From the NCBI RefSeq assembly GCF_017603825.1, contig NZ_CP072014.1, positions 1,798,001-1,862,000 of the forward strand: a stretch of 64,000 nucleotides of DNA. The letters run 5' to 3'. Shown in pieces: positions 1-64,000 of this stretch. The notes under the pieces were generated by a model. It was not told the origin of the DNA and made no database searches. It was given only the letters and a program-made list of their open reading frames with translations. How positions within the stretch are numbered: the stretch's first letter is position 1; the number at the start of each line of letters is the position of its first letter. The stretch is from Arthrobacter crystallopoietes (GTDB taxonomy: Bacteria; Actinomycetota; Actinomycetes; Actinomycetales; Micrococcaceae). Position numbers and translations under genes: made by a program.

Positions 1-91
1 GCCTCTGATGAACCGGCTGGATGAACTGCGCAAGAACAAAGCCCTCCGGCGGTTCGGCGACGAAACGCAAGCTCCCAACACCGCCGTGTGA
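1..91 (+). CDS. C-terminal end of an unidentified protein (partial)
   Basis: An open frame (codons from base 2) runs in from the left edge and stops at a TGA at 89-91. Only about 29 residues are visible: a charged, probably helical tail (LDELRKNKALRRFGDE) followed by a short polar end. It has coding-like codon use, but no domain can be named from so short a piece. It could be the tail of any soluble protein. Confidence 0.45.
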   Translation, partial: PLMNRLDELRKNKALRRFGDETQAPNTAV

Positions 92-153
92 CAAACAACG
101 ACGGCGGCAAGCCCTAGTGCAGTCGAGTCACCTCCCGCCACCCACGACACCGA

Positions 154-168
154 GATAATAAGCATGCT
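154..168 (+). promoter_or_regulatory. Possible dps promoter element and palindrome
   Basis: The 189 bp between the partial gene and dps holds an AT-richer patch with a GATAAT hexamer at 154-159, resembling a -10 box, directly followed by the 8-bp palindrome AGCATGCT (161-168). No convincing -35 box is visible. The position fits a regulated dps promoter, but this is inference from sequence shape only. Confidence 0.3.
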
Positions 169-280
169 GAATTTCGCGCTGAGCTAATTCGTCCATATCC
201 CGTGGACGGCCGGGCAAGGGCTGGCTAGGTTGGAGGAAGTGGCGTGCCGATACGCGGCGCACCGAGTAAGGAGGTTTTTG

Positions 281-850
281 ATGGCTGCAAAGGACCGATC
301 GAAGGCAGGCTTTACCGTACCGGGACTCTCGCTCGAGGATGGCTACAAGGTTGGCGAAACGCTGCAGATGCGGCTGCACGCCCTGAATGACCTGCAGTTG
401 ACCCTCAAGCACGCACACTGGAATGTGGTGGGGCGCGATTTCATCGGCGTCCACGAAATGCTCGACCCGCAGATTGAACAGGTCCGCGCCATGGTCGACG
501 CGGTCGCCGAGCGTATGGCCACCCTGGGTGTTTCGCCCAACGGCCTGCCCGGCGCCATGGTCAAGGCCCGCAGCTGGGACGACTACTCCATCGACCGCGC
601 CGGAACCGCCGAGCATCTGGCCGCGCTGAATGTCGTCTACAACGGCGTAGTAGAGGACCACCGCAAAGCCATCGAGGAGGTCGGCGAGCTCGATCCCATC
701 ACGGAGGACATGCTGATCGGCCAGACGGCCGAGCTTGAACTCTTCCAGTGGTTCATGCGCGCGCACCTCGAGAACGCCGGCGGCGAACTCTCCACCGAGG
801 GCGCCAAGACCGAGAAGGACGCAGCCACTAAGGCGAAGTCCAAGAAGTAA
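281..850 (+). CDS. dps: Dps-family DNA-binding ferritin
   Basis: This 189-residue protein is a Dps mini-ferritin, which stores iron by oxidising Fe(II) with peroxide in a dodecameric cage and protects DNA in stress. The ferroxidase signature is complete: HWNVVG with His46, VHEMLD with His58 and Asp62, then Asp73 and Glu77, matching the E. coli Dps ligand spacing. The C-terminus is a Lys-rich disordered tail, the type that binds DNA in actinobacterial Dps. I chose the ATG at 281 because a strong AAGGAGG site lies at 268-274; an upstream TTG at 230 would add 17 unconserved residues. It stands alone, 26 bp before the next gene. Confidence 0.95.
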   Translation: MAAKDRSKAGFTVPGLSLEDGYKVGETLQMRLHALNDLQLTLKHAHWNVVGRDFIGVHEMLDPQIEQVRAMVDAVAERMATLGVSPNGLPGAMVKARSWDDYSIDRAGTAEHLAALNVVYNGVVEDHRKAIEEVGELDPITEDMLIGQTAELELFQWFMRAHLENAGGELSTEGAKTEKDAATKAKSKK

Positions 851-876
851 CGCAGAGTATCCAAACTGATAAACGG

Positions 877-1932
877 ATGCACACACTAGCTGCGGAACAG
901 ATCAGTTTCGGGGCCCGGCCGGCCAGCCAGCTTGACTGGGGCGCCGCCGGGCCCTTGCTCGCACGGGCCGGCACCTGCAAAGGGGACCCCCGCCCGATCC
1001 TGGCGGAGCTCCGGGCAGCGCAGGATCAGGTCCCGCAACCGGGTACGGGCGCAACACGTGCCCTCTGGGAGTTCCTTGCGGGCTTGGCAACTGTGGATCT
1101 GGCAGCCGCACGGACGGTGGAACCGCATCTGGACGCGGCGGCGATTCTGGCGCAGGCGGGGATGGACATGCCGCCCGGGTCCGCCTGGGGAGTGTTCGCC
1201 GCGGAGTCGGCCGGCAATCGGCTGGAGGCAACTAAGGACGACGACGGCGCCTGGCACCTTTCCGGGACCAAGCCCTGGTGCTCCCTGGCGGCCGAACTGG
1301 ATGCCGCCGTCGTTACCGCCCATGTTCCCGGCGGCAGGCGCGCTTTCGCAGTGGGATTGCGCCGCGATGAAGTGCAGCCGGATGCGGGGGATTGGCCCAG
1401 CCTGGGCCTGAGCTCGCTCCCCAGCACGCCGGTGTATTTCCGCGCTTCGCCGGCAGTCCCGGTTGGCGAGACCGACTGGTATCTGTCGCGGCCCGGTTTC
1501 GCGTGGGGTGGGATGGGGGTGGCAGCATGTTGGTTCGGCGGTGCCGTTGGCCTGTTCCGGACCATGTTGGCAGCGGCGCACCGCCGGGAACCCGATCAAT
1601 TGGCCTTCGCATGGCTGGGTGAAGCGGACCGGTCGCTGGCTGCCGGAGCCTCCGTGCTGGGCGCTGCCGCGGACCAAGTGGACGCCGGTCAGGCAGGTGC
1701 GGCCGAGGCGCTGCGGGTACGCGGCCACATTGCCGCGCTGTGCACGCGCATACTGGAGATCTGCGGGCAGTCTTTGGGGCCAGGTCCGTTGGCGTTCGAC
1801 GCGGACCATGCCCGCAGGGCTGCGGACCTCACGCTCTACATCCGGCAGCATCACGCAGCCCGGGACGATGCTGCGCTGGGCCGCCTGCTGTTCGAGCGGG
1901 CTTCACCCTCAGCGTCGGAGCTGGCATGGTGA
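877..1932 (+). CDS. Acyl-CoA dehydrogenase-like protein of a three-gene cassette
   Basis: The 351-residue product resembles the acyl-CoA dehydrogenase fold: a middle region with WHLSGTKPWCS (the flavin-proximal beta-domain motif, usually W-x-(I/L)-(N/S)-G-x-K) and a helical C-terminal half. It is shorter than typical family members (about 380-400) and I cannot find the usual catalytic Glu, so it may have altered chemistry. Its stop overlaps the next start by 7 bp (ATGGTGA at 1926-1932), so it is translationally coupled to the deacetylase/methyltransferase and glycosyltransferase that follow. The context suggests a role in modifying an acylated amino sugar rather than beta-oxidation, but this is inference. 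Confidence 0.8.
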   Translation: MHTLAAEQISFGARPASQLDWGAAGPLLARAGTCKGDPRPILAELRAAQDQVPQPGTGATRALWEFLAGLATVDLAAARTVEPHLDAAAILAQAGMDMPPGSAWGVFAAESAGNRLEATKDDDGAWHLSGTKPWCSLAAELDAAVVTAHVPGGRRAFAVGLRRDEVQPDAGDWPSLGLSSLPSTPVYFRASPAVPVGETDWYLSRPGFAWGGMGVAACWFGGAVGLFRTMLAAAHRREPDQLAFAWLGEADRSLAAGASVLGAAADQVDAGQAGAAEALRVRGHIAALCTRILEICGQSLGPGPLAFDADHARRAADLTLYIRQHHAARDDAALGRLLFERASPSASELAW

Positions 1933-3380
1933 GCTTTTCCCATACGGATACCGGTACGCCAGAGCAGCGCTGGCAGGAAGCAGGGATTGCCAAGCTGCCT
2001 GCGCTGGAGCCGGAGGCCATTCCCTGCCGCGGCGGGCGATTGGTGCTCGTGGCGGCGCATCCGGATGACGAATCGCTCGGAGCTGCAGGGCTGATCCAGG
2101 CAACACTGGCCGCCGGGGCGGACGTCGTCGTTCTCCTGTGCACGGCGGGGGAGGCGTCCCACCCGCAATCCCCAACGCACACGCCGCAGGACCTGGCCCG
2201 GATCCGGCTGCAGGAATTCGACGCCGTCATGGGAGGCTTGGCCTCGGACGCTGCCCATGCCGCTGATGCAATCGACTCCGGGGATGCCGCCGACACCGCG
2301 GATGCCGGGGATCCTGCCGGAAGCGGCAACCTGAGCTGGACGTTTCTTGACCTGCCGGACGGCAAAATCAGCGAGCATACCGCGGAACTGGATGCCGGTC
2401 TTGCCGCAGCGCTCGCGGGCGCCGAAAACGCCGTCATCGCTGCAACGTACAGGGAAGACGGCCACACTGACCACGAAGAGGTTGGTCTTGCGGCCCAACG
2501 GGCGGCAAGTGCTCAGGGCGCCGGGCTGCTTGAGTTCCCTATCTGGTACTGGTTGTGGGCTGCGCCTGAGCAATCAGAGTCCTGGCGCAGCTGGCGATCG
2601 CTCGCCCTTCCGGCCCCGGCAGCGGCTGCCAAGGCAAGGGCCCTGGCCGCCCACGTTTCACAGACCGCGCCCCTGTCAGACGCGCCGGGAGACGAAGCAC
2701 TCCTGAGCCCCGGCTTCTTGCAGTACTTCGGGCGGCCGGCAGAGATCTTCCGCTGGACGCCGGCCCGCGACACTGCAAGGCCCAACGGCGCCGGGACAGC
2801 AGCCAAAGTCTTCGATTTGCTCTACCGAAGAAAGTCCGACCCCTGGGCCTACCTCTCCAGTTGGTACGAGCAGCGTAAGCGCGCCGTGACGATGGCGTCC
2901 CTGCCGCGCGAGCACTACGGCCGGGCGTTGGAAGCCGGCTGCTCGATCGGTGTCCTGACCGCCGAGGTGGCCGACAAATGCGGCCAGTTGACCGCCGTGG
3001 ATGCCAGCAGCGTCGCACTCGAACGGGCGAAAGCAAGATTGGCGAACCGCAGCAACGTGGAGCTGGTCCGGGCGGAACTTCCGGACGGCTGGCCAGCCGA
3101 CAGCCGGCAGGGATTGGACCTGGTCCTGGTCTCCGAGGTCGGCTACTTCCTCCGTGCCCGCGAGCTTCGCGCACTGATGCGGCGGTCACAGGAAGCGCTG
3201 AATCCGGGTGGACACTTGCTGCTCTGCCACTGGCTCCACCCCATTGAAGGGTGGGAGTTGGACGGGGAGACGGTGCATGCCATCGCCCGCGAGGTTACCA
3301 GCTGGGAAGTCGTTGTGGTCCACCGGGAACGTGATTTCCTGCTGGAAATCCTGGAGTGCCCCGGCGGAACGCGTGATTGA
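1926..3380 (+). CDS. Bifunctional PIG-L deacetylase / NodS-like SAM methyltransferase
   Basis: This is a two-domain enzyme of 484 residues. Residues 38-270 are a PIG-L/LmbE zinc N-deacetylase with the metal motif AHPDDES (44-50) and the second His motif HTDH (180-183), which removes acetyl groups from N-acetyl amino sugars. An Asp/Ala-rich low-complexity insert sits near 108-135. Residues 290-480 are a class I SAM methyltransferase with the nucleotide loop EAGCSIG (336-342) and a lead-in (SDPWAYLSSWYEQRKR) like the NodS family of N-methyltransferases. The start is the ATG at 1926 overlapping the upstream stop; longer in-frame starts would run into the previous gene. It is coupled to the glycosyltransferase by an 8-bp overlap. 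Domain calls are firm; the substrate is unknown. Confidence 0.9.
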   Translation: MVSFSHTDTGTPEQRWQEAGIAKLPALEPEAIPCRGGRLVLVAAHPDDESLGAAGLIQATLAAGADVVVLLCTAGEASHPQSPTHTPQDLARIRLQEFDAVMGGLASDAAHAADAIDSGDAADTADAGDPAGSGNLSWTFLDLPDGKISEHTAELDAGLAAALAGAENAVIAATYREDGHTDHEEVGLAAQRAASAQGAGLLEFPIWYWLWAAPEQSESWRSWRSLALPAPAAAAKARALAAHVSQTAPLSDAPGDEALLSPGFLQYFGRPAEIFRWTPARDTARPNGAGTAAKVFDLLYRRKSDPWAYLSSWYEQRKRAVTMASLPREHYGRALEAGCSIGVLTAEVADKCGQLTAVDASSVALERAKARLANRSNVELVRAELPDGWPADSRQGLDLVLVSEVGYFLRARELRALMRRSQEALNPGGHLLLCHWLHPIEGWELDGETVHAIAREVTSWEVVVVHRERDFLLEILECPGGTRD

Positions 3381-4128
3381 GCTGGAGAGGATCCAAAGCA
3401 CGACGGCGCAATCCGGCCCGGACGCGATCCGCCATGTCGTCGTCGTTGTGCCGGTGCGCAACGAAGAAGAACTTCTGGCTGGCTGCATTGGCTGTATCCG
3501 CCACGCGATGGACCGGCTGGAAGCTACACGGCCGGACCTTACCGCCGCATTGACTGTGGTGCTGGACGGGTGTACCGACGGATCGGCGGCTATCGCGCGG
3601 GCAGTTGCGGCCCAGCATGGCAGCATCCAGATCCTGGAGGCAGACTATGGATCGGTTGGCGCTGCCCGAGCCGCCGGAACGACTGCCGCATTGGAGCGGG
3701 TCCGAAATTTAAACGGGGCAATGGAGGCCGTGTGGATCGCCTGCACTGATGCTGACACGTTGGTGCCCGGGAATTGGCTGACAGCCTTCGTTGGCCTGGC
3801 CAATACCGGGGCAGACGCGGTGACCGGAACCGTGGAACCGGATCCGGCCCAGTTGGACGCAAAGCGCCTCGCCGCCTGGCACCATCGCCACGGCCGTAGT
3901 GCGGAAGCTGCCCCTGTTCACGGCGCCAACCTAGGCATACGTGCCTCCGCCTACCTGGCTGCCGGTGGTTTCCGGGGCATGGCCGAGCACGAGGATGTCC
4001 GGCTGGTTGAAGACCTCCGCAGTTCAGGAGCCATCGTCCGATCGTCCCGGGCAGTGCATGCCGTCACGTCCGGACGGCTGGAAGGTCGAACACCGGGAGG
4101 CTTCGCCGGCTATCTCGCCGCGCTCTAA
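3373..4128 (+). CDS. Family 2 glycosyltransferase
   Basis: This 251-residue GT2 enzyme has the GT-A hallmarks: VVVVVPVRNEEELL near the N-terminus, VVLDGCTDGS, the metal-binding DAD (126-128) in CTDADTLVPGNW, the acceptor-side GANLGIRASAYLAAGGF and EHEDVRLVEDL near the C-terminus. No membrane segments follow, so it is probably cytoplasmic or peripheral. The start is the GTG at 3373, overlapping the methyltransferase stop by 8 bp (GTGATTGA), which couples it into the cassette. It ends 3 bp before the stop of the convergent membrane protein, so there is no room for a separate terminator. Donor and acceptor sugars are unknown. Confidence 0.88.
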   Translation: MIELERIQSTTAQSGPDAIRHVVVVVPVRNEEELLAGCIGCIRHAMDRLEATRPDLTAALTVVLDGCTDGSAAIARAVAAQHGSIQILEADYGSVGAARAAGTTAALERVRNLNGAMEAVWIACTDADTLVPGNWLTAFVGLANTGADAVTGTVEPDPAQLDAKRLAAWHHRHGRSAEAAPVHGANLGIRASAYLAAGGFRGMAEHEDVRLVEDLRSSGAIVRSSRAVHAVTSGRLEGRTPGGFAGYLAAL

Positions 4129-4131
4129 TTC

Positions 4132-4710
4132 CTACCCTTCGGCGTTGATGAAGCCGACGATGATTGCCGTCCACCAGGCCGTCTGAGAAATCAGCGCGCA
4201 CGAGACCATGTGGAACCGCTGTCCCAGCGGCAGTTTCGCGAAGGTGGTGCTCGGCGGCATCCTGACCAACCGCTTCATCAGCGGAATCAGCATGATTCCG
4301 TTGAGCGTCGCGATCAGCACCGCGGCAAGCTTCAGTTGCGTCAACGGGTCGGTTAGTACCGGATTCAGGAACACCCCGGTGGCCAGCAGGCCCGCGAGGC
4401 CGCCCCAGATCAACGTGCCGGCCGCCCCGTCCAAGCGAATTGTTTCGCTCAATTCCCGCCGGCCCAGCAGCCAGAGGAAACCGTGCCAATCCACAAGGAT
4501 GATGGCGCCGAAAGCCACCACCAGGGACAGTATGTGCAGCACCAGGGCGATAGTGGAGACCACGCCCTCGGTCCGCACGATGGATGAAAGGTAGACCGAC
4601 AACGCCCAGGCGACCACGCCGGCGAGAACCAGGCCAGCCACTACCTTCCTGATGTCGCTCTCCGTGGCCGTCTGGCCTAGCCGACGGTTTGCAGTTGCAA
4701 AAGTGCCCAT
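4132..4710 (-). CDS. Small multi-pass membrane protein, function unknown
   Basis: The 192-residue product has about five hydrophobic segments: 22-44, 55-77, 96-118, 123-145 and 165-188. His, Asp and Trp residues sit at the membrane face (LVDWHGFLWLLGRREL). I do not recognise the family with certainty. It is loosely like CopD/DUF-type membrane proteins that bind haem or metals, but there is no clear ligand set. The ATG at 4710 is preceded by GGAGGA seven bases upstream, so it is preferred over a longer frame starting at 4782. It is divergent from the CmtR-like metal regulator, with 118 bp between start codons, and may share control with it; that is inference. Confidence 0.6.
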   Translation of the reverse strand: MGTFATANRRLGQTATESDIRKVVAGLVLAGVVAWALSVYLSSIVRTEGVVSTIALVLHILSLVVAFGAIILVDWHGFLWLLGRRELSETIRLDGAAGTLIWGGLAGLLATGVFLNPVLTDPLTQLKLAAVLIATLNGIMLIPLMKRLVRMPPSTTFAKLPLGQRFHMVSCALISQTAWWTAIIVGFINAEG

Positions 4711-4802
4711 AACGATCCTCCAGGGTGACGTTTCCGAGCCCCCTGAGACTGAGCAACAACACCTCCAGTTTGAAAGACGCACCAGAACCGCCAGCGGTTC
4801 AA

Positions 4803-4818
4803 TACACCCAAAGATGTA
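4803..4818. promoter_or_regulatory. Candidate CmtR-type operator
   Basis: An imperfect 16-bp inverted repeat with half-sites TACA and TGTA separated by 8 bp lies immediately in front of the regulator's preferred start and in the space shared with the divergent membrane gene. Its place fits autoregulation by an ArsR-family repressor. The repeat is short and may be chance. Confidence 0.35.
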
Positions 4819-4828
4819 CTATGGCGAT

Positions 4829-5158
4829 ATGGAAACCATCGTGCATTCGTCCGTGCTGTCCCGGTTTGGTTACGCACTGTCGGATCCGACGCGCGCACGG
4901 ATACTGCTGGCGCTGCGGGATGCCCCAACCTATCCGAGTGATCTGGCGGAGTTGATCGGCGTCAGCCGGCAGAGCCTGTCGAACCACCTATCCTGCCTGC
5001 GCGGCTGCGGTCTGGTGGTCTCCGTTCCTGAAGGCCGTCGCGCACGCTACGAACTGGCCGACCCGAAACTGGGCCACGCACTGACCGACCTGCTGGGTGT
5101 GGTGCTGGCTGTCGACCCGGCCTGTTGCAGGAGTGGCGAAGCCGAGGGGTGCTGCTGA
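4829..5158 (+). CDS. cmtR: CmtR-type ArsR-family Cd/Pb-responsive repressor
   Basis: This 109-residue winged-helix repressor follows Mycobacterium tuberculosis CmtR closely, including the recognition helix motif SNHLSCLRGCGLVV. CmtR senses Cd(II)/Pb(II) with Cys57 and Cys61 in that helix plus a C-terminal Cys; here the equivalents are Cys56 and Cys60. The tail ends with two Cys pairs (VDPACC and EGCC at residues 99-100 and 108-109), more thiols than CmtR needs. An ATG at 4814 is also in frame, but it lies inside the candidate operator, and the 4829 start puts the Cys residues at the CmtR positions. Its stop overlaps the ATG of the metal transporter (TGATG), so the two are co-expressed and induced by metal. 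Confidence 0.88.
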   Translation: METIVHSSVLSRFGYALSDPTRARILLALRDAPTYPSDLAELIGVSRQSLSNHLSCLRGCGLVVSVPEGRRARYELADPKLGHALTDLLGVVLAVDPACCRSGEAEGCC

Positions 5159-5871
5159 TGCCCGCCCTCAAGCCAGATGCCGGGTCGGTGGCCTCCAGGG
5201 AACGACGGCGGGTGTTGGCCCGGCGTATCCGGTTCTTCGTCGCTGCCACCATCACCTACAACGTGATCGAAGCAGTGGTGGCGCTCGCTGCCGGTACTGC
5301 AGCCTCATCCAGCGCCCTGATCGGCTTCGGACTGGATTCCATCATCGAAGTATCCTCGGCCGCCGCTGTAGCGTGGCAGTTCGCCGGCCGCGACCCGGAA
5401 GCGCGGGAGAAGAAGGCCTTGCGCTTCATTGCATTCTCGTTCTTCGCGCTGGCCGCCTTCGTCACGGTCGATGCACTCCGCTCCCTGTTGGGCGCACGCG
5501 AACCTGATCATTCGACCGTGGGCATCATGCTGGCCGCCATCAGCCTGGCGGTCATGCCGTTGCTGTCCTGGGCGCAGCGCCGCGCGGGCCGGGAACTGGG
5601 CTCGCGATCCGCCGTGGCCGATTCCAGACAGACACTGCTTTGCTCCTACCTGTCCGGTGTACTGCTGGCGGGTCTCCTGCTGAACAGTTTGTTTGGCTGG
5701 TCCTGGGCTGATCCGCTAGCCGCCTTGGTCATCGCCGCAATCGCCCTGAAGGAAGGGCTGGAGGCGTGGAAAGGCGACGCGTGCTGCGCCTCGGGATTCC
5801 ACTTTGATGTGGACGGCGATGCCAACAGCCAGGCGCCGGCAACACCGCCTGCCTGCTGCAGCGACGACTAG
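5158..5871 (+). CDS. Cation diffusion facilitator metal exporter
   Basis: The 237-residue inner-membrane CDF transporter probably exports Cd, Zn or Pb in exchange for protons. It has about six transmembrane segments, with the conserved acidic site in ALIGFGLDSIIEV (Asp60) and the second metal-site helix ADSRQTLLCSYLSG, where the common His/Asp pattern carries a Cys. There is no long cytoplasmic C-terminal domain; instead the tail is short with two Cys pairs (DACCASG and PACCSDD) likely to capture thiophilic metals. It is translationally coupled to the CmtR-like repressor. Cys use in both proteins argues for Cd/Pb rather than Fe or Mn. Confidence 0.9.
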   Translation: MPALKPDAGSVASRERRRVLARRIRFFVAATITYNVIEAVVALAAGTAASSSALIGFGLDSIIEVSSAAAVAWQFAGRDPEAREKKALRFIAFSFFALAAFVTVDALRSLLGAREPDHSTVGIMLAAISLAVMPLLSWAQRRAGRELGSRSAVADSRQTLLCSYLSGVLLAGLLLNSLFGWSWADPLAALVIAAIALKEGLEAWKGDACCASGFHFDVDGDANSQAPATPPACCSDD

Positions 5872-5911
5872 ACTCAACCGAGAAGCTCGCGCAACTAAAA
5901 GGAACAACCCC

Positions 5912-6580
5912 GTGACAGCCAAGTCCTCCATCAGCCTGCCAAACAAGATCGCCATCGGTCTCATCGTTGCTACCGTTGTGGCGGTGATCGGCATCGTGGC
6001 CCTGATCAACACGAAGGACGCCGCTACTCAAACAGCCCCGACGGAGGCCTCCGAGGTAGTGCGCAGCGACAGCCACCGGTTGTCCTCAGCCGAGGATGAA
6101 AAGGCAGTCCTGGTTGAGTTCCTGGACTTCGAATGCGAATCCTGTCTCGCCGCCTACCCGTTCATCGAGGAAATGCGCAGCAAATACGCAGGCGAGCTGA
6201 CCATCGTCAGCCGCTACTTCCCCCTGGCCGGCCATCCGAACTCCATGAACGCAGCCCTTGCGGTTGAAGCAGCCGCAGCTCAGGGCAAATTTGAGGACAT
6301 GTACCACCGGATGTTCGAAACCCAGAAAGAGTGGTCGCACTCCGCGGACTCCCGGGCAGCGACGTTCCGCGGCTACGCCGAGGACCTCGGTCTCGATCTG
6401 GCCGCTTACGACGCCGCCATCGCCGATCCTGGTACCGCCGCCCGCATCGAGCAGGACAAGAATGACGGCACCGCCCTTGGCGTTTCCGGCACACCGACCT
6501 TCTTCCTCGACGGCAAGCTCATCGAGCCCTCCAGCCTCAAGGAGTTCGAACAACTCCTGAAGGACGCCATTACGAACTAG
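5912..6580 (+). CDS. Membrane-anchored DsbA-like thiol oxidoreductase
   Basis: The 222-residue protein has an N-terminal membrane anchor (residues 12-33) and an extracytoplasmic thioredoxin-fold DsbA-like domain. The active site is CESC (Cys75/Cys78, in LDFECESCLAAYPF) and the cis-Pro loop is GVSGTPTFFLDG. Such proteins make or break disulfides in exported proteins. I chose the GTG at 5912 because AAAAGGA lies at 5897-5903 and the resulting N-terminus gives a clean anchor. It follows the CDF gene by 40 bp on the same strand, so it may be co-induced by toxic metals, which attack exposed thiols; that link is inference. Confidence 0.85.
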   Translation: MTAKSSISLPNKIAIGLIVATVVAVIGIVALINTKDAATQTAPTEASEVVRSDSHRLSSAEDEKAVLVEFLDFECESCLAAYPFIEEMRSKYAGELTIVSRYFPLAGHPNSMNAALAVEAAAAQGKFEDMYHRMFETQKEWSHSADSRAATFRGYAEDLGLDLAAYDAAIADPGTAARIEQDKNDGTALGVSGTPTFFLDGKLIEPSSLKEFEQLLKDAITN

Positions 6581-6598
6581 GCTTGCAATGATGGAGTC

Positions 6599-6898
6599 GT
6601 GATTACTGAACACGCGCTGTTGCCGGTCCGCCCCGGCCAGGAAGCAGCTTTCGAAGCTGCCTGCCGCGAGGCTTCGGCCATTATCTCCGCAATGCCCGGC
6701 TTCGGTGGGCTCTCGCTGTCCCGATGCATGGAACAGGGCAGCAAATACTTGCTGCTGGTCGAATGGGACCGGCTTGAAGACCATACCGAGGGCTTCCGCG
6801 GATCCTCTGAATACCAGCAGTGGAAGAAACTGCTGCACCACTTCTACGAGCCGTTCCCCGTCGTGGAACACTACTCGCAGGTCTTCATAGCTACTTAG
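6599..6898 (+). CDS. Antibiotic biosynthesis monooxygenase (ABM) domain protein
   Basis: This 99-residue single-domain protein has the ferredoxin-like ABM fold: beta strand ITEHALLPVRPGQEAAF, a long helix, the GFGGLSLSRC strand, LLLVEWDRLEDH, and the typical GFRGSSEYQQW helix followed by PVVEHY. The family covers small quinol or haem monooxygenases and YgiN-like enzymes, so the exact reaction cannot be given. It starts at a GTG 18 bp after the DsbA-like gene, and its end overlaps the convergent cupin gene by 8 bp. Confidence 0.82.
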   Translation: MITEHALLPVRPGQEAAFEAACREASAIISAMPGFGGLSLSRCMEQGSKYLLLVEWDRLEDHTEGFRGSSEYQQWKKLLHHFYEPFPVVEHYSQVFIAT

Positions 6899-7172
6899 CC
6901 TCGACCTCCACGAAGACGAATTCGCCCGGCCCAGGGTTGACCACGTTGTGCTCGCTGCCAGCGGCTCTTGTGTAGGACTGCCCGGCGGTCAGCTGGTTCA
7001 CGGATTCGCCGTCGTTAGTTTGCAGCTGCAGTTCCCCGGTTGTCATCGGCACGACGACGTAGTCCAGTTCATGCCGGTGCCAGCCCGTCTCCGTCCCTGG
7101 CGGGAACCTCCACTCCGTCACCCGGAACTGCTCGTTGTCGATCTGGACCGTGGCGATGGCCTTGCTATGCAA
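6891..7172 (-). CDS. Small single-domain cupin
   Basis: This 93-residue beta-barrel cupin has the first metal motif GTETGWHRHELDYVVVPMTTGEL (shown in part; His-x-His plus downstream Glu) and a second-motif His in AAGSEHNVVNPG. Cupins of this size bind a metal and a small acid or act as simple isomerases or dioxygenases; the substrate is not readable. I place the start at the TTG at 7172 because GGAGG lies five bases upstream (complement of 7178-7182). The frame extends to a TTG at 7205, but with no ribosome site. It is divergent from the enoyl-CoA hydratase-family gene across the repeated operator-like motif. Confidence 0.75.
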   Translation of the reverse strand: MHSKAIATVQIDNEQFRVTEWRFPPGTETGWHRHELDYVVVPMTTGELQLQTNDGESVNQLTAGQSYTRAAGSEHNVVNPGPGEFVFVEVEAK

Positions 7173-7205
7173 TCTGTCCTCCAAATTTTCCTGTGCAACT
7201 TCCAA

Positions 7206-7240
7206 CCTAGCCGGATTAGATCCAACCTAGTCCGGCTAGG
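7206..7240. promoter_or_regulatory. Tandem CCTAG-CCGG-CTAG operator-like repeats
   Basis: Two related sites lie between divergent genes. The right one (7226-7240) is a perfect inverted repeat, CCTAG-TCCGG-CTAGG. The left one (7206-7219) is a degenerate copy in opposite orientation. Each is preceded by TCCAA, making a direct repeat TCCAACCTAG with 20-bp period (7201 and 7221), about two helical turns. This is the pattern of cooperative repressor binding controlling both the cupin and the acyl-CoA enzyme. Confidence 0.55.
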
Positions 7241-7249
7241 CTGTGGTTG

Positions 7250-8320
7250 ATGGAAACCAATGAGATTCTGCTGCAGCGTGCCGGCCGCCTCGGGCACATC
7301 ATCCTGAACCGGCCCAAGGCGATCAACGCGCTCAATGACTCGATGATCACCGCGATCACGGCCGCGCTCCAGGAATGGGCAACGGACGACGACGTCGAAA
7401 CCGTCCTGCTCTCGGGCGCGGGTGAGCGCGGGCTGTGCGCCGGCGGAGACATCGTCGCCATCTACCGCCACATCCAGGCGGGCGCGGACAAGGAGGTGTT
7501 CTGGGAAGACGAGTACCGGATGAACTCGCTGATCTCGCGCTACCCCAAGCCAATCGTCGCGCTGATGGACGGCGTGGTGCTCGGCGGCGGCATCGGCCTG
7601 TCCGCCCACGCCTCGCACCGGGTGGTGACCGCGCGGACCACGGTCGGCATGCCGGAAACGCGCATCGGATTCATTCCCGACGTCGGGGGCTGCTTCCTGT
7701 ACTCAAGGGCGCCGGGGGAGCTGGGCACCCATTTGGCGCTCACGGCCGGAACCGGGACCGGGGCGGACGCGATCTTGCTGGGCCTGGCCGACTACTACGT
7801 GGACAGCGTCGGCCTGCCGGAGCTGGTTGCGGCGCTCGCCGATACGCCTGCGGAAGAAGCCATCGCGAGGTTCGCGCACACGGAAGTGCCGCCGTCGGGC
7901 CTTGAAAAGGAACGGCTCTGGATCGACGCTTGCTATGCGTACGACGACGCCGAGGAGATCCTCGCCGCGCTGCAGGAATCCGGCGAACCCAATGCCCGGG
8001 AGGCGGCCGCGGAACTGGCCGCCAAATCGCCGACCTCCGTGAAGCTCACGCTTGAGGCCCTGCGTCGGGCCCGCGGGATGGACACGCTCGAGGAAGTGCT
8101 GGACCAGGACTACCGCCTGGGCATCCGCCTGCTCGCAGCGCCGGACTTTGCCGAGGGGATCCGCGCACAGGTCATCGACAAGGACCGCAGCCCCAAGTGG
8201 AAGCCCGCCACCTTGGCCGAGGTGGACCGTAAAGCGGTGGAATCGTACTTCGCCGACCTCGGCGAGGGCGAACTCGGACTCGGTTCTGCGCACCTGCCGG
8301 CCGGTCGAACAAAGGCCTGA
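7250..8320 (+). CDS. 3-hydroxyisobutyryl-CoA hydrolase (crotonase superfamily)
   Basis: The 356-residue enzyme belongs to the crotonase fold. The oxyanion-hole segments are AGGDIVAIYRH and DGVVLGGGIGLSAHASHRVV, followed by ETRIGFIPDVGG with the catalytic Glu of the hydrolase branch. Length (about 350, not 260) and the C-terminal extension with SPTSVKLTLEALRRARG are typical of 3-hydroxyisobutyryl-CoA hydrolase, which acts in valine breakdown. I use the ATG at 7250; a TTG lies one codon upstream. It is probably controlled by the repeated operator in front of it. No other valine-pathway gene is adjacent, so the physiological substrate is inferred from the family. Confidence 0.87.
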   Translation: METNEILLQRAGRLGHIILNRPKAINALNDSMITAITAALQEWATDDDVETVLLSGAGERGLCAGGDIVAIYRHIQAGADKEVFWEDEYRMNSLISRYPKPIVALMDGVVLGGGIGLSAHASHRVVTARTTVGMPETRIGFIPDVGGCFLYSRAPGELGTHLALTAGTGTGADAILLGLADYYVDSVGLPELVAALADTPAEEAIARFAHTEVPPSGLEKERLWIDACYAYDDAEEILAALQESGEPNAREAAAELAAKSPTSVKLTLEALRRARGMDTLEEVLDQDYRLGIRLLAAPDFAEGIRAQVIDKDRSPKWKPATLAEVDRKAVESYFADLGEGELGLGSAHLPAGRTKA

Positions 8321-8424
8321 TCAGCCGGCTGCGGGAGCAAGACATTCGCCGTCGTTATCAAAACGTGATCTAGTAGGGGTGGCGGCCGGGACTCAGCCCG
8401 CTGCCGATGAGGAACGGAGTCCCC

Positions 8425-8658
8425 ATGTCCACTCGCACCATGCTGACACGTGCAATCGCTGCCACGACGGTGGCCGCCGGCCTTGCCGCCCTGGGTGTTA
8501 CCGCGGCCAATGCGGCCGGCATGAATTACGTGTATTGGGAGCCCACCTACGTCCACTGCAAATGGAAGCAATGGACCGTGCTCAACGAAGAAGGCACCAC
8601 GCTCCTTCGGGACTGCACTGAGTCGAACGGCCAGTGGTACTTCACCACGCTGGAGTAA
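8425..8658 (+). CDS. Small secreted protein, function unknown
   Basis: A 77-residue precursor with a classic signal peptide: positive N-terminus, hydrophobic core TVAAGLAALGVTAA and an AxA-type cut site (ANA-A) near residue 31. The mature part is about 46 residues, aromatic-rich (four Trp, five Tyr) with two Cys that could form one disulfide. I do not recognise the family. The start at 8425 is preceded by GGAACGGAG (8411-8419). It is preceded by its own leader with the inverted repeat ATCA-n5-TGAT near 8358-8371. Confidence 0.6.
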   Translation: MSTRTMLTRAIAATTVAAGLAALGVTAANAAGMNYVYWEPTYVHCKWKQWTVLNEEGTTLLRDCTESNGQWYFTTLE

Positions 8659-8685
8659 GCGCGTCGCGGTCGCGGCCGCCGTCAC

Positions 8686-8715
8686 TTGTCTTCAAGTACT
8701 TGAAGTTCCTATCGT
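8686..8715 (+). promoter_or_regulatory. MerR-type promoter with 16-bp palindrome
   Basis: A perfect palindrome CTTCAAGTACTTGAAG (8690-8705) sits between a TTGTCT -35-like box (8686-8691) and a TATCGT -10-like box (8710-8715). MerR-family activators bind exactly such sites in the promoter spacer and twist the DNA. It directly precedes the MerR gene, so it probably drives the MerR/cupin/dehydrogenase operon. Confidence 0.7.
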
Positions 8716-8722
8716 TGATGTT

Positions 8723-9184
8723 GTGAGCGCACCAATCATCCGACACACCTACTCGATCAAGGAGGCAGCGGCCCTGACCGGGCTGCCGGCCAGCACGCTG
8801 CGCTACTACGAATCCATCGGTGTCATCACCCCGATCCGTCGCGGCGCGAGCAGCAAGCACCGCGTCTACACAGATGAAGACCTGGACCTTTTGACCTGGG
8901 TGTCGTGCCTCAGCGCGACGGGCATGTCGGTCGCCGACATGCGCAGCTACCTCGCAAACGGAGCCCTCGGGCCGGCCGCTGCCCCGGAGCAGATCGCATT
9001 GTTGAAAGCGCAGCAGGAGCAATTGGAGGACGAAGCGAGGTCCATCGCCCTGCGCAAACGGTACGTAGCACTGAAAATCGACTACTGGCAGGCTGTCCAC
9101 GCCGGTGACGGCGCCAAGGCCGAAAAACTCTCGGACGAGGCCCGCACCCTGGCCGAAGACCTCAAGAAAACCAGGAAACAGTAA
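8723..9184 (+). CDS. MerR-family transcriptional regulator
   Basis: This 153-residue regulator has the MerR N-terminal HTH (YSIKEAAALTGLPASTLRYYESIG, shown by its ends), a wing with KHRVYTDEDLDLL, and a long C-terminal coiled coil rich in Glu, Gln and Lys for dimerisation. There is no Cys cluster like the metal sensors; it groups with the small-molecule or aldehyde-responsive MerR proteins. The GTG start at 8723 lies just after the palindromic promoter, which suggests autoregulation. The cupin (72 bp downstream) and alcohol dehydrogenase follow on the same strand and are the likely targets. Confidence 0.9.
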   Translation: MSAPIIRHTYSIKEAAALTGLPASTLRYYESIGVITPIRRGASSKHRVYTDEDLDLLTWVSCLSATGMSVADMRSYLANGALGPAAAPEQIALLKAQQEQLEDEARSIALRKRYVALKIDYWQAVHAGDGAKAEKLSDEARTLAEDLKKTRKQ

Positions 9185-9256
9185 ACAACACGCCCATCAA
9201 TTCGCGGACCCAATGGTCCGCCGATCCGGCGTGCCCAAAGACAGGAAGGAACCGAC

Positions 9257-9670
9257 ATGAAGTTCACCCGGAGCGGCGGCCAGACCGCCAGCGGCCCCGC
9301 CTCATGGTTCACCGGCACCGTCTATATCGACGGCATACGCAACCCCGACGAGCAATCGACGGTCGGCTGCGCGCACGTCCGCTTCACGCCTGGCGCCCGC
9401 ACGGCCTGGCACACCCACCCCAACGGCCAAACGCTGTACGTCACGGACGGCATCGGCTACGTTGCCAGCCGCGGCGGGCCGGTGCAGGAGATCCGACCCG
9501 GTGACGTCGTCTACATCGAGCCCGGCGAGGAGCACTGGCACGGCGCCAGCGCGGACCGCTTCATGGCCCACGTCGCCATCCAGGAAGCCGACGACCAGGA
9601 CAAGGTCGTGACGTGGGGCGAACACGTCACCGACCAGGAGTACAACCGGCCCACCACAACGACCAACTGA
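9257..9670 (+). CDS. Cupin-domain protein of the MerR/ADH operon
   Basis: The 137-residue product is a single cupin with both metal motifs visible: TAWHTHPNGQTLYVTDGIG and GDVVYIEPGEEHWHGA, giving three His and a Glu. It matches the short cupins often annotated as hydroxynitrile lyase-like or carboxymuconolactone-associated and commonly paired with zinc alcohol dehydrogenases. A good ribosome site (AGGAAGGA) precedes the ATG. Its place between the MerR regulator and the dehydrogenase suggests a shared response to a reactive carbonyl or related small molecule; the reaction itself is not known. Confidence 0.85.
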   Translation: MKFTRSGGQTASGPASWFTGTVYIDGIRNPDEQSTVGCAHVRFTPGARTAWHTHPNGQTLYVTDGIGYVASRGGPVQEIRPGDVVYIEPGEEHWHGASADRFMAHVAIQEADDQDKVVTWGEHVTDQEYNRPTTTTN

Positions 9671-9694
9671 CCAGCCCCTGGAAAGAGAAAACAC

Positions 9695-10741
9695 ATGACC
9701 ACCATTGCCCGCGCTTACGCCTCCCCCTCACCCGACGGGGACCTCGGTCCCACGACCATTGAACGCCGCGACGTCGGACCGCACGACGTCCTGATTGAGA
9801 TCAAGTACGCCGGCATCTGCCACTCCGATATCCACACCGTGCGTGGCGAATGGGGACCGCAGGCCTTCCCGTTGGTTCCAGGTCACGAGATCGCCGGCAT
9901 CGTCACCGACGTCGGATCCGAGGTGACAAAGCACGCCATCGGCGACCGGGTCGGCGTCGGCTGCATGGTCAATTCCTGCGGCGAGTGCAAGAACTGCAAG
10001 GCCGGCGATGAGCAGTACTGCCTCAACGGCATGGTGGGAACCTACGGGGCGACTGACCGCGACGGGACCATCACGCAGGGCGGATACTCCACCCACGTCG
10101 TCGTTACCGAGGACTTCGTGCTCCGCATCCCCGACGGCATCGAACTCGACGTCGCCGCCCCGCTGCTCTGCGCGGGCATCACGACCTACTCGCCGCTGAA
10201 CCGCTGGGGCGCCGGCCCGGGCAAGAAGGTCGCCGTCGTCGGCCTGGGCGGACTCGGCCACATGGCCGTCCAGCTCGCCCACGCCATGGGCGCGGAAGTA
10301 ACTGTCCTCTCGCAGTCCCTCAAGAAGCAGGAAGACGGCCTCCGTCTCGGCGCGGACCGCTACTACGCGACGAGCGATGAGACCACCTTCACCGAATTGG
10401 CAGGCTACTTCGACCTCATCATCAACACCGTCAGCGCATCGATCGACATCAGCGCTTTCCTGGGATTGCTGACCGTGGACGGCGCCATGGTCAACGTCGG
10501 CGCGCCGGCTGAGCCACTGCCCGTCAACGCCATGGCGCTCATCGGCGGACGCAGATCGTTCGCGGGCTCCATGATCGGCGGTATCCCCGAAACCCAGGAA
10601 ATGCTCGACTTTTGCGCCGAACACGGCATTGGAGCCGGGATCGAAGTCATCTCCGCCGACAAGATCAACGACGCCTACGAGCGCGTCCTCTCCTCGGACG
10701 TGCGCTACCGCTTCGTCATCGACACCGCCACCCTCGTATAA
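9695..10741 (+). CDS. Zinc-dependent NAD(P) alcohol/aldehyde dehydrogenase
   Basis: This 348-residue medium-chain dehydrogenase reversibly interconverts alcohols and aldehydes with NAD(P). Catalytic zinc ligands are in AGICHSDIH and PGHEIAGIV, the structural zinc site is [15 protein letters not shown], and the cofactor Rossmann motif is GLGGLGHMA. The pattern is that of the cinnamyl-alcohol-dehydrogenase/YahK branch, usually NADPH-linked aldehyde reductases. It is last in the MerR operon, 24 bp after the cupin, and is followed by a strong hairpin terminator. Confidence 0.92.
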
Positions 10742-10757
10742 CGCAGCCGCCTAACCC

Positions 10758-10792
10758 GGAGCGTGGCGATCCTATCCGGCTCGCCACGCTCC
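10758..10792. terminator. Bidirectional hairpin terminator
   Basis: A perfect 12-bp stem GGAGCGTGGCGA / TCGCCACGCTCC with an 11-base loop lies between the stop of the dehydrogenase and the stop of the convergent SRPBCC gene. There is no long T-run, as is usual in high-GC actinobacteria. Confidence 0.8.
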
Positions 10793-10804
10793 TGCGGATT
10801 CCGT

Positions 10805-11278
10805 TTACCGGCCTTGCTGCAGCTCCAGGTGTGACGCCAGGTTCGCGAGCGACGAGGCCAGCCCGGCTGCATGGTCTTCAGCGGAAATGCCGGCGGGGAC
10901 ATTGTCAGCGCGGATATCCACCCGCGTTCCGGCGGCCACCGGCGCCACTTCCCACGTCATCGTCATCGTGCCGGCATAAGCCGGGTCATCCGATTCGAAG
11001 TCGACCGCCTGCACAACCCGGACGCCTGGAACAATCTCGACGAAGCGCGCCTCGACCACGTCCGTGTCATTCGTGGCCTTGCCCGCTGCCGTCGATAGGT
11101 CGGTATAAGTGAGGACCAAGCGGTAGGAGCCGCCCGGCCGGGCATCGAACCGTTCGAAGCTACCGCTCATGCCCTCCGGCGGCAGCCAGGCCGCGAGCGA
11201 ATCCGGGTCGACGAGGGCGGAGAAGACTCGATCGGGCGGCGCCGCAATAACGCGGGAGGCCTTGTCCGTGCGTGACAT
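10805..11278 (-). CDS. SRPBCC (AHSA1-type) ligand-binding protein
   Basis: The 157-residue protein has the START-like helix-grip fold of the AHSA1/SRPBCC family: an opening strand SRVIAAPPDRVFSALVDPD, then AAWLPPEGM, FDARPGGSYRLVLTY, and a C-terminal helix that packs the hydrophobic cavity. Such proteins bind small hydrophobic ligands; no enzymatic residues can be assigned. It is downstream of the MFS gene on the same strand with a 90-bp gap, so it may be part of that transcription unit. Confidence 0.85.
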   Translation of the reverse strand: MSRTDKASRVIAAPPDRVFSALVDPDSLAAWLPPEGMSGSFERFDARPGGSYRLVLTYTDLSTAAGKATNDTDVVEARFVEIVPGVRVVQAVDFESDDPAYAGTMTMTWEVAPVAAGTRVDIRADNVPAGISAEDHAAGLASSLANLASHLELQQGR

Positions 11279-11368
11279 GGTTCCATCGTAAATCCCCGCT
11301 GGCCTGCTGGGACCGGGGCGAAGATGTGCAGGAATCGAAGCTGGGCGGGACCGCTGCGTTCGCTGGCG

Positions 11369-12550
11369 CTAGGGGTGCTTGCGCTTCCAAGCGGCGTGGC
11401 CCCAGCAGGCGGCCGCCACCAGGACGATACTGACGATCAAACCGAGGCTGAAGATCGTGCCGTAGCGCCTCTCGTCCGCCAGACCGGCGGTGAGGAAGGT
11501 GCCTAAGGAGCTGCCCAGGAACAGTGAGAAGGCAAACAGGGACACGCTCGTGGCACGGGCCTGCGGGGCGACGTCGGTGGCCCAACCCTGCATGGAGGAG
11601 TGCAGTATGGCGTTGGAAGCGCCAACCAGAAGCGCGGTCGCGGTCAGCGCCGCGGGCAGCTGCGACAAGGACGAGGTCAGGTAGGCGACCACCAGAACCA
11701 GTCCGCCGATGGCCATGAGCCGGGTGCGGGTGAAGTGACGGACCAAGCGCCGCATCAGCCGGGCACCGAGGATGACGCCGATCCCGTAGCCGGCCGCGAG
11801 GATGCCCGCCAGGGTGACCCCGATGCCGGCGTTCTGCAGCGCCGGGACGAAGTAGGTCAGGATGCCCATCAGCACCGCGCCTTCCAGGGCTGCCAGACCA
11901 TAAACGCCCAGGGCGGAGCCGGAAAAGGCCAGGCGGAAGTTGGCGCCGCCGAGGTGGGCCGACCCATCGCCCGCCACCCCGCGAAGCCAGATCAGCAGGA
12001 CCAGGCAGCCAAGAGCCGGCAGCGCGAAGACCAGCCGCCAATCGAGCACGGCGGCCAACGTTCCCGCCGCGAGGGTGGCGATGGTGGTTCCCAGCGAGGA
12101 GTAGATCTGTAGGTCGGATAGGCCGCGGGCTCGCTCAATCCCTGTCCGGGTGTCGCCGAGGATCGTCAACAGCGTGGGATACAGTGCCCCGGCCATCAGT
12201 CCGGTGAATGCCCTCGCCAAAAGGAGCGGGAGGTAGGTGCTGAACAAGGTGCTGGCCAACGCGCCGACCAGGACACCCGCCAATGCGGTGCGCAGTACGG
12301 CCATGCGGCCGAATCTGTCGCTGAAGAAACCCCACACCGGCTGTCCCACGGCATAGAGCAAGGCGTAGGCAGCCACCAGTTGGACGGCCTGCCCGAGGGA
12401 CATCTCCGTCCGATCGGCAAGCACAACCAACATCGGTGGCGTGGCAAAGCGGTCGAAGAATGAGAGGAAGCCGATGGAGCGCAGGACCGAGTCCGGCACG
12501 CGTGTCCGCGGCTTGCCGGACTCTCCAACGGAACCGGACGCATGCGTCAT
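11369..12550 (-). CDS. Major facilitator superfamily efflux transporter
   Basis: The 393-residue protein has 12 predicted membrane segments and the MFS loop 2-3 motif in GFFSDRFGRMAVLR, as well as the weaker repeat in the second half (GARLMRRLVRHF). It resembles DHA1-type drug or metabolite exporters of the YcaD/arabinose-efflux branch. The substrate cannot be read from sequence. The ATG at 12550 is used; a GTG lies one codon upstream. It follows the HTH regulator by 57 bp on the same strand, so the regulator may control its own pump. Confidence 0.88.
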   Translation of the reverse strand: MTHASGSVGESGKPRTRVPDSVLRSIGFLSFFDRFATPPMLVVLADRTEMSLGQAVQLVAAYALLYAVGQPVWGFFSDRFGRMAVLRTALAGVLVGALASTLFSTYLPLLLARAFTGLMAGALYPTLLTILGDTRTGIERARGLSDLQIYSSLGTTIATLAAGTLAAVLDWRLVFALPALGCLVLLIWLRGVAGDGSAHLGGANFRLAFSGSALGVYGLAALEGAVLMGILTYFVPALQNAGIGVTLAGILAAGYGIGVILGARLMRRLVRHFTRTRLMAIGGLVLVVAYLTSSLSQLPAALTATALLVGASNAILHSSMQGWATDVAPQARATSVSLFAFSLFLGSSLGTFLTAGLADERRYGTIFSLGLIVSIVLVAAACWGHAAWKRKHP

Positions 12551-12607
12551 CACCTGTTCACTGATTCCTTGTCCTCGAGCCTGCTCCGGTAGCTGAGACT
12601 AACAGGA

Positions 12608-13168
12608 CTATTCCTCCACGGGTGAGTCAGACGGAATGACGATGGTGGACAGCACGCGTCGTTTCCGCCCCTTGCCTGGTGTGTTCGCCGAATGCTTCTG
12701 AACGACGTCCCGCATCTCCCCGGCGAACTCTTCGAACTCGCTGTCGGTCAGCCACAGGGCAGTCTGTCGGTAACCTACGCCGTCGCGCACCAGATCCACC
12801 TTGCCGCGGTCCAGGACACCGTCGACGTACCGGTCGAACAGCGCAAGCAGTCCGGCCGCGAAACCCATGAAAGCCTTGCGGTGGTCCTCGGGCGACATAG
12901 ATGCGAGGGCATCTGCGGAGAGCTCGGTAGCAGCTAGATCCAGCGCATACGTCCGCTCAGTTGTGCCTCTGACCTGGCGTTCCTCTACTACCGCCAGGAC
13001 GCCGGCCTCGGCGAGTGTGCGGATGTGGCGGTAGAGAGTTGCGGGCGGCACATCGGGCAGCTGGGAAGCCATGCCGGCGGTAGTGAGCGAGCGCCCGCCC
13101 AAGAGCGTCTGGCAGATCCGCAGCCGCACCGGATGGAGGACAAGGTCTGCACTGGATCTGGTGGCCAT
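12608..13168 (-). CDS. Winged-helix (ArsR-like) transcriptional regulator
   Basis: The 186-residue regulator has an N-terminal winged helix (LHPVRLRICQTLLGG, MASQLPDVPPATLYRHIRTL, AEAGVLAVVEERQVRG) followed by a C-terminal helical domain of about 100 residues. This is the architecture of HTH_20/ArsR-like regulators in actinobacteria that sense a ligand through the C-terminal part. It has no metal-binding Cys. It is divergent from the PH-hydrolase gene with an operator-like palindrome between them, and upstream of the MFS pump, so both are likely targets. Confidence 0.85.
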   Translation of the reverse strand: MATRSSADLVLHPVRLRICQTLLGGRSLTTAGMASQLPDVPPATLYRHIRTLAEAGVLAVVEERQVRGTTERTYALDLAATELSADALASMSPEDHRKAFMGFAAGLLALFDRYVDGVLDRGKVDLVRDGVGYRQTALWLTDSEFEEFAGEMRDVVQKHSANTPGKGRKRRVLSTIVIPSDSPVEE

Positions 13169-13186
13169 GAAGCTATGTTCTCACTA

Positions 13187-13212
13187 TTGACAATGTTATC
13201 GAAATTGATAAT
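13187..13212 (+). promoter_or_regulatory. Consensus -35 box with AT-rich inverted repeat operator
   Basis: A perfect TTGACA -35 box (13187-13192) precedes the inverted repeat TTATC-GAAATT-GATAA (13196-13211) in an otherwise GC-rich stretch. The palindrome overlaps the spacer and the likely -10 region (GATAAT at 13207-13212 or TAATGA at 13209-13214), the classic place for repression. It probably controls the hydrolase and, from the other side, the regulator gene. Confidence 0.6.
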
Positions 13213-13259
13213 GATGGTCCTGTACACACCAAACCAAATACGAGAGTTGGGGAGAGGCA

Positions 13260-14558
13260 ATGGCACGGTTGGTCGTCAGCAGCGAAGCTGTCCGCGTGGA
13301 GCTGAGCCGAGGGGAGAAGATCGCCGGTCTGCTACCCGACCTGAAGATGTCAGCCACCGCGGTGGAGGACGTGCAGGCCCTCAACGACGGCTTCACCGGA
13401 GTCACAGGCATGCGGGCGCCCGGCTTGGCACTTCCCGGCCGCGTGCGCATCGGGACCTGGCGCGGTTCCCGAGGAAACACCTTCGCCGTCGTCCATCAGG
13501 GAAAGCCGGCCGTGCAGTTGACGTTGAAGGACCAGAAGTACCGCCGCGTCGTCGTCGAGGTCGAGAATGCCGAAGAAGCCGCGCGGCAGGTGCGGGAGGC
13601 AGCCGGCTTGGACGAGAGCACGGCGCCGGTGCTGGAAGATGCCACCTTCCTATCGGACGGTCTGACCCTTGCCGGAACGTGGACCCTGCCCGCAACCGGA
13701 CCAGTGAAGGGCCTCGCCCTTTTGCTGCCCGGATCCGGTGAGGTTGACCGCAACTCGGACCACCGCCGGATGCCGCTGGGCGTCACCCGCGACCTGGCCG
13801 AAGCGCTGGCACTCGAGGGCATCGCGGCTTTCGGCTACGACAAGCGGGGCGTCGGCGCGTCTGAGGGATCCTTCCTTGCCGCTGGCTTCCAGCATAATTA
13901 CGACGACGCGGATGCGGCCTTCGACCTGGTCGCCCAGCGCTCGCCGCAGCTGCCGGTCTTCGTGGTAGGCCACAGCGAAGGGGCCTTCCATGCCACGGCA
14001 TTGGCCGCACGAAAGCGGGAGCAGGTTGCCGGCGTCGTGCTGCTTTCAGCATCGGCCCACAGCGGCGAGGAAACATTGCAATGGCAGACCGGGCAGATCG
14101 CCGGCGCACTTCCCGCCTTCCCGCGGATTGTGCTGAAACTGCTGCGCACCGATCTGGCGAAGCAGCAGCGGAAGTCGATGGTGAAGCTGCACGCCTCGGA
14201 CCAGGATGTGCTGCGGATGCAGGGCCGGCGGATGAACGCCCGCTGGATGCGCGAGTTCCTCCGGTTCGACCCGCTGCCTTTGCTCAAGCAACTGGACATG
14301 CCCGTGCTGGCCATCAGCGGCGGTAAGGACCTGCAAGTCAACCCCGCCGACCTGGAGATCATCGCCCGCGCGGTGCCGGGGCCTGTGGAGACCAAGTGCA
14401 TTCCTGATCTGACGCACCTGCTCCGCAGGGATCCGCGGACGCCCATGCTCACCGACTACAAGCGGCAGATCCGTGAGCGCACCGATGCCAAGGTGCTGGA
14501 CACGGTGGTGGGCTGGGCTCGTTCCCAAGTCCTGGCGACCCGTCCGCCAGTGTCTTAA
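13260..14558 (+). CDS. Alpha/beta hydrolase with N-terminal PH-like domain
   Basis: This 432-residue protein has two parts. Residues 1-115 look like a bacterial PH-like domain (LSRGEKIAGLLPDLKM, GTWRGSRGNTFAVVH, KYRRVVVEVENAEEAA). Residues 135-425 are an alpha/beta hydrolase with the oxyanion strand LALLLPGSGEVDRNSDH, nucleophile elbow GHSEGA (Ser239), late Asp in SGGKDLQVNPADLE and His in LTHLL. It is probably a serine esterase or lipase. The PH-like part may recruit it to a membrane or a partner. It has no signal peptide. It is under the palindromic promoter shared with the divergent regulator. Confidence 0.85.
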   Translation: MARLVVSSEAVRVELSRGEKIAGLLPDLKMSATAVEDVQALNDGFTGVTGMRAPGLALPGRVRIGTWRGSRGNTFAVVHQGKPAVQLTLKDQKYRRVVVEVENAEEAARQVREAAGLDESTAPVLEDATFLSDGLTLAGTWTLPATGPVKGLALLLPGSGEVDRNSDHRRMPLGVTRDLAEALALEGIAAFGYDKRGVGASEGSFLAAGFQHNYDDADAAFDLVAQRSPQLPVFVVGHSEGAFHATALAARKREQVAGVVLLSASAHSGEETLQWQTGQIAGALPAFPRIVLKLLRTDLAKQQRKSMVKLHASDQDVLRMQGRRMNARWMREFLRFDPLPLLKQLDMPVLAISGGKDLQVNPADLEIIARAVPGPVETKCIPDLTHLLRRDPRTPMLTDYKRQIRERTDAKVLDTVVGWARSQVLATRPPVS

Positions 14559-14627
14559 TGCTGGACGGCCCTCTTGCAGGTGGAGTAGAGTCACCGTCAC
14601 CTGTTTCTGACTCGCTGGGGGAACGTC

Positions 14628-15314
14628 ATGGTAAGTGCAGTCAAACGAGCTGTCGGCGTAATGCTGGCCATGATCGTCTGCTTGGGCCTGCTAGCACCGC
14701 CCGCGACAGCGGCGCGGGTCAACGGTTATGAGATTGATGCGGCCTCGAGCCTGCAAGTGGTGGTCAATAAACACCGGCAGTTGAATCCCGCCTCCTATGT
14801 GCCGTCACGGCTGGTCAAGATCCAGGGGGTGCCATTGCATGCAGAAGCCGCCGACGCGTTCAAGAAATTTGCGCGCGCGGCCAAGAGCGAAGGCGTGACC
14901 GTCGTCCCGGTCAGCGGCTACCGTTCCTACAGTCAGCAGTCGAGTCTCTATGACAGCTATGTGCGGCAATACGGCCAGGAAAAGGCCGACATGTTGGCGG
15001 CGCGTCCCGGCTACAGCGAGCACCAGACAGGCCTGGCCATGGACGTCGGAAATCCCGGCGGGACCTGTGCACTGCAGGCCTGCTTCGCCAACACTCCTGT
15101 TGGAAAATGGGCCGCCGAATACGGACCCGACTACGGATTCATCATCCGCTACCCGGATGGTGCCCAAAGCATCACCGGCTACACGTACGAGCCGTGGCAT
15201 CTCCGCTATGTGGGAACGGCGCTTGCGCAGAAGATCGACGACGGCGATCCCGCCACCACTGATGCCACCCTGGAGGAGTACTTCGGTCTCGAGGATGCGC
15301 CGGACTACCTCTGA
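14628..15314 (+). CDS. Secreted D-alanyl-D-alanine carboxypeptidase (M15/VanY family)
   Basis: The 228-residue precursor has a signal peptide (positively charged start, LAMIVCLGLLAPPATAA, cut near residue 29) and an M15B peptidase domain. The zinc motifs are SEHQTGLAMDVG and EPWHLRYVG, with the substrate motif VSGYRSYSQQ. It trims the terminal D-Ala from cell-wall stem peptides outside the membrane. A GGGGGAA ribosome site precedes the ATG. It overlaps the convergent TetR gene by 10 bp at its 3' end. Confidence 0.93.
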   Translation: MVSAVKRAVGVMLAMIVCLGLLAPPATAARVNGYEIDAASSLQVVVNKHRQLNPASYVPSRLVKIQGVPLHAEAADAFKKFARAAKSEGVTVVPVSGYRSYSQQSSLYDSYVRQYGQEKADMLAARPGYSEHQTGLAMDVGNPGGTCALQACFANTPVGKWAAEYGPDYGFIIRYPDGAQSITGYTYEPWHLRYVGTALAQKIDDGDPATTDATLEEYFGLEDAPDYL

Positions 15315-16009
15315 ACCGTGCCCCGGCGCGACGTCCAGCCTTGCTCATGCAGCCGTTCGAATCCGTCCAGCAGCAGATCCAGCGCAAACTCGAACTCGAA
15401 CTGGTCGTCGCAGCCCTGCCCGACGACCGATTCGTCGTCGTGGTCCGCTCTCATGGCGATCTCCATGACATGCGGATACTTCTCGGCCATCATGTGTAAG
15501 ACAGCTCGCGGTATTTCCTCCGGTGCACTCCCGGAATCGTCGAACACTTCCTGCGTGAAGCCCCACATCCGGCTGCCCATGGCGTGCATTACGTGATGCG
15601 TCAGATCCACCGAGAAGCCGCCGGACCGGAACATCCCGATCATCGCGTTCATATACTCCAACACCACTGGCGACTTGTTGGTCCGCGACTCGATCACCCG
15701 ACGTGCCCACGGGTGCCGGAGCAGGATCTGCCGCGCGGCGAGGACCCGCTGCCGGACCGCACTCTTCCAGTCCTCGCCACTGGCCGCAGCATCGATTTCG
15801 CCAACGATGACGTCGACCATGCCGTCCAGCAGTTCTTCCTTGTTCGCGACGTGCTTGTACAGCGCCATCGGCACCACGCCCAGCTCCTGGGCAAGCTTCC
15901 GCATGCTCAGCGACTCGACTCCTGACTCATCCGCAAGAACGACGGCGGCACTCAGGACGCGTTCCCGGCTCAGGGGAGTGCGGCGTACCGTTCCCTTCTG
16001 CTGAGCCAT
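15305..16009 (-). CDS. TetR/AcrR-family repressor
   Basis: The 234-residue protein has an N-terminal TetR HTH (RERVLSAAVVLADESGVE, LSMRKLAQELGVVPMALYKHV) and a TetR-class C-terminal ligand domain. I start at the ATG at 16009 since the HTH begins about 12 residues in; the open frame continues far upstream but without coding features. It is divergent from the DUF2306 gene, and two identical palindromes lie in the 139-bp gap, one inside the -35/-10 spacer, so it very probably represses that gene and itself. Confidence 0.92.
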   Translation of the reverse strand: MAQQKGTVRRTPLSRERVLSAAVVLADESGVESLSMRKLAQELGVVPMALYKHVANKEELLDGMVDVIVGEIDAAASGEDWKSAVRQRVLAARQILLRHPWARRVIESRTNKSPVVLEYMNAMIGMFRSGGFSVDLTHHVMHAMGSRMWGFTQEVFDDSGSAPEEIPRAVLHMMAEKYPHVMEIAMRADHDDESVVGQGCDDQFEFEFALDLLLDGFERLHEQGWTSRRGTVQR

Positions 16010-16042
16010 CTGGAACCCCCTTACTGTAGGCAGCCAATTCTC

Positions 16043-16099
16043 TTGACAAGTGTACGCCGTACACCTATCTTTAGTTGCATCAAGTGTACGCCGTACACC
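16043..16099 (+). promoter_or_regulatory. TTGACA/TATCTT promoter with two perfect TetR operators
   Basis: TTGACA (16043-16048) and TATCTT (16066-16071) are 17 bp apart. Two identical 18-bp copies of AAGTGTACGCCGTACACC occur at 16048-16065 and 16082-16099. Each contains the palindrome GTGTACG-C-CGTACAC. The first copy fills the promoter spacer; the second starts 34 bp later, just downstream of the likely transcription start. Repressor binding would block RNA polymerase, and a ligand for the TetR protein would relieve it. Confidence 0.88.
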
Positions 16100-16148
16100 G
16101 AAGGCAAAATCGGACGGCTTCTCCGGCCCATTCACCGAAGGATTTGAG

Positions 16149-16919
16149 ATGAACGCCAGCAGAAAGACTGCGACTGTGGTGATGGAGACGGAAACCAAGG
16201 AAAGCCCCAGCACCCCTCGAAGTGCCCGAGGCCGCTGGCTCGTGCCCGCCGCCTTGATCTTCGTGAGCCTCATCCCGGTGTTCTTCGGGACAGCCCGCCT
16301 CGCAGAGCTGACGGGCGGGTCCGAGGTGACGCCGGCCAACCACAGGTTCTTCGACTCACCCATCCCGGTGCTGATCCATATTCCCGCCGCCATCGTGTAC
16401 TCCTTGGTCGGGGCCTTCCAGTTCGTTTCCTCGCTCCGTCGCGGCAAGCACGGCAAGCACGGTAGGCCCAGCTGGCACCGCATGGCCGGGCGGATTCTGG
16501 TCCCCGCCGGCCTGCTCGTTGCTTTGTCCGGTCTTTGGATGGCGGTCTTCTATGACCTTCCTGCCAGCGACGGAACGCTTTTGCTCGTGTTTCGGTTGGT
16601 CTTTGGCTCGGCCATGGTGGCGAGCATTGTCATGGGCATTCTCGCGATCCGCCGCCGGGACTTTGCGGCGCACGGCGCATGGATGGCCCGCGGCTACGCC
16701 ATTGGTATCGCCGCGGGAACCCAGGCACTCGTCAGCATCCCCTGGCTTCTCCTCGTCGGCCCGGCCGACGTGCTGACCCGCGCACTGCTCCTCGGTTCAG
16801 CCTGGGTGATCAATCTTGCGGTCGCCGAGTACTTCATCCATCGCCGCGCCCGTCGGGCCGCGCAAACGAACCACGTATCCAGCCCGCTGGCAGCGCCGGC
16901 GGCGACAATGCCCCTCTGA
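16149..16919 (+). CDS. DUF2306 membrane protein under TetR control
   Basis: The 256-residue protein has seven or so hydrophobic segments and the DUF2306 pattern: HIPAAIVYSLVGAFQF, WHRMAGRILVPAGLLVALSG and HGAWMARGYAIGIAAGTQ, with membrane-embedded His residues. The family is uncharacterised; the conserved His residues suggest haem or metal binding. The ATG at 16149 follows GATTTGAG and lies 50 bp after the second operator. The gene is the only one in the unit, so its product or substrate is probably linked to what the TetR protein senses. Confidence 0.85.
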   Translation: MNASRKTATVVMETETKESPSTPRSARGRWLVPAALIFVSLIPVFFGTARLAELTGGSEVTPANHRFFDSPIPVLIHIPAAIVYSLVGAFQFVSSLRRGKHGKHGRPSWHRMAGRILVPAGLLVALSGLWMAVFYDLPASDGTLLLVFRLVFGSAMVASIVMGILAIRRRDFAAHGAWMARGYAIGIAAGTQALVSIPWLLLVGPADVLTRALLLGSAWVINLAVAEYFIHRRARRAAQTNHVSSPLAAPAATMPL

Positions 16920-16946
16920 TCGCTTGCTTCGATCAGCGGCATCCAG

Positions 16947-17804
16947 CTACATGCCGGGCATGTCGGGGGAGATGTCCGGTTCCATGTTCTGCGACATTCC
17001 GGGGGCCGGATAGAGCCCTGGCAAAAGAGCCGGATTCGCGGGAACAAGCAGGGCGAAGACAATCAAGGCAATGCCGGTGATCTTGCTGAAAGCGGTCCCA
17101 CGGGACCAGGTCTTTTCCAGCAGGATCGCCGCGGCGATAACCGCCATCCACGCCAAGTTCATCGTGCCCACCAAGATCAGCACGATCATCATGCCCCAGC
17201 AGCACCCCACGCAGTAGGTGCCGTGGTACAAACCCACCCGGACATCGCGGAGGGGGCCTTTGTATCTGGAGACATGGAGGAGGAATGCAAGCGGGGAACG
17301 GCAGTGCCGCAGGCAGAAATTCTTGAGTGGAGTCAGCTGGTAGATCCCGGCTGACACGAGCAAACCTGCTCCTATCCATGGGGCAGTGTCCGGTACCTCT
17401 GCCGCTAGGATCCCGAACAGCTCAGCTGCCCCGTAGGCAAAAAGGCCAAACAACATCCAGGTCAGCAGGTAGCCGATCAGCAGGGCAGAAGAGCGGGCAG
17501 CTCTGACCCACGCGTTCTGCACGGTTCGAATCGAGCGAAGATACGCGGATAGAAGTGGGGCCAAAGCCGGGAGCATCATGGCGGTCATCATGAGCGTCCA
17601 GCCAGCGAGGAAACCCGCCAGACCGATCCCCATGGTTCCGGGGCCTGCCGGCATGTCTCCGGCAGCGATGATTGTGAAGTACCAGGCGAAAACGGCGCAA
17701 GCAATCAGCACCAGTAGGCCCGGATGGGACCAGGCCAAAATGGTGCCTGTAGTACTTCTATGCTGACCAGGCGAAGGGAGCTGAGAAGGAATTCTTGCCG
17801 GCAT
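16947..17804 (-). CDS. DUF2182 integral membrane metal-binding protein
   Basis: The 285-residue protein has about seven membrane segments and DUF2182 hallmarks: LAGWTLMMTAMMLPALAPLL, the segment QLTPLKNFCLRHCRSPL, and YHGTYCVGCCWGMM with clustered Cys. The family is described as a predicted metal-binding membrane protein with no proven function. The C-terminal tail is Met-rich (APGMSQNMEPD, DMPGM), typical of copper-handling proteins. Its start lies inside the upstream DUF1326 gene (47-bp overlap), so the two are translated together. I infer a copper or other soft-metal role. Confidence 0.87.
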   Translation of the reverse strand: MPARIPSQLPSPGQHRSTTGTILAWSHPGLLVLIACAVFAWYFTIIAAGDMPAGPGTMGIGLAGFLAGWTLMMTAMMLPALAPLLSAYLRSIRTVQNAWVRAARSSALLIGYLLTWMLFGLFAYGAAELFGILAAEVPDTAPWIGAGLLVSAGIYQLTPLKNFCLRHCRSPLAFLLHVSRYKGPLRDVRVGLYHGTYCVGCCWGMMIVLILVGTMNLAWMAVIAAAILLEKTWSRGTAFSKITGIALIVFALLVPANPALLPGLYPAPGMSQNMEPDISPDMPGM

Positions 17805-18363
17805 TGTCCCAGCTCATCCCGAACACATCGACGCGTGCCTTACTAGCCGTACCAGCCGCCAAGGTGTCTGCCGGGAAGCCCACTCCGCTGATTCTTATTC
17901 CCTGCTCTGTGGGATCCATAGGCGAGACGAAGTCCTCGACCGTCATGTCGACGGCAGTGCCGATCTTGACCTGGTGCTGCCGTCCGTCGTCGGAGTAGGT
18001 GATGTCCAGAGTCTGCGAGCCAGCCATTTCGCCAACCAGTGCACCCAGATCTGCCATCGGGCCACCCACCTGGCCGCCGAACACTGCACCGAGAGCCTCG
18101 GCCTGTTCTTTAGAGGCCGCGGAGTCCAGAAGTATGCCAAGCTTCCAGCCGCCATCGCTCATGAGTGCAGGCGCATCACCAACGATGCAGACATTGAGAC
18201 CGCCGACATCGACCCCGTCTACGTCCCCTCTATCTACATGAAAAGCCAGTGCTGCGTTGCAGCGCTCGTTGTCGGCCGGGGCAGTAAGGCCCGAAGTCGA
18301 GCACGGACAAACCATGTTGCAATTGCAGTTTTCGAAGTACGTACCTTCAACATGCCAAGCCAT
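17758..18363 (-). CDS. DUF1326 protein
   Basis: The 201-residue soluble protein begins with the DUF1326 signature FENCNCNMVCPCSTSG, a dense Cys cluster likely to bind metal. The rest is a beta-rich domain. DUF1326 and DUF2182 genes are neighbours in many genomes, which supports a joint function, though none has been established to my knowledge. The ATG is preceded by GGAAGGAG. A 95-bp leader separates it from the HNH gene upstream on the same strand. Confidence 0.88.
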   Translation of the reverse strand: MAWHVEGTYFENCNCNMVCPCSTSGLTAPADNERCNAALAFHVDRGDVDGVDVGGLNVCIVGDAPALMSDGGWKLGILLDSAASKEQAEALGAVFGGQVGGPMADLGALVGEMAGSQTLDITYSDDGRQHQVKIGTAVDMTVEDFVSPMDPTEQGIRISGVGFPADTLAAGTASKARVDVFGMSWDNAGKNSFSAPFAWSA

Positions 18364-18458
18364 TTCGAGGCTCCTTCCGCGAAAAAGGCATCCCCGCTAT
18401 GAATTCTCCTCTCGGCCAGAAGGGGAATCAAGGCATTTTCGTCCAGTTATACGGCTTG

Positions 18459-19034
18459 TTAGAGGTTGCTCCGTACCGAGCGCCGTTCACCGACGGCAAG
18501 GGGCTTTGGCGGTGGAAAATACTCACGACGGCGGCGCTCCAGCCGCCGCTGGCGGCCGGGCGAGGGCAGGCGCGCCCCTTTCGTTCGGTTGCAGTTGGCG
18601 CAAGCAGCCACGAAATTCTGCAGCGAAGTCGCACCGCCCCGGGACCATGGGTAGAAATGGTCGCCGTGCTCCGCGGGACGCGAACAACGACGGCGGAGCG
18701 CGGCTTCCAACTCGCACACTCCACCGGCGCGGGCCATGCCATCGCGGCGCTGCTGCCGGGTGAAACGGCGCACCGGATCGCGGCGTCGGGTATCCCGTGC
18801 GGCTGTGATCGCCCCGATCACTCCGAATGCGGCAATCGCTACCATGGAAGCAATCGCAACCGGGGTGACTTGTGCAGCCAACTGAAGTAGAACATCTGCC
18901 GGGCCGGTAGGCGTAGCGGGCACCTGGAGCCGCTGCAGGGCGAGGAAAACGGATACCAACAGCCACGATGACACGCCCATGCAGGCGTACCCCAATAGCT
19001 TCCGCGACCAATAGACGCGACCAAGTTCAGACAC
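18459..19034 (-). CDS. Membrane-anchored HNH endonuclease-like protein
   Basis: The 191-residue protein has two N-terminal hydrophobic segments (about 11-33 and 47-77) and a C-terminal HNH domain: CELEAALRRRCSRP, then GDHFYPWSRGGATSLQNFVAACANCNRTKGA (split; residues about 123-153). The first Cys pair and the final CxxC would hold a structural zinc, while D-H and N-x-x-x supply the metal-bound active site. HNH proteins cut DNA, but a membrane-tethered form is unusual and its role is unclear. It is upstream of DUF1326 on the same strand. Confidence 0.8.
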   Translation of the reverse strand: MSELGRVYWSRKLLGYACMGVSSWLLVSVFLALQRLQVPATPTGPADVLLQLAAQVTPVAIASMVAIAAFGVIGAITAARDTRRRDPVRRFTRQQRRDGMARAGGVCELEAALRRRCSRPAEHGDHFYPWSRGGATSLQNFVAACANCNRTKGARLPSPGRQRRLERRRREYFPPPKPLAVGERRSVRSNL

Positions 19035-19095
19035 TTTTCCCCCAACCAGAACTGTTCCTGCCTATTCAACCAAGAACCGTCCGAATCAGGGAATC

Positions 19096-19114
19096 AGCGC
19101 ATCAGAAGTGCGCT
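19096..19114 (-). terminator. Hairpin after the FAH-family gene
   Basis: AGCGCA / TGCGCT forms a 6-bp stem with a 7-base loop just past the stop of the FAH gene on the minus strand, flanked by partly pairing TCAG/CTGA. It is short, so it is a modest terminator candidate. Confidence 0.4.
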
Positions 19115-19119
19115 CTGAC

Positions 19120-19992
19120 TTAGGTCTTCGGCACAACAAGCTCATGCTGGTGGACCTTGGACTCCTGCTCGCCCAGGATGCCACCGGCAAGCTTTAGGGT
19201 GTCGCCCTCCTGTAGATAGGGGAAGCGTCCGGACATGGCGACGCCTTCCGGGGTGCCTGTGTTAATAAGGTTGCCGGGCTCGAGCACCATGTACTGGGAC
19301 AGCCGGTAAACCAGCTCGACGGCGTCGAAAACCATATCTGCGGTGGAGCTGTCCTGCCGCGGGTTGCCGTTGACCCAGGTCTGCAGGCGCACGCCGGAAT
19401 CACCGGCCGCGTGGACTTCCGCTGCAGGGACAAGCCAGGGTCCGACGGGAGTGAATGTGGGGCACGACTTACCCAGTGTCCACTGCGCCCCCGAGTGCTC
19501 CAGCTGGAATTCGCGCTCCGAGATGTCGTTGACCAGCACGTAGCCGGCAATGCAGGCAGCTGCATCTGCCGGAGAAGCGAGGTAGCCGGCGCGCCGGCCA
19601 ATCACCACGCCTAGTTCCACCTCCCAGTCGACCTTTTCGGCGCGCGGCGGGATGACGACGTCGTCGTTTGGCCCGATCACAGTGTTGGGGTGCTTGTAGA
19701 AGACGATAGGCCGCTCGGGAATGGGGTTGCCGGATTCGGCTGCGTGGCCGGCGTAGTTCAGGCCAATACCAAGCACGGCGCCGGGCCGGGCAATGGGCGC
19801 ACCGATGCGCAGGCCGGCAGTATCAATAGGCGCCAAGGCCTCAAGCGGCAGTTCGCCCAGCCGGTGTGTCCAGTTTTCCAGGAACGCCCCGTCGATATCG
19901 GCAGTCACCGGCCTTAGGTCGTATGCCTGCCCCTCGGTGGAGACGAAGACAGGTACTTCCTGTCCGGCTTCGCCGATGCGCATAAGTTTCAT
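19120..19992 (-). CDS. FAH-family hydrolase/lyase (possible ureidoglycolate lyase)
   Basis: This 290-residue enzyme has the fumarylacetoacetate hydrolase fold with metal-binding acids in KVDWEVELGVVIGRRAG and the family motifs YAGHAAESG, IVFYKHPNT, NDISEREFQ and TGTPEGVAM. Members split C-C or C-N bonds in acylpyruvates, or cleave ureidoglycolate to glyoxylate and urea. Because it stands beside an allantoin permease/allantoinase operon and a GntR regulator, ureidoglycolate lyase is an attractive guess but not proven; an aromatic-acid acylpyruvase is the alternative. The ATG at 19992 has AGGAC upstream. Confidence 0.78.
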   Translation of the reverse strand: MKLMRIGEAGQEVPVFVSTEGQAYDLRPVTADIDGAFLENWTHRLGELPLEALAPIDTAGLRIGAPIARPGAVLGIGLNYAGHAAESGNPIPERPIVFYKHPNTVIGPNDDVVIPPRAEKVDWEVELGVVIGRRAGYLASPADAAACIAGYVLVNDISEREFQLEHSGAQWTLGKSCPTFTPVGPWLVPAAEVHAAGDSGVRLQTWVNGNPRQDSSTADMVFDAVELVYRLSQYMVLEPGNLINTGTPEGVAMSGRFPYLQEGDTLKLAGGILGEQESKVHQHELVVPKT

Positions 19993-20166
19993 GCGGGGTC
20001 CTTTCGCTGTGGTCTGGGATGCGCGCCGGGCAATCGCACCAAGCCTGCGTGCCGTGGGCAAGCAATGAATCCCCGAAACAATGTTTCATCATGTGGAAAC
20101 TAATTCTCGCTACGCGGTAGGGCGACTTTATCCAGCGTCGGCTGGTGCGTCAAGTTTTCCGGACCT

Positions 20167-20850
20167 TCAGGGGTTCTGCCGCTGCTGTTCCTGCAGGGCC
20201 TTGCGGTAATCGTCGGGGAACTGATCGTGGTACTTCTCCACATGGTGTGCGGACTGTGCGGCTGCCTGCTCCGGATCGCCGCTGGCAATGGCTGCCCAGA
20301 GTTCGCGGTGTTCCTTGATCAATTCGGGCAGGTCGGTGGCGTAGCGGAGCAGCCAGTTCATCCGCCCCTGCAGGGGTTCCAGTGCGGTCCGCAGGAAGTC
20401 GTTGTCTGCAATCCGCGTGATTTGCTGATGGAACCCGCTGTTGGTGCGGAGGGCTTCAAGCAGTGAACCCTGGGCGAAATGGCGTTCGGCGTCGTCCAGA
20501 TAGCCCTTCAGCCGGTCAAGGTCTTCGGCGGTTGCGCGGACCGCCGCGAGCCGGCAGGCCAGTACTTCCAGAGAGTGCCGGACGGCAAAGAGGTCTTCGA
20601 CATCTTTCTCGCTCAGGCTGCTCACTTCCGCGCCGCGGGATCCGCGGTCGCTCACCAGGCCTTCTTGGCGGAGCATCCGCAGTGCCTCTCGGACCGGAAG
20701 GCGGGAGACATGGAACTCCGCGGCGAGGTCGCGCTCCACCAGCGGGGTGCCGGGTATATAGCGGCCTTCGAAAATTCTCGAACGGATCGCGTCACGCACA
20801 GTATCCCGGAGCGGCTTGTCCTTCTCCGGAGCTCCATCTGCGCGACTCAT
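20167..20850 (-). CDS. GntR-family (FadR subfamily, FCD) regulator
   Basis: The 227-residue regulator has a GntR winged helix (PLVERDLAAEFHVSRLPVRE, ALRMLRQEGLV) and a C-terminal FCD domain with metal-binding residues in the DLFAVRHSLE, FHQQI and EHRELWAAIASGD segments. FCD regulators sense small organic acids. I choose the ATG at 20850, preceded by TGGAGA, rather than the frame start at 20892. It is divergent from the allantoin permease operon and upstream of the FAH gene, so it probably controls ureide breakdown in response to a pathway acid. Confidence 0.9.
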   Translation of the reverse strand: MSRADGAPEKDKPLRDTVRDAIRSRIFEGRYIPGTPLVERDLAAEFHVSRLPVREALRMLRQEGLVSDRGSRGAEVSSLSEKDVEDLFAVRHSLEVLACRLAAVRATAEDLDRLKGYLDDAERHFAQGSLLEALRTNSGFHQQITRIADNDFLRTALEPLQGRMNWLLRYATDLPELIKEHRELWAAIASGDPEQAAAQSAHHVEKYHDQFPDDYRKALQEQQRQNP

Positions 20851-21321
20851 AGTTTCTCCATTCGATACTTCAAAACTGTTATGCGGGCCCAAGCGGTGGG
20901 AGCAGGAATCCGGCCTCTGATCGCAGGAACGCGTTGAAGGATCGCGGCGTGGGATCCCAAAATCCTAGTGGCGCCGTCGATCGCGGTCAAACAAAATTTC
21001 GGGCATTCTGCATGCGCGAAAGTGGCGTACCTGGGTAGCGATCTGGTGAACAGCGACGGCGGTTGCCATCTTCCGTCCGAAGTTCCGCTCGGCGCCGTTC
21101 GTGCGTCTGCTCTACCCCCTAGGGAGCGGTGGGTCAATCCGCTTTCCGGCCGTGCAGTACCGCGCTTTTGGGCTTTATTGGCATACCAACCCCGTGATCT
21201 CGCGGGGGCCCGCGGAAGGGGCGTTGACGTGGCCCCCCGAATCCTTGACTGTGATTGGTGTCACCCCTAACCTTATTTCAATTCCTGAAAATAATTTTCC
21301 ACACTATGAAAACAGGTAGAA
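20851..21321 (+). promoter_or_regulatory. 471-bp divergent control region of the allantoin operon
   Basis: There is no convincing gene here. Near the permease there is a TTGACT box (21245-21250), a TAACCT box 17 bp later (21268-21273) and then the inverted repeat TTTCA-ATTCC-TGAAA (21276-21290), placed where a repressor would block the start of transcription; the divergent GntR protein is the obvious candidate. The rest is GC-rich with short self-complementary stretches, for example around the CCCCCTAGGGAG at 21115-21126. I see no recognisable riboswitch. Confidence 0.55.
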
Positions 21322-22806
21322 ATGACTGCATTACAGGACCAGAGGTCAACGTCGACCGCACTGCCCCTGAGCCCGCGCCTCTACAACGAGGATCTGGCAC
21401 CCACCAAGAAGGCAGGCCGCACGTGGTCGGCCTACAACATCTTCACGTTGTGGGCTAATGACGTTCATAGCCTCGGCAACTACGCCTTCGCCATCGGACT
21501 CTTCGCCCTGGGGCTGGGAGCGTGGCAGATCCTGCTGGCATTCCTCGTCGGCGCAGTCCTTCTCTTCCTGCTCCTGAGCCTCTCGGGCTTCATGGGGGAG
21601 AAGACAGGTGTTCCCTTCCCCGTCATGAGCCGCATCGCCTTCGGTATCCACGGCGCGCAGCTTGCCGCCGTCGCACGTGGCGGAGTGGCCATCGCCTGGT
21701 TCGGCGTCCAGACCTACCTGGCCTCCGTGGTCCTGCGGGTAATGCTGACGGCCATGTTCCCCGGACTGGCACCGCTGGATACCAATAACTTCCTCGGCAT
21801 GTCCACCCTGGGCTGGATCTCCTTCGTGGCGCTCTGGATCCTGCAGGTCATCATCGTCAGCTTCGGCATGGAAATGATCCGCAAGTACGAGGCCTTCGCC
21901 GGCCCCGTCATCCTCGTCACCATGCTGGCCATCGCCGTCTGGATGTTCATCGAGGCCGGCGGCTCCATCGCCCTCTCCACCAACGAGAGCCTGACCGGCG
22001 GCGAGATGTGGCGGCAGATCTTCGTAGGCGGCGCCCTGTGGATCGCCATCTACGGCACGTTCGTCCTGAACTTCTGCGACTTCACCCGCTCGGCCACCAG
22101 CAAGAAGGCCATCACCCGCGGCAACTTCGTCGGCATCCCGTTGAACATGCTCTTCTTCGGCGCCATCGTCGTCGTACTCGCCGGTGCGCAGTTCAAGATC
22201 AACGGGCAGATCATCGAGAGCCCGTCCGACATCGTGCAGACCATCCCCAACACCTTCTTCCTGGTGCTGGCCTGCCTCGCGCTGCTGGTGCTCACCGTCG
22301 CGGTGAACCTGATGGCCAACTTCGTGGCACCGATCTACATGTTCACCAACCTCTTCCCGCGCCGCCTGAACTTCCGCTCGGCCGCCATTGTCAGCGCCGT
22401 CATCGGCCTGGTCATCCTGCCGTGGAACCTCTACAACAACCCGGTCGTGATCGTGTACTTCCTGGGCGGCCTCGGCGCCATCCTCGGTCCGATCTTCGGC
22501 GTCATCATGGCCGACTACTGGATCATCCGCAAGGCGCAGATCAACGTGCCGCACCTGTACACGGAAGCCCGGAACGGCGAGTACCACTACAAGAACGGCG
22601 TCAACACGCGGGCCATCATCGCGCTGGTTCCGGCCGCCGTCATCGCGATTGTCATTGCTCTGGCACCCGTCTTCAGCGCGGTCGCCGGCTTCTCCTGGTT
22701 CTTCGGCGCCGGCCTGGCCGCGGTGTTCTACCTGATCGTGGCCGACCGCAAGTCACGCTTCCGTGACGTCGACGGCGAAGCACTCGCCGTCGCCAGCGTT
22801 CACTAA
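21322..22806 (+). CDS. NCS1-family allantoin/hydantoin-type permease
   Basis: The 494-residue permease has 12 membrane segments of the nucleobase:cation symport-1 family, close in pattern to the sodium-hydantoin carrier Mhp1: N-terminal LYNEDLAPTKKAGRTWSAYN, then SLGNYAFAIGLFALGLG, WFGVQTYLASVV and FVLNFCDFTRSATSKKA. It imports a ureide with Na or H. Because the next two genes are a racemase-like protein and allantoinase, allantoin is the likely cargo; other hydantoins are possible. The start ATG follows AGGTAG. It is the first gene of the operon, facing the GntR gene. Confidence 0.92.
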   Translation: MTALQDQRSTSTALPLSPRLYNEDLAPTKKAGRTWSAYNIFTLWANDVHSLGNYAFAIGLFALGLGAWQILLAFLVGAVLLFLLLSLSGFMGEKTGVPFPVMSRIAFGIHGAQLAAVARGGVAIAWFGVQTYLASVVLRVMLTAMFPGLAPLDTNNFLGMSTLGWISFVALWILQVIIVSFGMEMIRKYEAFAGPVILVTMLAIAVWMFIEAGGSIALSTNESLTGGEMWRQIFVGGALWIAIYGTFVLNFCDFTRSATSKKAITRGNFVGIPLNMLFFGAIVVVLAGAQFKINGQIIESPSDIVQTIPNTFFLVLACLALLVLTVAVNLMANFVAPIYMFTNLFPRRLNFRSAAIVSAVIGLVILPWNLYNNPVVIVYFLGGLGAILGPIFGVIMADYWIIRKAQINVPHLYTEARNGEYHYKNGVNTRAIIALVPAAVIAIVIALAPVFSAVAGFSWFFGAGLAAVFYLIVADRKSRFRDVDGEALAVASVH

Positions 22807-22840
22807 CAACGACCAATCCCTATCCAGCAGGAGAATTACT

Positions 22841-23587
22841 GTGCGCATCCTCGTCGTGAATGTGAACACCACCGAGTCCATGACCGAAGCCATCGGTCGG
22901 CAGGCCGCCGCCGTGGCCTCGCCCGGCACCGAGATCGTCCCGCTGACTCCGCTTTTCGGCGCGGACTCGGTGGAGGGCAACTACGAAAGCTACCTGGCCG
23001 CCATCGCCGTGATGGAAACGGTCCGCAATTATCCGGAACCGTTCGACGCGGTCATCCAGGCCGGCTACGGCGAGCACGGCCGCGAGGGGCTCCAGGAAAT
23101 CCTGGACGTCCCGGTCGTCGACATCACCGAAGCCGCCGCGAGCACCGCGCAGTTCCTCGGCCACAAGTACTCCGTGGTGACCACCCTTGACCGCGCCGTG
23201 CCGCTGATCGAGGACCGGCTCAAGCTGGCCGGGCTCGACGCCCGATGTGCCTCCGTCCGCGCCAGCGGCATGTCGGTCCTGGGCCTGGAGGAGGATCCGG
23301 ACGCGGCCGTCAACGCCATCGTCGCGGAAGCAGCCATCGCCGTCGCGCAGGACAAAGCCGAAGTCATCTGCCTCGGCTGCGGCGGAATGGCCGGCCTCAC
23401 CGAACGCGTGATCGCGCGGACCGGAGTGCCCGTCGTCGACGGCGTTGCTGCCGCCGTCACCATCGCGGAATCCTTGGTTCGGATGGGACTAACGACGTCG
23501 AAAATCCGCACCTATGCGCCGCCGCGGCCTAAAACCTTCAAGAACTGGCCGCTGAGCTCCGTTCCGGTGCTCGCCGGCCAAGCCTAA
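22841..23587 (+). CDS. Asp/Glu/hydantoin-racemase family protein lacking the first catalytic Cys
   Basis: The 248-residue protein has the two-domain racemase fold of hydantoin and allantoin racemases, with the N-terminal ILVVNVNTTESMTE signature. The second catalytic Cys is present in CLGCGGMAG (Cys180), but the first site reads VIQAGYGEHG, with Gly75 where two-base racemases have Cys. A Gly/Cys pair is the arrangement of arylmalonate decarboxylase. It is thus either a one-base variant of allantoin racemase or a different lyase. The GTG start at 22841 has AGGAG upstream. It sits between permease and allantoinase in one operon. Confidence 0.85.
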   Translation: MRILVVNVNTTESMTEAIGRQAAAVASPGTEIVPLTPLFGADSVEGNYESYLAAIAVMETVRNYPEPFDAVIQAGYGEHGREGLQEILDVPVVDITEAAASTAQFLGHKYSVVTTLDRAVPLIEDRLKLAGLDARCASVRASGMSVLGLEEDPDAAVNAIVAEAAIAVAQDKAEVICLGCGGMAGLTERVIARTGVPVVDGVAAAVTIAESLVRMGLTTSKIRTYAPPRPKTFKNWPLSSVPVLAGQA

Positions 23588-23637
23588 CTGGCAGCCCGGA
23601 TTACCTACCCGACTACTCACAGGATTGCAGAACCACC

Positions 23638-25020
23638 ATGACAGAAACCATCAGCCGCCCCGCTTCCGCACCCGCCGCACCCGCCACCGACTATGACCTG
23701 GTCATCCGCGGCAACCGGATCGTGACCACCGCCGGCGAAGTCGCCCGCGAAGTCGGCATCCGGGACGGAAAGATCGTCGCCATCGAGCCGCTGGGCAACA
23801 ACCTGGAAGGCGCGGAGGTCATCGAGCTCTCCGCCGAGGAAGTCCTGCTCCCTGGCCTCGTGGACACCCACGTCCACGTCAACGAGCCCGGCCGCACCGA
23901 ATGGGAAGGCTTCGCCTCCGCCACCCGTGCCGCCGCCGCCGGGGGCGTCACCACCATCATCGACATGCCGCTGAACTCCATTCCGCCGACCGTCAACGTG
24001 GACGCGCTCGAGCAGAAGCGGGCGGCGGCACGCGAGCAGGCGTTCGTGGATGTTGGCTTTTGGGGCGGCGCCATCCCCGGCAACCAGGGCGACCTGCGCG
24101 GCCTGCATGACGAGGGTGTCTTCGGCTTCAAGTGCTTCCTGCTCCACTCCGGCGTGGACGAATTCCCGCACCTGGAAGTGGACGAGATGGAATCGGACAT
24201 GGCCGTCCTGAAGACCTTCGACTCCATCATGATCGTGCACGCGGAAGACTCGCGCGCCATCGACCGCGCGCCCACCGCCGAGGGCGACCACTACGACAAG
24301 TTCCTCGCCTCCCGACCCCGCGGCGCCGAGAACGTCGCCATCGCCGAGGTCATCGAACGCGCCCGCTGGACCGGCGCCCGCGCCCACGTGCTGCACCTGT
24401 CCTCCTCGGACGCGCTGCCGATGATCGCCTCTGCAAAGCGCGACGGCGTCCGCATTACCGCTGAGACGTGCCCGCACTACCTCACGCTCATCTCGGAGGA
24501 GATCCCGAACGGCGCCACCGCGTACAAGTGCTGCCCGCCCATCCGCGAGGCCGGCAACCGCGAGCTGCTGTGGCAGGGGCTGCTGGACGGGACGATCGAC
24601 TGCATCGTCTCGGACCACTCGCCCAGCACCCTGGACCTGAAGGACCTCGAGAACGGTGACTTCGCCGTCGCCTGGGGCGGTGTCTCCTCGCTCCAGCTCG
24701 GCCTGTCGCTGATCTGGACCGAGGCCCGCCGCCGCGGCATCACCTTGGACAAGGTCATCGACTGGATGTCCACCAAACCGGCCGCACTGGCAGGGTTGAA
24801 CTCCAAGGGGAAGCTCGCGCTTGGGTACGACGCCGACCTGTCCATCTTCGCCCCGGACAAGTCCTATGTAGTGGATCCGGCCAAGCTCCACCACAAGAAC
24901 CCCATCACCGCCTACGCGCAGAAACCGCTCTCCGGTGTGGTCCGCAAGACCTACCTGCGCGGACAGCAGATAGACAGCCAGACCCCGGCCGGACAATTGC
25001 TCCGCCGCGGCATGGCCTGA
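23638..25020 (+). CDS. allB: Allantoinase
   Basis: The 460-residue amidohydrolase opens the hydantoin ring of allantoin to give allantoate. The dinuclear metal site is readable: DTHVHVNEPGRTEWEGF (His78, His80), GFKCFLLHSGVDEFP with the bridging carboxylated Lys165, VHAEDS, HVLHLSSS and a late Asp in IVSDHSPST. The DTHVH-N-E-P-G-R-T-E-W-E-G-F block is characteristic of AllB rather than dihydropyrimidinase. It follows the racemase-like gene by 50 bp. No allantoate amidohydrolase is in the window, so the pathway continues elsewhere or through the FAH enzyme. A strong hairpin follows the stop. Confidence 0.94.
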   Translation: MTETISRPASAPAAPATDYDLVIRGNRIVTTAGEVAREVGIRDGKIVAIEPLGNNLEGAEVIELSAEEVLLPGLVDTHVHVNEPGRTEWEGFASATRAAAAGGVTTIIDMPLNSIPPTVNVDALEQKRAAAREQAFVDVGFWGGAIPGNQGDLRGLHDEGVFGFKCFLLHSGVDEFPHLEVDEMESDMAVLKTFDSIMIVHAEDSRAIDRAPTAEGDHYDKFLASRPRGAENVAIAEVIERARWTGARAHVLHLSSSDALPMIASAKRDGVRITAETCPHYLTLISEEIPNGATAYKCCPPIREAGNRELLWQGLLDGTIDCIVSDHSPSTLDLKDLENGDFAVAWGGVSSLQLGLSLIWTEARRRGITLDKVIDWMSTKPAALAGLNSKGKLALGYDADLSIFAPDKSYVVDPAKLHHKNPITAYAQKPLSGVVRKTYLRGQQIDSQTPAGQLLRRGMA

Positions 25021-25031
25021 CCAACCCAACA

Positions 25032-25067
25032 GGGCGGCTGCTGCACAGCGAAGTACAGCAGCCGCCC
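25032..25067 (+). terminator. Terminator of the allantoin operon
   Basis: A perfect 12-bp stem GGGCGGCTGCTG / CAGCAGCCGCCC with a 12-base loop starts 12 bp after the allantoinase stop. It ends 25 bp before the first mini-protein start, so some read-through could still express that gene. Confidence 0.85.
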
Positions 25068-25092
25068 GACGCCACGAAAGGCAGCAAGTCCC

Positions 25093-25206
25093 ATGAGCAA
25101 CTCCACGGCGAGTACTCTAATCGACACCTTTGGAGTCGGGGTCGACGGCCCTGCAGGCTGTGAAGATTTCACCTGCCTCTACTGCAACGGCCCGGAGACG
25201 GACTGA
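25093..25206 (+). CDS. Cys-containing mini-protein 1 (37 residues)
   Basis: A 37-codon reading frame after the allantoin terminator. Its first ten residues (MSNSTASTLI) and last ten (CLYCNGPETD) are identical to those of a second small protein 640 bp downstream, while the middle differs and is shorter here. Three Cys are conserved in spacing, C-x-D-x-T-C-L-Y-C. GAAAGGCA lies upstream in both, a plausible ribosome site. Conservation of both ends with mostly silent DNA changes argues for a real product. I do not recognise the family; a metal-binding peptide, a modified-peptide precursor or a toxin are all possible. Confidence 0.6.
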   Translation: MSNSTASTLIDTFGVGVDGPAGCEDFTCLYCNGPETD

Positions 25207-25273
25207 TCCTGCGGCCGCTCCGGCGCAAGGATTAGCGGTCCCCTCGGAGATTGTCGAGTGTGTCCTCGCTGTT

Positions 25274-25501
25274 TTAATCCAGCCGGGTTCTGGCAAGCAG
25301 GGTGAAGTCCACTGGTCCCGTAGACGCGGCAGGACGGACGGCACCCCGGAGCAACAGCCGTTCAAAGGGTGAGGACGGCGGCGGGATAAGCATCGCCGCC
25401 ACCTTGCCCTTGATGGTCATGTCGATGATCTCCCCGCTTTTGACGCGCTCAAGGATCTTGCGGCCCTCGTTGCGAAGCGGACGATGGGGAATGATAGTCA
25501 T
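25274..25501 (-). CDS. Phd/YefM-type antitoxin without visible toxin
   Basis: The 75-residue protein resembles the prevent-host-death antitoxin family: an N-terminal dimer and DNA-binding part (TIIPHRPLRNEGRKILERVK), then GEIIDMTIKGKVAAMLIPP and a flexible C-terminal tail that would normally cover a toxin. The ATG at 25501 is preceded by GGAGGT. Downstream on the same strand (25273 and lower) there is no PIN or RelE-type toxin frame, only mini-protein 1 on the other strand. It is therefore a solitary antitoxin, possibly a remnant or a plain regulator. Confidence 0.78.
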   Translation of the reverse strand: MTIIPHRPLRNEGRKILERVKSGEIIDMTIKGKVAAMLIPPPSSPFERLLLRGAVRPAASTGPVDFTLLARTRLD

Positions 25502-25734
25502 GCTTGACACCTCCGTAGCAGGGGTTGCAACTGCAGCAAATCCGTCGAAACGTGACTCTCTGCCGGCACCTTCGGAACAGCGGCACTGCGACGTGCAGCA
25601 ACCGCCGTCGCCGTCCCACCGTTCAGGTTTCCTAACCGGTACCCGTCGAAAACAATCGCTGTACCTGATGCGAGGTCACCGGCATGCTGGACTATGGAAG
25701 TAGCACCCAATTCAAATGCGCGAAAGGCACCCAC

Positions 25735-25884
25735 ATGAGCAACTCAACGGCGAGTACTCTGATCACCACTTCGGCGTCTAGCAACGGTCCGGCCCGTTTC
25801 TTCAATGCGGACGCCATCGGTCCGTACGATGCAAGCTGTACAGACGCCACTTGCCTCTACTGCAACGGTCCAGAGACGGACTAA
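25735..25884 (+). CDS. Cys-containing mini-protein 2 (49 residues)
   Basis: The longer paralogue of mini-protein 1. It shares MSNSTASTLI at the start and CLYCNGPETD at the end, with a different 29-residue middle that contains FFNADAIGPYD and the third conserved Cys (SCTDATC). CGAAAGGCA precedes the ATG. The two genes flank the antitoxin gene on the opposite strand. A strong hairpin follows at 25906. It has no signal peptide, so any product acts in the cytoplasm or is exported by a dedicated system. Function unknown. Confidence 0.62.
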   Translation: MSNSTASTLITTSASSNGPARFFNADAIGPYDASCTDATCLYCNGPETD

Positions 25885-25905
25885 ACAGCGGGATTGTGAG
25901 ATGTC

Positions 25906-25947
25906 GAAGGGGCTGAACTCGGTTTCAAGACCGGGCACAGCCCCTTC
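25906..25947. terminator. Hairpin between mini-protein 2 and the convergent hydrolase
   Basis: A 10-bp stem GAAGGGGCTG / CAGCCCCTTC encloses a second small stem (CGGT / ACCG). It lies 22 bp past the mini-protein stop and 38 bp from the stop of the minus-strand hydrolase, so it can serve both. Confidence 0.8.
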
Positions 25948-25984
25948 AAAGTGCAGATAACAGCCGTCGCCGACGTCTATACGC

Positions 25985-27334
25985 TTACTCAGCTGGAACG
26001 TAGGAGTCCCAGTTCCGCACATCCCATGGACGCCCGGGAAGTGCCGGATGAGGCGTCGTGAAGCGAGTTGTTCCCAGTTTGATCGTTGTCGCCTCCTGCG
26101 CCGCCTTGGCTGTTCTAGCGAGAGAGCGTGGAGACGTTGAGACCCAATGGCCATTCTCTATGCGGTCTGCCACGGTTTTGATGGCTGTAATTTGTTCAGC
26201 CGTTGAGAAGGTGCAGTGTCCGTCCGCGCCGACGAATGTTTGACGGAGATTGTGGTTGTCCCCGGCTGCACGTACTGAGTCTGCATATGCCTCTTCCTCC
26301 GCAGTGGCACCCGCGGGATCTCCCGTTGTGTGCAGCGACAGGACCGGCACCTCGAGGTTGCCCGTGAAAGTCGCCAAGCGTTCCACTGTGCTGACAGCAA
26401 TCTGGTCGGCGGTGATACGAGGTGCATTTGCCAGCGTCTGGAGATCGGCTTCCATGTCAGCGCCGGCTTCACGATAGGCGCGTTGAACCTCGGACCAGCG
26501 ACCCGAAGCCTTGAGTTCCTTCCGGTAGTCAACACCATGGTTCCAGGAGAACGAACCGCCGACCGTTTGCTCGAAGCCTGCCCGAACGCCAATGCCCAGT
26601 GCTAACGGCATTGCGTCTGTGTATTCTGCGATCCGTTTGTCCAGATTCGCTGCGGGAACGTCCTCGCCTGTTTCCGCATCGACGGCGGGGATTTTGCTCA
26701 GCGCTGCAGCAAGGACAATGCGCGCCTGCCCATGGTTGGTGGCTGACGCCGTGGAGACCAGACCATTCATGGCCGCTTGTTCGCCGCGCTCATCCTGAAT
26801 CCGGGTTATGCTCATCTGCGAATCCGGGCCGACCAGCTCCCGCAGGGCGAAGGCGCTGTCCAGCTTCGTGTTCCACATGCTGATCGCGCCTGCTCCGCCG
26901 CCGCACATGGGAACGGACCCGTCCAACCAGGCCGGGGCGGCATCCGTGACAATTCTGGTGACAAGGCCGCCCTGGGAACGGCCGCTGAGAATGACCGTGT
27001 TAGGGATTCCGGCGGTTTCGCTGAAGATATCGACGGCGGAGGAAGCGTTGCTCCTGTCCTGAGCCAGGTTCCAGTTGTCGCTGAGCTCATAGCCAATGAC
27101 CCCGTACCCCTGCTCGCCCAGCCAGCGGGGAACGTCTCCGGTTAATTCCTCGCGCCCGGGCATAACAATCGTGGTGCCGTTCCATCCGACCGGTCGGATC
27201 AGCGAGTAGAGTGTGCCGTCGGGCAGGAGTCCCTGTTCGCTTATGCTGCTGCTGTCCGCCACCCCGGCTGTCATCGTGCAGGTGAACGGTACAGCCAGAG
27301 CGGTAATCAACAGCATGCGGGCAGTCTTGTTCAC
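25985..27334 (-). CDS. Secreted alpha/beta hydrolase, tandem copy B
   Basis: The 449-residue precursor has a signal peptide (LLITALAVPFTCTMTAGVA, cut near residue 26) and an alpha/beta hydrolase domain with the nucleophile elbow SGRSQGG and a late catalytic His in GADGHCTFS. It shares a block pattern with the upstream gene: PVGWNGT, GYGVIGY, VPMCGG, FSWNHGVDYRKEL and the final GHC, so they are paralogues. The two overlap by 4 bp (ATGA). They probably cleave an ester or peptide outside the cell. The substrate is unknown. Confidence 0.82.
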   Translation of the reverse strand: MNKTARMLLITALAVPFTCTMTAGVADSSSISEQGLLPDGTLYSLIRPVGWNGTTIVMPGREELTGDVPRWLGEQGYGVIGYELSDNWNLAQDRSNASSAVDIFSETAGIPNTVILSGRSQGGLVTRIVTDAAPAWLDGSVPMCGGGAGAISMWNTKLDSAFALRELVGPDSQMSITRIQDERGEQAAMNGLVSTASATNHGQARIVLAAALSKIPAVDAETGEDVPAANLDKRIAEYTDAMPLALGIGVRAGFEQTVGGSFSWNHGVDYRKELKASGRWSEVQRAYREAGADMEADLQTLANAPRITADQIAVSTVERLATFTGNLEVPVLSLHTTGDPAGATAEEEAYADSVRAAGDNHNLRQTFVGADGHCTFSTAEQITAIKTVADRIENGHWVSTSPRSLARTAKAAQEATTIKLGTTRFTTPHPALPGRPWDVRNWDSYVPAE

Positions 27335-28746
27335 AGCTGTCCGTCCTTTCCGTGGTTGGCAGCCGCCGGCTGTTCCGCTTCCGCCCGAACCATCCGGTGG
27401 GGCTTAATGTCTGCGAATTCGGCGTTGCCCAGGTCGACCTGAGCATCGGCGGTGATTTCGGCGGCGAGCTTGTTCAGGGCTTCGGGAGTGGCGGCGTTGC
27501 GCCATGTCCCGGTGTCGAGCCGCTGCTGGACGGTGGTGAGTGCTGCGGCGATCTCGGCTCCCGTGTAGTCGCAGTGTCCGGGACGATCGACAAAGGCCTG
27601 GCGCAAGAGGTTGTTCTTGCCGTTGCTGCGGACTCGGTCCTCATAGGTGCGCGCCTGGGTGACCGTCGGTGCGGTATCTCCGGTTTCGTGCAGGGTCAGG
27701 ACTGGCACCGGGATTTCCCCGGTAGGGGTGGCATTCGTCTGCATGTAGCGGACCGCCGCGGGATCGGCGCTGATACGTGGTGCGCCGTCCAGCTGTGCAA
27801 GATCATCCTCCAGATTCGCTCCTGATTCCGCGTACAGTGCCTTCACCAGTTCTGCTGTGCCTGAATGGTTGAGCTGGCGGGAGTAGTCGACGCCGGTGTT
27901 CCAGGAGAAGTTCCCGCCAGCCCTCGCTTCCAGCGGCTCTCTTGGGGAGACGACAGCGAACATGAACGCCTTGTACTGCTGGAGTTGCTGTGCTGATAGA
28001 TCCTTGCTGTCCGGGCGCGGGTCAGAGGCCTGCGTCCACGTCGGAAGCTGTGCCATCGAGGCCGCCAACGAGATCCGTGCCCGGCCCTCCGGGGTTTGCT
28101 GGGCCTCGTTGAGCACCTCCTGGAAAGCTGCCCTGCGGTCGCTCTCGTTGGTCACGTTGACCAACTCCAGCCGATTGTCGTTCGGGGCCAGAAGGGCCTT
28201 GAGTACGAAAGAGGCGTCCAGGCCCTGGTTCAACATGGGAATGGCTCCGGCAACTGAGCCGCACATGGGCAGGCCGGCATCGAACACGCTTGGATATTCC
28301 TCGAGAAGGGCCGCGGACGTGAGGCCGCCCATTGAATTTCCCCAGGCGACCACATGCTCCGGCTGGCCGAGCTTCCCTTCGGCTGCATCAACGGTGTCCC
28401 GCTGGTCACGCAGCAGGTCTTCAACCGCCCACCCATTGGTGGTCGGCTTCGACCCGGCAAGGGCATAACCCTCGTCGAGCAGCCAGTCATGGATCGCACC
28501 CGAAGGGCCACCGGCGGCTTCTCCACCGGCGGCGCCACCGATGTATCCGGGGCTCCAGACCAAGAGCGTCCCGTTCCAGTCGGCGGGCGTTTCGATCACG
28601 TAGCGGCCGCCGCTCGGCAGACTTCCACGTACGACGTCGGTGCTGGAGTCCGCTGCGCTTGCGGCCGCTTCCGCAGGTGCCATCAATAAGGGGAAGGGGA
28701 GGAGTGATGCTGCCGACAGCGCGGCAGCGATTCGTAGGGGGATCAT
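27331..28746 (-). CDS. Secreted alpha/beta hydrolase, tandem copy A
   Basis: The 471-residue precursor has a signal peptide (LSAASLLPFPLLMAPAEAA, cut near 29) and the same catalytic layout as its downstream paralogue: oxyanion region PADWNGTLLVWSPGY, nucleophile elbow GNSMGG, LPMCGS, FSWNTGVDYSRQL and the His in DRPGHCDYT. A GAAAGGAA ribosome site precedes the ATG. It begins 110 bp after the PaaX stop on the same strand and has its own palindrome, so it may be transcribed separately or as the distal part of the P450 operon. Confidence 0.82.
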   Translation of the reverse strand: MIPLRIAAALSAASLLPFPLLMAPAEAAASAADSSTDVVRGSLPSGGRYVIETPADWNGTLLVWSPGYIGGAAGGEAAGGPSGAIHDWLLDEGYALAGSKPTTNGWAVEDLLRDQRDTVDAAEGKLGQPEHVVAWGNSMGGLTSAALLEEYPSVFDAGLPMCGSVAGAIPMLNQGLDASFVLKALLAPNDNRLELVNVTNESDRRAAFQEVLNEAQQTPEGRARISLAASMAQLPTWTQASDPRPDSKDLSAQQLQQYKAFMFAVVSPREPLEARAGGNFSWNTGVDYSRQLNHSGTAELVKALYAESGANLEDDLAQLDGAPRISADPAAVRYMQTNATPTGEIPVPVLTLHETGDTAPTVTQARTYEDRVRSNGKNNLLRQAFVDRPGHCDYTGAEIAAALTTVQQRLDTGTWRNAATPEALNKLAAEITADAQVDLGNAEFADIKPHRMVRAEAEQPAAANHGKDGQL

Positions 28747-28765
28747 GCGCAGATTCCTTTCGTGC

Positions 28766-28779
28766 CTTCAATTTTGAAG
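28766..28779 (-). promoter_or_regulatory. Inverted repeat upstream of the tandem hydrolases
   Basis: CTTCAA-TT-TTGAAG-type inverted repeat (on the plus strand CTTCAATTTTGAAG) lies 20 bp before the hydrolase A start, with a TTGACT box further upstream at about 28832-28837 (minus strand). It may bind PaaX or another repressor. Confidence 0.4.
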
Positions 28780-28856
28780 ACAGATTGTGTCGCGAGCAAA
28801 CAAGGAACTGTGGCCTATTCTGTCAGGATGGGAGTCAAGGCCGATCAGGGTAAGAG

Positions 28857-29774
28857 CTAGTTGGTGGTGACCAAGGACGCCCAGTTGGCAAAGGTATGGT
28901 GGTTGACGAGGCCGGCGAGGTTGGGATCATTGGCCGCTATGATCCGTCGAAACCTTGCTTCCGCCTCGGGTCCCAGGGAGTCGTAGAGGGCAGCGCAGCA
29001 TTCGTATGCCCGGGTCCCCGGCCAGTCTTTGCCCAGCAGCTGACGCGGCAGTTGCGGATCGATGCCCACCAGGGCACGCCACTCACTCATCAACCGGGTT
29101 CTGACGAGCAGGGCACCCTGGGCGTTTGCGCCATCGGCGGCCGGAGCGGCGCCGCCAGGTTCCCAGCGCTTGATGAAGGCAGTATAGGCATCCCGGACCG
29201 GCCCCAACTCGAAGGCTGTTTCGACCATTCTTTCCTCTGCAGCACCCGGGACCTCGGCGGCGCTAAAGACCGTCAATTGAGTGATTCCGGTGGCTTCGCC
29301 CAGATGCTGAGCCGCTTCAACGTGGTGGCCGGGCCGGATCCAGAGTGCGTCATACAGGTATCCGAAATGTGCCGCACGGAGCCCTTCCCGGAACGTCCTG
29401 CGAGCGGCCTTCTCCTCCTCGGGAACTGAATAAGCAACGATAGTCCAGGTGCCGTCCCACGAATCGGATGCAGGAGGGGCAAAGATGTACTGGACATGCT
29501 GGTCCAAAGCCTCGCGGCTGCGGGGAGTTACGGCATACGCCGTCTCTCGTCCATTCTTCGCCGATACCAGAAAGCCGCGCTGGGCCAGGCGCTGGATAGC
29601 CGCACGTGCCCCGGCCGCCGTGATGCCAAATTCGGCCATCAGTTGCACCAGCGCGGCCGAGGGAATGTGCTCCCGGCGGGCGAACCAATAGTCGCCCAGA
29701 AGCGTCGTCAGCAGACGTTGCGGACGTGCGCCCTGCTGGAAGCGCGGCAGGCTGGGCTCGGCTTCTGCAGTCAT
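28857..29774 (-). CDS. PaaX-family transcriptional regulator
   Basis: The 305-residue protein follows the PaaX layout: N-terminal winged helix (LLTTLLGDYWFARREHIPSA, FGITAAGARAAIQRLAQRG), central domain with WDGTWTIVAYSVPEEEKAARR and FGYLYDALWIRPG, and a C-terminal helical domain ending DPNLAGLVNHH. PaaX proteins repress aromatic-acid genes and respond to aryl-CoA thioesters. Here it is the last gene of a transporter/P450 operon: its ATG overlaps the P450 stop by 4 bp. Its ligand is likely the CoA ester or acid made from the imported compound; inference. Confidence 0.92.
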   Translation of the reverse strand: MTAEAEPSLPRFQQGARPQRLLTTLLGDYWFARREHIPSAALVQLMAEFGITAAGARAAIQRLAQRGFLVSAKNGRETAYAVTPRSREALDQHVQYIFAPPASDSWDGTWTIVAYSVPEEEKAARRTFREGLRAAHFGYLYDALWIRPGHHVEAAQHLGEATGITQLTVFSAAEVPGAAEERMVETAFELGPVRDAYTAFIKRWEPGGAAPAADGANAQGALLVRTRLMSEWRALVGIDPQLPRQLLGKDWPGTRAYECCAALYDSLGPEAEARFRRIIAANDPNLAGLVNHHTFANWASLVTTN

Positions 29775-31051
29775 AGGGAGATTATGTCACCGGCCTTCTG
29801 GCCGGACTCCAAGTGCAACGGAACACTGCGCGGGCCGTACTCCAGCCAGTTCATCATCTCCACGTCTCCTGCCAATCTAAAGGATGCGGTCGCCGACAGG
29901 AGCGCTTCGAGTGCGATCAGCAGTTCTGTGCGGCCCATCGAAGCGGCAGGGCAGCGGTGGGCGCCGCGGCCGAAGGCCAGATGCCGGTTAGCCGGACGCT
30001 TCAGGATGAATTCGTCCGGATGTTCAAACACGGTTTCGTCCCTGTTGGCAGAGGGGAAGATCAGCGCTATGGGTTCACCCGCAGCGATCTCGCGGCCCGA
30101 GAGTTGCACGTCCCTCGTTGCCGTGCGGGCAAACACCCGGTAAGGGGCGTAGAGGCGCAGGAACTCTTCGATCGCGGCAGGAAGCTCCTCGGGATGGGTG
30201 CGGAGATGCTCCTGCAGCCCGGGGTGCTGCGCCAGATGGACTATGCAACTGCCCAGAACTGCTTGCGGGGCACCCATACCGGCGACGATCATCTGGCGGA
30301 TGGTGGCGATGGCCGATAGTTCTGTGATGTGGTTATTCGGGTCGAGCGCAGCCAAATGGAGTCCGGCAGCCAGATCCGTTGCCGGGTCGGCGCTGGTAGA
30401 GATCCTGTCCCGGTAGATTTGCTCTGCAATTTCGTACAGCTCGGCACTGGCCTCGCCAATAACGGCGTCGTCCATGTCTTGGATGGCGAAGGAGTAGCGG
30501 ACACCGATCTCCCGGACGCGGACAGCCAGCTCGGAGGGGACTCCGAGGAATGCCGCAAAACAGTCCGCAACGTATGGCATGGCGAAATCGCGGCAGTAAT
30601 CCGGGTCTTCGCTCGCCAACAGGTTGGCCACGAGTTCCCGGGCACTGCGCCGGAAAGCCTGTTCATGGTTCCGCACGGCTGACCGCCGGAGGACCGGGTC
30701 GATGATCGCGCGGTAAGCGTCGTGTTCCGGCGGATCGAAGTGCAGCGGTGGACGCCGGCTGGAGCGCGGTACGTGCGGAACCACGTTCTGGACCGAAGTG
30801 ATGAACGTTTCCGAGTCGCGCGTAACCTGCACGACATCGTCGTACGTCATCGCCGACCAAAACCCTCCGTACGCATTGCTCCAGGGGAATGGATTCGTCT
30901 GGCGGAGCTGGGCGTAGTCTTGGTGCGCGCTGCCGAAAGTCTCCTCGGCGGTCGGATCCCATTCTGACTGGCGGAAGGGACAAGTTCCTACCGCCTGGGT
31001 TTCTGCGGTCACTGTTGGGCCTTTCGTGTCTGCTGAAGTGGGGCGCGTCAT
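29771..31051 (-). CDS. Cytochrome P450 with atypical I-helix
   Basis: The 426-residue P450 has the haem-Cys loop FGRGAHRCPAASMGR (Cys367, with Pro instead of the usual Gly after CysX), ExxR (Glu296-Arg299) and the PERF-like region. In the I-helix the normal (A/G)Gx(D/E)T(T/S) reads AGMGAPQ (257-263), so the acid/alcohol pair for proton delivery is missing. The ATG overlaps the permease stop (TAATG), making it co-translated. No ferredoxin gene is nearby, so redox partners come from elsewhere. The enzyme probably oxidises the compound brought in by the transporter. Confidence 0.93.
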   Translation of the reverse strand: MTRPTSADTKGPTVTAETQAVGTCPFRQSEWDPTAEETFGSAHQDYAQLRQTNPFPWSNAYGGFWSAMTYDDVVQVTRDSETFITSVQNVVPHVPRSSRRPPLHFDPPEHDAYRAIIDPVLRRSAVRNHEQAFRRSARELVANLLASEDPDYCRDFAMPYVADCFAAFLGVPSELAVRVREIGVRYSFAIQDMDDAVIGEASAELYEIAEQIYRDRISTSADPATDLAAGLHLAALDPNNHITELSAIATIRQMIVAGMGAPQAVLGSCIVHLAQHPGLQEHLRTHPEELPAAIEEFLRLYAPYRVFARTATRDVQLSGREIAAGEPIALIFPSANRDETVFEHPDEFILKRPANRHLAFGRGAHRCPAASMGRTELLIALEALLSATASFRLAGDVEMMNWLEYGPRSVPLHLESGQKAGDIISL

Positions 31052-32694
31052 TAGAGCACTCGGCTGCGGATCCACCGTGCGGCGGATTCGATGGCGAGGA
31101 CCACCACAATCAGGGAGATGAGGATGGCACTGGTTGTTTCGTAGCTGAGTGTCGCCACTGATTCGTGGAGCAGGAAGCCGATGCCGCCGGCCCCGACAAT
31201 GCCCAGCACCGCGGACTCGCGGAGCGCGAGGTCGGAAGTGAAGAGGCTGTTGCCCAGGAAGGACGGCACAAATTGCGGCCAGACGCCGCTGATGAAAACC
31301 TGCAGCCTGTTGGCTCCCGTAGCCTCCAATGCTTTGAGCGGCGCGGGATTGAGGTTCTGCAACGAGTCGGTGAAGAACTTCGCCGCCAGGGCGGTACAGG
31401 AAATGGACAGCGCGAGGAATCCTGCGAACGGGCCGAGACCGAGGGCGGCCACGAAGATCAGTGCATAGATGATGTCCGGGATACCCCGCATGAGGACAGT
31501 CAGCCCACGCAGTCCAACAGCCAAGGGGGTTATGCGCACCAGTAGATCCGTAGACAGTACCGCGATGACCAGGCCTATTAGGACACCCACGGTGGTGGCT
31601 GTCACCGCCATCAAAACACTCTCGAAGACCCCAAGGAATATGGCCCCGGAGAACTCCGGCGGGAACATGCCGGCGACAAGTTCGACGGCGGACGGTAGGG
31701 ACCGCGAGATTCGCTCCAGATCTGCTTCAAGCGACCAGATTGCGTAGATGAAAACCAGCAGCGCAGTCGAGCCGAGCACGGTGCGCGTGACCCGAGCGCG
31801 GTCCCAGCCGGGCTGATGAACGGCACGGCCGGGCACAAAGAGCTGGGAATGGCTGTTCTCCCGGGCGTGTTCGGAAAGTTTTACCTGCAACCGGACCGAC
31901 ACGACTTCCAGAATGAGCAGCACAGCGATGATGACGAGCACGATGCCGGCCGCGCGGGGGTAATTTAGGCTGCCGATCGCGGTCTGCAGTGCAACACCGA
32001 TGCCGCCGGCTCCGACGATGCCGAGGATGGCCGAGGCGCGGACGTTGATGTCCAGCCGATAAAGAACGACGCCGGTGATGGACGGCAGCGCGCGGGAGAA
32101 CGTGGTGGCGACGAAAGTCCGCAGCCGCGATGCGCCGGTGGCACTGACGGCTTCGGAAGCCGTGCGGTCCTGTTCCTCAAAGATATCGGTCATCAGTTTG
32201 CCGATCATTCCCACCGAGTGGAAGGCCACGGCGAGGCCGCCGGCCATCGGTCCGAGGCCGAAGATACGGACGAAGATGATGGCGAAGATCAGGGTCGGCA
32301 CAGCCCGCGTGAGGACGATAACCAGGCGGGCCGCCCATTGCAGGGGCCGCGGCCCCGTGAATCTACTCGATGCCGCGGCGGCCAGTGGAATGGAAGCAAG
32401 GGTAGCCAGTCCCGTGCCTGCGATGGCAATCAGAAGTGTCTGGACCAGCAGGGTGAGCAGATCCGGGATTGGCCCTGTGGTGGGCGGAACCATACGGGAG
32501 AGCAGCCGTCCGATGTCGCCGAATCCATCTTGCAAGGAGGAAGGGGAGACGCCCATCCACCAGAGGCCGAAGAGGGATGCTCCAACATAAACAATGGGGA
32601 TGACCCCGACCGCGACGCTCCTGCGTGGCCGCAACTGCCGCGGCGGAACGGGCATCCCGTTCATGACCGGGGAATCCAGGATGTCGCTAGGCAT
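31051..32694 (-). CDS. phnE: Phosphonate-type ABC permease, two PhnE units fused
   Basis: The 547-residue membrane protein is a tandem fusion of two PhnE permease domains of about 260 residues each. Each half has six membrane helices and its own EAA-like coupling loop: EAVSATGASRLRTFVATTF in the first, KALEATGANRLQVFISGVW in the second. A normal PhnE is about 260-280 residues and works as a homodimer; here the dimer is built into one chain. The start at 32694 overlaps the ATPase stop by 8 bp. It forms a PhnC-PhnEE channel served by the PhnD lipoprotein. Confidence 0.92.
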   Translation of the reverse strand: MPSDILDSPVMNGMPVPPRQLRPRRSVAVGVIPIVYVGASLFGLWWMGVSPSSLQDGFGDIGRLLSRMVPPTTGPIPDLLTLLVQTLLIAIAGTGLATLASIPLAAAASSRFTGPRPLQWAARLVIVLTRAVPTLIFAIIFVRIFGLGPMAGGLAVAFHSVGMIGKLMTDIFEEQDRTASEAVSATGASRLRTFVATTFSRALPSITGVVLYRLDINVRASAILGIVGAGGIGVALQTAIGSLNYPRAAGIVLVIIAVLLILEVVSVRLQVKLSEHARENSHSQLFVPGRAVHQPGWDRARVTRTVLGSTALLVFIYAIWSLEADLERISRSLPSAVELVAGMFPPEFSGAIFLGVFESVLMAVTATTVGVLIGLVIAVLSTDLLVRITPLAVGLRGLTVLMRGIPDIIYALIFVAALGLGPFAGFLALSISCTALAAKFFTDSLQNLNPAPLKALEATGANRLQVFISGVWPQFVPSFLGNSLFTSDLALRESAVLGIVGAGGIGFLLHESVATLSYETTSAILISLIVVVLAIESAARWIRSRVL

Positions 32695-33541
32695 TGCCGT
32701 CCCCAACCGTGGAGTCGGAGGCATAGACGTTGCGGATCATTTCCTCCGTGGTCTCGGCCGTTGGCTGATCCATCATCATCGACCCGTTCTTGAGGGCAAC
32801 GATCCGGTCAGAGACCTGCAGGGCGAGGTCCACCTGGTGCAGGCTGCACACCACCGTGAAACCATCCTCGGCACTGATTCGCTTGAGCATGGACAGCACG
32901 GACAAGCTGGCAGCAGGGTCCAAGGACGCAACAGGTTCATCCGCGAGGACAATTTCTGCTTCCTGCATCAGGGTTCGGGCGATGGCCACCCGCTGTTGCT
33001 GCCCGCCTGAGAGGGTGTCGCAGCGCTGGAACCGTTGGTCGAGCAGGCCGACGCGTTCCAAGTGCTCAGCCGCCTGTATGCGGAGACTTTGTGGATAGGT
33101 GGAGATCCCGTAGCGCGGCAATTTCAGCCGTCCCAGCGTACCCATGAGCACGTTCTCCAAGGCGGTCAGTCGTCCCACCAGACCGAACTGTTGAAACACA
33201 AAACCGATCTTGGTGCGCAGGGCTTGGAGCTCCTTCCGGCTGCATTCGCTGGGTGTGGTGCCGAGGACGCTCACCTTCCCGGTATCGGGATGGTGGATGC
33301 CGTTGATGAGGCGCAGGAGGGTTGACTTGCCCGCCCCGGATGGTCCCACGAGCGCCACAAACTCACCGGGAGAGGCCGAGAGGCTGACGTCTGTCAGAAC
33401 ATGGTTGCCCGCGAAACTCTTGGCTACCTTCCGCAGATTGATGCTCGGTTCCCTCTGTCCCTGCGGCGCGGGCGTTGGGGTGGTGTGTACGTTCAGCATG
33501 CGTGATCCTCGGGTTGTGGTTGCGGCGTGGACGCCGGTCAC
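32687..33541 (-). CDS. phnC: Phosphonate-type ABC transporter ATPase
   Basis: The 284-residue ATPase has Walker A GPSGAGKST, the PhnC-typical stretch RTKIGFVFQQFGLVGRLTALENVLMG (partly shown), signature LSGGQQQRVAIART, Walker B EIVLADEPVASLDP and the H-loop SLHQVDLA. It drives the fused permease. I give the GTG at 33541, whose GTGA overlaps the PhnD stop; an ATG at 33499 with a GAGGA site is a credible alternative and would remove 14 residues. It belongs to the five-gene overlapping operon. Confidence 0.92.
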   Translation of the reverse strand: MTGVHAATTTRGSRMLNVHTTPTPAPQGQREPSINLRKVAKSFAGNHVLTDVSLSASPGEFVALVGPSGAGKSTLLRLINGIHHPDTGKVSVLGTTPSECSRKELQALRTKIGFVFQQFGLVGRLTALENVLMGTLGRLKLPRYGISTYPQSLRIQAAEHLERVGLLDQRFQRCDTLSGGQQQRVAIARTLMQEAEIVLADEPVASLDPAASLSVLSMLKRISAEDGFTVVCSLHQVDLALQVSDRIVALKNGSMMMDQPTAETTEEMIRNVYASDSTVGDGNA

Positions 33542-34527
33542 TGCTCTTCCGCCGTGCAGACCTCGGCCTTCGTGACCTCGCAGATCTCGCGGATCGGCTC
33601 GTAGGCTTCATCGTTGGTGGGGACAAAAGCGAACGCAGCCGTTCCGCCCCAGACGCAGGAAGGCTTGCCGGCAAATTCGCCCCAGGTTTCCGGCGCTTCC
33701 GTTTCCGCACCTTCGCAGAACCCGTTTTCCGCGGCGGTTACGGCGTCGTACTTCGTCAGCGCTGTGGTGATCTTTGTCTGCAGTTCCTCCGGCAGCCAGT
33801 CACCCACCACCACCGGCGGACCGGGGATGACGGGCGAGGTCCAGATCTTGTTTACCTCTTCGGGCTTGAGCGCTCCACGCGCCGGGAGCAGTTCATCGAC
33901 GAACGTGGCGGCGGCGAAGGCAACATCGCAGTCTCCTGCCAGGAGCGATGTCACGGCAGTGTCATGACCGCCGGCGAATATCGCTTCGACGTCGCTTTCG
34001 ACGTCAATGCCTGCCTCAATAAGGCCGGCCGAAGGAGAGAGGTAGCCAGTGGAGGAAGCGGGATCGGTGAAGCAAACATTCTTGCCTTGTGCATCCTCGA
34101 GGCCGGCGATTGCCGGAGTGTCGCTCCGGACAATTCCATAGGACTCGACGCCGGATTCGCCGCCAGGCACACGCTGGTCGACAGCAACCGGGGTCACGTT
34201 CGCAACGCCGCTGGCCAGATAGTAGCTGAAGGCTCCGTAGACAGCGATGTCCACGCGCTCGGCCACCTGGGCCTCGACGACGCCCGCATTGCTGCTGACG
34301 GCTTCGAACCGGACGGGCAAACCCGTTTCCTTTTCCAGTGCCTTGATGACGGGCGCGAAGGACTCCTCCAGCTCTTGGCTTTCCTCACTGGGAACCGCCG
34401 CAAAGACGAGTTCCTGGATATCGGACGAGTCGTCGCTGCCCCTGGCATTCGGGCTTTGGCCACAACTTGCGACCAGGGTGCCGACAGCAATGGCGGCGAG
34501 GGAAATCTTCAGTGCTTTCCGCATCAT
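33538..34527 (-). CDS. phnD: PhnD-like phosphate/phosphite/phosphonate binding lipoprotein
   Basis: The 329-residue lipoprotein has a signal peptide ending in the lipobox LVASCGQ and a PhnD periplasmic-binding fold: ELVFAAVPSEESQELEESF, VAVYGAFSYYLA, GKNVCFTDPASSTGYLSP with the anion-binding Ser/Thr run and GDCDVAFAAATFVDEL. Several extra Cys residues (CFTD, GDC, GFC, SCVW, EIC, EVC) suggest disulfides outside the cell. It delivers a phosphorus-type or similar oxyanion substrate to PhnEE. It is the first gene of the operon; a TATAAC box lies 38 bp upstream. Confidence 0.9.
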   Translation of the reverse strand: MMRKALKISLAAIAVGTLVASCGQSPNARGSDDSSDIQELVFAAVPSEESQELEESFAPVIKALEKETGLPVRFEAVSSNAGVVEAQVAERVDIAVYGAFSYYLASGVANVTPVAVDQRVPGGESGVESYGIVRSDTPAIAGLEDAQGKNVCFTDPASSTGYLSPSAGLIEAGIDVESDVEAIFAGGHDTAVTSLLAGDCDVAFAAATFVDELLPARGALKPEEVNKIWTSPVIPGPPVVVGDWLPEELQTKITTALTKYDAVTAAENGFCEGAETEAPETWGEFAGKPSCVWGGTAAFAFVPTNDEAYEPIREICEVTKAEVCTAEEQ

Positions 34528-34564
34528 GGTTGCGCTTTCTAGGAGTCGTTACTGTTAGACATCA

Positions 34565-34570
34565 GTTATA
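34565..34570 (-). promoter_or_regulatory. Possible -10 box of the phnD operon
   Basis: TATAAC on the minus strand (34570 to 34565) lies 38 bp before the phnD start; the -35 region 17 bp upstream is weak. The rest of 34571-34684 is AT-richer than its surroundings with no gene. Confidence 0.4.
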
Positions 34571-34736
34571 GCGTCGATCAAACAGAAAACTGCCGCCTAT
34601 TGTTCCGGGCAAATGCGACAAGTCCTGTGTGCTGAATCACAAGTGAACCAAGATTCGTTGAGAATGTCAACGGTCGTGAGAGAATTACAGCGCGCATTTT
34701 CCTAGGCAAAGATGGACAGGTCGTCTGATCCCACCC

Positions 34737-34853
34737 GCAGACCTGACGATCTTCGCCCCCAACGAGTCCGACATACTGGATCCCGCCAAGCTCACCGTGG
34801 GAATTCCAACATCGCCTGCGCGCAGAAGATGCTCTCCTGGTAGGTCCGCAAGA
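34737..34853 (+). pseudogene. Decayed 3' fragment of a second allantoinase gene
   Basis: Read on the plus strand, this stretch encodes ADLTIFAPNESDILDPAKL, matching ADLSIFAPDKSYVVDPAKL near the end of the intact allantoinase (24834-24890). DNA similarity resumes at ACCTACCTGG-like sequence (GCGCAGAAG..., GGTCCGCAAGACCTACCTG) but in a shifted frame, with small deletions. Only about 120 bp survive, ending against the MFS gene. It shows that a second allB copy or a duplication end was once here. Confidence 0.8.
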
Positions 34854-34854
34854 C

Positions 34855-36252
34855 CTACCTGGCCTCTAACGGAAGGTTGCGGATGCCCAACGCCGAGACG
34901 AGCCCTCCGGCAATGGCGACGACGGCGACGACCACGAGTACCCGGCGGAAGCCGGCGTCGTCGAGCACGCCCCCGAGAATGACGCCGGCTAACGCCACGG
35001 CGATCAGCCCGGCGATGCGTGAGACCGCGTTGTTGATGGCAGAACCTATTCCGCTCTCTACTGGACCTACCGCCGAGAGGATCCCTGCGGTCAGAGGGGC
35101 AACCGTGATGGCAAGGCCCACCCCGCATACGAGCAGACCGGGCAGCAACTGTGTCCAGAAATTCACGGGCATGCGCGCTGCTGTCATCAGCAGGTATCCG
35201 ATACCGATCATTAGGGGCCCCACCGCCATAAAGACTCGCGGGCCGAATCTCGCGGCCAGGCCGCCGAAGGTTCCGGACAGCAGCAGCATCAGCAGGGCGA
35301 CGGGGAGGGTGGCCAACCCAGCTTGGGTGGCGGAGAACCCTGCCACCTGCTGAAGGAACAGGACTACCATCAGCATCCCCAGCGATAACGCGGCATAGAT
35401 GAACGCCGTGGCGATGTTGCCGATGCCGAAGTTGCGGATCCGGAACAACCGCAGCGGCATCATCGGATGCGCGGTGCGGTTTTCCCACCAGAGGAAGACA
35501 ACAAAGGACGCCACCCCTAGGGCCAGGGAACCTGCGACACCGGGATGGCTCCAGCCCAGCCGTTGCTGCTCGATCAGTGAGAAGACGATCCCGGCAAGCC
35601 CGACCGCGGCCAGCGCGGCGCCAACCACATCCAGCGGCGGGCGGCTCGGCACCGAAGACGGTTCCTTGAGCCGGCCGAGAATCAACAAGGTGACGGCAAT
35701 CGGAAGTACGTTGATGGCAAAGATCCAGCGCCAGTTCAGCACGTCCACCAGGAGTCCACCGAGCAATGGCCCCGCGATGGCGGAGGTCCCGGTCCAGCCG
35801 GTCCAGAGCCCGATGGCGTGGCCCCGGGCGGCACCTCGGTAGGCGGACATGATCAGCGCCAGGGAGCTGGGCACGAGCAAGGCGCCGCCGACACCTTGGA
35901 CGGCACGCGCTGCAATCAGCACGACGCCGGTCGGCGCCAGCGCGCAGGCCAGGGACGCCAATCCGAACAGGACCAGGCCCAGCCGCAGTATGCGGATCCT
36001 GCCGAACCCGTCGGACAAGGAGCCCGCAATGAGGATGAGGGCGCCGAGGGTCAAGAGGTAAGAATCGACAACCCACTGCTGCAGGGCCAGCCCACCGCCC
36101 AGATCGTCCGTCATCGCGGGCAGCGCAACGTTAATAATCGCGCCGTCCAGAAATGCTACGAACGAGGCCAGGATCGCGACCCACAGCACCGGCCGGAGTG
36201 CAGGATCCAGGCGGACCGCTTCCACGCGGTTCATGCTGGCCCGCTTGTTCAT
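34855..36252 (-). CDS. DHA2-type (14-TM) MFS multidrug transporter
   Basis: The 465-residue transporter belongs to the EmrB/QacA-like DHA2 group: LDGAIINVALPAMTDDL, GSLSDGFGRIRILRLG, and motif C GVGGALLVPSSLALI, with about 14 membrane helices. It exports drugs or metabolites with proton exchange. I place the start at the ATG at 36252, preceded by GAGGCAGGA; the frame extends 22 codons to a TTG through a Gly/Ser-rich stretch that is probably leader. It has no regulator beside it. Its stop abuts the allantoinase fragment, suggesting a rearrangement point. Confidence 0.9.
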   Translation of the reverse strand: MNKRASMNRVEAVRLDPALRPVLWVAILASFVAFLDGAIINVALPAMTDDLGGGLALQQWVVDSYLLTLGALILIAGSLSDGFGRIRILRLGLVLFGLASLACALAPTGVVLIAARAVQGVGGALLVPSSLALIMSAYRGAARGHAIGLWTGWTGTSAIAGPLLGGLLVDVLNWRWIFAINVLPIAVTLLILGRLKEPSSVPSRPPLDVVGAALAAVGLAGIVFSLIEQQRLGWSHPGVAGSLALGVASFVVFLWWENRTAHPMMPLRLFRIRNFGIGNIATAFIYAALSLGMLMVVLFLQQVAGFSATQAGLATLPVALLMLLLSGTFGGLAARFGPRVFMAVGPLMIGIGYLLMTAARMPVNFWTQLLPGLLVCGVGLAITVAPLTAGILSAVGPVESGIGSAINNAVSRIAGLIAVALAGVILGGVLDDAGFRRVLVVVAVVAIAGGLVSALGIRNLPLEAR

Positions 36253-36361
36253 TCCTGCCTCGCTTTCGGACCCACTACCGGAGCCGCCGCCGGATTCCGC
36301 GGCGAAGCGCTGCTCCAACTCTAGCGAGGATTTCGCGAACCCAGCCTGCTAACTTGTCGTC

Positions 36362-36742
36362 ATGACAGAACGCGTAGGACAACTGGCATCCATCTCGCTG
36401 GACTGCCCGGACACCGACCAACTCGCAACCTTCTACTCGCGCCTGCTGGGCCTTGAGGAAGCATTCGCCACTCCGGACCGCGGCGTCGTTGCACTCTCCG
36501 GCGCAGGCCCCATGCTCACACTGATGCGCGTCGACAGCTATATTCCGCCCTCCTAGCCGAAAGGTCCGCAACACCAGCAGTTCCACCTGGACATTGCCGT
36601 CAACGAACTGGAGCCCGCCGTCGAGAGTGCTGTCGCGCTGGGCGCCACGGAGGCGGAGCACCAGCCCGCTCCTCACCATTGGCGGGTGCTGGTCGATCCC
36701 GTCGGACATCCCTTCTGCCTCACCGTCGTCCGTCCAGACTGA
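36362..36742 (+). pseudogene. VOC-family protein interrupted at a Trp codon
   Basis: The frame encodes a glyoxalase/bleomycin-resistance (VOC) domain: LASISLDCPDTDQLATFYSRL, GVVALSGAGPMLTLMRVD, then an amber TAG at 36554-36556, after which the same frame continues in register with PKGPQHQQFHLDIAVNELE and WRVLVDPVGHPFCL to the TGA at 36740. The stop replaces what in relatives is the Trp of a PP-(S/T)-W-P motif, so a single G-to-A change disabled it. The two parts together make the normal 126-residue length. A decayed second copy lies at 53366-53580. Confidence 0.88.
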
Positions 36743-36788
36743 GTTTCGCCGCGCGTTTTCCACAGAAGGCGCGAGCTAGCCCTTAACT

Positions 36789-37952
36789 TCAGACCAGCTG
36801 TGCCAGCTCCTTCAGGAGGTCCTTAACTCTGGTGTCCTGATTCTCGGCCAACATCTCGTTGGTCAGGAAGGAGAACCCGACGTTCTTGTCCGGCCAGGCG
36901 CCATGCAGCCCGCCGCCCGCTCCGGAATGTCCGAAGGCAGGGGCCACCGGCCCATAGGTCCCAATGGGATCTGCCAGCTCATAACCGAGGCCGAACCGCA
37001 GCGGCCGGTCGTTAATGGCATCCACTCCCTCGGACCACGTCCGGGTGGCATCCCGCAGCGCCTCGGCGGACACCAGATCACCTTCAGGACTTGCCAGACG
37101 GGAGTACAGGTTTGCCATCGCGTCGGCGGTGGCGATACCGCCGCCGGCGGCCAGCTGTCCGCGGCGCATGGCCACGCTATTAAACGGATCCTTGTCCTCG
37201 GCGAGCAGGTTCCTGTACATCCGATCGACGATCCTGCGGCGTTCCGGGTCCTGAAGATACGTGCTGATGGCATAGCTTTCGGAGCGGAAAATGGTGGCGA
37301 GCCTGGGGTCGAGTTCCTCGGGCAACCCGAGGTAGATATCCAGTCCCAAGGGGGCGCTGATGAGTTCGGAAATCAGCTCCCCAACGCTCTTGCCCGTGGC
37401 CCGCTGGAGCAGCTCCGACATGAGATAGCCGTAGGTTGTGGCGTGATAGGCAACCTTGCTGCCCGGCTCCCACAACGGGGTCTGCGCGGCCAGGGCAGCC
37501 GCGTTTCCGGCGTTGTCGTACTGGCTTTCTTCTCCAAGCGGCTCCGGATCCACGTAGGGGAGCCCCACGGTGTGGTTGAGCAGGTGGTACACGCGCACGT
37601 CCTGCTTGCCTCCGGCTGCAAACTCCGGCCAGTAATCGGCCACCGGACGGCGCACATCGAACTGCCCGCGGTCCACGAGGATCGCCGCGACGGTTGCGAC
37701 CACGCCCTTGGTGCCGGAGAACATGACTGCGAGGGTCTTGGGGCTCCAGAGCTCCTCCGCGGCCGCGCTGGGCACGCCGCGTTTTATCGTGCTGCCGCCG
37801 TAGAAGCGCGCCAGGGGTTCGCCGTCCCGGTAGACGCAGAACGCCATGCCTCCTTGCGAGCGTTGCAGGTGGCGGCCGAACGTTTCCTGCAGCCGTTCGA
37901 AGCCGTCGGCGGCCAGTCCGCCGTCGTTATTGCTCTCAAAAGGTATTTCCAC
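36789..37952 (-). CDS. Serine beta-lactamase-fold hydrolase (EstB-like), last gene of the carnitine operon
   Basis: This 387-residue enzyme has the class C beta-lactamase/DD-peptidase fold used by EstB-type esterases: SxxK in FSGTKGVVA (Ser79, Lys82), the Tyr motif AYHATTYGYL and the third-motif HSGAGGGLHG. It has no signal peptide, so it works in the cytoplasm and is likely an esterase rather than a beta-lactamase. It begins 8 bp after the oligopeptide-type ATPase and so belongs to the carnitine operon. I infer that it may split an acylcarnitine or similar ester taken up by the transporter. Confidence 0.87.
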   Translation of the reverse strand: MEIPFESNNDGGLAADGFERLQETFGRHLQRSQGGMAFCVYRDGEPLARFYGGSTIKRGVPSAAAEELWSPKTLAVMFSGTKGVVATVAAILVDRGQFDVRRPVADYWPEFAAGGKQDVRVYHLLNHTVGLPYVDPEPLGEESQYDNAGNAAALAAQTPLWEPGSKVAYHATTYGYLMSELLQRATGKSVGELISELISAPLGLDIYLGLPEELDPRLATIFRSESYAISTYLQDPERRRIVDRMYRNLLAEDKDPFNSVAMRRGQLAAGGGIATADAMANLYSRLASPEGDLVSAEALRDATRTWSEGVDAINDRPLRFGLGYELADPIGTYGPVAPAFGHSGAGGGLHGAWPDKNVGFSFLTNEMLAENQDTRVKDLLKELAQLV

Positions 37953-37960
37953 AGTGATCC

Positions 37961-39652
37961 TTAGAAGGTCGGGACGTTGGCCAGCAGTTCGCGGGTGTAG
38001 CTGTGTTGCGGATTTTTCATCACGGTGTCCGTGGAACCCAGCTCGACCAGCCGGCCGTTTTGCAGGACGGCCATCCGTTGCGAGATATGGCGGGCCAGCG
38101 CGATGTTGTGGGTGACGAAGAGCATGGACATGCCGGATTCGTGCTGCAGGCTGCGCAGCAGGTCGATGATGGACGCCTGGACGGACACATCGAGTGCCGA
38201 GGTGACTTCGTCGCAGACCAGCAGGGACGGTGCATTGACCAGGGCCCGGGCGATGGCTGCACGCTGGCGTTCGCCACCGCTGAGGTCGCGCGGGCGGCGG
38301 TCCAGGTAGCTTTCGCCGAGGCGGACCTGGTCGAGCGCTTCCCGTACCCGCCGCCGTCGTTCTTTGCGGCCCATTTTGCCCGACATCTGCAGGGGCATCT
38401 CTACGGATTCGCAGATGGTACGGCGCGGATTCAGTGAGGAGAACGGGCTCTGGAACACATACTGGATGCTCTGTCGCTGCTCTGCAGTGCGTGCGCGGGT
38501 GCCCGCCGCAAGAGCACCGCCGTTCAGACGCACGCTGCCTGCGTAGTCGTCATTCAGTCCGGCGACGCAGCGTGAGAGCGTTGTCTTGCCGGACCCGGAT
38601 TCGCCGAGCAGCATCATGGATTCGCCCTGGCCCAGTGTGAAGCTGATGCCGTCCAATACCTGGTTGCTGCCGTACGCCAGCCGCAGGTCCGCAACCTCCA
38701 GCAGCGTCCGCTCCCGCGCGGCAGGTGCCGCCTGGGCAGGGCGGGCTTCAGTAAATTGCCGGTCCACCACGGGCTGCTCGCCGGTGATGGCCGCAACCCG
38801 GCCCAGCCGCCGTTTACCGGCCAGATCCGGCACCGACGCGAGCAGCTTGCGGGTATACGCGTGCTGTGGTTGGTAGAGCACCTGGGACGTGGGTCCCTTC
38901 TCCACCACCTCGCCGGAGAGCATGACAACGACGTCGTCCGCTATCTTGGCTACCACCGCCAGGTCATGGGTGATGTAGAGCCCGGCAACGTTGTGCCGCT
39001 CGGCTAACTGGGCGATGGTGGCCAGGACCAAAGCCTGCGTAGTGACGTCCAGTCCCGTGGTCGGTTCGTCCAGCACCATCACAGCGGGCCGGCAAGCGAA
39101 TGCCATGGCAATGCCAACCCGCTGTTGCTGCCCGCCGGAGAGCTGGTGGGGATACCGGCGTTGGTAGGACACATCGTTTTCCAGGCCTACCTCCGCCAAC
39201 ACCTCGGCGGTGCGCGTGCGCCGGTCCGCCTCTGAGGAGCCGTAGCCGTGGACCTGCAGTACCTCGAGGATCTGGTCGCCGATCCGCATGGCCGGATTGA
39301 GGGAGAGTGCGGGGTCCTGCGGGACATAGGAAATGGCACCTCCACGCAGTTTCCGGCGGGCGGACTCAGGCAGATCGAGGATATTTCCGTCCAGGACTGT
39401 CTCAGCGGCGCCGGCGAGCCGGACGGTTCCACCTGTGTTGACCAGTCCTTGGCGGAAGTGGCCCATACAGGCCAGTCCCGCAGTTGTTTTGCCGGACCCG
39501 GATTCCCCCACCAGGGCCAGGACCTTACCGGGGCGAAGCTCGAAGGACACCCCATGCAGGATTTCGTCGCCCGAGGTGGTGGCGATCCGCAATTCCTCCG
39601 CGCTGAGGACGGGCATCGTTATTGTTGTGTCTTCCCGGACCGAAGTGCTCAT
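37961..39652 (-). CDS. Dual-domain oligopeptide-type ABC ATPase (DppD-DppF fusion)
   Basis: The 563-residue protein has two complete ABC ATPase domains: Walker A GESGSGKTT in each half (about residues 49 and 346), two signature motifs (LSGGQQQRVGIAMA and LSGGERQRAAIARA) and Walker B VMVLDEPTTGLD and LLVCDEVTSALD. It fuses the two ATPases that are separate in most Dpp/Opp systems. The start at 39652 overlaps the upstream permease stop by 4 bp. It powers the two permeases encoded just upstream. Confidence 0.95.
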   Translation of the reverse strand: MSTSVREDTTITMPVLSAEELRIATTSGDEILHGVSFELRPGKVLALVGESGSGKTTAGLACMGHFRQGLVNTGGTVRLAGAAETVLDGNILDLPESARRKLRGGAISYVPQDPALSLNPAMRIGDQILEVLQVHGYGSSEADRRTRTAEVLAEVGLENDVSYQRRYPHQLSGGQQQRVGIAMAFACRPAVMVLDEPTTGLDVTTQALVLATIAQLAERHNVAGLYITHDLAVVAKIADDVVVMLSGEVVEKGPTSQVLYQPQHAYTRKLLASVPDLAGKRRLGRVAAITGEQPVVDRQFTEARPAQAAPAARERTLLEVADLRLAYGSNQVLDGISFTLGQGESMMLLGESGSGKTTLSRCVAGLNDDYAGSVRLNGGALAAGTRARTAEQRQSIQYVFQSPFSSLNPRRTICESVEMPLQMSGKMGRKERRRRVREALDQVRLGESYLDRRPRDLSGGERQRAAIARALVNAPSLLVCDEVTSALDVSVQASIIDLLRSLQHESGMSMLFVTHNIALARHISQRMAVLQNGRLVELGSTDTVMKNPQHSYTRELLANVPTF

Positions 39653-40536
39653 TTGCTTGCTCCCACGCTGGAGTTGGCCGCGGCGCGGGCCAAGGAATCG
39701 GTTATGAGGTTGGTGCCCACGGTGAGCACGGCAATGGCCAGCACCGGCAGCAGCACGCCCCAAGGCTCGAGCACCAGTGCAATCCGGTTCTCATTGATCA
39801 TCAGGCCCCAGTCCGCGGTGGGCGGTTGCATGCCCAGTCCGAGGAAGGAGAGCGAGGCTACCGCCCCAATGGAGTACGTCATCCGGAGGCCGAGCTCCAC
39901 CATCAGTGGACCGGTGATGTTGGGCAGTACGTCCTGGGCCAGGATTTTCCATTTCGGCACGGCATACATTTCGGCGGCCCGGATGAAGTCCTCGGTGATC
40001 ACATCCACCGTCGCCGAACGCGTGACCCGGGCAATCCGGGGCGCGTGCGTGATACCGATGACCGCCACCAGTACCCACCCCTGCGGACCGAGGACGGTGA
40101 TGGCCAGCAGCGCAAAGACCAGCTGCGGCAGGGCCAGCAAGACATCGTTGGTCCGCATGATGATGCTGTCTACGCGGCCGCCCTGATAGGCGGCGGTCAT
40201 GCCTGCCAGCACGCCCAGCGACATGCCGAGCAGGGTAGCCAGGCCGGCGTACGTGAGCAACCGCAGCCCACCGTCGAGGAAACGGGAGAGGACATCGCGG
40301 CCCAGATTGTCGGTGCCGAAGACCCCGTCGGGCTGGAACGGGCGGCCGGTGAACTCCGTGCTGGTGTGGCCCGTAGCCCAGGGCAGCAGCAGCGGGCCGA
40401 GGAGGGCCAAGAGCACGACGGCGGCGGTCAGCGCGACGCCGATCTTTGCCTGCCGCTGACGGAACAGCCGGCGGAGGAGGCCGGGCGGGGTTTCTACTTC
40501 GCGGGCAATGGCCTGGGGTGTATCAATGACGCTCAT
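39649..40536 (-). CDS. Oligopeptide/nickel-type ABC permease (DppC-like)
   Basis: The 295-residue permease has a cytoplasmic N-terminal arm and six membrane helices, with FGTDNLGRDVLSRFLDGG (the typical DppC entry) and the EAA loop EDFIRAAEMYAVPKWKI. It pairs with the DppB-like permease. The start at 40536 overlaps the DppB stop by 4 bp; longer in-frame sequence upstream belongs to the other gene. Its substrate is inferred from the operon to be carnitine-related. Confidence 0.94.
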   Translation of the reverse strand: MSVIDTPQAIAREVETPPGLLRRLFRQRQAKIGVALTAAVVLLALLGPLLLPWATGHTSTEFTGRPFQPDGVFGTDNLGRDVLSRFLDGGLRLLTYAGLATLLGMSLGVLAGMTAAYQGGRVDSIIMRTNDVLLALPQLVFALLAITVLGPQGWVLVAVIGITHAPRIARVTRSATVDVITEDFIRAAEMYAVPKWKILAQDVLPNITGPLMVELGLRMTYSIGAVASLSFLGLGMQPPTADWGLMINENRIALVLEPWGVLLPVLAIAVLTVGTNLITDSLARAAANSSVGASK

Positions 40537-41489
40537 CGCGCGCCCCCTGTCCGTAGTTTCGGGTTGGTGAGAATACCGACGACGTCGGCCAGCAGGTTCA
40601 CGACGATGTACACCGCGGCGATCAGGATGGAGAGCACCTGAACCACCTGGACGTCCCGGTTGGTGACCGCGTCTACCAATGCCTGCCCGATGCCGGGGTA
40701 GCGGAAGAGGAACTCCACGACCACAACTCCGCCGGCCATCCACGCCAGCTGGATGGCGATCACCTGGGCCACGGGGGAGAGCGCGTGCGGCAGGGCGTGG
40801 CGCAGGATGACCTGCCGCTCGGGAACGCCCTTCAACCGGGCCATCTCCACGTAGCCGGAGTCGAGGACCTCCATCATGGTCGCACGCATCATCCGGGCGA
40901 TGTAGGGCGTAACCATCAGGACCAGGGTCATAGTGGGCAGGACCAGTTGGAGCGGATAATTCCAGACGGGTTCTCCGGGCGGAGCCATGGTGACCGACGG
41001 CAGGATGGCGAACACCGTAGTGGAGAAGAGCGTGATCAGCGCGATGCCGATGACGAACTCGGGCAGGGCCGCCAGAACCAGGCTCGTGCCGGTGACCACG
41101 TGGTCTCCGGTGCGGCCCTGGCGAAGGGCGCTGTAGGTCCCCACGAGAAGGCCCACGGGGATGCTGATGAGTCCGGCTGCGGCCAACAGGACCAGCGAGG
41201 CGCCGATACGTTCCCCGAGCAGGTCCGTGACCGGCCCGCCGGACGCTGCGGAGACACCAAAGTCGCCGGTGACCAGGCCGCCGAGCCAGGACAGGTACCG
41301 CTGCCATGCGGGGTCGTTGAGGTTCATCTGCTCGCGCAGGGCGGCGAGCCGTTCCGGCGTGGCCTGCTGGCCCAGAATCGCCTGCGCGGGATCACCGGGC
41401 AACAGCAGGGTTGCGACGAAGACGAGTATGGATACGGCGAGCAGGATGAGCACACTGGTGCCCAGCCTGCGAAGGATGATCGGGGTCAT
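40533..41489 (-). CDS. Oligopeptide/nickel-type ABC permease (DppB-like)
   Basis: The 318-residue permease has six membrane helices, the DppB N-terminal pattern RRLGTSVLILLAVSILVFVA, PGDPAQAILG, the EAA loop SGYVEMARLKGVPERQVI and the C-terminal EFLFRYPGIGQALV. The ATG at 41489 overlaps the stop of the binding-protein gene by 4 bp. It forms the transport pore with the DppC-like partner. Confidence 0.94.
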   Translation of the reverse strand: MTPIILRRLGTSVLILLAVSILVFVATLLLPGDPAQAILGQQATPERLAALREQMNLNDPAWQRYLSWLGGLVTGDFGVSAASGGPVTDLLGERIGASLVLLAAAGLISIPVGLLVGTYSALRQGRTGDHVVTGTSLVLAALPEFVIGIALITLFSTTVFAILPSVTMAPPGEPVWNYPLQLVLPTMTLVLMVTPYIARMMRATMMEVLDSGYVEMARLKGVPERQVILRHALPHALSPVAQVIAIQLAWMAGGVVVVEFLFRYPGIGQALVDAVTNRDVQVVQVLSILIAAVYIVVNLLADVVGILTNPKLRTGGAR

Positions 41490-43090
41490 GACGCGTTGCC
41501 TCCTAGCCAGACGCGGCGGAATTCGAATCCTGAGAGGGCCAGACCGGTGCGGTTCGGCACCAGGCCGGCAACATACTGCTGGTACGCATCTGCCTGGTTG
41601 GCGTGGCCCCAGATGATGTAGCCGCCCTCGTTGTATTCGATCTCCATGGCCTGGGCGATGAGCGCGTTGCGTTCCTGCGGGTCCACGGTGCCCGTTGCCT
41701 TCTTCACCAGGGCGGTGAACTCGGGATGGTCCCAATGGGTCTCATTAAAGGGCGAGGTGGGCAGCGTGCTGGCGTTGACCTGCGGCAGGTAATTTCGGGT
41801 GTAGTAGAAGTCCTGGGCGAAGTCCCACTGCAGGTAGCTGTCCCCGAAAAACGTGGTGACATCCACTTGCCGGATCTTCACGGTGATGCCGGCCGCGGCC
41901 GCCTGCTGGGCGAAGACCTGCGCGGCTTCCACGGCGCCGGACTGGATGGGCGCGGTCACCAATTCGACCGTGAGCCCGTCCGGATAGCCCGCGTCGGCGA
42001 GAAGTTCCTTGGCGCGGGCAATATCCTGGACGCGCTGTGGCAGATGGGAGGGATATCCCGGGTCGAAGGGAGAGTACATGTCGTTACCGAGGCTGCCGTT
42101 GCCGCTGAGTACCTGCTCGATCATCTGCTGGCGGTCAACCACCAGCCGGAATGCCTCACGGACCCGGTTATCGTCGAAAGGCGGCCTGTCCACCCGCATG
42201 GTGAAAGGCATCCACGCGCCCGTCTCCGACTGCAGGATGCTGATCCGCGGATCGGCGTCGATGACCTCCAGTAATGCCAGCGGGATCTGGCCAATGGCAT
42301 CCACCTGGGTTGAGAGCAGCGCGTTGATCAGGGCGTCTTCGTCGCTGAAGTTCAGGATTTCCAGTTCGTCCAGGTAGGGCTCGTTGTCCCGCCAGTAGTG
42401 CTCGTTGCGCACGAAGACGCTGTTGCGTCCGGGCGCGAAGGACTTGTATTTGAACGGCCCTGTGCCCACCGGATTGGCCGGGTCGTAGTCCGCGGGGACA
42501 ATTCCCAGTGTGTACTGGCCCAGTGCATCGTCGAACGCCGCGTTGGGACTGTTCAGCCGGAATTCCACCCGATGGTCGTCAATGATGACCACGTCGTCGA
42601 GGATGGCCAGGGCTGCAGCGCCGCTCTTGGGATCATCCGGGTTGATGATCCGCTTGAAGCTTGCGGCTACGTCCTTTCCGGTTACCGGCCGGCCGTCATG
42701 GAACAGGACGTCGGGACGCAGATCCACCGTCCACACCAGGGCATCGGGAGACGGCGTGACCTTGGTGGCCAGCAGTGGTTTGAGTTCGTAGTTTTCGTCC
42801 CGGTAGACCAGGGACTCGTACAGGTTTACTACCCGCGCGATATCGGTAGTGCTGACCGAGGAGTGGGCGTCGAGGCTGTCTGCCGCTCCGCCGCCGGCCA
42901 GCCCCACGCGGAGGCGGCCGCCGGGCTGCGGCGGTCCTGTGGGTGCGGCAATTACTGAGGTCTGGCTGGCACCGCAGGCGGACAAGAGCCCACCCAAGCC
43001 AATCACCAGACCCATTCCCAGCACACGGCGCCGGGTCGGATGGAGCGCTGGGCCGCCGGAGGGCAGGCTGCGCATGGGGGATGCTTCCAC
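41486..43090 (-). CDS. Oligopeptide-type ABC substrate-binding lipoprotein
   Basis: The 534-residue SBP_bac_5 protein has a twin-Arg start (TRRRVLGMGLVIGLGGLLSACG) that also carries a lipobox, so it is a Tat-exported lipoprotein. The binding domain shows VWTVDLRPDVLFHDGRPVTGKDV, the family's early motif, and GTGPFKYKSF. Proteins of this class bind peptides, nickel, opines or other small organic ions. I use the GTG at 43090 with AAGGATCC upstream. It lies 27 bp after the thioesterase gene in the carnitine operon, so carnitine or an acylcarnitine is the favoured cargo. Confidence 0.92.
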   Translation of the reverse strand: MEASPMRSLPSGGPALHPTRRRVLGMGLVIGLGGLLSACGASQTSVIAAPTGPPQPGGRLRVGLAGGGAADSLDAHSSVSTTDIARVVNLYESLVYRDENYELKPLLATKVTPSPDALVWTVDLRPDVLFHDGRPVTGKDVAASFKRIINPDDPKSGAAALAILDDVVIIDDHRVEFRLNSPNAAFDDALGQYTLGIVPADYDPANPVGTGPFKYKSFAPGRNSVFVRNEHYWRDNEPYLDELEILNFSDEDALINALLSTQVDAIGQIPLALLEVIDADPRISILQSETGAWMPFTMRVDRPPFDDNRVREAFRLVVDRQQMIEQVLSGNGSLGNDMYSPFDPGYPSHLPQRVQDIARAKELLADAGYPDGLTVELVTAPIQSGAVEAAQVFAQQAAAAGITVKIRQVDVTTFFGDSYLQWDFAQDFYYTRNYLPQVNASTLPTSPFNETHWDHPEFTALVKKATGTVDPQERNALIAQAMEIEYNEGGYIIWGHANQADAYQQYVAGLVPNRTGLALSGFEFRRVWLGGNAS

Positions 43091-43117
43091 GGATCCTTCT
43101 TTCTCAGAGGGGAACGG

Positions 43118-43588
43118 CTAGGAGCTGACGGTCCTGCCGATCCAGTCCGGGGCCTCATCGTCGAGGCCGGCCCGGTATCTGCTGATGTTCTCCAGGACGG
43201 GAGGAGGGAACGCGCTGCTTCGGCCGCTGCCCTGGTCCACATGCAGGGCCAGCAGCTCCTCGGTGGCGATGAGCTTCCCTGCACTGAGCATTTCGTGGGC
43301 CAGATGGAGCTTCTTCGCTCCACCGCCGACAATCTGCGTGGTGACGGTCAGTTCCGCGCCGAGCCCCGTCTCGGCCAGATACCTGACATGTGCTTCAACT
43401 GTGTAGAGGGAGTTTCCGGTGGACTGCCGGTAGGCTTCGCCCATTCCGAGCCGGTCCATCACCTGGTCCGTCGCGAAGCCGAAGACCAGGACGTAAAACG
43501 CTTCGGAGAGGTGTCCGTTGTAATCGATCCACTCCGGCAGGATGGTGCAGCGGTAGGCGGGCAAGGCCGATACCGCCGTGTTCGTCAT
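43118..43588 (-). CDS. cdhB: Betainyl-CoA thioesterase (CdhB-like)
   Basis: The 156-residue hot-dog thioesterase has the 4HBT-like motif LPEWIDYNGHLSEAFYVLVF with the catalytic Asp, and YTVEAHVRYLAETGLGAEL. In carnitine breakdown this enzyme frees glycine betaine from betainyl-CoA, made by the cleavage enzyme. The assignment rests on its place between carnitine dehydrogenase (4-bp overlap) and the rest of the operon. As a stand-alone sequence it would only be called a thioesterase. Confidence 0.85.
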   Translation of the reverse strand: MTNTAVSALPAYRCTILPEWIDYNGHLSEAFYVLVFGFATDQVMDRLGMGEAYRQSTGNSLYTVEAHVRYLAETGLGAELTVTTQIVGGGAKKLHLAHEMLSAGKLIATEELLALHVDQGSGRSSAFPPPVLENISRYRAGLDDEAPDWIGRTVSS

Positions 43589-44556
43589 GGTTTGTCCGCC
43601 TTGAGCGCGGCAATCACGTTGCGGACGGCGATGATGGCCTGGTCCCTCTCGACGATCAGCTCTGCGACGGACCTGCCGTTGGCCTCTTCATCACATCCCG
43701 CGATCACCGCGTTACGCAGTTCGGAGGTCAGCTCGGGGGCGTCCAACCTGGTCCAGGGCGATTTCAGCGAAGGGCCGAAGTGGTCGAGCATATGGGCCAT
43801 TCCGCCTTCACCTCCTGCGAGGTGGAAGGTCAGCATCGGGCCTTGGATCGGCCAGCGCAGACCCGGGCCATCCGTAATGGCCAGGTCGATCTGCTCCACT
43901 GTGGCCTCGCCGTTGTCCACCATGTGCAGTGCTTCGCGCCAGAGGGCTTCCTGCAGCCGGTTGGCAATGAACCCGGGCACCTCGCGATCCATCGTGATCA
44001 CGGATTTGCCGATGTGCTCGTACCAGGCGGAGGCCCATTTCACCGCGCTCGCAGAGGTGGCTTCGCCGCCGGCTACTTCGACCAGCGGAATCAGGTAGGG
44101 CGGATTGAAGGGATGCCCGACCACCAGGCGCGATGGGTTGGCTGCCTCGGTGGCCATCTCCGTCATGCCGTAACCGGAGGTGGAGGACGCAATAACGACG
44201 TCGGGAGCCGTCACCGCGTCGATCTGCGCGAGCAGGGAGCGCTTCAGGTCCAGGACTTCAGGAGCGCTTTCCTGCACGAATCCGGCTCCGGCCACCGCTT
44301 CGGCCAGGTCCGTGTGCACCCTGATGTTGTCCTTCGAGGCATTCGGCGCCAAGCCCAGCTCCGTCAGGGCGGGCCACGCCGCATCGATCAGTCGGCGCAG
44401 CTTCGGCTCAGCATCGGGGGAGGGGTCCCACGCCTGCACCCGGTAGCCGCGGGCCAGGAAGTACGCGGCCCAACCGCCGCCGATGGTGCCGATGCCCACA
44501 CAGGCAACGGTGCCGACGTCGTTCATATCAAGTGGAGTGAACTCAGCAGTGGTCAT
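43585..44556 (-). CDS. cdhA: L-carnitine 3-dehydrogenase
   Basis: The 323-residue enzyme belongs to the 3-hydroxyacyl-CoA dehydrogenase-like family and oxidises L-carnitine to 3-dehydrocarnitine with NAD. Visible features are the Rossmann motif GIGTIGGGWAAYFLARG, SSTSGYGMTEMA, GHPFNPPYLIPLVEV and PGFIANRLQEALWREALHMV, the pattern of characterised carnitine dehydrogenases. Neighbouring BKACE and thioesterase genes complete the CdhA/B/C set for carnitine to glycine betaine. It starts 5 bp after the BKACE stop. Confidence 0.92.
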   Translation of the reverse strand: MTTAEFTPLDMNDVGTVACVGIGTIGGGWAAYFLARGYRVQAWDPSPDAEPKLRRLIDAAWPALTELGLAPNASKDNIRVHTDLAEAVAGAGFVQESAPEVLDLKRSLLAQIDAVTAPDVVIASSTSGYGMTEMATEAANPSRLVVGHPFNPPYLIPLVEVAGGEATSASAVKWASAWYEHIGKSVITMDREVPGFIANRLQEALWREALHMVDNGEATVEQIDLAITDGPGLRWPIQGPMLTFHLAGGEGGMAHMLDHFGPSLKSPWTRLDAPELTSELRNAVIAGCDEEANGRSVAELIVERDQAIIAVRNVIAALKADKP

Positions 44557-44561
44557 AGGAT

Positions 44562-45449
44562 TCAGGCTTTCTTCTCGAGCTTCAGGATTTCGCGGGCTTC
44601 GTCGGGGGTGGCCACCGCGGCACCGAGGTCATGGACAACCGCGATCGCGCGTTCGGTCAGTTGGGCGTTGGTCGCCTTCACGCCCTTGCTGAGGTAGAGG
44701 TTGTCCTCCAGCCCCACCCGGACATGGCCGCCGAGCAGCACGGACTGGGCTACCCACGGGAGTTGGTCGCGTCCGATGGCGAAGGATGTCCACTGCGCAC
44801 CCTCCGGCAGCATGTTGACCATGGCCTGCAGCAGGCCCGGGTTGGTGGGTGCACCGTAGGGAATGCCCATGCAGATCTGGTACAGCGGCGGCGGGGCGAT
44901 CAGGCCCTCTTCGACCATGATGTTGGCAAACCACAGGTTGCCGGTGTCGAAGATTTCCATCTCCGGTTTCACGCCCAGTTCCTTGATGCGCTCGGCGCCT
45001 TCGCGGAGCATATCCGGGGTGCTGATGTAGACCTGGCTGCCCTCGCCGAAGTTGAGCGAGCCGCAGTCGATGGTGCAGATTTCCGGCCGCAGTTCTTCCA
45101 CATGTGCCAGGCGCTCGCGGGCGTTGACCAGGTCGGTGCCAGGCAGCTGTTTTGTCGGCTCGCCCGGATCCAGCAGCAGGTCACCGCCCATGCCCGCTGT
45201 CAGGTTGATGACAGGATCCACGTCGCTCTTACGGACCAGGCGGACTACCTCGCGGTAGAGCGCTACATCGCGAGACCCCTGGCCCGTCTCGACATCGCGG
45301 ACATGGATGTGGACCACCGAGGCACCGGCCCGAGCAGCGGCGATTGCGTCGTCGGCGATCTGCTGCGGCGTGACGGGCACGTGCTCGCTTTTACCTGTGG
45401 TGTCGCCGGCGCCGGTCAGGGCACAGGTGACGATGACCTTGCGGTTCAT
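44562..45449 (-). CDS. cdhC: Beta-keto acid cleavage enzyme (BKACE) for dehydrocarnitine
   Basis: The 295-residue BKACE condenses a beta-keto acid with acetyl-CoA to give acetoacetate and a CoA ester; on 3-dehydrocarnitine this yields betainyl-CoA. The zinc site is readable in [10 protein letters not shown], with [27 protein letters not shown] and [13 protein letters not shown] as family blocks. It is the second gene of the operon and overlaps the regulator by 4 bp. The dehydrogenase and thioesterase that follow fix its substrate with good confidence. Confidence 0.9.
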
Positions 45450-46315
45450 GCGGAACTCCCTTGCGATAGGACGATGTTGCGGTCAATAAAACTTTCGATA
45501 TGGCTGTACATCTGATCTGCAGTCAGAATCCCGGTCAGGACCTTGATGCCGAGGCCGTCCACCATGCTGGTCAGCTCCATGGCGAGCTGGTCGGAGGGGA
45601 TGTCTACGAAAACGCCGGATTCCTGGCCCTGAAGGATCGCGTCTTCGACGGTCTTGTACCAGCGGCGGTAGCCCTGCGCGTGGTTCTCCTTGCCGGAACC
45701 ATCAACTGCCACGTCTGCCCAGGTCTGCAGCCAGATGGAGAACTCCGCGCTGCCGCGCTCGCCGGCGGGTAGCTGGAGTTCGATCAGCCGCTTGAGCCGG
45801 CGGACCGGATCCGTGATGGTGTGCAGTTCGGCGATCTGGCGGTCGAAGGCCAGTTTGATGGAGTAGCGCAAGGTTTCGGCAAAGATTTCGCGCTTGGTCG
45901 AGAAGTAGTAGTGGATTGCGGCTGTGCTCATGTCGCAGGCGTAAGCGATATCGGCGATGCGGACCGCGGAATAGCCGCGGCGGGCCAACAGCCACCAGGC
46001 CGCCTCGATGATGGCGCGCCGTTTCTGGGCGTGCTCGCTGTCCTCCCGGTGCTTGGTCGGGAGGATCCTGGCCGGAGGCGGCACGGACGGACCGTGCGTT
46101 TCATCCGACCCGGACAGCAGCCAGTTGACCGTAACGCCGGTAATGTCGGCCAGATCCGTCAGCTCCTGCGGGTGGAAGCGCCGGGTGCCGTTGAGCGCCT
46201 TGGACAGTTTGGTCTCGTCCAAACCAATGTGGTGTGCCACCTCACGTTGCGCCATTCCGGAGTTCTTGATGGACTTCCGGACGCGCTCTGTGACCTCCGT
46301 CTCAGTTGATGTCAT
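45446..46315 (-). CDS. XRE-TetR fusion regulator leading the carnitine operon
   Basis: The 289-residue protein carries two DNA-binding domains. Residues 8-67 are an XRE/Cro HTH ([21 protein letters not shown], shown in part, and [15 protein letters not shown]). Residues 98-145 are a TetR HTH ([32 protein letters not shown]), followed by a TetR ligand domain. Two HTH modules in one chain is unusual. It is the first gene of the operon; its stop overlaps the BKACE start by 4 bp, so regulator and enzymes are made together, typical of substrate-relieved autoregulation. Direct repeats lie in its promoter. Confidence 0.9.
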
Positions 46316-46335
46316 GAGACGAAGTTAGTCGGCTT

Positions 46336-46382
46336 TTGCGATTATGGCAAGGCCTTTTAACTCGAAGTCAGAAATTGCGATT
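46336..46382 (-). promoter_or_regulatory. Direct repeats in the carnitine-operon promoter
   Basis: The octamer TTGCGATT occurs at 46336-46343 and again at 46375-46382, 39 bp apart, in an AT-richer stretch just upstream of the regulator's start. On the minus strand TTGCCA and TAACTT boxes 17 bp apart fall near the first copy. The repeats are candidate sites for the XRE-TetR protein. Confidence 0.45.
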
Positions 46383-46561
46383 TGCCCTCGAGTCATGGCG
46401 GCGGGAGATGAGTGCGTGACCGCATCCAACAACCCCGGTGACGTCCACTTAGTCAAGGACAGCGGCGGCCTGCGGTAGATGCTAGTCGACACTGCTTCCA
46501 GCGAATCCAGGCGTGGCGCAGGATACGTTGCCGAACGTGCCGGCAGAACACCAGCTTGGGG

Positions 46562-47188
46562 TCAGAGCGCGGATCCGGGACGGAAGTGCCCGGGCCAGTC
46601 CGCCTTGCGGATCCGCTTGATTTCGCGCACCTCGCCCATGGTTCCCCATTCGTCCAGTCCTAACCGGGACAGCGGTGCGAGTTGGTCTATCCGCGCGTGC
46701 GTTCCGTCCAGAACATCTGTCGTCACCACAGCATGGGTCACGACGCCGAAAACCAGCGTGCAGTCGCCCATCGGCATCATCTGGTGGAGCTTGCATTCCA
46801 ACGCCACCGGCGACTCCTTTACCCGGGGCGGCTTGACCGTGAAGCTTGGCTCACGTGTCAGGCCCGCGGCGTCGAACTCGCTGACGTCGGGCGGGAAGTT
46901 CGTTCCTGTCGCGTTGACCTCGGCCATCAAATGGGTGGGGGTCAGATGGGCCACGAATTCCCCCGAGGCCCGGATATTGCGTAACGAGGCCTTTTCGCCC
47001 ACGGACGTGAACTGGACCACCGGCGGATTTACCGAGGCAGCGGTGAAGAAAGAATGCGGAGCCAGATTGTCCACGCCCTCTGGTGAGGTACTCGAAACCC
47101 AGGCTATGGGGCGGGGAGCCACCACGGCGGTCAACGAGCGGTAAAAATCGGGTGACGATGTTTCTTCAGGGCTAATGTCCGTGCGCAT
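46562..47188 (-). CDS. Flavin reductase-like (FMN-binding split barrel) protein
   Basis: The 208-residue protein has the split-barrel flavin domain: VVAPRPIAWVSSTSPEGVDNLAPHSFF and SFTVKPPRVKESPVALECKL. Such proteins reduce flavin for two-component monooxygenases or act alone as flavin reductases. I choose the ATG at 47188; the open frame continues 38 codons upstream without family features. It is divergent from the Baeyer-Villiger monooxygenase (141 bp between starts), which does not normally need a separate reductase, so its partner is unclear. Confidence 0.85.
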   Translation of the reverse strand: MRTDISPEETSSPDFYRSLTAVVAPRPIAWVSSTSPEGVDNLAPHSFFTAASVNPPVVQFTSVGEKASLRNIRASGEFVAHLTPTHLMAEVNATGTNFPPDVSEFDAAGLTREPSFTVKPPRVKESPVALECKLHQMMPMGDCTLVFGVVTHAVVTTDVLDGTHARIDQLAPLSRLGLDEWGTMGEVREIKRIRKADWPGHFRPGSAL

Positions 47189-47328
47189 ACCTACGCGATA
47201 ACCACCGCAGTTGGAACTTCGTGCAGACCGGATCGATCTCCCGGTCACTGAGAATCTCACTGTGGTGCGCGTCTCCGACTTCGGATAGTGGAGGCAAGTC
47301 ATTCGACAGTCCCGCTGAAGGAGTCATC

Positions 47329-49038
47329 ATGCAGAACGCTGCGCAAACCAGCCCACAAAAGTACGACGCCGTGGTAGTGGGCGCTGGCCTGGCCGGTGTC
47401 TACGCCCTTTACAAGCTGCGGAAGCAAGGATTGTCGGTCAGAGTTCTCGAGACCGGCAGCGGAATCGGTGGTACCTGGTACCACAACCGCTATCCCGGTG
47501 CCCGGTGCGATATTGAATCGCTGGACTACTCCTACTCCTTCGACAATGAACTGCAGCAGGATTGGAGCTGGAGCGAACGGTACGCCTCGCAGCCGGAGAT
47601 CCTGCGGTACATCAACCACGTGGCGGACCGGTTCGACCTACGTAAGCACATTCAATTGGATACCAAAGTCATTTCAGCGATCTTCGACGAAGCTACGAAC
47701 ACGTGGGCCGTCGGTACCGACGCAGGTGAGCTCTTCGAAGCGCGGTTCGCGGTAATGGCTACGGGCGTATTGTCCGTTCCCCAGGTCCCGTCCACCACGG
47801 GTCTGGAGGACTTCCAGGGAGAGTGGTATCACTCAGGGGACTGGCCGCACGAGGGCGTGGATGTCCACGGCAAGCGTGTCGGAGTAATCGGCACGGGCTC
47901 GTCAGGAACGCAGATGATTCCCATTCTCGCGGACCAAGCCGATGGGCTGCTGGTGTTCCAACGGACACCCAACTTCTGCATGCCCGCCCAGAATTATCCA
48001 ATCAAGCCGGAAGTGGAACAGGAATGGAAGGCCACCTATCCGGAGCGCCGCGCGTTCGCCCGGCAGTCTGGCTTCGGGCACAACCAAGTGACCAACCCGA
48101 AGTTCGGCAAGGAAGTTTCGGCGGAGGAAAGGCTGGCAGAACTGGAGAACCGCTGGGACTTGGGCGGCCTGTATATGATGCGTGCGTTCAAGGACATTCT
48201 GGTGGACAAGGAAGTTAATGACGAGGCTTCCGAGTTTGTCCGTGGGAAGATCCGCAGCATCGTTGCCGACCCGCAAACCGCTGAAGCGCTTTCCCCTCGA
48301 GACCTGCCGATCGGCACCAAGCGGTTGTGCTCCGGCACCGGATACTACGAGACGTTCAATCGGGAGAATGTCACGCTGGTCAACGTCAAGGAGTCGCCGA
48401 TCGACCGGATCACAGCCACCGGAGTACGTACCACCGACGCTCATTACGACGTCGACATCCTGGTCTTTGCTATCGGTTTCGACGCGATGACCGGCGCCCT
48501 GAACCGGCTTAACCCGGTGGGCCGGGGAGGCCGCCAGTTGCGCGACCACTGGGCCGCCGGACCGCAGACCTACCTCGGCCTGACGGTTAACGGATTCCCC
48601 AACATGTTCATCATTGCAGGCCCCGGCAGCCCCTCGGTGTTCAGCAACATGGTCACGTCCATCGAGCAGCACGTGGAGTGGATCGCGGACGCCATCGCCC
48701 ATCTGGACGGCAACGGATTCGACACCATTGAAGCCAGCCCGGAAGCGGAAACCGGATGGGTCCGCCACGTAAACGAGGTTGCCAACATGACCCTTTACCG
48801 CGAGTCGAAGGCTACCTGGTTCTACGGCGCCAATATCCCGGGCAAGCCGTTGGTTTTCATGCCGTATGTCGGTGGTGTAGGTAATTACTGGAACCGGATT
48901 ACTGCACTGGCCCAAGCCGGATACACAGGCTTTCTGCTCGACGGCCAGGAGAGCGGATCCGAGGCTGCTGAGGCCGTCGAGATCGCCGACTCGCTCCACG
49001 TGACGGAGCCGGAGGAAAAGGCGGCAGTTCGTGCCTAG
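47329..49038 (+). CDS. Type I Baeyer-Villiger monooxygenase
   Basis: The 569-residue flavoprotein inserts oxygen next to a ketone carbonyl, forming an ester or lactone, using FAD and NADPH. Its fingerprint FQGEWYHSGDWP (162-173) matches FxGxxxHxxxWP. The FAD site is GAGLAG (18-23) and the NADPH site GVIGTGSSGTQ (185-195). The GGTWYHNRYPGARCD block is like cyclohexanone monooxygenase. The ATG at 47329 has GAAGGAG upstream. A broken HSL esterase lies 0.8 kb downstream, and an IclR regulator faces it, so the locus looks like a ketone degradation unit. Confidence 0.92.
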   Translation: MQNAAQTSPQKYDAVVVGAGLAGVYALYKLRKQGLSVRVLETGSGIGGTWYHNRYPGARCDIESLDYSYSFDNELQQDWSWSERYASQPEILRYINHVADRFDLRKHIQLDTKVISAIFDEATNTWAVGTDAGELFEARFAVMATGVLSVPQVPSTTGLEDFQGEWYHSGDWPHEGVDVHGKRVGVIGTGSSGTQMIPILADQADGLLVFQRTPNFCMPAQNYPIKPEVEQEWKATYPERRAFARQSGFGHNQVTNPKFGKEVSAEERLAELENRWDLGGLYMMRAFKDILVDKEVNDEASEFVRGKIRSIVADPQTAEALSPRDLPIGTKRLCSGTGYYETFNRENVTLVNVKESPIDRITATGVRTTDAHYDVDILVFAIGFDAMTGALNRLNPVGRGGRQLRDHWAAGPQTYLGLTVNGFPNMFIIAGPGSPSVFSNMVTSIEQHVEWIADAIAHLDGNGFDTIEASPEAETGWVRHVNEVANMTLYRESKATWFYGANIPGKPLVFMPYVGGVGNYWNRITALAQAGYTGFLLDGQESGSEAAEAVEIADSLHVTEPEEKAAVRA

Positions 49039-49078
49039 CCAAGCACCGCCGTCGTTGTTTGTAGAGAGGAAGCGCCGG

Positions 49079-49840
49079 TTACCGGTGGGACGGGGACCAG
49101 CCCAAGGCCCGGGAGATGCCGGCGGCCGCTATCTGCACGGCAGGCAGCGCCATTCTTGGCGTCTTGCCGTCGTTGGGCAGAAGCACGGAGAGCGCGGCAA
49201 TCACCTCACCCTCGGCGTCGCGGACGGGCATGGCGATGCCGGAGACGCCTTCGTCGATCCATCCGTCCATCCGCGCGTAGCCCTGACGCCGGATCTCTGC
49301 GAAGATCCGGCGGAAATCGGCCGTTGTGGACGGCGTGAAGCGGGTGTACTGCGGCACCTCGGCAGCCAAGATCGTTTCCTGCAGTTCACTCGAGCCGAAC
49401 GCCGCCATGACCAAGCCAGGGGAGGCGACCACAGCGGGCAGCCGGCCGGCAACCCTGGTGATGTTGACGACGGCGTCAGGAGCGGACAGTCGTTCAATGT
49501 AGAGAATGTCCGTGCCGTCCATGACGGAGAGCTGGGTGTGCTGGCGGATGGCGTCCTGCAGGTCCTCCATGAAGGGCAGTGCGGTATTTCGCAGGCTCAA
49601 TGTCTTGGACTCGCGCGAGGCCAGCTCCCACAGCCGCACTCCGGTCTGGACTCCGCCGTCGGACTTGTCCAGGAAGCCCACTTCGAGCAACTCGTTGACC
49701 AGACGATAGGTGCTGGCTGCGGGCAGCCCGGTCCGGCGGACAATTTCAGCAGGGGTCAACGTGGACTTGCCTTTGTCGAACGCTTCAAGGACCTTCACGA
49801 TCCGGCTCAGTCCGGTTTCACCCGGCGTGGTTCTCTTCAC
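49079..49840 (-). CDS. IclR-family transcriptional regulator
   Basis: The 253-residue regulator has an N-terminal winged helix (LTPAEIVRRTGLPAASTYRL, VNELLEVGFL) and the IclR effector domain (ILYIERLSAPDAVVNITR, ASPGLVMAAFG, GYARMDGWIDEGVSGIAMPV). IclR proteins sense small organic acids. I take the GTG at 49840 as start; the ribosome site is poor, and upstream frame has no family features. It is convergent with the monooxygenase and divergent from the hydrolase pseudogene, which starts only 34 bp away, so both are plausible targets. Confidence 0.9.
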   Translation of the reverse strand: MKRTTPGETGLSRIVKVLEAFDKGKSTLTPAEIVRRTGLPAASTYRLVNELLEVGFLDKSDGGVQTGVRLWELASRESKTLSLRNTALPFMEDLQDAIRQHTQLSVMDGTDILYIERLSAPDAVVNITRVAGRLPAVVASPGLVMAAFGSSELQETILAAEVPQYTRFTPSTTADFRRIFAEIRRQGYARMDGWIDEGVSGIAMPVRDAEGEVIAALSVLLPNDGKTPRMALPAVQIAAAGISRALGWSPSHR

Positions 49841-49874
49841 AACATCATGGTGGCACAAAGGAGGAAGACGGAAG

Positions 49875-50813
49875 ATGGATAGCAAGCTGCAGGCTCTGCT
49901 GGCCTCGATGCTGGAAGCAGGCCGCCGGCCGGTCAACGATGGAACACCCGAGCAAGCGCGCGCCCAGCTCGCCGCACGGAAGCAGGTTCCGGGCCGTGAA
50001 CTTCACCGGATCTTCGACGACGCCGTCACCACCTCGGGCGGGACGGTTCCGGTCCGCGTCTACCTCTCCGAACCGGATGCAGCCGGCACTCTTGTCTATT
50101 TTCACGGCGGCGGCTGGGTTATGGGCACTTTGGACAGCTTCGACAATGTGGCTCGCGAACTCGCCTTCTACAGCGGAGCCCGCGTGGTCAGTGTGGACTA
50201 CAGCCTGGCCCCGGAAAACCCCTACCCGACGGCCCTGCACGAAGCCATCGATGCCATTGAGTGGACCGCGGAGCAGTTCCCAGATGGACCGCTCGCCGTC
50301 GCCGGGGACAGCGCTGGCGGAAATTTGGCCACGGTGGCAGTGCGGAAGATCCAGCAGCGCAACACCGTGGGCATCTGCGTCCAGTTGTTGATGTATCCAG
50401 TGACCGACAGCGACGCCCACCGGGCGTCCTACTTGGAGGAGCCGCCGGTTCCCACCTTGTTGTCGGGTGGCGAGATGAGCTGGTTCTGAGACCATTACGT
50501 GCCGGACGCTGCGGCACGGCAGGCGGCGAAGGTCTCCCCGTTGCGCGCCGAGTCTCTGGCCGGAATGCCTCCCACCGTCATGATTCTGGCCGGCTACGAT
50601 CCGCTCCGGGATGAGGGCCTAGCCTATGCCCGAAGGCTGGAGGAACACGGCGTGCCCGTCGAGCTAACCATGTTCGAGGGCATGTGCCACGGTTTTGTGG
50701 GGCTGACAGGAGTGATTGAGCAAGCAGGGCAGGCATTGCAGCTGGGCGGTGCGTCCGTTCGAAAGCACGTCCTCAAGGCCGGAGGTATTCCGCAAGCGCC
50801 GATCGTGATCTGA
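49875..50813 (+). pseudogene. HSL-family esterase broken by a Trp-to-TGA nonsense change
   Basis: The frame encodes a hormone-sensitive-lipase-type alpha/beta hydrolase: oxyanion motif YFHGGGWVMG, nucleophile GDSAGG and EPPVPTLLSGGEMSWF. A TGA at 50487-50489 interrupts it exactly where relatives have the second Trp of WFWDHY; the same frame then continues DHYVPDAAARQAA, the Asp in YDPLRDEG and the His in MCHGFVGL to the true stop at 50811. Joined, the parts make a normal 312-residue enzyme. Without read-through, the catalytic Asp and His are lost. It starts after GGAGGAAGACGGAAG. Confidence 0.9.
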
Positions 50814-50824
50814 GTCACGGAATA

Positions 50825-50845
50825 GATTCCCGGTCACCGGGAATC
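50825..50845. terminator. Near-perfect 21-bp palindrome after the esterase pseudogene
   Basis: GATTCCCGGT-C-ACCGGGAATC lies 11 bp past the stop. As RNA it would fold as a compact hairpin, a possible terminator. The rest of the gap to the next gene (50846-50983) shows short G/C-rich pairing stretches but no riboswitch I recognise. Confidence 0.5.
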
Positions 50846-50983
50846 CGGGTGCGGGAGGCGGGCGTGAGCACCCACGCTGGTAGAAGTTCCGCAGAACAGC
50901 AAAGTCCGGCCCTCGTGGCCATCAGTTGGGGCCGCTGATGCAGGTGGTGGCATCCGCGGGTAAGAACAAAATTTGGAGGAAAC

Positions 50984-51964
50984 ATGAGAGTTAAGGCTCT
51001 GAAGAAATGGGCAGGGGTCGGCATGGCGGCCGCATTGGTTGCCGGTCTTGGTGCATGCGGCTCGGACGGTGAAACCGGCACGCCCGCCGCCGGCACTGGT
51101 GACGCACCGGAACAGGCGACTATCGTCGTCGGCACCCAGACCTTCGCCGAGCTGGCACCTTTGCACATGGCCATCGAGCAGGAAATCTTCGAAGACCACG
51201 GTCTGACCGTGGAACTGGCAGACTCCACCGGTGGCGGCGCGGGACTGATCCCGGGCATGGTGGCCGGTGATATCGACGTGGTGTACAGCAACTATGTCTC
51301 CTTGATGCAGGGTGCTGACAAAGGACTGCCGCTGCAGGTCATCCGCGAGAACGACCGTCCCGGCGTGCAGGCGCTGTACGTCACGCCGGAAAGCGGGATC
51401 AAGGAGCCCGCGGACCTGGCCGGCAAGACCATCGCGGTCAACGGCCTGGGCAACATCATGGAGCTGACCTCCCGTGCGGTGCTTGAATCCCACGGCGTTA
51501 CGGACGCCAAATTCGTGGAGATCCCACCGCCCAACATGGAGGCCGCGCTGGCACAGGGCCAGGTGGATGCTGCCTGGCTGGTTGAGCCCTTCGTGACCAT
51601 CGCTACCGGCACCATTGGCGCCACGCCCGTGGTCAGCGCTTTTGAAGGACCTACCGAGAACGTCCCGGTGGCCGGCTGGGCCGTGCGGACGGATTTCGCC
51701 AAGCAGAACCCGAAGACCGTTTCCGCCTTCGTGGACGCGATGGACGAGGCCATGGCCATCGCCGTGGAGGACGAGCAGGCTGTCAAGGACTCCCTGCTGA
51801 CCTTCACCGAGATTCCCGAAGAAGTGGTGGCCAAGCTGAATCCCATCTCCTTCGCCGAGAAGTCAGATTTCAGCAAGCTGGCGGATCTGAACGAGATCAT
51901 GCTGGACCAGGGCCTCATTGAGAAGCCAGTGGACCTTGAGGTGTTTGTCGCCGAAGTCCAGTAG
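50984..51964 (+). CDS. NMT1/SsuA-type ABC substrate-binding lipoprotein, without partner genes
   Basis: The 326-residue lipoprotein has a signal peptide with lipobox LGACG and an NMT1/THI5-like (taurine/nitrate/pyrimidine-precursor) binding fold: TFAELAPLHMAIEQEIF, GLTVELADSTGGGAGL, GLGNIMELTSRAVLESHG and EPFVTIATGT. A GGAGGAAAC site precedes the ATG. No permease or ATPase of this class is adjacent; the neighbours are a pseudogene and a monooxygenase. It must borrow a transporter from elsewhere or serve as a sensor. A hairpin terminator follows. Confidence 0.87.
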   Translation: MRVKALKKWAGVGMAAALVAGLGACGSDGETGTPAAGTGDAPEQATIVVGTQTFAELAPLHMAIEQEIFEDHGLTVELADSTGGGAGLIPGMVAGDIDVVYSNYVSLMQGADKGLPLQVIRENDRPGVQALYVTPESGIKEPADLAGKTIAVNGLGNIMELTSRAVLESHGVTDAKFVEIPPPNMEAALAQGQVDAAWLVEPFVTIATGTIGATPVVSAFEGPTENVPVAGWAVRTDFAKQNPKTVSAFVDAMDEAMAIAVEDEQAVKDSLLTFTEIPEEVVAKLNPISFAEKSDFSKLADLNEIMLDQGLIEKPVDLEVFVAEVQ

Positions 51965-51977
51965 TTTCTTGCGTCGA

Positions 51978-52019
51978 GAAGGGTGCGTTGCCGCTGCGAA
52001 AGGTGGCGGCGCACCCTTC
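51978..52019 (+). terminator. Hairpin terminator after the NMT1-type binding protein
   Basis: A 10-bp stem GAAGGGTGCG / CGCACCCTTC encloses a further short pairing (GCCGC / GCGGC). It starts 14 bp after the stop and comes before the next gene's leader. Confidence 0.8.
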
Positions 52020-52087
52020 CGCTCGGGACAAAATGAAATCAGGACTTGCGATACCGGAAGCAGCCAAACAGTCCGAGGACGCGCACC

Positions 52088-53332
52088 ATGAATCTGTCAC
52101 CTCAGCACGGTAGTACGCCAAGTGGACCGCGCATCGCAGTACTTGGCGGCGGCATCGGCGGACTCGCCGCGGCCGCTTTCCTGTATAGGGCAGGCTTGCA
52201 CGCCACTGTGTTCGAGCAGGCTCCGGCCCTCGGAGCAGTGGGCGCCGGCCTGGTTGTCTCGCCCAACGCAGTGCGCCTGATCCGCAGGCTCGGCCACCTC
52301 GAGTCCTTATTGGAGAAAGCGGTCCCGCTTGAGGTGGGCTGGGAATTCCGTCGCTGGGAAAGCGGCGAGGTCCTCTCAGCTGAGCAGCTCACCGGCCGAT
52401 GCGAGGAGCTCTACGGTGAACGAACCTACGTGGCTCACCGCGTTGATCTGCTGGAGTCCCTCATAGTTGCAGTGCCGGAGGAATGGCTCCGTCTCGGAAA
52501 GCGCTGCATCGGCGTCACGCAGTATTCGGAGGTCGCGGAGCTAAAGTTCGATGACGACACTACCTTCAGCGCCGACGTTGTTATTGGCGCGGACGGCGTG
52601 CACTCGGTGGTCCGCGGCGCAATAGCCGAAGCCGAGCCCGCACAGTACTCGGGCATGTGCGCGTACCGGGCGATCGTACCGGCTGAAGCCGCCCCCGAGT
52701 TCGCCCGCCGCCCCGCACAGACGCTGTGGATTGGGCCAGACCATCACCTAGTGCACTACCCGATCTCCAGCGGCACGGCAGTCAACCTGGTCGCCTTTGC
52801 CCCGGCCGGCGACTTTACTGAGGAATCATGGAGCACCAAAGCAACCATTGAAGAGTTCCTCGATGAATTCGCCGGCTGGGATCCACGGCTGACGGACCTT
52901 ATCAGAGCCGCAGGTATACCCGGGCGCTGGGCGCTGTTGGACCGTGCCCCGTTGACGCAGTGGTCGCATGGCCGGATCACGTTGCTTGGCGATGCCGCCC
53001 ATCCGATGTTCCCATTCTTTGCCCAAGGCGCCGCCCAGGCCATCGACGATGCTGCTGTTCTGGCACAGTGCCTGACATTGGACCCGGATAACCCGGAAAA
53101 TGCGTTGAAAGCCTACGAACAATTGCGCATCGAACGGACCACAAAGGTTCAACAGCTCAGCCACGCCCGTAAGGACATCAACCATCTGCCGGATGGTCCT
53201 GCTCAGCAGGAGCGCGACGCCGCCCTGGCTCAAGGCGATCCACTGGTCAAGAATGCCTGGCTTTACGGCTATGACGCTGAATCATGGGTCAAGGAAGAAC
53301 ATGCCCCGACTGCGGGCCCAGAGCGAGACTGA
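52088..53332 (+). CDS. FAD-dependent aromatic-type monooxygenase
   Basis: The 414-residue class A flavin monooxygenase has the FAD motif AVLGGGIGGLAAAAFLYRAG, the DG motif VVIGADGVHSVVRG and the second FAD motif ITLLGDAAHPMFPFFAQGAA. This pattern resembles salicylate and 6-hydroxynicotinate hydroxylases, which hydroxylate, often with decarboxylation, aromatic or N-heteroaromatic acids. The ATG at 52088 has GAGGACGCGCACC upstream. It stands alone between the binding protein and a decayed VOC gene; VOC-fold ring-cleavage enzymes often follow such monooxygenases, so a pathway may have been lost. Confidence 0.9.
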   Translation: MNLSPQHGSTPSGPRIAVLGGGIGGLAAAAFLYRAGLHATVFEQAPALGAVGAGLVVSPNAVRLIRRLGHLESLLEKAVPLEVGWEFRRWESGEVLSAEQLTGRCEELYGERTYVAHRVDLLESLIVAVPEEWLRLGKRCIGVTQYSEVAELKFDDDTTFSADVVIGADGVHSVVRGAIAEAEPAQYSGMCAYRAIVPAEAAPEFARRPAQTLWIGPDHHLVHYPISSGTAVNLVAFAPAGDFTEESWSTKATIEEFLDEFAGWDPRLTDLIRAAGIPGRWALLDRAPLTQWSHGRITLLGDAAHPMFPFFAQGAAQAIDDAAVLAQCLTLDPDNPENALKAYEQLRIERTTKVQQLSHARKDINHLPDGPAQQERDAALAQGDPLVKNAWLYGYDAESWVKEEHAPTAGPERD

Positions 53333-53365
53333 ACAGGGCGGGATCGGCCTATTAGTTTGCGGTCA

Positions 53366-53580
53366 GGACAGAGCGTTAGGACAACTGGTATCCATCTCGC
53401 TCGATTGCCGGACACCGACCAGCTTGCGACCTTCTGCTGCCGGCTCCTGGGCAATGTAGAAGCGTTCGCCACCCCGGATCGCGGCGTCGTCGCACTCTCT
53501 GGAGCGGGTCCCATGCTCACGTTGATGCGCGTCGACAGCTATGTCCCGCCCTCCTGACCGGAAGGTCCGCAGCACCAGCA
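53366..53580 (+). pseudogene. Second, heavily decayed VOC gene
   Basis: This DNA aligns with the VOC pseudogene at 36362: DTDQLATF, EAFATPDRGVVALSGAGPML and LMRVDSYVPPS. It has lost its start (ATG to AGG), carries two single-base deletions near its 5' end, has a TGA at the very Trp codon that is TAG in the other copy, and ends abruptly at the last base of the conserved CACCAGCAG, where the Cache gene's stop region begins. It is a truncated duplicate. Confidence 0.88.
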
Positions 53581-53582
53581 GG

Positions 53583-54281
53583 TCAGAGCGGCAGCGCAGA
53601 GCTCCAGATCTTGAACCGGTTGCCCACCGGGAACTCACCGGCGTCGTCGTCCTTTACGGCCAGGTCGCCAGCGCCCAGAGCAGGCGAGGTGCAGGCGATG
53701 GTGCGGCCTTCCGTATTCACCAGTGCAGCGTTGGGGCCAATGGTGCGTAGGATCGGTTCGGCTTGGTTCTCCAGCGTTTGCACGGTGATATCGATGCCAA
53801 CGATCCCGGCTATGGGCCCGGCCGCGTCAACCAGAACCGGATGGGTGAAGGTCAGCACGTACTCGTCGGTGCAGAGAAAGTCCACATAAGGCCCGGTGAC
53901 ATGTGGCCGGCCGGTCTGTACCGGAATCCGGAACCACTCGCTCTTCACATACCGGCTCATGGAGTTGGGGCTGAAGTTGGCCAGCGCGTCCACGCGCTCA
54001 AGCTCAGGTCCCTGCCACCAAGCAATGTAGCTGCGGTTTGGTCCCATGAGCCCGGCGTTGGCGATGAAGCCTGCGCCCGCAACCTCGGGCGAATGCTCTT
54101 GGAGCAGGGCTTCGACCGTGGGCCTGACCAGCCTGTCGATAGCTGTGCCGTTCGGCTTGCCGGACAAAGCTTCCAAGCTTCGTCCGAGTTCAGCGGCCCA
54201 TCCTTCGAGTCCGGCTTCTATTCCGGTCACCAGGGTGCTGATCTCCGCGACAGCCTTGTCGATGTTGGAGACGATGGTCAT
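53583..54281 (-). CDS. Soluble Cache-domain protein
   Basis: The 232-residue protein has a PDC/dCache-like ligand domain, with VTGPYVDFLCTDEYVLTFTHP and AGPIAGIVGIDITVQTLE and a C-terminal NTEGRTIACTS. There is no signal peptide or membrane segment, unlike ordinary Cache sensors, which are extracellular; this one must work in the cytoplasm. It begins 2 bp after the GntR gene on the same strand and both are divergent from the Pot-type importer, so it may bind the imported compound and take part in its regulation or chemistry. Function otherwise unknown. Confidence 0.78.
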   Translation of the reverse strand: MTIVSNIDKAVAEISTLVTGIEAGLEGWAAELGRSLEALSGKPNGTAIDRLVRPTVEALLQEHSPEVAGAGFIANAGLMGPNRSYIAWWQGPELERVDALANFSPNSMSRYVKSEWFRIPVQTGRPHVTGPYVDFLCTDEYVLTFTHPVLVDAAGPIAGIVGIDITVQTLENQAEPILRTIGPNAALVNTEGRTIACTSPALGAGDLAVKDDDAGEFPVGNRFKIWSSALPL

Positions 54282-54283
54282 GC

Positions 54284-55021
54284 TTATCTGCCTCTCTCGG
54301 CGAGCAGCCAGTCAGTAAGGGCTGACACCAGGTCTTTGGTCCGCAGTTCTGCCTGTTCGCCGTCATGGATCTCGATGGCTTCGGCCAGCCGTTCCCGCAG
54401 CTTGGCGGACTGTTCCCGGAAGTCCCCGTCGGCGAAGGGCAGCAGCGTCACCGGTCCGTATTCCGCTTGGATCCGCAGCAGCTCCCGGGCAAGCCGGGCG
54501 GAGCGGGCTATGGCCGCTACCTCCAACAGGAATTCGGAATCGGCCAGGCGCCAGGCGAGTGGATCGTCGTCGTTCTCCGGCCGGATGTAGGAGCGTAGCG
54601 ACTCCATGTCGGCAGCATCGGATCGGCGCGCCGCGACGCCGGCGCAAGCCACGGCGATGGCCCGGTAATGCAGACCCAGATCGGCCAACTGTACGCGGGA
54701 GAATTCCCGCAGCCGTTCCAGCGCCCGATCCCGCGAAGGCAATGCGTTGTCGGCGATGAAGCTGCCGCCGCTGCGACCACGCGTGGTCCGGATGACGCCG
54801 CGGGCCCGCAGGTGGGAGAGTGCTTCGCGCGTGGTGACGGCAGAGACACCCAAAGCCGCAGCGAGTTCCGCCTCGTTCGGCAGGCGCTGACCGCTGGCCA
54901 GCAGCCCGGTTTCCACCGCGAGCTCAATCCGGCGGCTCACCTCGTCCACCAGGCCGCCGGATTTGATCGGAGAGAACACGGCAGCGAGGCTTCGTGAGGC
55001 GCCCAGCGGCGACAGCGACAT
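54284..55021 (-). CDS. GntR-family (FCD-type) regulator
   Basis: The 245-residue regulator has a GntR winged helix (RLPNEAELAAALGVSAVTTR, EALSHLRARGVIRTTRGRSG) and an all-helical C-terminal FCD-like domain. The ATG at 55021 is preceded by GGAGG seven bases upstream, so it is preferred to the longer frame from 55129. It is divergent from potA across 202 bp and co-transcribed with the Cache gene, so it likely controls the importer. Its ligand is likely the imported amine or its product. Confidence 0.9.
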   Translation of the reverse strand: MSLSPLGASRSLAAVFSPIKSGGLVDEVSRRIELAVETGLLASGQRLPNEAELAAALGVSAVTTREALSHLRARGVIRTTRGRSGGSFIADNALPSRDRALERLREFSRVQLADLGLHYRAIAVACAGVAARRSDAADMESLRSYIRPENDDDPLAWRLADSEFLLEVAAIARSARLARELLRIQAEYGPVTLLPFADGDFREQSAKLRERLAEAIEIHDGEQAELRTKDLVSALTDWLLAERGR

Positions 55022-55122
55022 CGGTTTCCTCCCGCCATTATTCCTGTGGATCATTCCCCGCCGATCCAACCAGTGCGGGACCGTGCTCTTGGCAAGCGTA
55101 TCGGGAAGTTTGTGCCGGGGTC

Positions 55123-55128
55123 TATACA
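55123..55128 (+). promoter_or_regulatory. Possible -10 box in the GntR/potA control region
   Basis: The 202-bp gap (55022-55223) becomes AT-rich around 55119-55165; TATACA at 55123-55128 is the best -10-like hexamer toward potA. No strong palindrome stands out. A GAGAGG ribosome site lies just before the potA start. Confidence 0.35.
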
Positions 55129-55223
55129 TAAAACCTCTGAAGTAATAGTCTTTAGTTCGATCAAGTTCGCGTGGCTTGAATCACTTTCGCCACGCTCCAT
55201 CGATTTCGAGCGAGAGGTACCTC

Positions 55224-56312
55224 ATGACTGAGACGGTTTTGGCTGGCAGAGCGCAGGAAACCGGCCAGGTTCCGGCCATCCGGTTGCGCGGACTGACCAA
55301 GTCCTTCGGCGAGACCAACGCCGTCGCGGGCGTGGACCTGGACATCCGGCATGGCGAGTTCTTTTCGATGCTTGGGCCGTCGGGCTCCGGCAAGACCACT
55401 GTGTTGCGCCTGATCGCCGGGTTCGAGCTCCCCACCTCCGGGACCATCGAACTGCAAGGGGAGGATATGACCGGCAAGGCTCCCTTCGAACGGGACGTCA
55501 ACACGGTGTTCCAGGACTACGCGCTCTTTCCGCACATGTCCTTGGTGGACAACGTGGCCTACGGGCTGCGCGTGCGGGGAGTGGGCCGGAAGGAACGCCG
55601 GGACCGGGCGGCGCAGGCCCTCGAGCGCGTCCAGCTGGGAGCGTTTGTCAACCGCCGGCCGTCTCAGCTTTCCGGCGGCCAGCGCCAACGCGTCGCACTG
55701 GCCCGCGCCCTGGTGGTGGAGCCCAAGGTGCTGCTGCTGGACGAGCCGCTCGGCGCGTTGGACCTCAAGCTGCGCCAGCAGATGCAGATCGAGCTGAAGG
55801 AGCTGCAGCGTTCCCTCGGCATCACCTTCATCTTTGTCACCCATGACCAGGAAGAGGCACTGACCATGAGTGACCGCATCGGCGTCTTCAACGGCGGCCG
55901 GCTCGAGCAGATCGGTACCGCGCACGATATCTACGAGCGCCCCACGGGGCGGTTCGTGGCGAATTTCGTGGGGACCTCCAATATCTTCGGCCCGGAAACC
56001 GGAAGCCGGCTCTACGGCCGGAACGAGTCCTTCGCTGTCCGCCCCGAGCGGCTGAACCTGGCCTGGGATGAAGCAGCAACCAACGACGGCGGCAGCTCTG
56101 CCCGCAGCGATTCGGCTTTCCTGCCGGGGCTCGTCACGTCCCTGGTCTACGTCGGGCACGCCACCCAAGTGCACGTGCAGCTGGAAGGCGGCCCCGCCGT
56201 CGTTGCTTTGGTGCACAGCGGACTGGACGGCGATCCGGACGCGCTGGTAGGCCGCCGCGTGCAGGTCGGCTGGAACACGCATGACATTGTCTGGCTCCCC
56301 GACAACACCTAA
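55224..56312 (+). CDS. potA: PotA-like ABC transporter ATPase
   Basis: The 362-residue ATPase has Walker A GPSGSGKTT (51-59), Q-loop VFQDYALFPHM, signature LSGGQRQRVALARAL, Walker B LLLDEPLGALD and a C-terminal TOBE-type beta domain (VRPERLNL...), the PotA/spermidine-putrescine arrangement. It drives the two permeases downstream. It is the first gene of a four-gene operon, 44 bp before the binding protein. Confidence 0.93.
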   Translation: MTETVLAGRAQETGQVPAIRLRGLTKSFGETNAVAGVDLDIRHGEFFSMLGPSGSGKTTVLRLIAGFELPTSGTIELQGEDMTGKAPFERDVNTVFQDYALFPHMSLVDNVAYGLRVRGVGRKERRDRAAQALERVQLGAFVNRRPSQLSGGQRQRVALARALVVEPKVLLLDEPLGALDLKLRQQMQIELKELQRSLGITFIFVTHDQEEALTMSDRIGVFNGGRLEQIGTAHDIYERPTGRFVANFVGTSNIFGPETGSRLYGRNESFAVRPERLNLAWDEAATNDGGSSARSDSAFLPGLVTSLVYVGHATQVHVQLEGGPAVVALVHSGLDGDPDALVGRRVQVGWNTHDIVWLPDNT

Positions 56313-56356
56313 ACCAACCGAGAAAACACATCACCCGCACTAGGAAAGGCAACACT

Positions 56357-57553
56357 ATGGCAACCAGGAACAAACCGTACTGGGCAATCAGCGCCGTCGC
56401 GGTGGCGGCGCTTGCCCTCACCTCCTGCGGCACAGCCCAGGGCGGCGGCAGCGGGGAGACCGCTGCTGCCGGCGGCGAGGTCAAAACCGAGATCGGCGCG
56501 AGCGAGGGCAAGCTGTCCATCCTCGCGTGGCCCGGTTACGTGGAGGACGGCAGCAATGATCCGAAGGTGGACTGGGTGACGCCCTTCGAGGAGCAGACCC
56601 AGTGCCAGGTGGAGTTCAAGCCGTTCGGCACCTCGGACGAGGCCGTCACCCTCATGCGCACCGGCCAGTATGACGTCATTTCCGCCTCCGGGGACGCCTC
56701 GCTGCGACTGATCGCCGGCGGCGACGTTGACCCCGTGAACACGGACCTGCTGGAAAACTACAAGGACGTCTACCCGTTCCTGAAAGACAAGGCATGGAAC
56801 ACTGTGGACGGCGTTAACTACGGCATGCCCCACGGCTGGGGCGCCAATCTGCTGATGTACCGCGCGGACAAGGTGGAGCCCGCCCCCACCTCCTGGAGCG
56901 CGGTTTTCGATGACGCGGAGCAGAACTCCGGCAAGGTCACCGCGTATGACTCGCCCATCTACATCGCGGACGCCGCCCTGTACCTGATGAAGCACAATCC
57001 GGAGCTGGGCATCAAGAACCCGTACGCGCTGGACCAGGAACAGCTGGACGCCGCCGTCGAACTGCTGAAGAAGCAGCGCGAGCACGTCGGGGAATACTGG
57101 TCCGACGTGGTCAAGGAAGTGCAGTCCTTCGCCTCCGGCTCCAGCGTGGTCGGCACCACCTGGCAGGTGGGTGCGAACATTGCCAAGGCAGACGGCACAA
57201 AGGTAGAGACAGTCCTGCCGGAGGAAGGCGCTACCGGCTGGTCCGACACCTGGATGGTGGGTTCCCAGTCCAAGAACAAGAACTGCGCCTACATGTGGCT
57301 GGACTACATCGCCAGCCCGGAGGCCAACGCCGCCGTGGCCGAGTACTTCGGTGAGTCCCCGGCCAACCCGAAGGCCTGCGAGTTGACCGAGGACAAGGGC
57401 CACTGCGAGACGTACCACTCGGGCGACGAGGAGTACGCCAGCCAGATCTGGTACTGGACCACGCCGGTGGAGAACTGCGTTGACGGCCGCACGGACGTCA
57501 AGTGCACGGACTACTCGGAGTGGACCAAGGCCTGGACCGAGATCAAGGGCTGA
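56357..57553 (+). CDS. PotD/YdcS-like substrate-binding lipoprotein
   Basis: The 398-residue lipoprotein has a signal peptide and lipobox LTSCG, then a PotD-type binding fold: LSILAWPGYVEDGSNDPKVDW and MPHGWGANLLMYRADKV. The C-terminal part has two Cys pairs (KACELTEDKGHCETYHS and VENCVDGRTDVKC), likely disulfides, like YdcS. Cargo is likely a polyamine, but choline-like or opine substrates are possible. An AGGAAAGG site precedes the ATG. Confidence 0.9.
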   Translation: MATRNKPYWAISAVAVAALALTSCGTAQGGGSGETAAAGGEVKTEIGASEGKLSILAWPGYVEDGSNDPKVDWVTPFEEQTQCQVEFKPFGTSDEAVTLMRTGQYDVISASGDASLRLIAGGDVDPVNTDLLENYKDVYPFLKDKAWNTVDGVNYGMPHGWGANLLMYRADKVEPAPTSWSAVFDDAEQNSGKVTAYDSPIYIADAALYLMKHNPELGIKNPYALDQEQLDAAVELLKKQREHVGEYWSDVVKEVQSFASGSSVVGTTWQVGANIAKADGTKVETVLPEEGATGWSDTWMVGSQSKNKNCAYMWLDYIASPEANAAVAEYFGESPANPKACELTEDKGHCETYHSGDEEYASQIWYWTTPVENCVDGRTDVKCTDYSEWTKAWTEIKG

Positions 57554-57598
57554 CCTGAATCCATGTTGACCAGCAGTGACGTAAGGCGGAGGTAGAGA

Positions 57599-58534
57599 AT
57601 GGCAATGCAAACAACGACGGCGCCCGGGCCGGCTCCCGCGGGCGGCCCGGAGCGGAAGCCGGTGCCACCCAGGAAACAGGGCATCTCGGCACTGCTGCAC
57701 CGCTCGCCCCGGCTGCGGCTCGCCGGGCTGCTCACCGCACCGGCCGCCTGGCTCATCCTCGTCTACATTGCCGCGCTCGCGGCCCTGCTGATCACCGCAC
57801 TCTGGACGGTGGACACCTTCACCGGGAAGGTGTCCACCACCTGGACCTTCGACAACATCCGTACGGTCCTGACCACCTCGGTGTACCAGGTCATCACGTT
57901 GCGGACCATCTATATTGCCGTCGCCGTGACCGTGATCGACATGGTGATAGCACTGCCGATAGCTTTCTTCATTGCAAAGGTCGCCACCGCCCGCTGGCAG
58001 AAGCTGCTGGTCATCGCAGTGCTCATGCCGCTCTGGGCCAGCTATTTGGTCAAGGCCTATGCCTGGCGCAACGTGCTCGCCGAGGGCGGGCTGCTCGAAT
58101 GGCTCGGCAGGCCCATCGGGCTGGACTCCCCGGGTTATTCAGAGACCGCGGTCATCCTGACCCTGGCCTACATCTGGCTGCCCTATATGATCCTGCCCAT
58201 CCACGCGGGGTTTGAGCGGGTGCCCAACTCCATGCTCGAGGCCTCCGGCGACCTTGGTGCCAAGCCGTGGACCACCATGCGGCTGGTGATGCTGCCGATC
58301 CTGGTTCCCTCCATCATCGCCGGCACCATCTTCACCTTCTCGCTCTCCCTCGGTGACTACATCACCGCGCAGATTGTCGGCGGCACTACGCAGATGCTCG
58401 GCACTGTGGTGTACGCCAATGTCGGTGCGGCGAACAACCTGCCCTTGGCCGCCGCCGTGTCCCTGATCCCGATCGTGATCATCATGATCTACCTCTTTGT
58501 GGTCCGCCGCACCGGCGCCCTGAACAACCTCTAG
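57599..58534 (+). CDS. potB: PotB-like ABC permease
   Basis: The 311-residue permease has a Pro-rich cytoplasmic N-terminus (APAGGPERKPVPPRK), six membrane helices and the EAA loop MLEASGDLGAKPWTTMRLVM. It pairs with PotC to form the pore. An AGGCGGAGG site precedes the ATG. It is 45 bp after the binding protein. Confidence 0.93.
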   Translation: MAMQTTTAPGPAPAGGPERKPVPPRKQGISALLHRSPRLRLAGLLTAPAAWLILVYIAALAALLITALWTVDTFTGKVSTTWTFDNIRTVLTTSVYQVITLRTIYIAVAVTVIDMVIALPIAFFIAKVATARWQKLLVIAVLMPLWASYLVKAYAWRNVLAEGGLLEWLGRPIGLDSPGYSETAVILTLAYIWLPYMILPIHAGFERVPNSMLEASGDLGAKPWTTMRLVMLPILVPSIIAGTIFTFSLSLGDYITAQIVGGTTQMLGTVVYANVGAANNLPLAAAVSLIPIVIIMIYLFVVRRTGALNNL

Positions 58535-58543
58535 GAGTCTGAC

Positions 58544-59377
58544 GTGAGACTGTCCCGAAGCGCCAGGATTGTCCTGGGCACCATCACCGGACTCATCCTT
58601 TTCTTCATCTACGCACCGCTGCTGCTGGTAGTGGTCAATTCCTTCAACGCGGACCGCACCTTCGGCTGGCCGCCGAAGGGCTTCACCCTGGAGTGGTGGG
58701 GGAGGGCATTCGACTCCGCCGGCGTCCGCGAGGCGCTGATGACGTCCGTGTGGGTCGCCGTCGTCTCCACGGTTATCTCCCTGGCGCTCGGCACCCTGCT
58801 GGCCATGGCGCTGCAGCGCTATAAGTTCTTTGGCCGCGACGTGATCAACCTGCTGGTCATCCTGCCGATCGCTCTGCCCGGCATTGTTACCGGCATCGCC
58901 CTGAACAACATGTTCACCACGGTGCTGGGCGTCCCGCTGAGCATCTGGACGGTGATCATTGCCCACGCCACCTTCTGCATGGTCACCGTGTTCAACAATG
59001 CGATTGCCCGGCTGCGACGGATGAGCCCAGGCCTGGAGGAAGCCTCCGCCGATCTCGGCGCCGGCGTCTTCACGACGTTCAGGCTGGTCACCTTCCCGCA
59101 GCTGCGTTCGGCGCTGCTCGCCGGCGGGCTGCTGGCTTTCGCCCTCAGCTTCGACGAAATCATCGTCACCACCTTCACCATCGGCGCCGGCCAGCAGACG
59201 TTGCCCGTCTGGATCCTGCAAAACCTCTTCCGTCCCAACCAGGCACCAGTGGTCAACGTGGTGGCCGTGGTGCTGATCCTGATTTCTATCGTGCCGATCT
59301 GGCTGGCACAGCGGCTTTCGGAGGACTCGGTAGGCGTCGGGGTCGGTGCCAAGAAGGCCGCGAAGACCGCCAAATAA
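58544..59377 (+). CDS. potC: PotC-like ABC permease
   Basis: The 277-residue permease has six membrane helices, the PotC opening FFIYAPLLLVVVNSFNADRTF, the EAA loop LEEASADLGAGVFTTFRLV and the LSFDEIIVTTF segment near the end. The GTG start at 58544 lies 9 bp after the PotB stop. It is the final gene of the importer operon, followed by a hairpin candidate. Confidence 0.93.
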   Translation: MRLSRSARIVLGTITGLILFFIYAPLLLVVVNSFNADRTFGWPPKGFTLEWWGRAFDSAGVREALMTSVWVAVVSTVISLALGTLLAMALQRYKFFGRDVINLLVILPIALPGIVTGIALNNMFTTVLGVPLSIWTVIIAHATFCMVTVFNNAIARLRRMSPGLEEASADLGAGVFTTFRLVTFPQLRSALLAGGLLAFALSFDEIIVTTFTIGAGQQTLPVWILQNLFRPNQAPVVNVVAVVLILISIVPIWLAQRLSEDSVGVGVGAKKAAKTAK

Positions 59378-59400
59378 TCGACAAGCAACAGGTCAAGCGA

Positions 59401-59450
59401 GGGGCATGTTTTGGAGCTGGTTCCGTAGAAGGAACTTGGAGGACATGTCC
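59401..59450. terminator. Possible hairpin between potC and the M50 gene
   Basis: GGTTCC / GGAAC pairs around a 6-base loop (59419-59435), and outer bases GGG-CATGT / ACATG-TCCC may extend it with internal bulges. It lies between two convergent genes. Pairing is imperfect. Confidence 0.45.
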
Positions 59451-59492
59451 CGCCCGCCATGAGCAAGACTTCCGCCGGATCTCTGGGAGCGT

Positions 59493-62057
59493 TCATCCGG
59501 TCGGCGCCGGTGCCGGTTCATCCGCAGGAGCCGGCGCGGGCGCTGGTTCCTGTGCGGGGGCCGGAGCGGGTTGCGGCGTGGTGGTGGTTAGCGGTGCAGG
59601 GGGAGAGGTGGCCGTATCGGGAGCCGGTTCGCCGGTAGGCTCCTGTGCCGGGGCCGGTTGTTGCTCGCTGCCGGTGTCCGCCGGAGACGTTGCATCGGAT
59701 GAGGGTTTCGGATCGGAGGTGTCTGGCTCCGGCGCCACGGTGGTGGATACGGGCGCCTGTTGAGGCTCCTCGTCCGTGTCCTGCTCCTGGGTGGGCTGGG
59801 TATCTGAGTCCACGTCGGTGTCTGCATCGGATTCCGCTTCGGTGCTGCTGCTCCCGCCGCTGGTTGCATCGTCCTTTTCGATGATGCCGAGAATGCGCGC
59901 CTTGTAGTCGTTCAGGCGGCTTTGGATCTCGTCCAGCGGAACGTCTTCGAGCGACCTGCCATAGGCAGCGATCTCCTCCCACAGCGCCGTAAGCTCATCC
60001 ATGCCTGCCTCGCTGAGCGGACCGTCGAGGGTAAGGACAAGCTGGCTGGCTAGAGCATAGGTGAGGCAGTCGACGCAGTTGTAGTTGGCCGCGGCCGAGA
60101 GATTTTGCGGCACAACAACGTCGGCCTGGCCGAGGATCAGGACAACTTGGAATCCGACGGCGACGGCGGTGCAGTCCCGGCAGGAAGCAAAGGCATAGGC
60201 CTCGTTGGTTGCGTCCACCGGCCCGTCTTCGGCCCAGACCAGGGCGAATGCAACGTCGTAGACAACCGATCCGTCCTCGGTGTTGACGGCAAGGGCCTGG
60301 TTTCCGTCGTCCTCGGGAGCCAGCGGTCTGTCGAAGGGAAACACCCAGGATGGAGGCGCGTCCGCGGTGGCAGGTTCAACAGCGGTGGCGCCGGAATCGC
60401 CGTCGTTCGCTTGATCTTCACTGGTTTCCGCACTGCCGGTCTCTGAGCTGCCGGCCTGGTTGTCGCGGGGAACGAGGACCATCGCCAGTTGCGGATTCTC
60501 CGCGGTGGGGAGGTCCGTACCGGACGGCCAGGCCGTGACAGTTTGGCCGGCCCGACCCTCGGCAAGTCCGACGGAAGAAGCCGAGGTGAGGGAAGCTGTG
60601 GCATCGAACAGGGTTCCGCGTTCGTAGGGCTGCACCGGGCGGTAGGCTCCGTCGTCGGGCCACCAGGCCCAGGCCAGACCGGCGAGAACGGCAGCGGCGG
60701 CGGCAATGGCTGTCACACGCCGAAGCGGCCGGCCACGGGTTTTCGCCCAGACGGCGGTGAGGAGCTGCCGGGCCATGCGCAGCAGGATGTAGGCGATGCC
60801 GAGGATGGGAAGCGCGACGGCGATGATGGCCAGTACCCGTACGGCCATGCCGGCAACGTCGCCGTCGGAGCTGGCCTCGGCCAGCAGCCGCTGCTGTTCC
60901 AGGACGCTGGCCCAGGCCGTGCCCAGGACCCGGGGAAGTGAGACCACCATCATGAGCAGGCAGAACAGGAGCAGCGGAACCGTGACCAGGACCCACACGG
61001 TCACGACGGCCCTGGCCCATGGCTTGAGCAGCTTGGGCTCGGGGTCTGACCAGCGCCAGGGCAGCAGCCCGAGCAGTGTGGGTTTGATCCGTTGGAACAG
61101 GTCGGGCACTCCGGTCGCGTCGGCGAGGATGTGGTAACCGTCGAAGCGAATCAGGGGCAGCAGTTGGCGCACCATCTGCAGGATCTGGGTTACTACCACC
61201 AGCAGCAGTGCGTCGAAGCCGGTGAACCACCAGACACTCATGGTGGATACGACGACCATGGCGTTGAAGTACAGGCCGCCCAGATCCGTGCGGATCCGCC
61301 CGCCGCGTCCCAGCCGGTAGGAATCCGTGACATCGGTGTAGAAAGCAGGCCAGATCAGGTACAGGCCCACGCCCATGGCTCCCGGGGTCGCGCCGCCGCG
61401 ACGGGCCGCGGCCGCGTGGCCGAACTCGTGGAAGCCGGCCGAGAGGATGGTGATGGCGAAAACCAGGAGGAGCAGCCCGGGATTGGCGAAGGCTTCATGC
61501 GTGGCCGAGCCCAGACCCTTGACCAGCAGCACCCACCAGCACGCCGCCAGGAACGCTGCGACCACGGGCAACGCGATCAGCGGATGGAACAGTGCGGCGA
61601 ATGGGGCGGTCAGCCTCCGGGTACGTTCCGGGTCGGTGACCGTGTAGCGGAAGCGCATGCCCAGCAGCGGGCTGGCCTTCTTGACTTCGGGCTGTGAACC
61701 GTCAGCCAACTGCAAAAGGCCCAGGGGGAGCAGTTGCTTGGCGATGAGGGTCCGGACGTTGTCGGCAGTGATGAGCCTGCCCGTCCGGGTGCCGGCAAAA
61801 TCTGCAATCTGCTCGAGGTTGCGGTTGCCGTCCACGCCCTCCAGGACCGCGTACAGCAGGGGAGTGAGCTGGATGGTCTGGCCGTCTGCGCGCCGGACCA
61901 GCGCGGGCGGCTCCCGGTAGCCGGAGCCCTGTGCCTGGCCGAGGAGTTGCACTCCATCGGCCAGCACCGGGACGTCGATCGACACCGGTGCGGGAGGCCC
62001 GTCAGCAGCGGGCGGGCTGCCCATTGCCGCCGGCGGCCCGCCCGGTCTCATGCTCAT
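59493..62057 (-). CDS. RRE/PqqD-like domain fused to M50 metalloprotease with disordered tail
   Basis: The 854-residue membrane protein has several parts. Residues 35-120 resemble a PqqD/RRE winged helix (PPALVRRADGQTIQLTPLLY, LEGVDGNRNLEQIADFAG), which binds peptide leaders in RiPP pathways. Residues 155-460 are a polytopic M50 (site-2-protease-like) unit with zinc motif HEFGH (210-214) and the distal RFDGYHILAD (305-313). After further membrane helices comes an extracytoplasmic region with two CxxC motifs (SCRDCTA and NCVDCLT), then an Asp/Glu/Thr/Pro-rich tail ending in Ala-Pro repeats. It follows the acidic repeat protein by 7 bp, its likely partner or substrate. Confidence 0.87.
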   Translation of the reverse strand: MSMRPGGPPAAMGSPPAADGPPAPVSIDVPVLADGVQLLGQAQGSGYREPPALVRRADGQTIQLTPLLYAVLEGVDGNRNLEQIADFAGTRTGRLITADNVRTLIAKQLLPLGLLQLADGSQPEVKKASPLLGMRFRYTVTDPERTRRLTAPFAALFHPLIALPVVAAFLAACWWVLLVKGLGSATHEAFANPGLLLLVFAITILSAGFHEFGHAAAARRGGATPGAMGVGLYLIWPAFYTDVTDSYRLGRGGRIRTDLGGLYFNAMVVVSTMSVWWFTGFDALLLVVVTQILQMVRQLLPLIRFDGYHILADATGVPDLFQRIKPTLLGLLPWRWSDPEPKLLKPWARAVVTVWVLVTVPLLLFCLLMMVVSLPRVLGTAWASVLEQQRLLAEASSDGDVAGMAVRVLAIIAVALPILGIAYILLRMARQLLTAVWAKTRGRPLRRVTAIAAAAAVLAGLAWAWWPDDGAYRPVQPYERGTLFDATASLTSASSVGLAEGRAGQTVTAWPSGTDLPTAENPQLAMVLVPRDNQAGSSETGSAETSEDQANDGDSGATAVEPATADAPPSWVFPFDRPLAPEDDGNQALAVNTEDGSVVYDVAFALVWAEDGPVDATNEAYAFASCRDCTAVAVGFQVVLILGQADVVVPQNLSAAANYNCVDCLTYALASQLVLTLDGPLSEAGMDELTALWEEIAAYGRSLEDVPLDEIQSRLNDYKARILGIIEKDDATSGGSSSTEAESDADTDVDSDTQPTQEQDTDEEPQQAPVSTTVAPEPDTSDPKPSSDATSPADTGSEQQPAPAQEPTGEPAPDTATSPPAPLTTTTPQPAPAPAQEPAPAPAPADEPAPAPTG

Positions 62058-62064
62058 TCAGGAA

Positions 62065-62826
62065 CTACTGTTCGAGGTCGGACTGCTGGTCTGCGCTGGC
62101 CTCGGCGGCGCCGTCGATCTGCTGGTTGATGATGGCGTCCTGCTGTGCCACAGCGGTCGCCTCGCTGTCCACCGAGCCGATGTTGGCCGCGACTGCGGCG
62201 TCGATGGGCGCGGCAACGTTGGCATTGGCGGCCACAGCACCGTTGATCGGAGCGGCAATGTCAGCGTCCGCGGCCAGATCCAGGTTGACGTTCAGCAGAT
62301 TCCCGTCAAGTGTGGATCCAAGGTCCTCCGTGACGGATCCAGTGTCTGGAAGCGTGGCGTCCGGCAGCGTCCCGTCGGGCAGCAAGGCCGGGTCCGCCGT
62401 CTCCTGGCTAGCGCCGTCCAGCGGCACGCTCGAATCAGCGGTGGGGGAGTCCAAGCTGCCGGCCGTGCCCGAGGTGGTTTCGCCGTCGTCGATCGTTTCA
62501 TTGCTTTGGTCGATGGTGCTGTCCTGTGCGGACTCGGCTGTCGCATCGGCGGCGATGCCCTGGTCGATAATGACGCCCTGGTCGGACAGCGCCTGCGCCG
62601 TGGAGCCATCCGAGAGGATGTTGGCGGAGGCTGCGGCATCAATGGGGGCCGCGACGTTGGCGTTCGCCGCGACGGCGAGATCGATCGGCGCGGCTGCATC
62701 GATGGCCAAGTCGAGATCCGCATTCAGATCGAGAATGGAAGCGACCTCCTTGTCCGGCAGCGCGGTGCCGGACTGGGATTCGAGTTCTTCCGGCGACAGC
62801 GGCGTGGGTCCCTGTTCGTTGCTCAT
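62065..62826 (-). CDS. Acidic Ala/Asp-rich two-repeat protein, partner of the M50 protease
   Basis: The 253-residue protein has almost no basic or aromatic residues (one Lys, no Trp, Phe or Tyr) and no Cys. It consists of an N-terminal segment (SPEELESQSGTALPDKEVAS), repeat 1 (about 31-91) and repeat 2 (about 177-237) separated by an acidic Ser/Thr-rich linker. Each repeat contains ANANVAAPIDAA and a following SD/QxxII-D/NQ motif. It has no signal peptide or membrane segment. The ATG at 62826 has GGAG upstream. Its coupling to the RRE-M50 gene suggests it is recognised, processed or exported by it. I do not know its function. Confidence 0.8.
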   Translation of the reverse strand: MSNEQGPTPLSPEELESQSGTALPDKEVASILDLNADLDLAIDAAAPIDLAVAANANVAAPIDAAASANILSDGSTAQALSDQGVIIDQGIAADATAESAQDSTIDQSNETIDDGETTSGTAGSLDSPTADSSVPLDGASQETADPALLPDGTLPDATLPDTGSVTEDLGSTLDGNLLNVNLDLAADADIAAPINGAVAANANVAAPIDAAVAANIGSVDSEATAVAQQDAIINQQIDGAAEASADQQSDLEQ

Positions 62827-63039
62827 CAAAATCTCCGTCTCCCGGCGCGGTGCGCCATTCTGTTCAGTTATCTTCGGGGTCAAACGTCCACAGCTACTGG
62901 AAAGCATACTGATGAATCCTTCCATTGGCATTTGAGGGCGTGAAATGTCAGGGGCGGCCACTGTGACGCCATGTTCCAAGCCGCTCCACCAGCAGGTTCA
63001 ACTTGCCTACACCAGACCGTGCCAGTTCCTTTTGATTCC

Positions 63040-63140
63040 CACAGTGCCTCGGGGGCAGACGAGACCGAGGGTCTTGGGGCTCCACGCCTCTTCGACCCCT
63101 GATGCCGACGCCGCGCTTTACCGTGCTGCCGTGCCGGAGC
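63040..63140 (-). pseudogene. Remnant of a serine beta-lactamase-fold hydrolase gene
   Basis: On the minus strand this stretch encodes GSTVKRGV and, after a frame shift, WSPKTLGLV. Both match the intact serine hydrolase (GSTIKRGV ... WSPKTLAVM at 37700-37800), and the DNA identity (CGAGGGTCTTGGGGCTCCA and CGTGCTGCCG) is clear. Only the segment before the SxxK motif survives, with no start. It is a small decayed copy. The rest of 62827-63233 shows no gene. Confidence 0.75.
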
Positions 63141-63233
63141 GATCGGAGCGGCAGCGCCGCCTGTCACACTATCCGCTTCCCCGGTGTCACATGGATACCA
63201 GTCAACCAATCGACACCGCAGGGAGTTAGAACC

Positions 63234-64000
63234 ATGGCACGCACGACAGACGTGGTCGTCATCGGGGGCGGATACGCCGGCGTCATCGCCGCGAACCGCC
63301 TCAGCACGAACCCGGACCTGAGAATCACCTTGATCAATCCCCGGCGCGCGTTCGTCGAACGCATCCGGCTGCACCAACGGGTCGCCGGCTCGCATGACGC
63401 GGTCGTCGACCTCTCCGAGGTCCTGGCGCCGTCTGTGCAGATCGCCGTCGACACGGTGAAAAGGATCGATGCCGGGTCCCAGACGCTCGAACAGGGTGGC
63501 GGCACCACCCGGTACGACTACCTGATCTACGCGGTCGGCAGCCACAGCGCGGCGCCGGTTGTGCCCGGCGCGGCGGAGCATGCCCACCCGCTGGGCACGC
63601 TCGAACAGGCCGATGCTCTGCAGCGGGCCCTCGCCGCGGACCCCGCGGCGCCTGTCACCGTCGTCGGCGGCGGCGCCACCGGCATCGAGACCGCCTCCGA
63701 GCTCGCAGAGCTCGGCCGTTCCGTCACGCTGGTCTGCGGCGACGAGCTCGGTCCGTACTTGCATCCGGCGGCGCGGCGCGAGGTCATGCGGCAGATGGAC
63801 CGGCTCGGCGTCACCGTCCTCGCGGGCACCGGTGCGCAGGCAACGGCCGTGGAGCACGACGCAGTCCGGCTTGCCGACGGCAGGGAGCTGCCTAGCGGGG
63901 TTACCGTGTGGACCGCGGGGTTCGGCGTCCCGGACCTCGCCGCCCGCAGCGGGCTGACCACCGACGCCGTCGGGCGACTGCTCACCGACGAGACGCTGAC
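63234..64000 (+). CDS. NADH dehydrogenase-like FAD oxidoreductase (partial, runs off the edge)
   Basis: The first 255 residues of a pyridine-nucleotide disulfide-fold flavoprotein are present. The FAD motif is VVVIGGGYAGVIAANRLS and the NAD(P)H motif VTVVGGGATGIETASELAELG, with the intervening YDYLIYAVGS and late VTVWTAGF typical of type II NADH dehydrogenases and related oxidoreductases. The gene continues past base 64000, so length and C-terminal membrane anchoring cannot be judged. The ATG follows GGGAG. The substrate is likely a quinone, but this is a family-based guess. Confidence 0.9.
   Translation, partial: MARTTDVVVIGGGYAGVIAANRLSTNPDLRITLINPRRAFVERIRLHQRVAGSHDAVVDLSEVLAPSVQIAVDTVKRIDAGSQTLEQGGGTTRYDYLIYAVGSHSAAPVVPGAAEHAHPLGTLEQADALQRALAADPAAPVTVVGGGATGIETASELAELGRSVTLVCGDELGPYLHPAARREVMRQMDRLGVTVLAGTGAQATAVEHDAVRLADGRELPSGVTVWTAGFGVPDLAARSGLTTDAVGRLLTDETL

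Follow-up and report, generated by a model that had tools for sequence, protein, structure and literature searches.

The question raised by this locus is what a protein that appears to join an RRE domain to an M50 membrane protease does beside the gene for an acidic repeat protein. RRE domains are familiar from RiPP pathways, in which small peptides undergo chemical modification. The window analysed is a stretch of 64,000 nucleotides of Arthrobacter crystallopoietes (GCF_017603825.1, NZ_CP072014.1, positions 1,798,001 to 1,862,000), in which the feature occupies 59493..62826. It is a two-gene unit on the minus strand, consisting of the repeat protein gene followed by that of the RRE-M50 protein. 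Both open reading frames were found where the first-pass annotation had placed them, with a gap of 7 bp. Relative to its homologue in L015, the repeat protein has a dN/dS of ~0.13 (0.076/0.573), and this low value indicates that the reading frame is a real gene. The corresponding figure for the protease is ~0.19 (0.068/0.362). The genes flanking the pair in the window are ordinary (nine neighbours, Pfam scan). Scans of the locus gave 0 promoter sites against a chance mean of 0.3, and 3 terminator sites against a chance mean of 2.2. An ECF-type sigma factor is encoded three genes from the pair and was seen, as far as the comparison went, in the A. crystallopoietes genome only.

Table. Positions in the window of the two genes and of their observed and predicted features
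Feature	Residues	Position	Strand	Basis or remark
Repeat protein, 253 aa, presumed substrate		62065..62826	(-)	stop included
Leader-like N-terminus	1-35	62722..62826	(-)	conservation; predicted helix 12-17, low confidence (model pLDDT 52)
Leader motif LPDKEV	23-28	62743..62760	(-)	L, P, K, E, V invariant 27/27
Repeat 1	36-107	62506..62721	(-)	Q83, Q89, Q101, Q107 invariant in 27 aligned proteins
Variable linker	108-175	62302..62505	(-)	length and sequence differ in alignment A3
Repeat 2	176-253	62068..62301	(-)	D209..Q229 motif common with CxxC domain
RRE-M50 protein, 854 aa		59493..62057	(-)	stop included
Candidate RRE (PqqD-like winged helix)	35-125	61683..61955	(-)	model and weak profile matches
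Membrane protease core and last helix	143-466	60660..61631	(-)	
HEFGH zinc motif	210-214	61416..61430	(-)	H, E, G, H invariant 34/34
FDGYH, including D306	305-309	61131..61145	(-)	D306 invariant 34/34
Last hydrophobic helix	444-466	60660..60728	(-)	model and comparison
Predicted outer beta-repeat domain with CxxC	585-730	59868..60305	(-)	
CxxC motif 1	626-629	60171..60182	(-)	both C invariant 33/33
CxxC motif 2	661-664	60066..60077	(-)	both C invariant 33/33
Disordered Pro/Ala/Thr-rich tail	734-854	59496..59858	(-)	model and composition

The first gene encodes a protein with two repeats, and their core, ANANVAAPIDAA, is present in exactly two copies, at residues 54-65 and 200-211. The near absence of basic and aromatic residues proposed earlier is confirmed by the composition, which includes 46 D/E and a single K with no R, H, F, W, Y or C. 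The C-terminus is EQ. No hydrophobic or transmembrane segment is present, and no signal was seen, as judged without a signal-peptide predictor. The N-terminal segment that had been likened to a leader is well conserved, with L23, P24, K26, E27 and V28 kept in all of the aligned repeat proteins, and its core LPx[KR]E is found in 27/27 long and 24/24 short aligned precursors. Much of the repeat is likewise invariant across genera (27 aligned proteins). The structure model is poor (pLDDT 52), and Foldseek returned no match to this low-confidence model. A PDB sequence search with the repeat-protein profile matched no chain, and the curlin model was absent among the Pfam matches of the 27 members. 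Gasdermin was weakly matched by 6 of these members (best E 0.0056), which was taken as chance.

Near its N-terminus, the product of the second gene carries the segment that had been read as an RRE/PqqD-like domain, here a candidate RRE. A beta3-alpha3 winged helix is predicted at residues 37-109 (block pLDDT 66-96), and members of the family show weak matches, none over the cut-off, to PqqD (5 of 16 members, best E 0.004), to TIGR03859 PqqD (3 of 16) and to the RiPP-binding model ApyI (6 of 16, with E 0.011 for the window's own protein). The RRE segment of the window's protease has no Pfam match, and a search of its own genome with PF05402 (PqqD) found none. The description of the following portion as an intramembrane metalloprotease is borne out by the HEFGH and FDGYH motifs, by zinc ligands that are invariant in every aligned protease, and by hydrophobic helices that the model places around HExxH and the downstream DG motif. 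Judged by these features of sequence and model, the protein is a site-2 (M50) protease. D306 is presumably the third metal ligand, with the role it has in site-2 proteases. Of the 38 proteins scored from layouts I-III, 37 have the last helix; it is weak in the three that end in an ATPase. The Pfam M50 match is sub-threshold (13.9 bits), and Foldseek pairs the protease with 3b4r at a probability of 0.92 but an E-value of 0.17.

The remainder of the protein had been described as a disordered tail. Residues 734-854 are indeed of low confidence, but residues 585-730 were wrongly counted with them, and form a separate ordered domain with a predicted beta-repeat (block pLDDT 66-88). Elsewhere in the model, pLDDT falls below 50 at residues 1-25, 128-134, 493-509, 520-522 and 524-568. 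Other layouts encode the CxxC domain as a protein of its own that looks secreted, with a signal-peptide-like start (by eye). This domain and the substrate repeats have a common motif in register, with CxxC in the former and SxxS in the latter. The score of the common motif was reached by 0/300 column permutations for each of two precursor sets, and by 2/200 permutations for a set made up of Streptomyces-like precursors and those of the ATPase layout. Read as homology, the motif has low hhalign probabilities (21.8 and 3.9). PDB matches for the CxxC-domain, protease and RRE profiles were judged to be chance or low complexity.

Sequence comparison indicates that the pair represents one layout within an RRE-M50 family that spans the phylum. 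Similar pairs had been expected in other actinobacteria, and the two genes are adjacent and on the same strand in 27/27 loci of the window's layout. In a survey of 394 genomes of the class, 32 gave a precursor match, and 30 of these also have a strong protease match (above a 500-bit line set at an observed gap in scores); the p-values for this co-occurrence are descriptive, as the profiles were partly built from the counted genomes. In the fused layout the co-occurrence of CxxC and M50 is trivial because both are one protein. The pair thus recurs far beyond A. crystallopoietes, and the failure to co-occur that had been named as a refutation is not what the survey found. In other layouts the same RRE-M50 protein has between one and four short peptides with a leader as its neighbours, and in layout II three consecutive short precursors occur in 8/9 loci. 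These short-peptide layouts, the ordered CxxC domain and the motif shared with the substrate all go beyond the first reading. Outside the class, a leader-bearing ORF lies upstream at 16/20 protease loci compared with 45/162 control windows (p 8.5e-6), where the search covered 1.5 kb with a regex extended by acidic residues, in place of the 1.2 kb and LP.[RK] set beforehand; the leader regex alone is permissive, as the control count shows. At 3 further loci the precursor was found by profile. The leader of L181 is L[EQ]DRE and lacks the proline, and in L178 the protease is present with only a weak small-protein match that has no leader. A match in G405 (E 7.9e-4) has no accompanying CxxC or M50 match and was taken as chance. 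No neighbouring gene family is common to more than 8 of the 62 loci (E 1e-20; flanks of ~5 kb, less where a contig is cut; clusters compared without family names), and the protease is the only conserved partner found for the leader-bearing precursors.

In searches of the pair against Pfam, NCBIfam and PADLOC no family scored over its cut-off, and literature searches at the level of listings showed no paper that deals with the pair or with strings of its leader. Among NCBIfam models the best match is to the daptide intramembrane protease (NF041824), over residues 51-325. In daptides, an N-terminal RRE fused to a site-2 protease is described as the leader-removing architecture, with MpaP as the RRE-dependent leader peptidase (PMC10036551). 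MpaP/DapP resemble the window protein, with its candidate RRE, in this order of domains, and daptide loci likewise have several short leader precursors (PMC10036551). However, the score of 96.6 bits is far under the cut-off of 300 and rules out membership; the leader of the window family is LPx[KR] (LPDKEV in the window) rather than ELExMEAP, and the repeat protein lacks the daptides' invariant C-terminal Thr. No daptide aminotransferase, oxidative decarboxylase or methyltransferase is among the nine window neighbours (Pfam scan). One genome (G017) has both kinds of protease; with the protease profile built here, the daptide-like one scores 76.6 bits and the relative of the window protein 628.5 bits. 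Epipeptide systems, which employ a radical-SAM epimerase, offer another comparison. Their M50 protease EpeP/YydH/LiaK (NF058609) lies beside the peptide gene, and a combined role in cleavage and export is proposed for EpeP (PMC10885120). The window protein matches this model at 36.4 bits against a cut-off of 225, over residues 195-315, which cover the core but not the RRE.

The reading that we favour, and consider probable, sees in the pair a minimal maturation unit of RiPP-like kind with no tailoring enzyme next to it, combining leader binding, cleavage, outward release and assembly with the CxxC domain. The cytosolic RRE of the protease would bind the leader (EEL...TALPDKEV) of the neighbouring repeat protein, and at the membrane the site-2 protease core would remove this leader. 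The repeat region, which is acidic and beta-patterned, would then be released outward, where it may fold or assemble with the protease's own CxxC domain, a related repeat carried on the membrane-bound protein. The homology to daptide and epipeptide proteases suggests leader recognition and cleavage, and we infer the export and assembly of the repeat protein, for which we know of no exporter. As the repeat protein lacks a transmembrane segment, an in-membrane cut would need the leader-core junction to lie inside the protease cavity. On this view the probable role of the unit is to trim a surface or secreted protein and set it free. In its favour are the adjacency and co-occurrence of the two genes, the conserved leader core, the leader-bearing ORFs upstream of proteases outside the class, the invariant zinc ligands, the signal-peptide-like starts of separate CxxC proteins, the last helix and the permutation result for the common motif. 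Against it, both the RRE match and the M50 match of the window's protease sit below curated cut-offs, the substrate has neither membrane segment nor signal, L178 and L181 depart from the leader pattern, the common motif scores low as homology and was reached by permutation in one precursor set, and the model of the repeat protein is poor.

It is possible, though doubtful, that the locus encodes an amyloid-like surface-polymer pathway, in which the protease would free a fibre subunit and the CxxC domain would seed or anchor its assembly; the pair would then represent one branch of a still unnamed class of proteins and peptides with LPx[KR] leaders, spread across the phylum and matured by RRE proteases without tailoring enzymes. 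In curli and Fap a major repeat subunit is accompanied by another protein made of that repeat, FapC has CxxC, and the protease FapD is required for secretion (PMC6173800). The window pair resembles them in these elements. However, FapD is a C39 peptidase, and curli and Fap use Sec signals and an outer-membrane pore (PMC6173800). Pfam and PDB sequence searches gave no curlin or Fap match to the pair, and in structure FapC is matched only weakly (E 8.5e-3, probability 0.35, rmsd 18).

The combination of an RRE, a leader and an RRE-linked protease follows RiPP logic, and with the row of three short precursors in layout II it could point to a true RiPP pathway, in which the product is chemically modified by tailoring enzymes encoded elsewhere and the protease is the last step only. 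The ordinary window neighbours and the lack of a widely shared gene family within the flanks speak against this, although the latter leaves room for enzymes elsewhere in the genome, and we regard such a pathway as unlikely. Site-2 proteases often work in signalling, and the likeness of the outer domain to the substrate could make it a substrate mimic. Regulated intramembrane proteolysis, with the repeat protein or the CxxC domain as sensor or inhibitor and the product as signal, nevertheless seems very unlikely given a substrate without a membrane segment and the absence of a regulator among the conserved neighbours, the sigma factor being limited to this genome as far as seen. The short leader-bearing precursors in arrays also recall epipeptides, of which EpeX is termed antimicrobial (PMC10885120). 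That the products are antimicrobial or membrane-active peptides of this kind is highly improbable, as the window core is acidic and has a single basic residue and none that is aromatic, its dN/dS is low and much of the repeat does not vary between genera.

Across the phylum, the recognition module known from RiPP pathways seems to act in maturing whole repeat proteins as well as short peptides. If the favoured reading is correct, the unit would represent a membrane-release route directed by a leader, and the motif common to substrate and protease would be a direct hint at surface assembly. The leader makes the precursors easy to find. A search for a phage origin gave zero matches among 50,697 phage records. 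Of 72,556 plasmid records 3 match, two from Streptomyces and one, weakly, from Muribaculaceae (22% of the query); in both Streptomyces plasmid records the precursors are annotated as hypothetical protein.

The pair consists of a repeat protein (P0001, the presumed precursor) and an RRE-M50 protein (P0002). Two repeats with a common core and a near lack of basic and aromatic residues had been claimed for the repeat protein, and both are confirmed. ANANVAAPIDAA is present twice, and the protein contains 46 acidic residues, one basic residue, and no aromatic residues or cysteine. A sequence scan found no hydrophobic segment. Both genes are under purifying selection, as indicated by dN/dS against two related loci (L015 and L014, respectively), which is ~0.13 and ~0.12 for the repeat protein and 0.19 and 0.29 for the protease. 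The first-pass annotation also described the protease as fused to a disordered tail. This holds for residues 734-854 and fails for residues 585-730 (the CxxC domain), which are ordered in the structure model.

Features of the pair (window positions for genes, P0002 residues for protein parts)
Feature	Position	Strand	Remarks
Repeat protein	62065-62826	-	253 residues; upstream of protease gene, 7 bp gap
RRE-M50 protein	59493-62057	-	854 residues; 7 bp after repeat-protein gene
P0002 start	before the winged helix		Pro/Ala-rich
P0002 winged helix	residues about 35-125		structure model
P0002 membrane protease core	HEFGH 210-214, FDGYH 305-309		
P0002 last hydrophobic helix	residues 444-466		
P0002 between last helix and beta domain			partly disordered stretch
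P0002 ordered beta domain	residues 585-730		structure model
P0002 disordered tail	residues 734-854		

The metal-site residues H, E, H and D are identical across 34/34 proteases. The M50 match of the window protease in Pfam is sub-threshold (13.9 bits), and the NCBIfam models for daptide and epipeptide proteases score 96.6 bits (cut-off 300) and 36.4 bits (cut-off 225). Among 16 family members the winged helix is matched, always below cut-off, by the RiPP-binding model ApyI in six, Pfam PqqD in five (best E 0.004) and TIGR03859 PqqD in three; no Pfam model matches the segment in the window protease itself. Both the beta3-alpha3 fold and the core helices are seen in the protease structure model (mean pLDDT 71, built from 25 sequences), for which Foldseek finds the M. 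jannaschii site-2 protease at probability 0.92, yet E 0.17. Daptide clusters are marked, according to PMC10036551, by a site-2 protease with an RRE fused at its N-terminus; leader removal is ascribed there to MpaP, an RRE-dependent intramembrane peptidase. EpeP of the epipeptides is thought to perform both cutting and export (PMC10885120). Homology to these two proteins makes leader recognition and cleavage likely here.

The first-pass annotation supposed that similar pairs exist in other actinobacteria, and this is borne out. The repeat protein was found in 7/59 genomes searched (its own included) and in 3/10 within its genus. A profile from nine small proteins matches 29/394 genomes of the class (18/138 genera). 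At all 27 long-layout loci, including two where a contig end cuts the protease (L052 and L056), both genes share a strand, and the protease profile begins between -16 and 93 bp relative to the stop codon of the small gene. Of the 394 genomes, 32 match the short-precursor profile, 38 match the CxxC domain, and 38 match the protease (counted at >500 bits). The latter two genome sets are identical and have 30 genomes in common with the short-precursor set. Eight genomes have protease and CxxC domain and no listed precursor; six show divergent precursors upstream on reading (L141-L147), and in two the loci are cut by contig ends (L148 and L149). A precursor without a strong protease match occurs in G139, cut by a contig end, and in G405, where the match looks like chance. 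When a second collection was searched with the protease, two named loci came up, from Arthrobacter sp. P2b and Pseudarthrobacter sp. NamE2, each with the small gene upstream.

The family shows five layouts. Layout I, in the window and 26 other loci, pairs a long two-repeat protein with a protease carrying a fused CxxC domain. Layout II (nine loci; L070 is cut, with peptides only) has short peptides (consensus LTDEELxQExGEELPDREAMSLINANxAAPVNAAVAANVLSDNSTAYANAxQxAxIxQ) followed by a protease without this domain. Three peptides stand in a row in 8/9 loci and one in L077, and in 7/9 the CxxC protein is encoded separately and has, by eye, a signal-peptide-like N-terminus. Layout III, seen in six loci of Streptomyces-like genomes (L142-L147) and in a Streptomyces sp. 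NBC_00557 plasmid whose three genes are all annotated hypothetical protein, has a protease preceded by one peptide or two, bearing ESAELLPGREAL-type leaders, and followed by a separate CxxC protein. Layout IV (L138:5612-7900, L139:7837-10209 and L141:8486-10891) has a protease without a clear last helix and with a longer C-terminal end. In L138 a MinD/ParA-type ATPase replaces the outer tail, by a family search of that locus; the same end is assigned to L139 from a similar sequence on reading and to L141 from length and tail. Layout V contains more distant proteases (22 matches, 378 to 465 bits), with LPxR-leader peptides of quite different cores directly upstream in 13/13 loci read (L156-L168) and no CxxC-domain match in these 13. 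An S. changanensis plasmid carries two layout V-like leader peptides and a protease. LPx[KR]E is present in 27/27 long and 24/24 short precursors; layouts III-V were partly found via the leader motif, and their agreement in it is therefore not independent.

Several precursor-like ORFs were also seen. Beside distant RRE-M50 genes (L156-L168, L183-L185 and L189), the cores of leader-bearing peptides are unlike the core in the window, being either Gly/His-rich (with two Cys), Asn/Ser-rich or hydrophobic. L170:2992-3555 and L172:4202-4639 are single ORFs with one leader and then two repeat units and are, judging from sequence, intermediates between short and long precursors. In a repeat-protein relative (L065:6597-8132) the linker matches beta-flower repeats (PF21785, E 1.8e-9, 37.8 bits, cut-off 38). 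L153:7622-7834, in genome G067, has the leader EALPDREAMSLV and a different short end, with no protease profile match within its 15-kb stretch.

A prediction set beforehand was that, outside the class, leader-bearing ORFs should lie upstream of the protease. Protease matches at E 1e-60 or better occur in 24/336 genomes of the phylum, 19 of them outside the class. Of the 22 out-of-class matches listed, 20 were tested; they come from 18 genomes. An ORF matching the leader regex lies within 1.5 kb upstream in 16/20 loci versus 45/162 control windows (p 8.5e-6). Some matches, one each in L177, L180 and L188, are visibly chance, with better ones beside them. Three further loci have profile-detected precursors, on the opposite strand in L174 and L176 and with L[EQ]DRE leaders in L181; in L178 the sole candidate is a weak small-protein match that lacks a leader.

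The CxxC domain consists of three predicted beta repeats (strands 586-592/598-609, 617-624/630-642 and 651-658/665-677), the third of which aligns with both precursor sets in the same register. The shared motif is [N/D]-x3-A-x-N-x2-[C/S]-x2-[C/S]-x5-A-x-Q (P0002 652-672, P0001 209-229), and the exact pattern has no match in the first repeat of P0001. Profile scores are 24.0 for one set (300 column permutations: mean 10.8, maximum 17.7) and 22.7 for the other (mean 12.2, maximum 21.7). Fourteen Streptomyces-like and ATPase-layout precursors keep this register with a score of 17.2, which 2/200 permutations reach. By these permutation scores, the likeness exceeds what composition would give, but the hhalign probabilities are low (21.8 and 3.9). 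The motif could also have arisen by convergence on a beta repeat. By E-value, Foldseek ranks FapC, a functional amyloid, first for the protease model (E 8.5e-3, probability 0.35, rmsd 18), a hint only.

The RRE would lie on the inner side of the membrane and the CxxC domain on the outer side; the last helix fits this topology, as do the signal-like N-termini of the separate CxxC proteins. The hydropathy peak of this helix is at least 1.48 in 37/38 scored layout I-III proteins (0.86 in L151; three are unscored), and at its place in layout IV it is 0.71 to 1.02. The repeat protein may be released outward and then assemble with the CxxC domain. The closest working analogy is Fap. Its parts, as described in PMC6173800, include a repeat subunit, a second protein built on that repeat and suggested to be the nucleator, the CxxC of FapC, and a protease on which secretion depends. 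Sequence comparison found no kinship to curlin or Fap. Daptide membership was rejected on the score against the NCBIfam model.

The pair is genuine, and its generality exceeds what the first-pass annotation supposed. We classify the pair as a variant of RRE-site-2 protease leader processing, outside daptides and curli; such processing is already known, and the variant is new. No literature on the pair was found among the papers listed, an absence that does not prove it unpublished, and phage records gave no match. No neighbor family is common to more than 8/62 loci (counted without L149-L153 and L169-L189), and in the window the pair is surrounded by ABC-transporter, GntR, oxidoreductase, sigma-factor and hydrolase genes. 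In genome G017, which also holds a relative of the window pair, two short ORFs with daptide-like leaders (ELETMEAP and ELEQLEAP), ending in Thr, adjoin a daptide-like RRE-M50 gene (L169). A decayed second RRE-M50 copy lies in the window's own genome, outside the window and ~7-8 kb beyond the repeat gene (L013:13009-13322), where profile positions 182-250 and 252-293 are matched by short fragments that do not share a frame.
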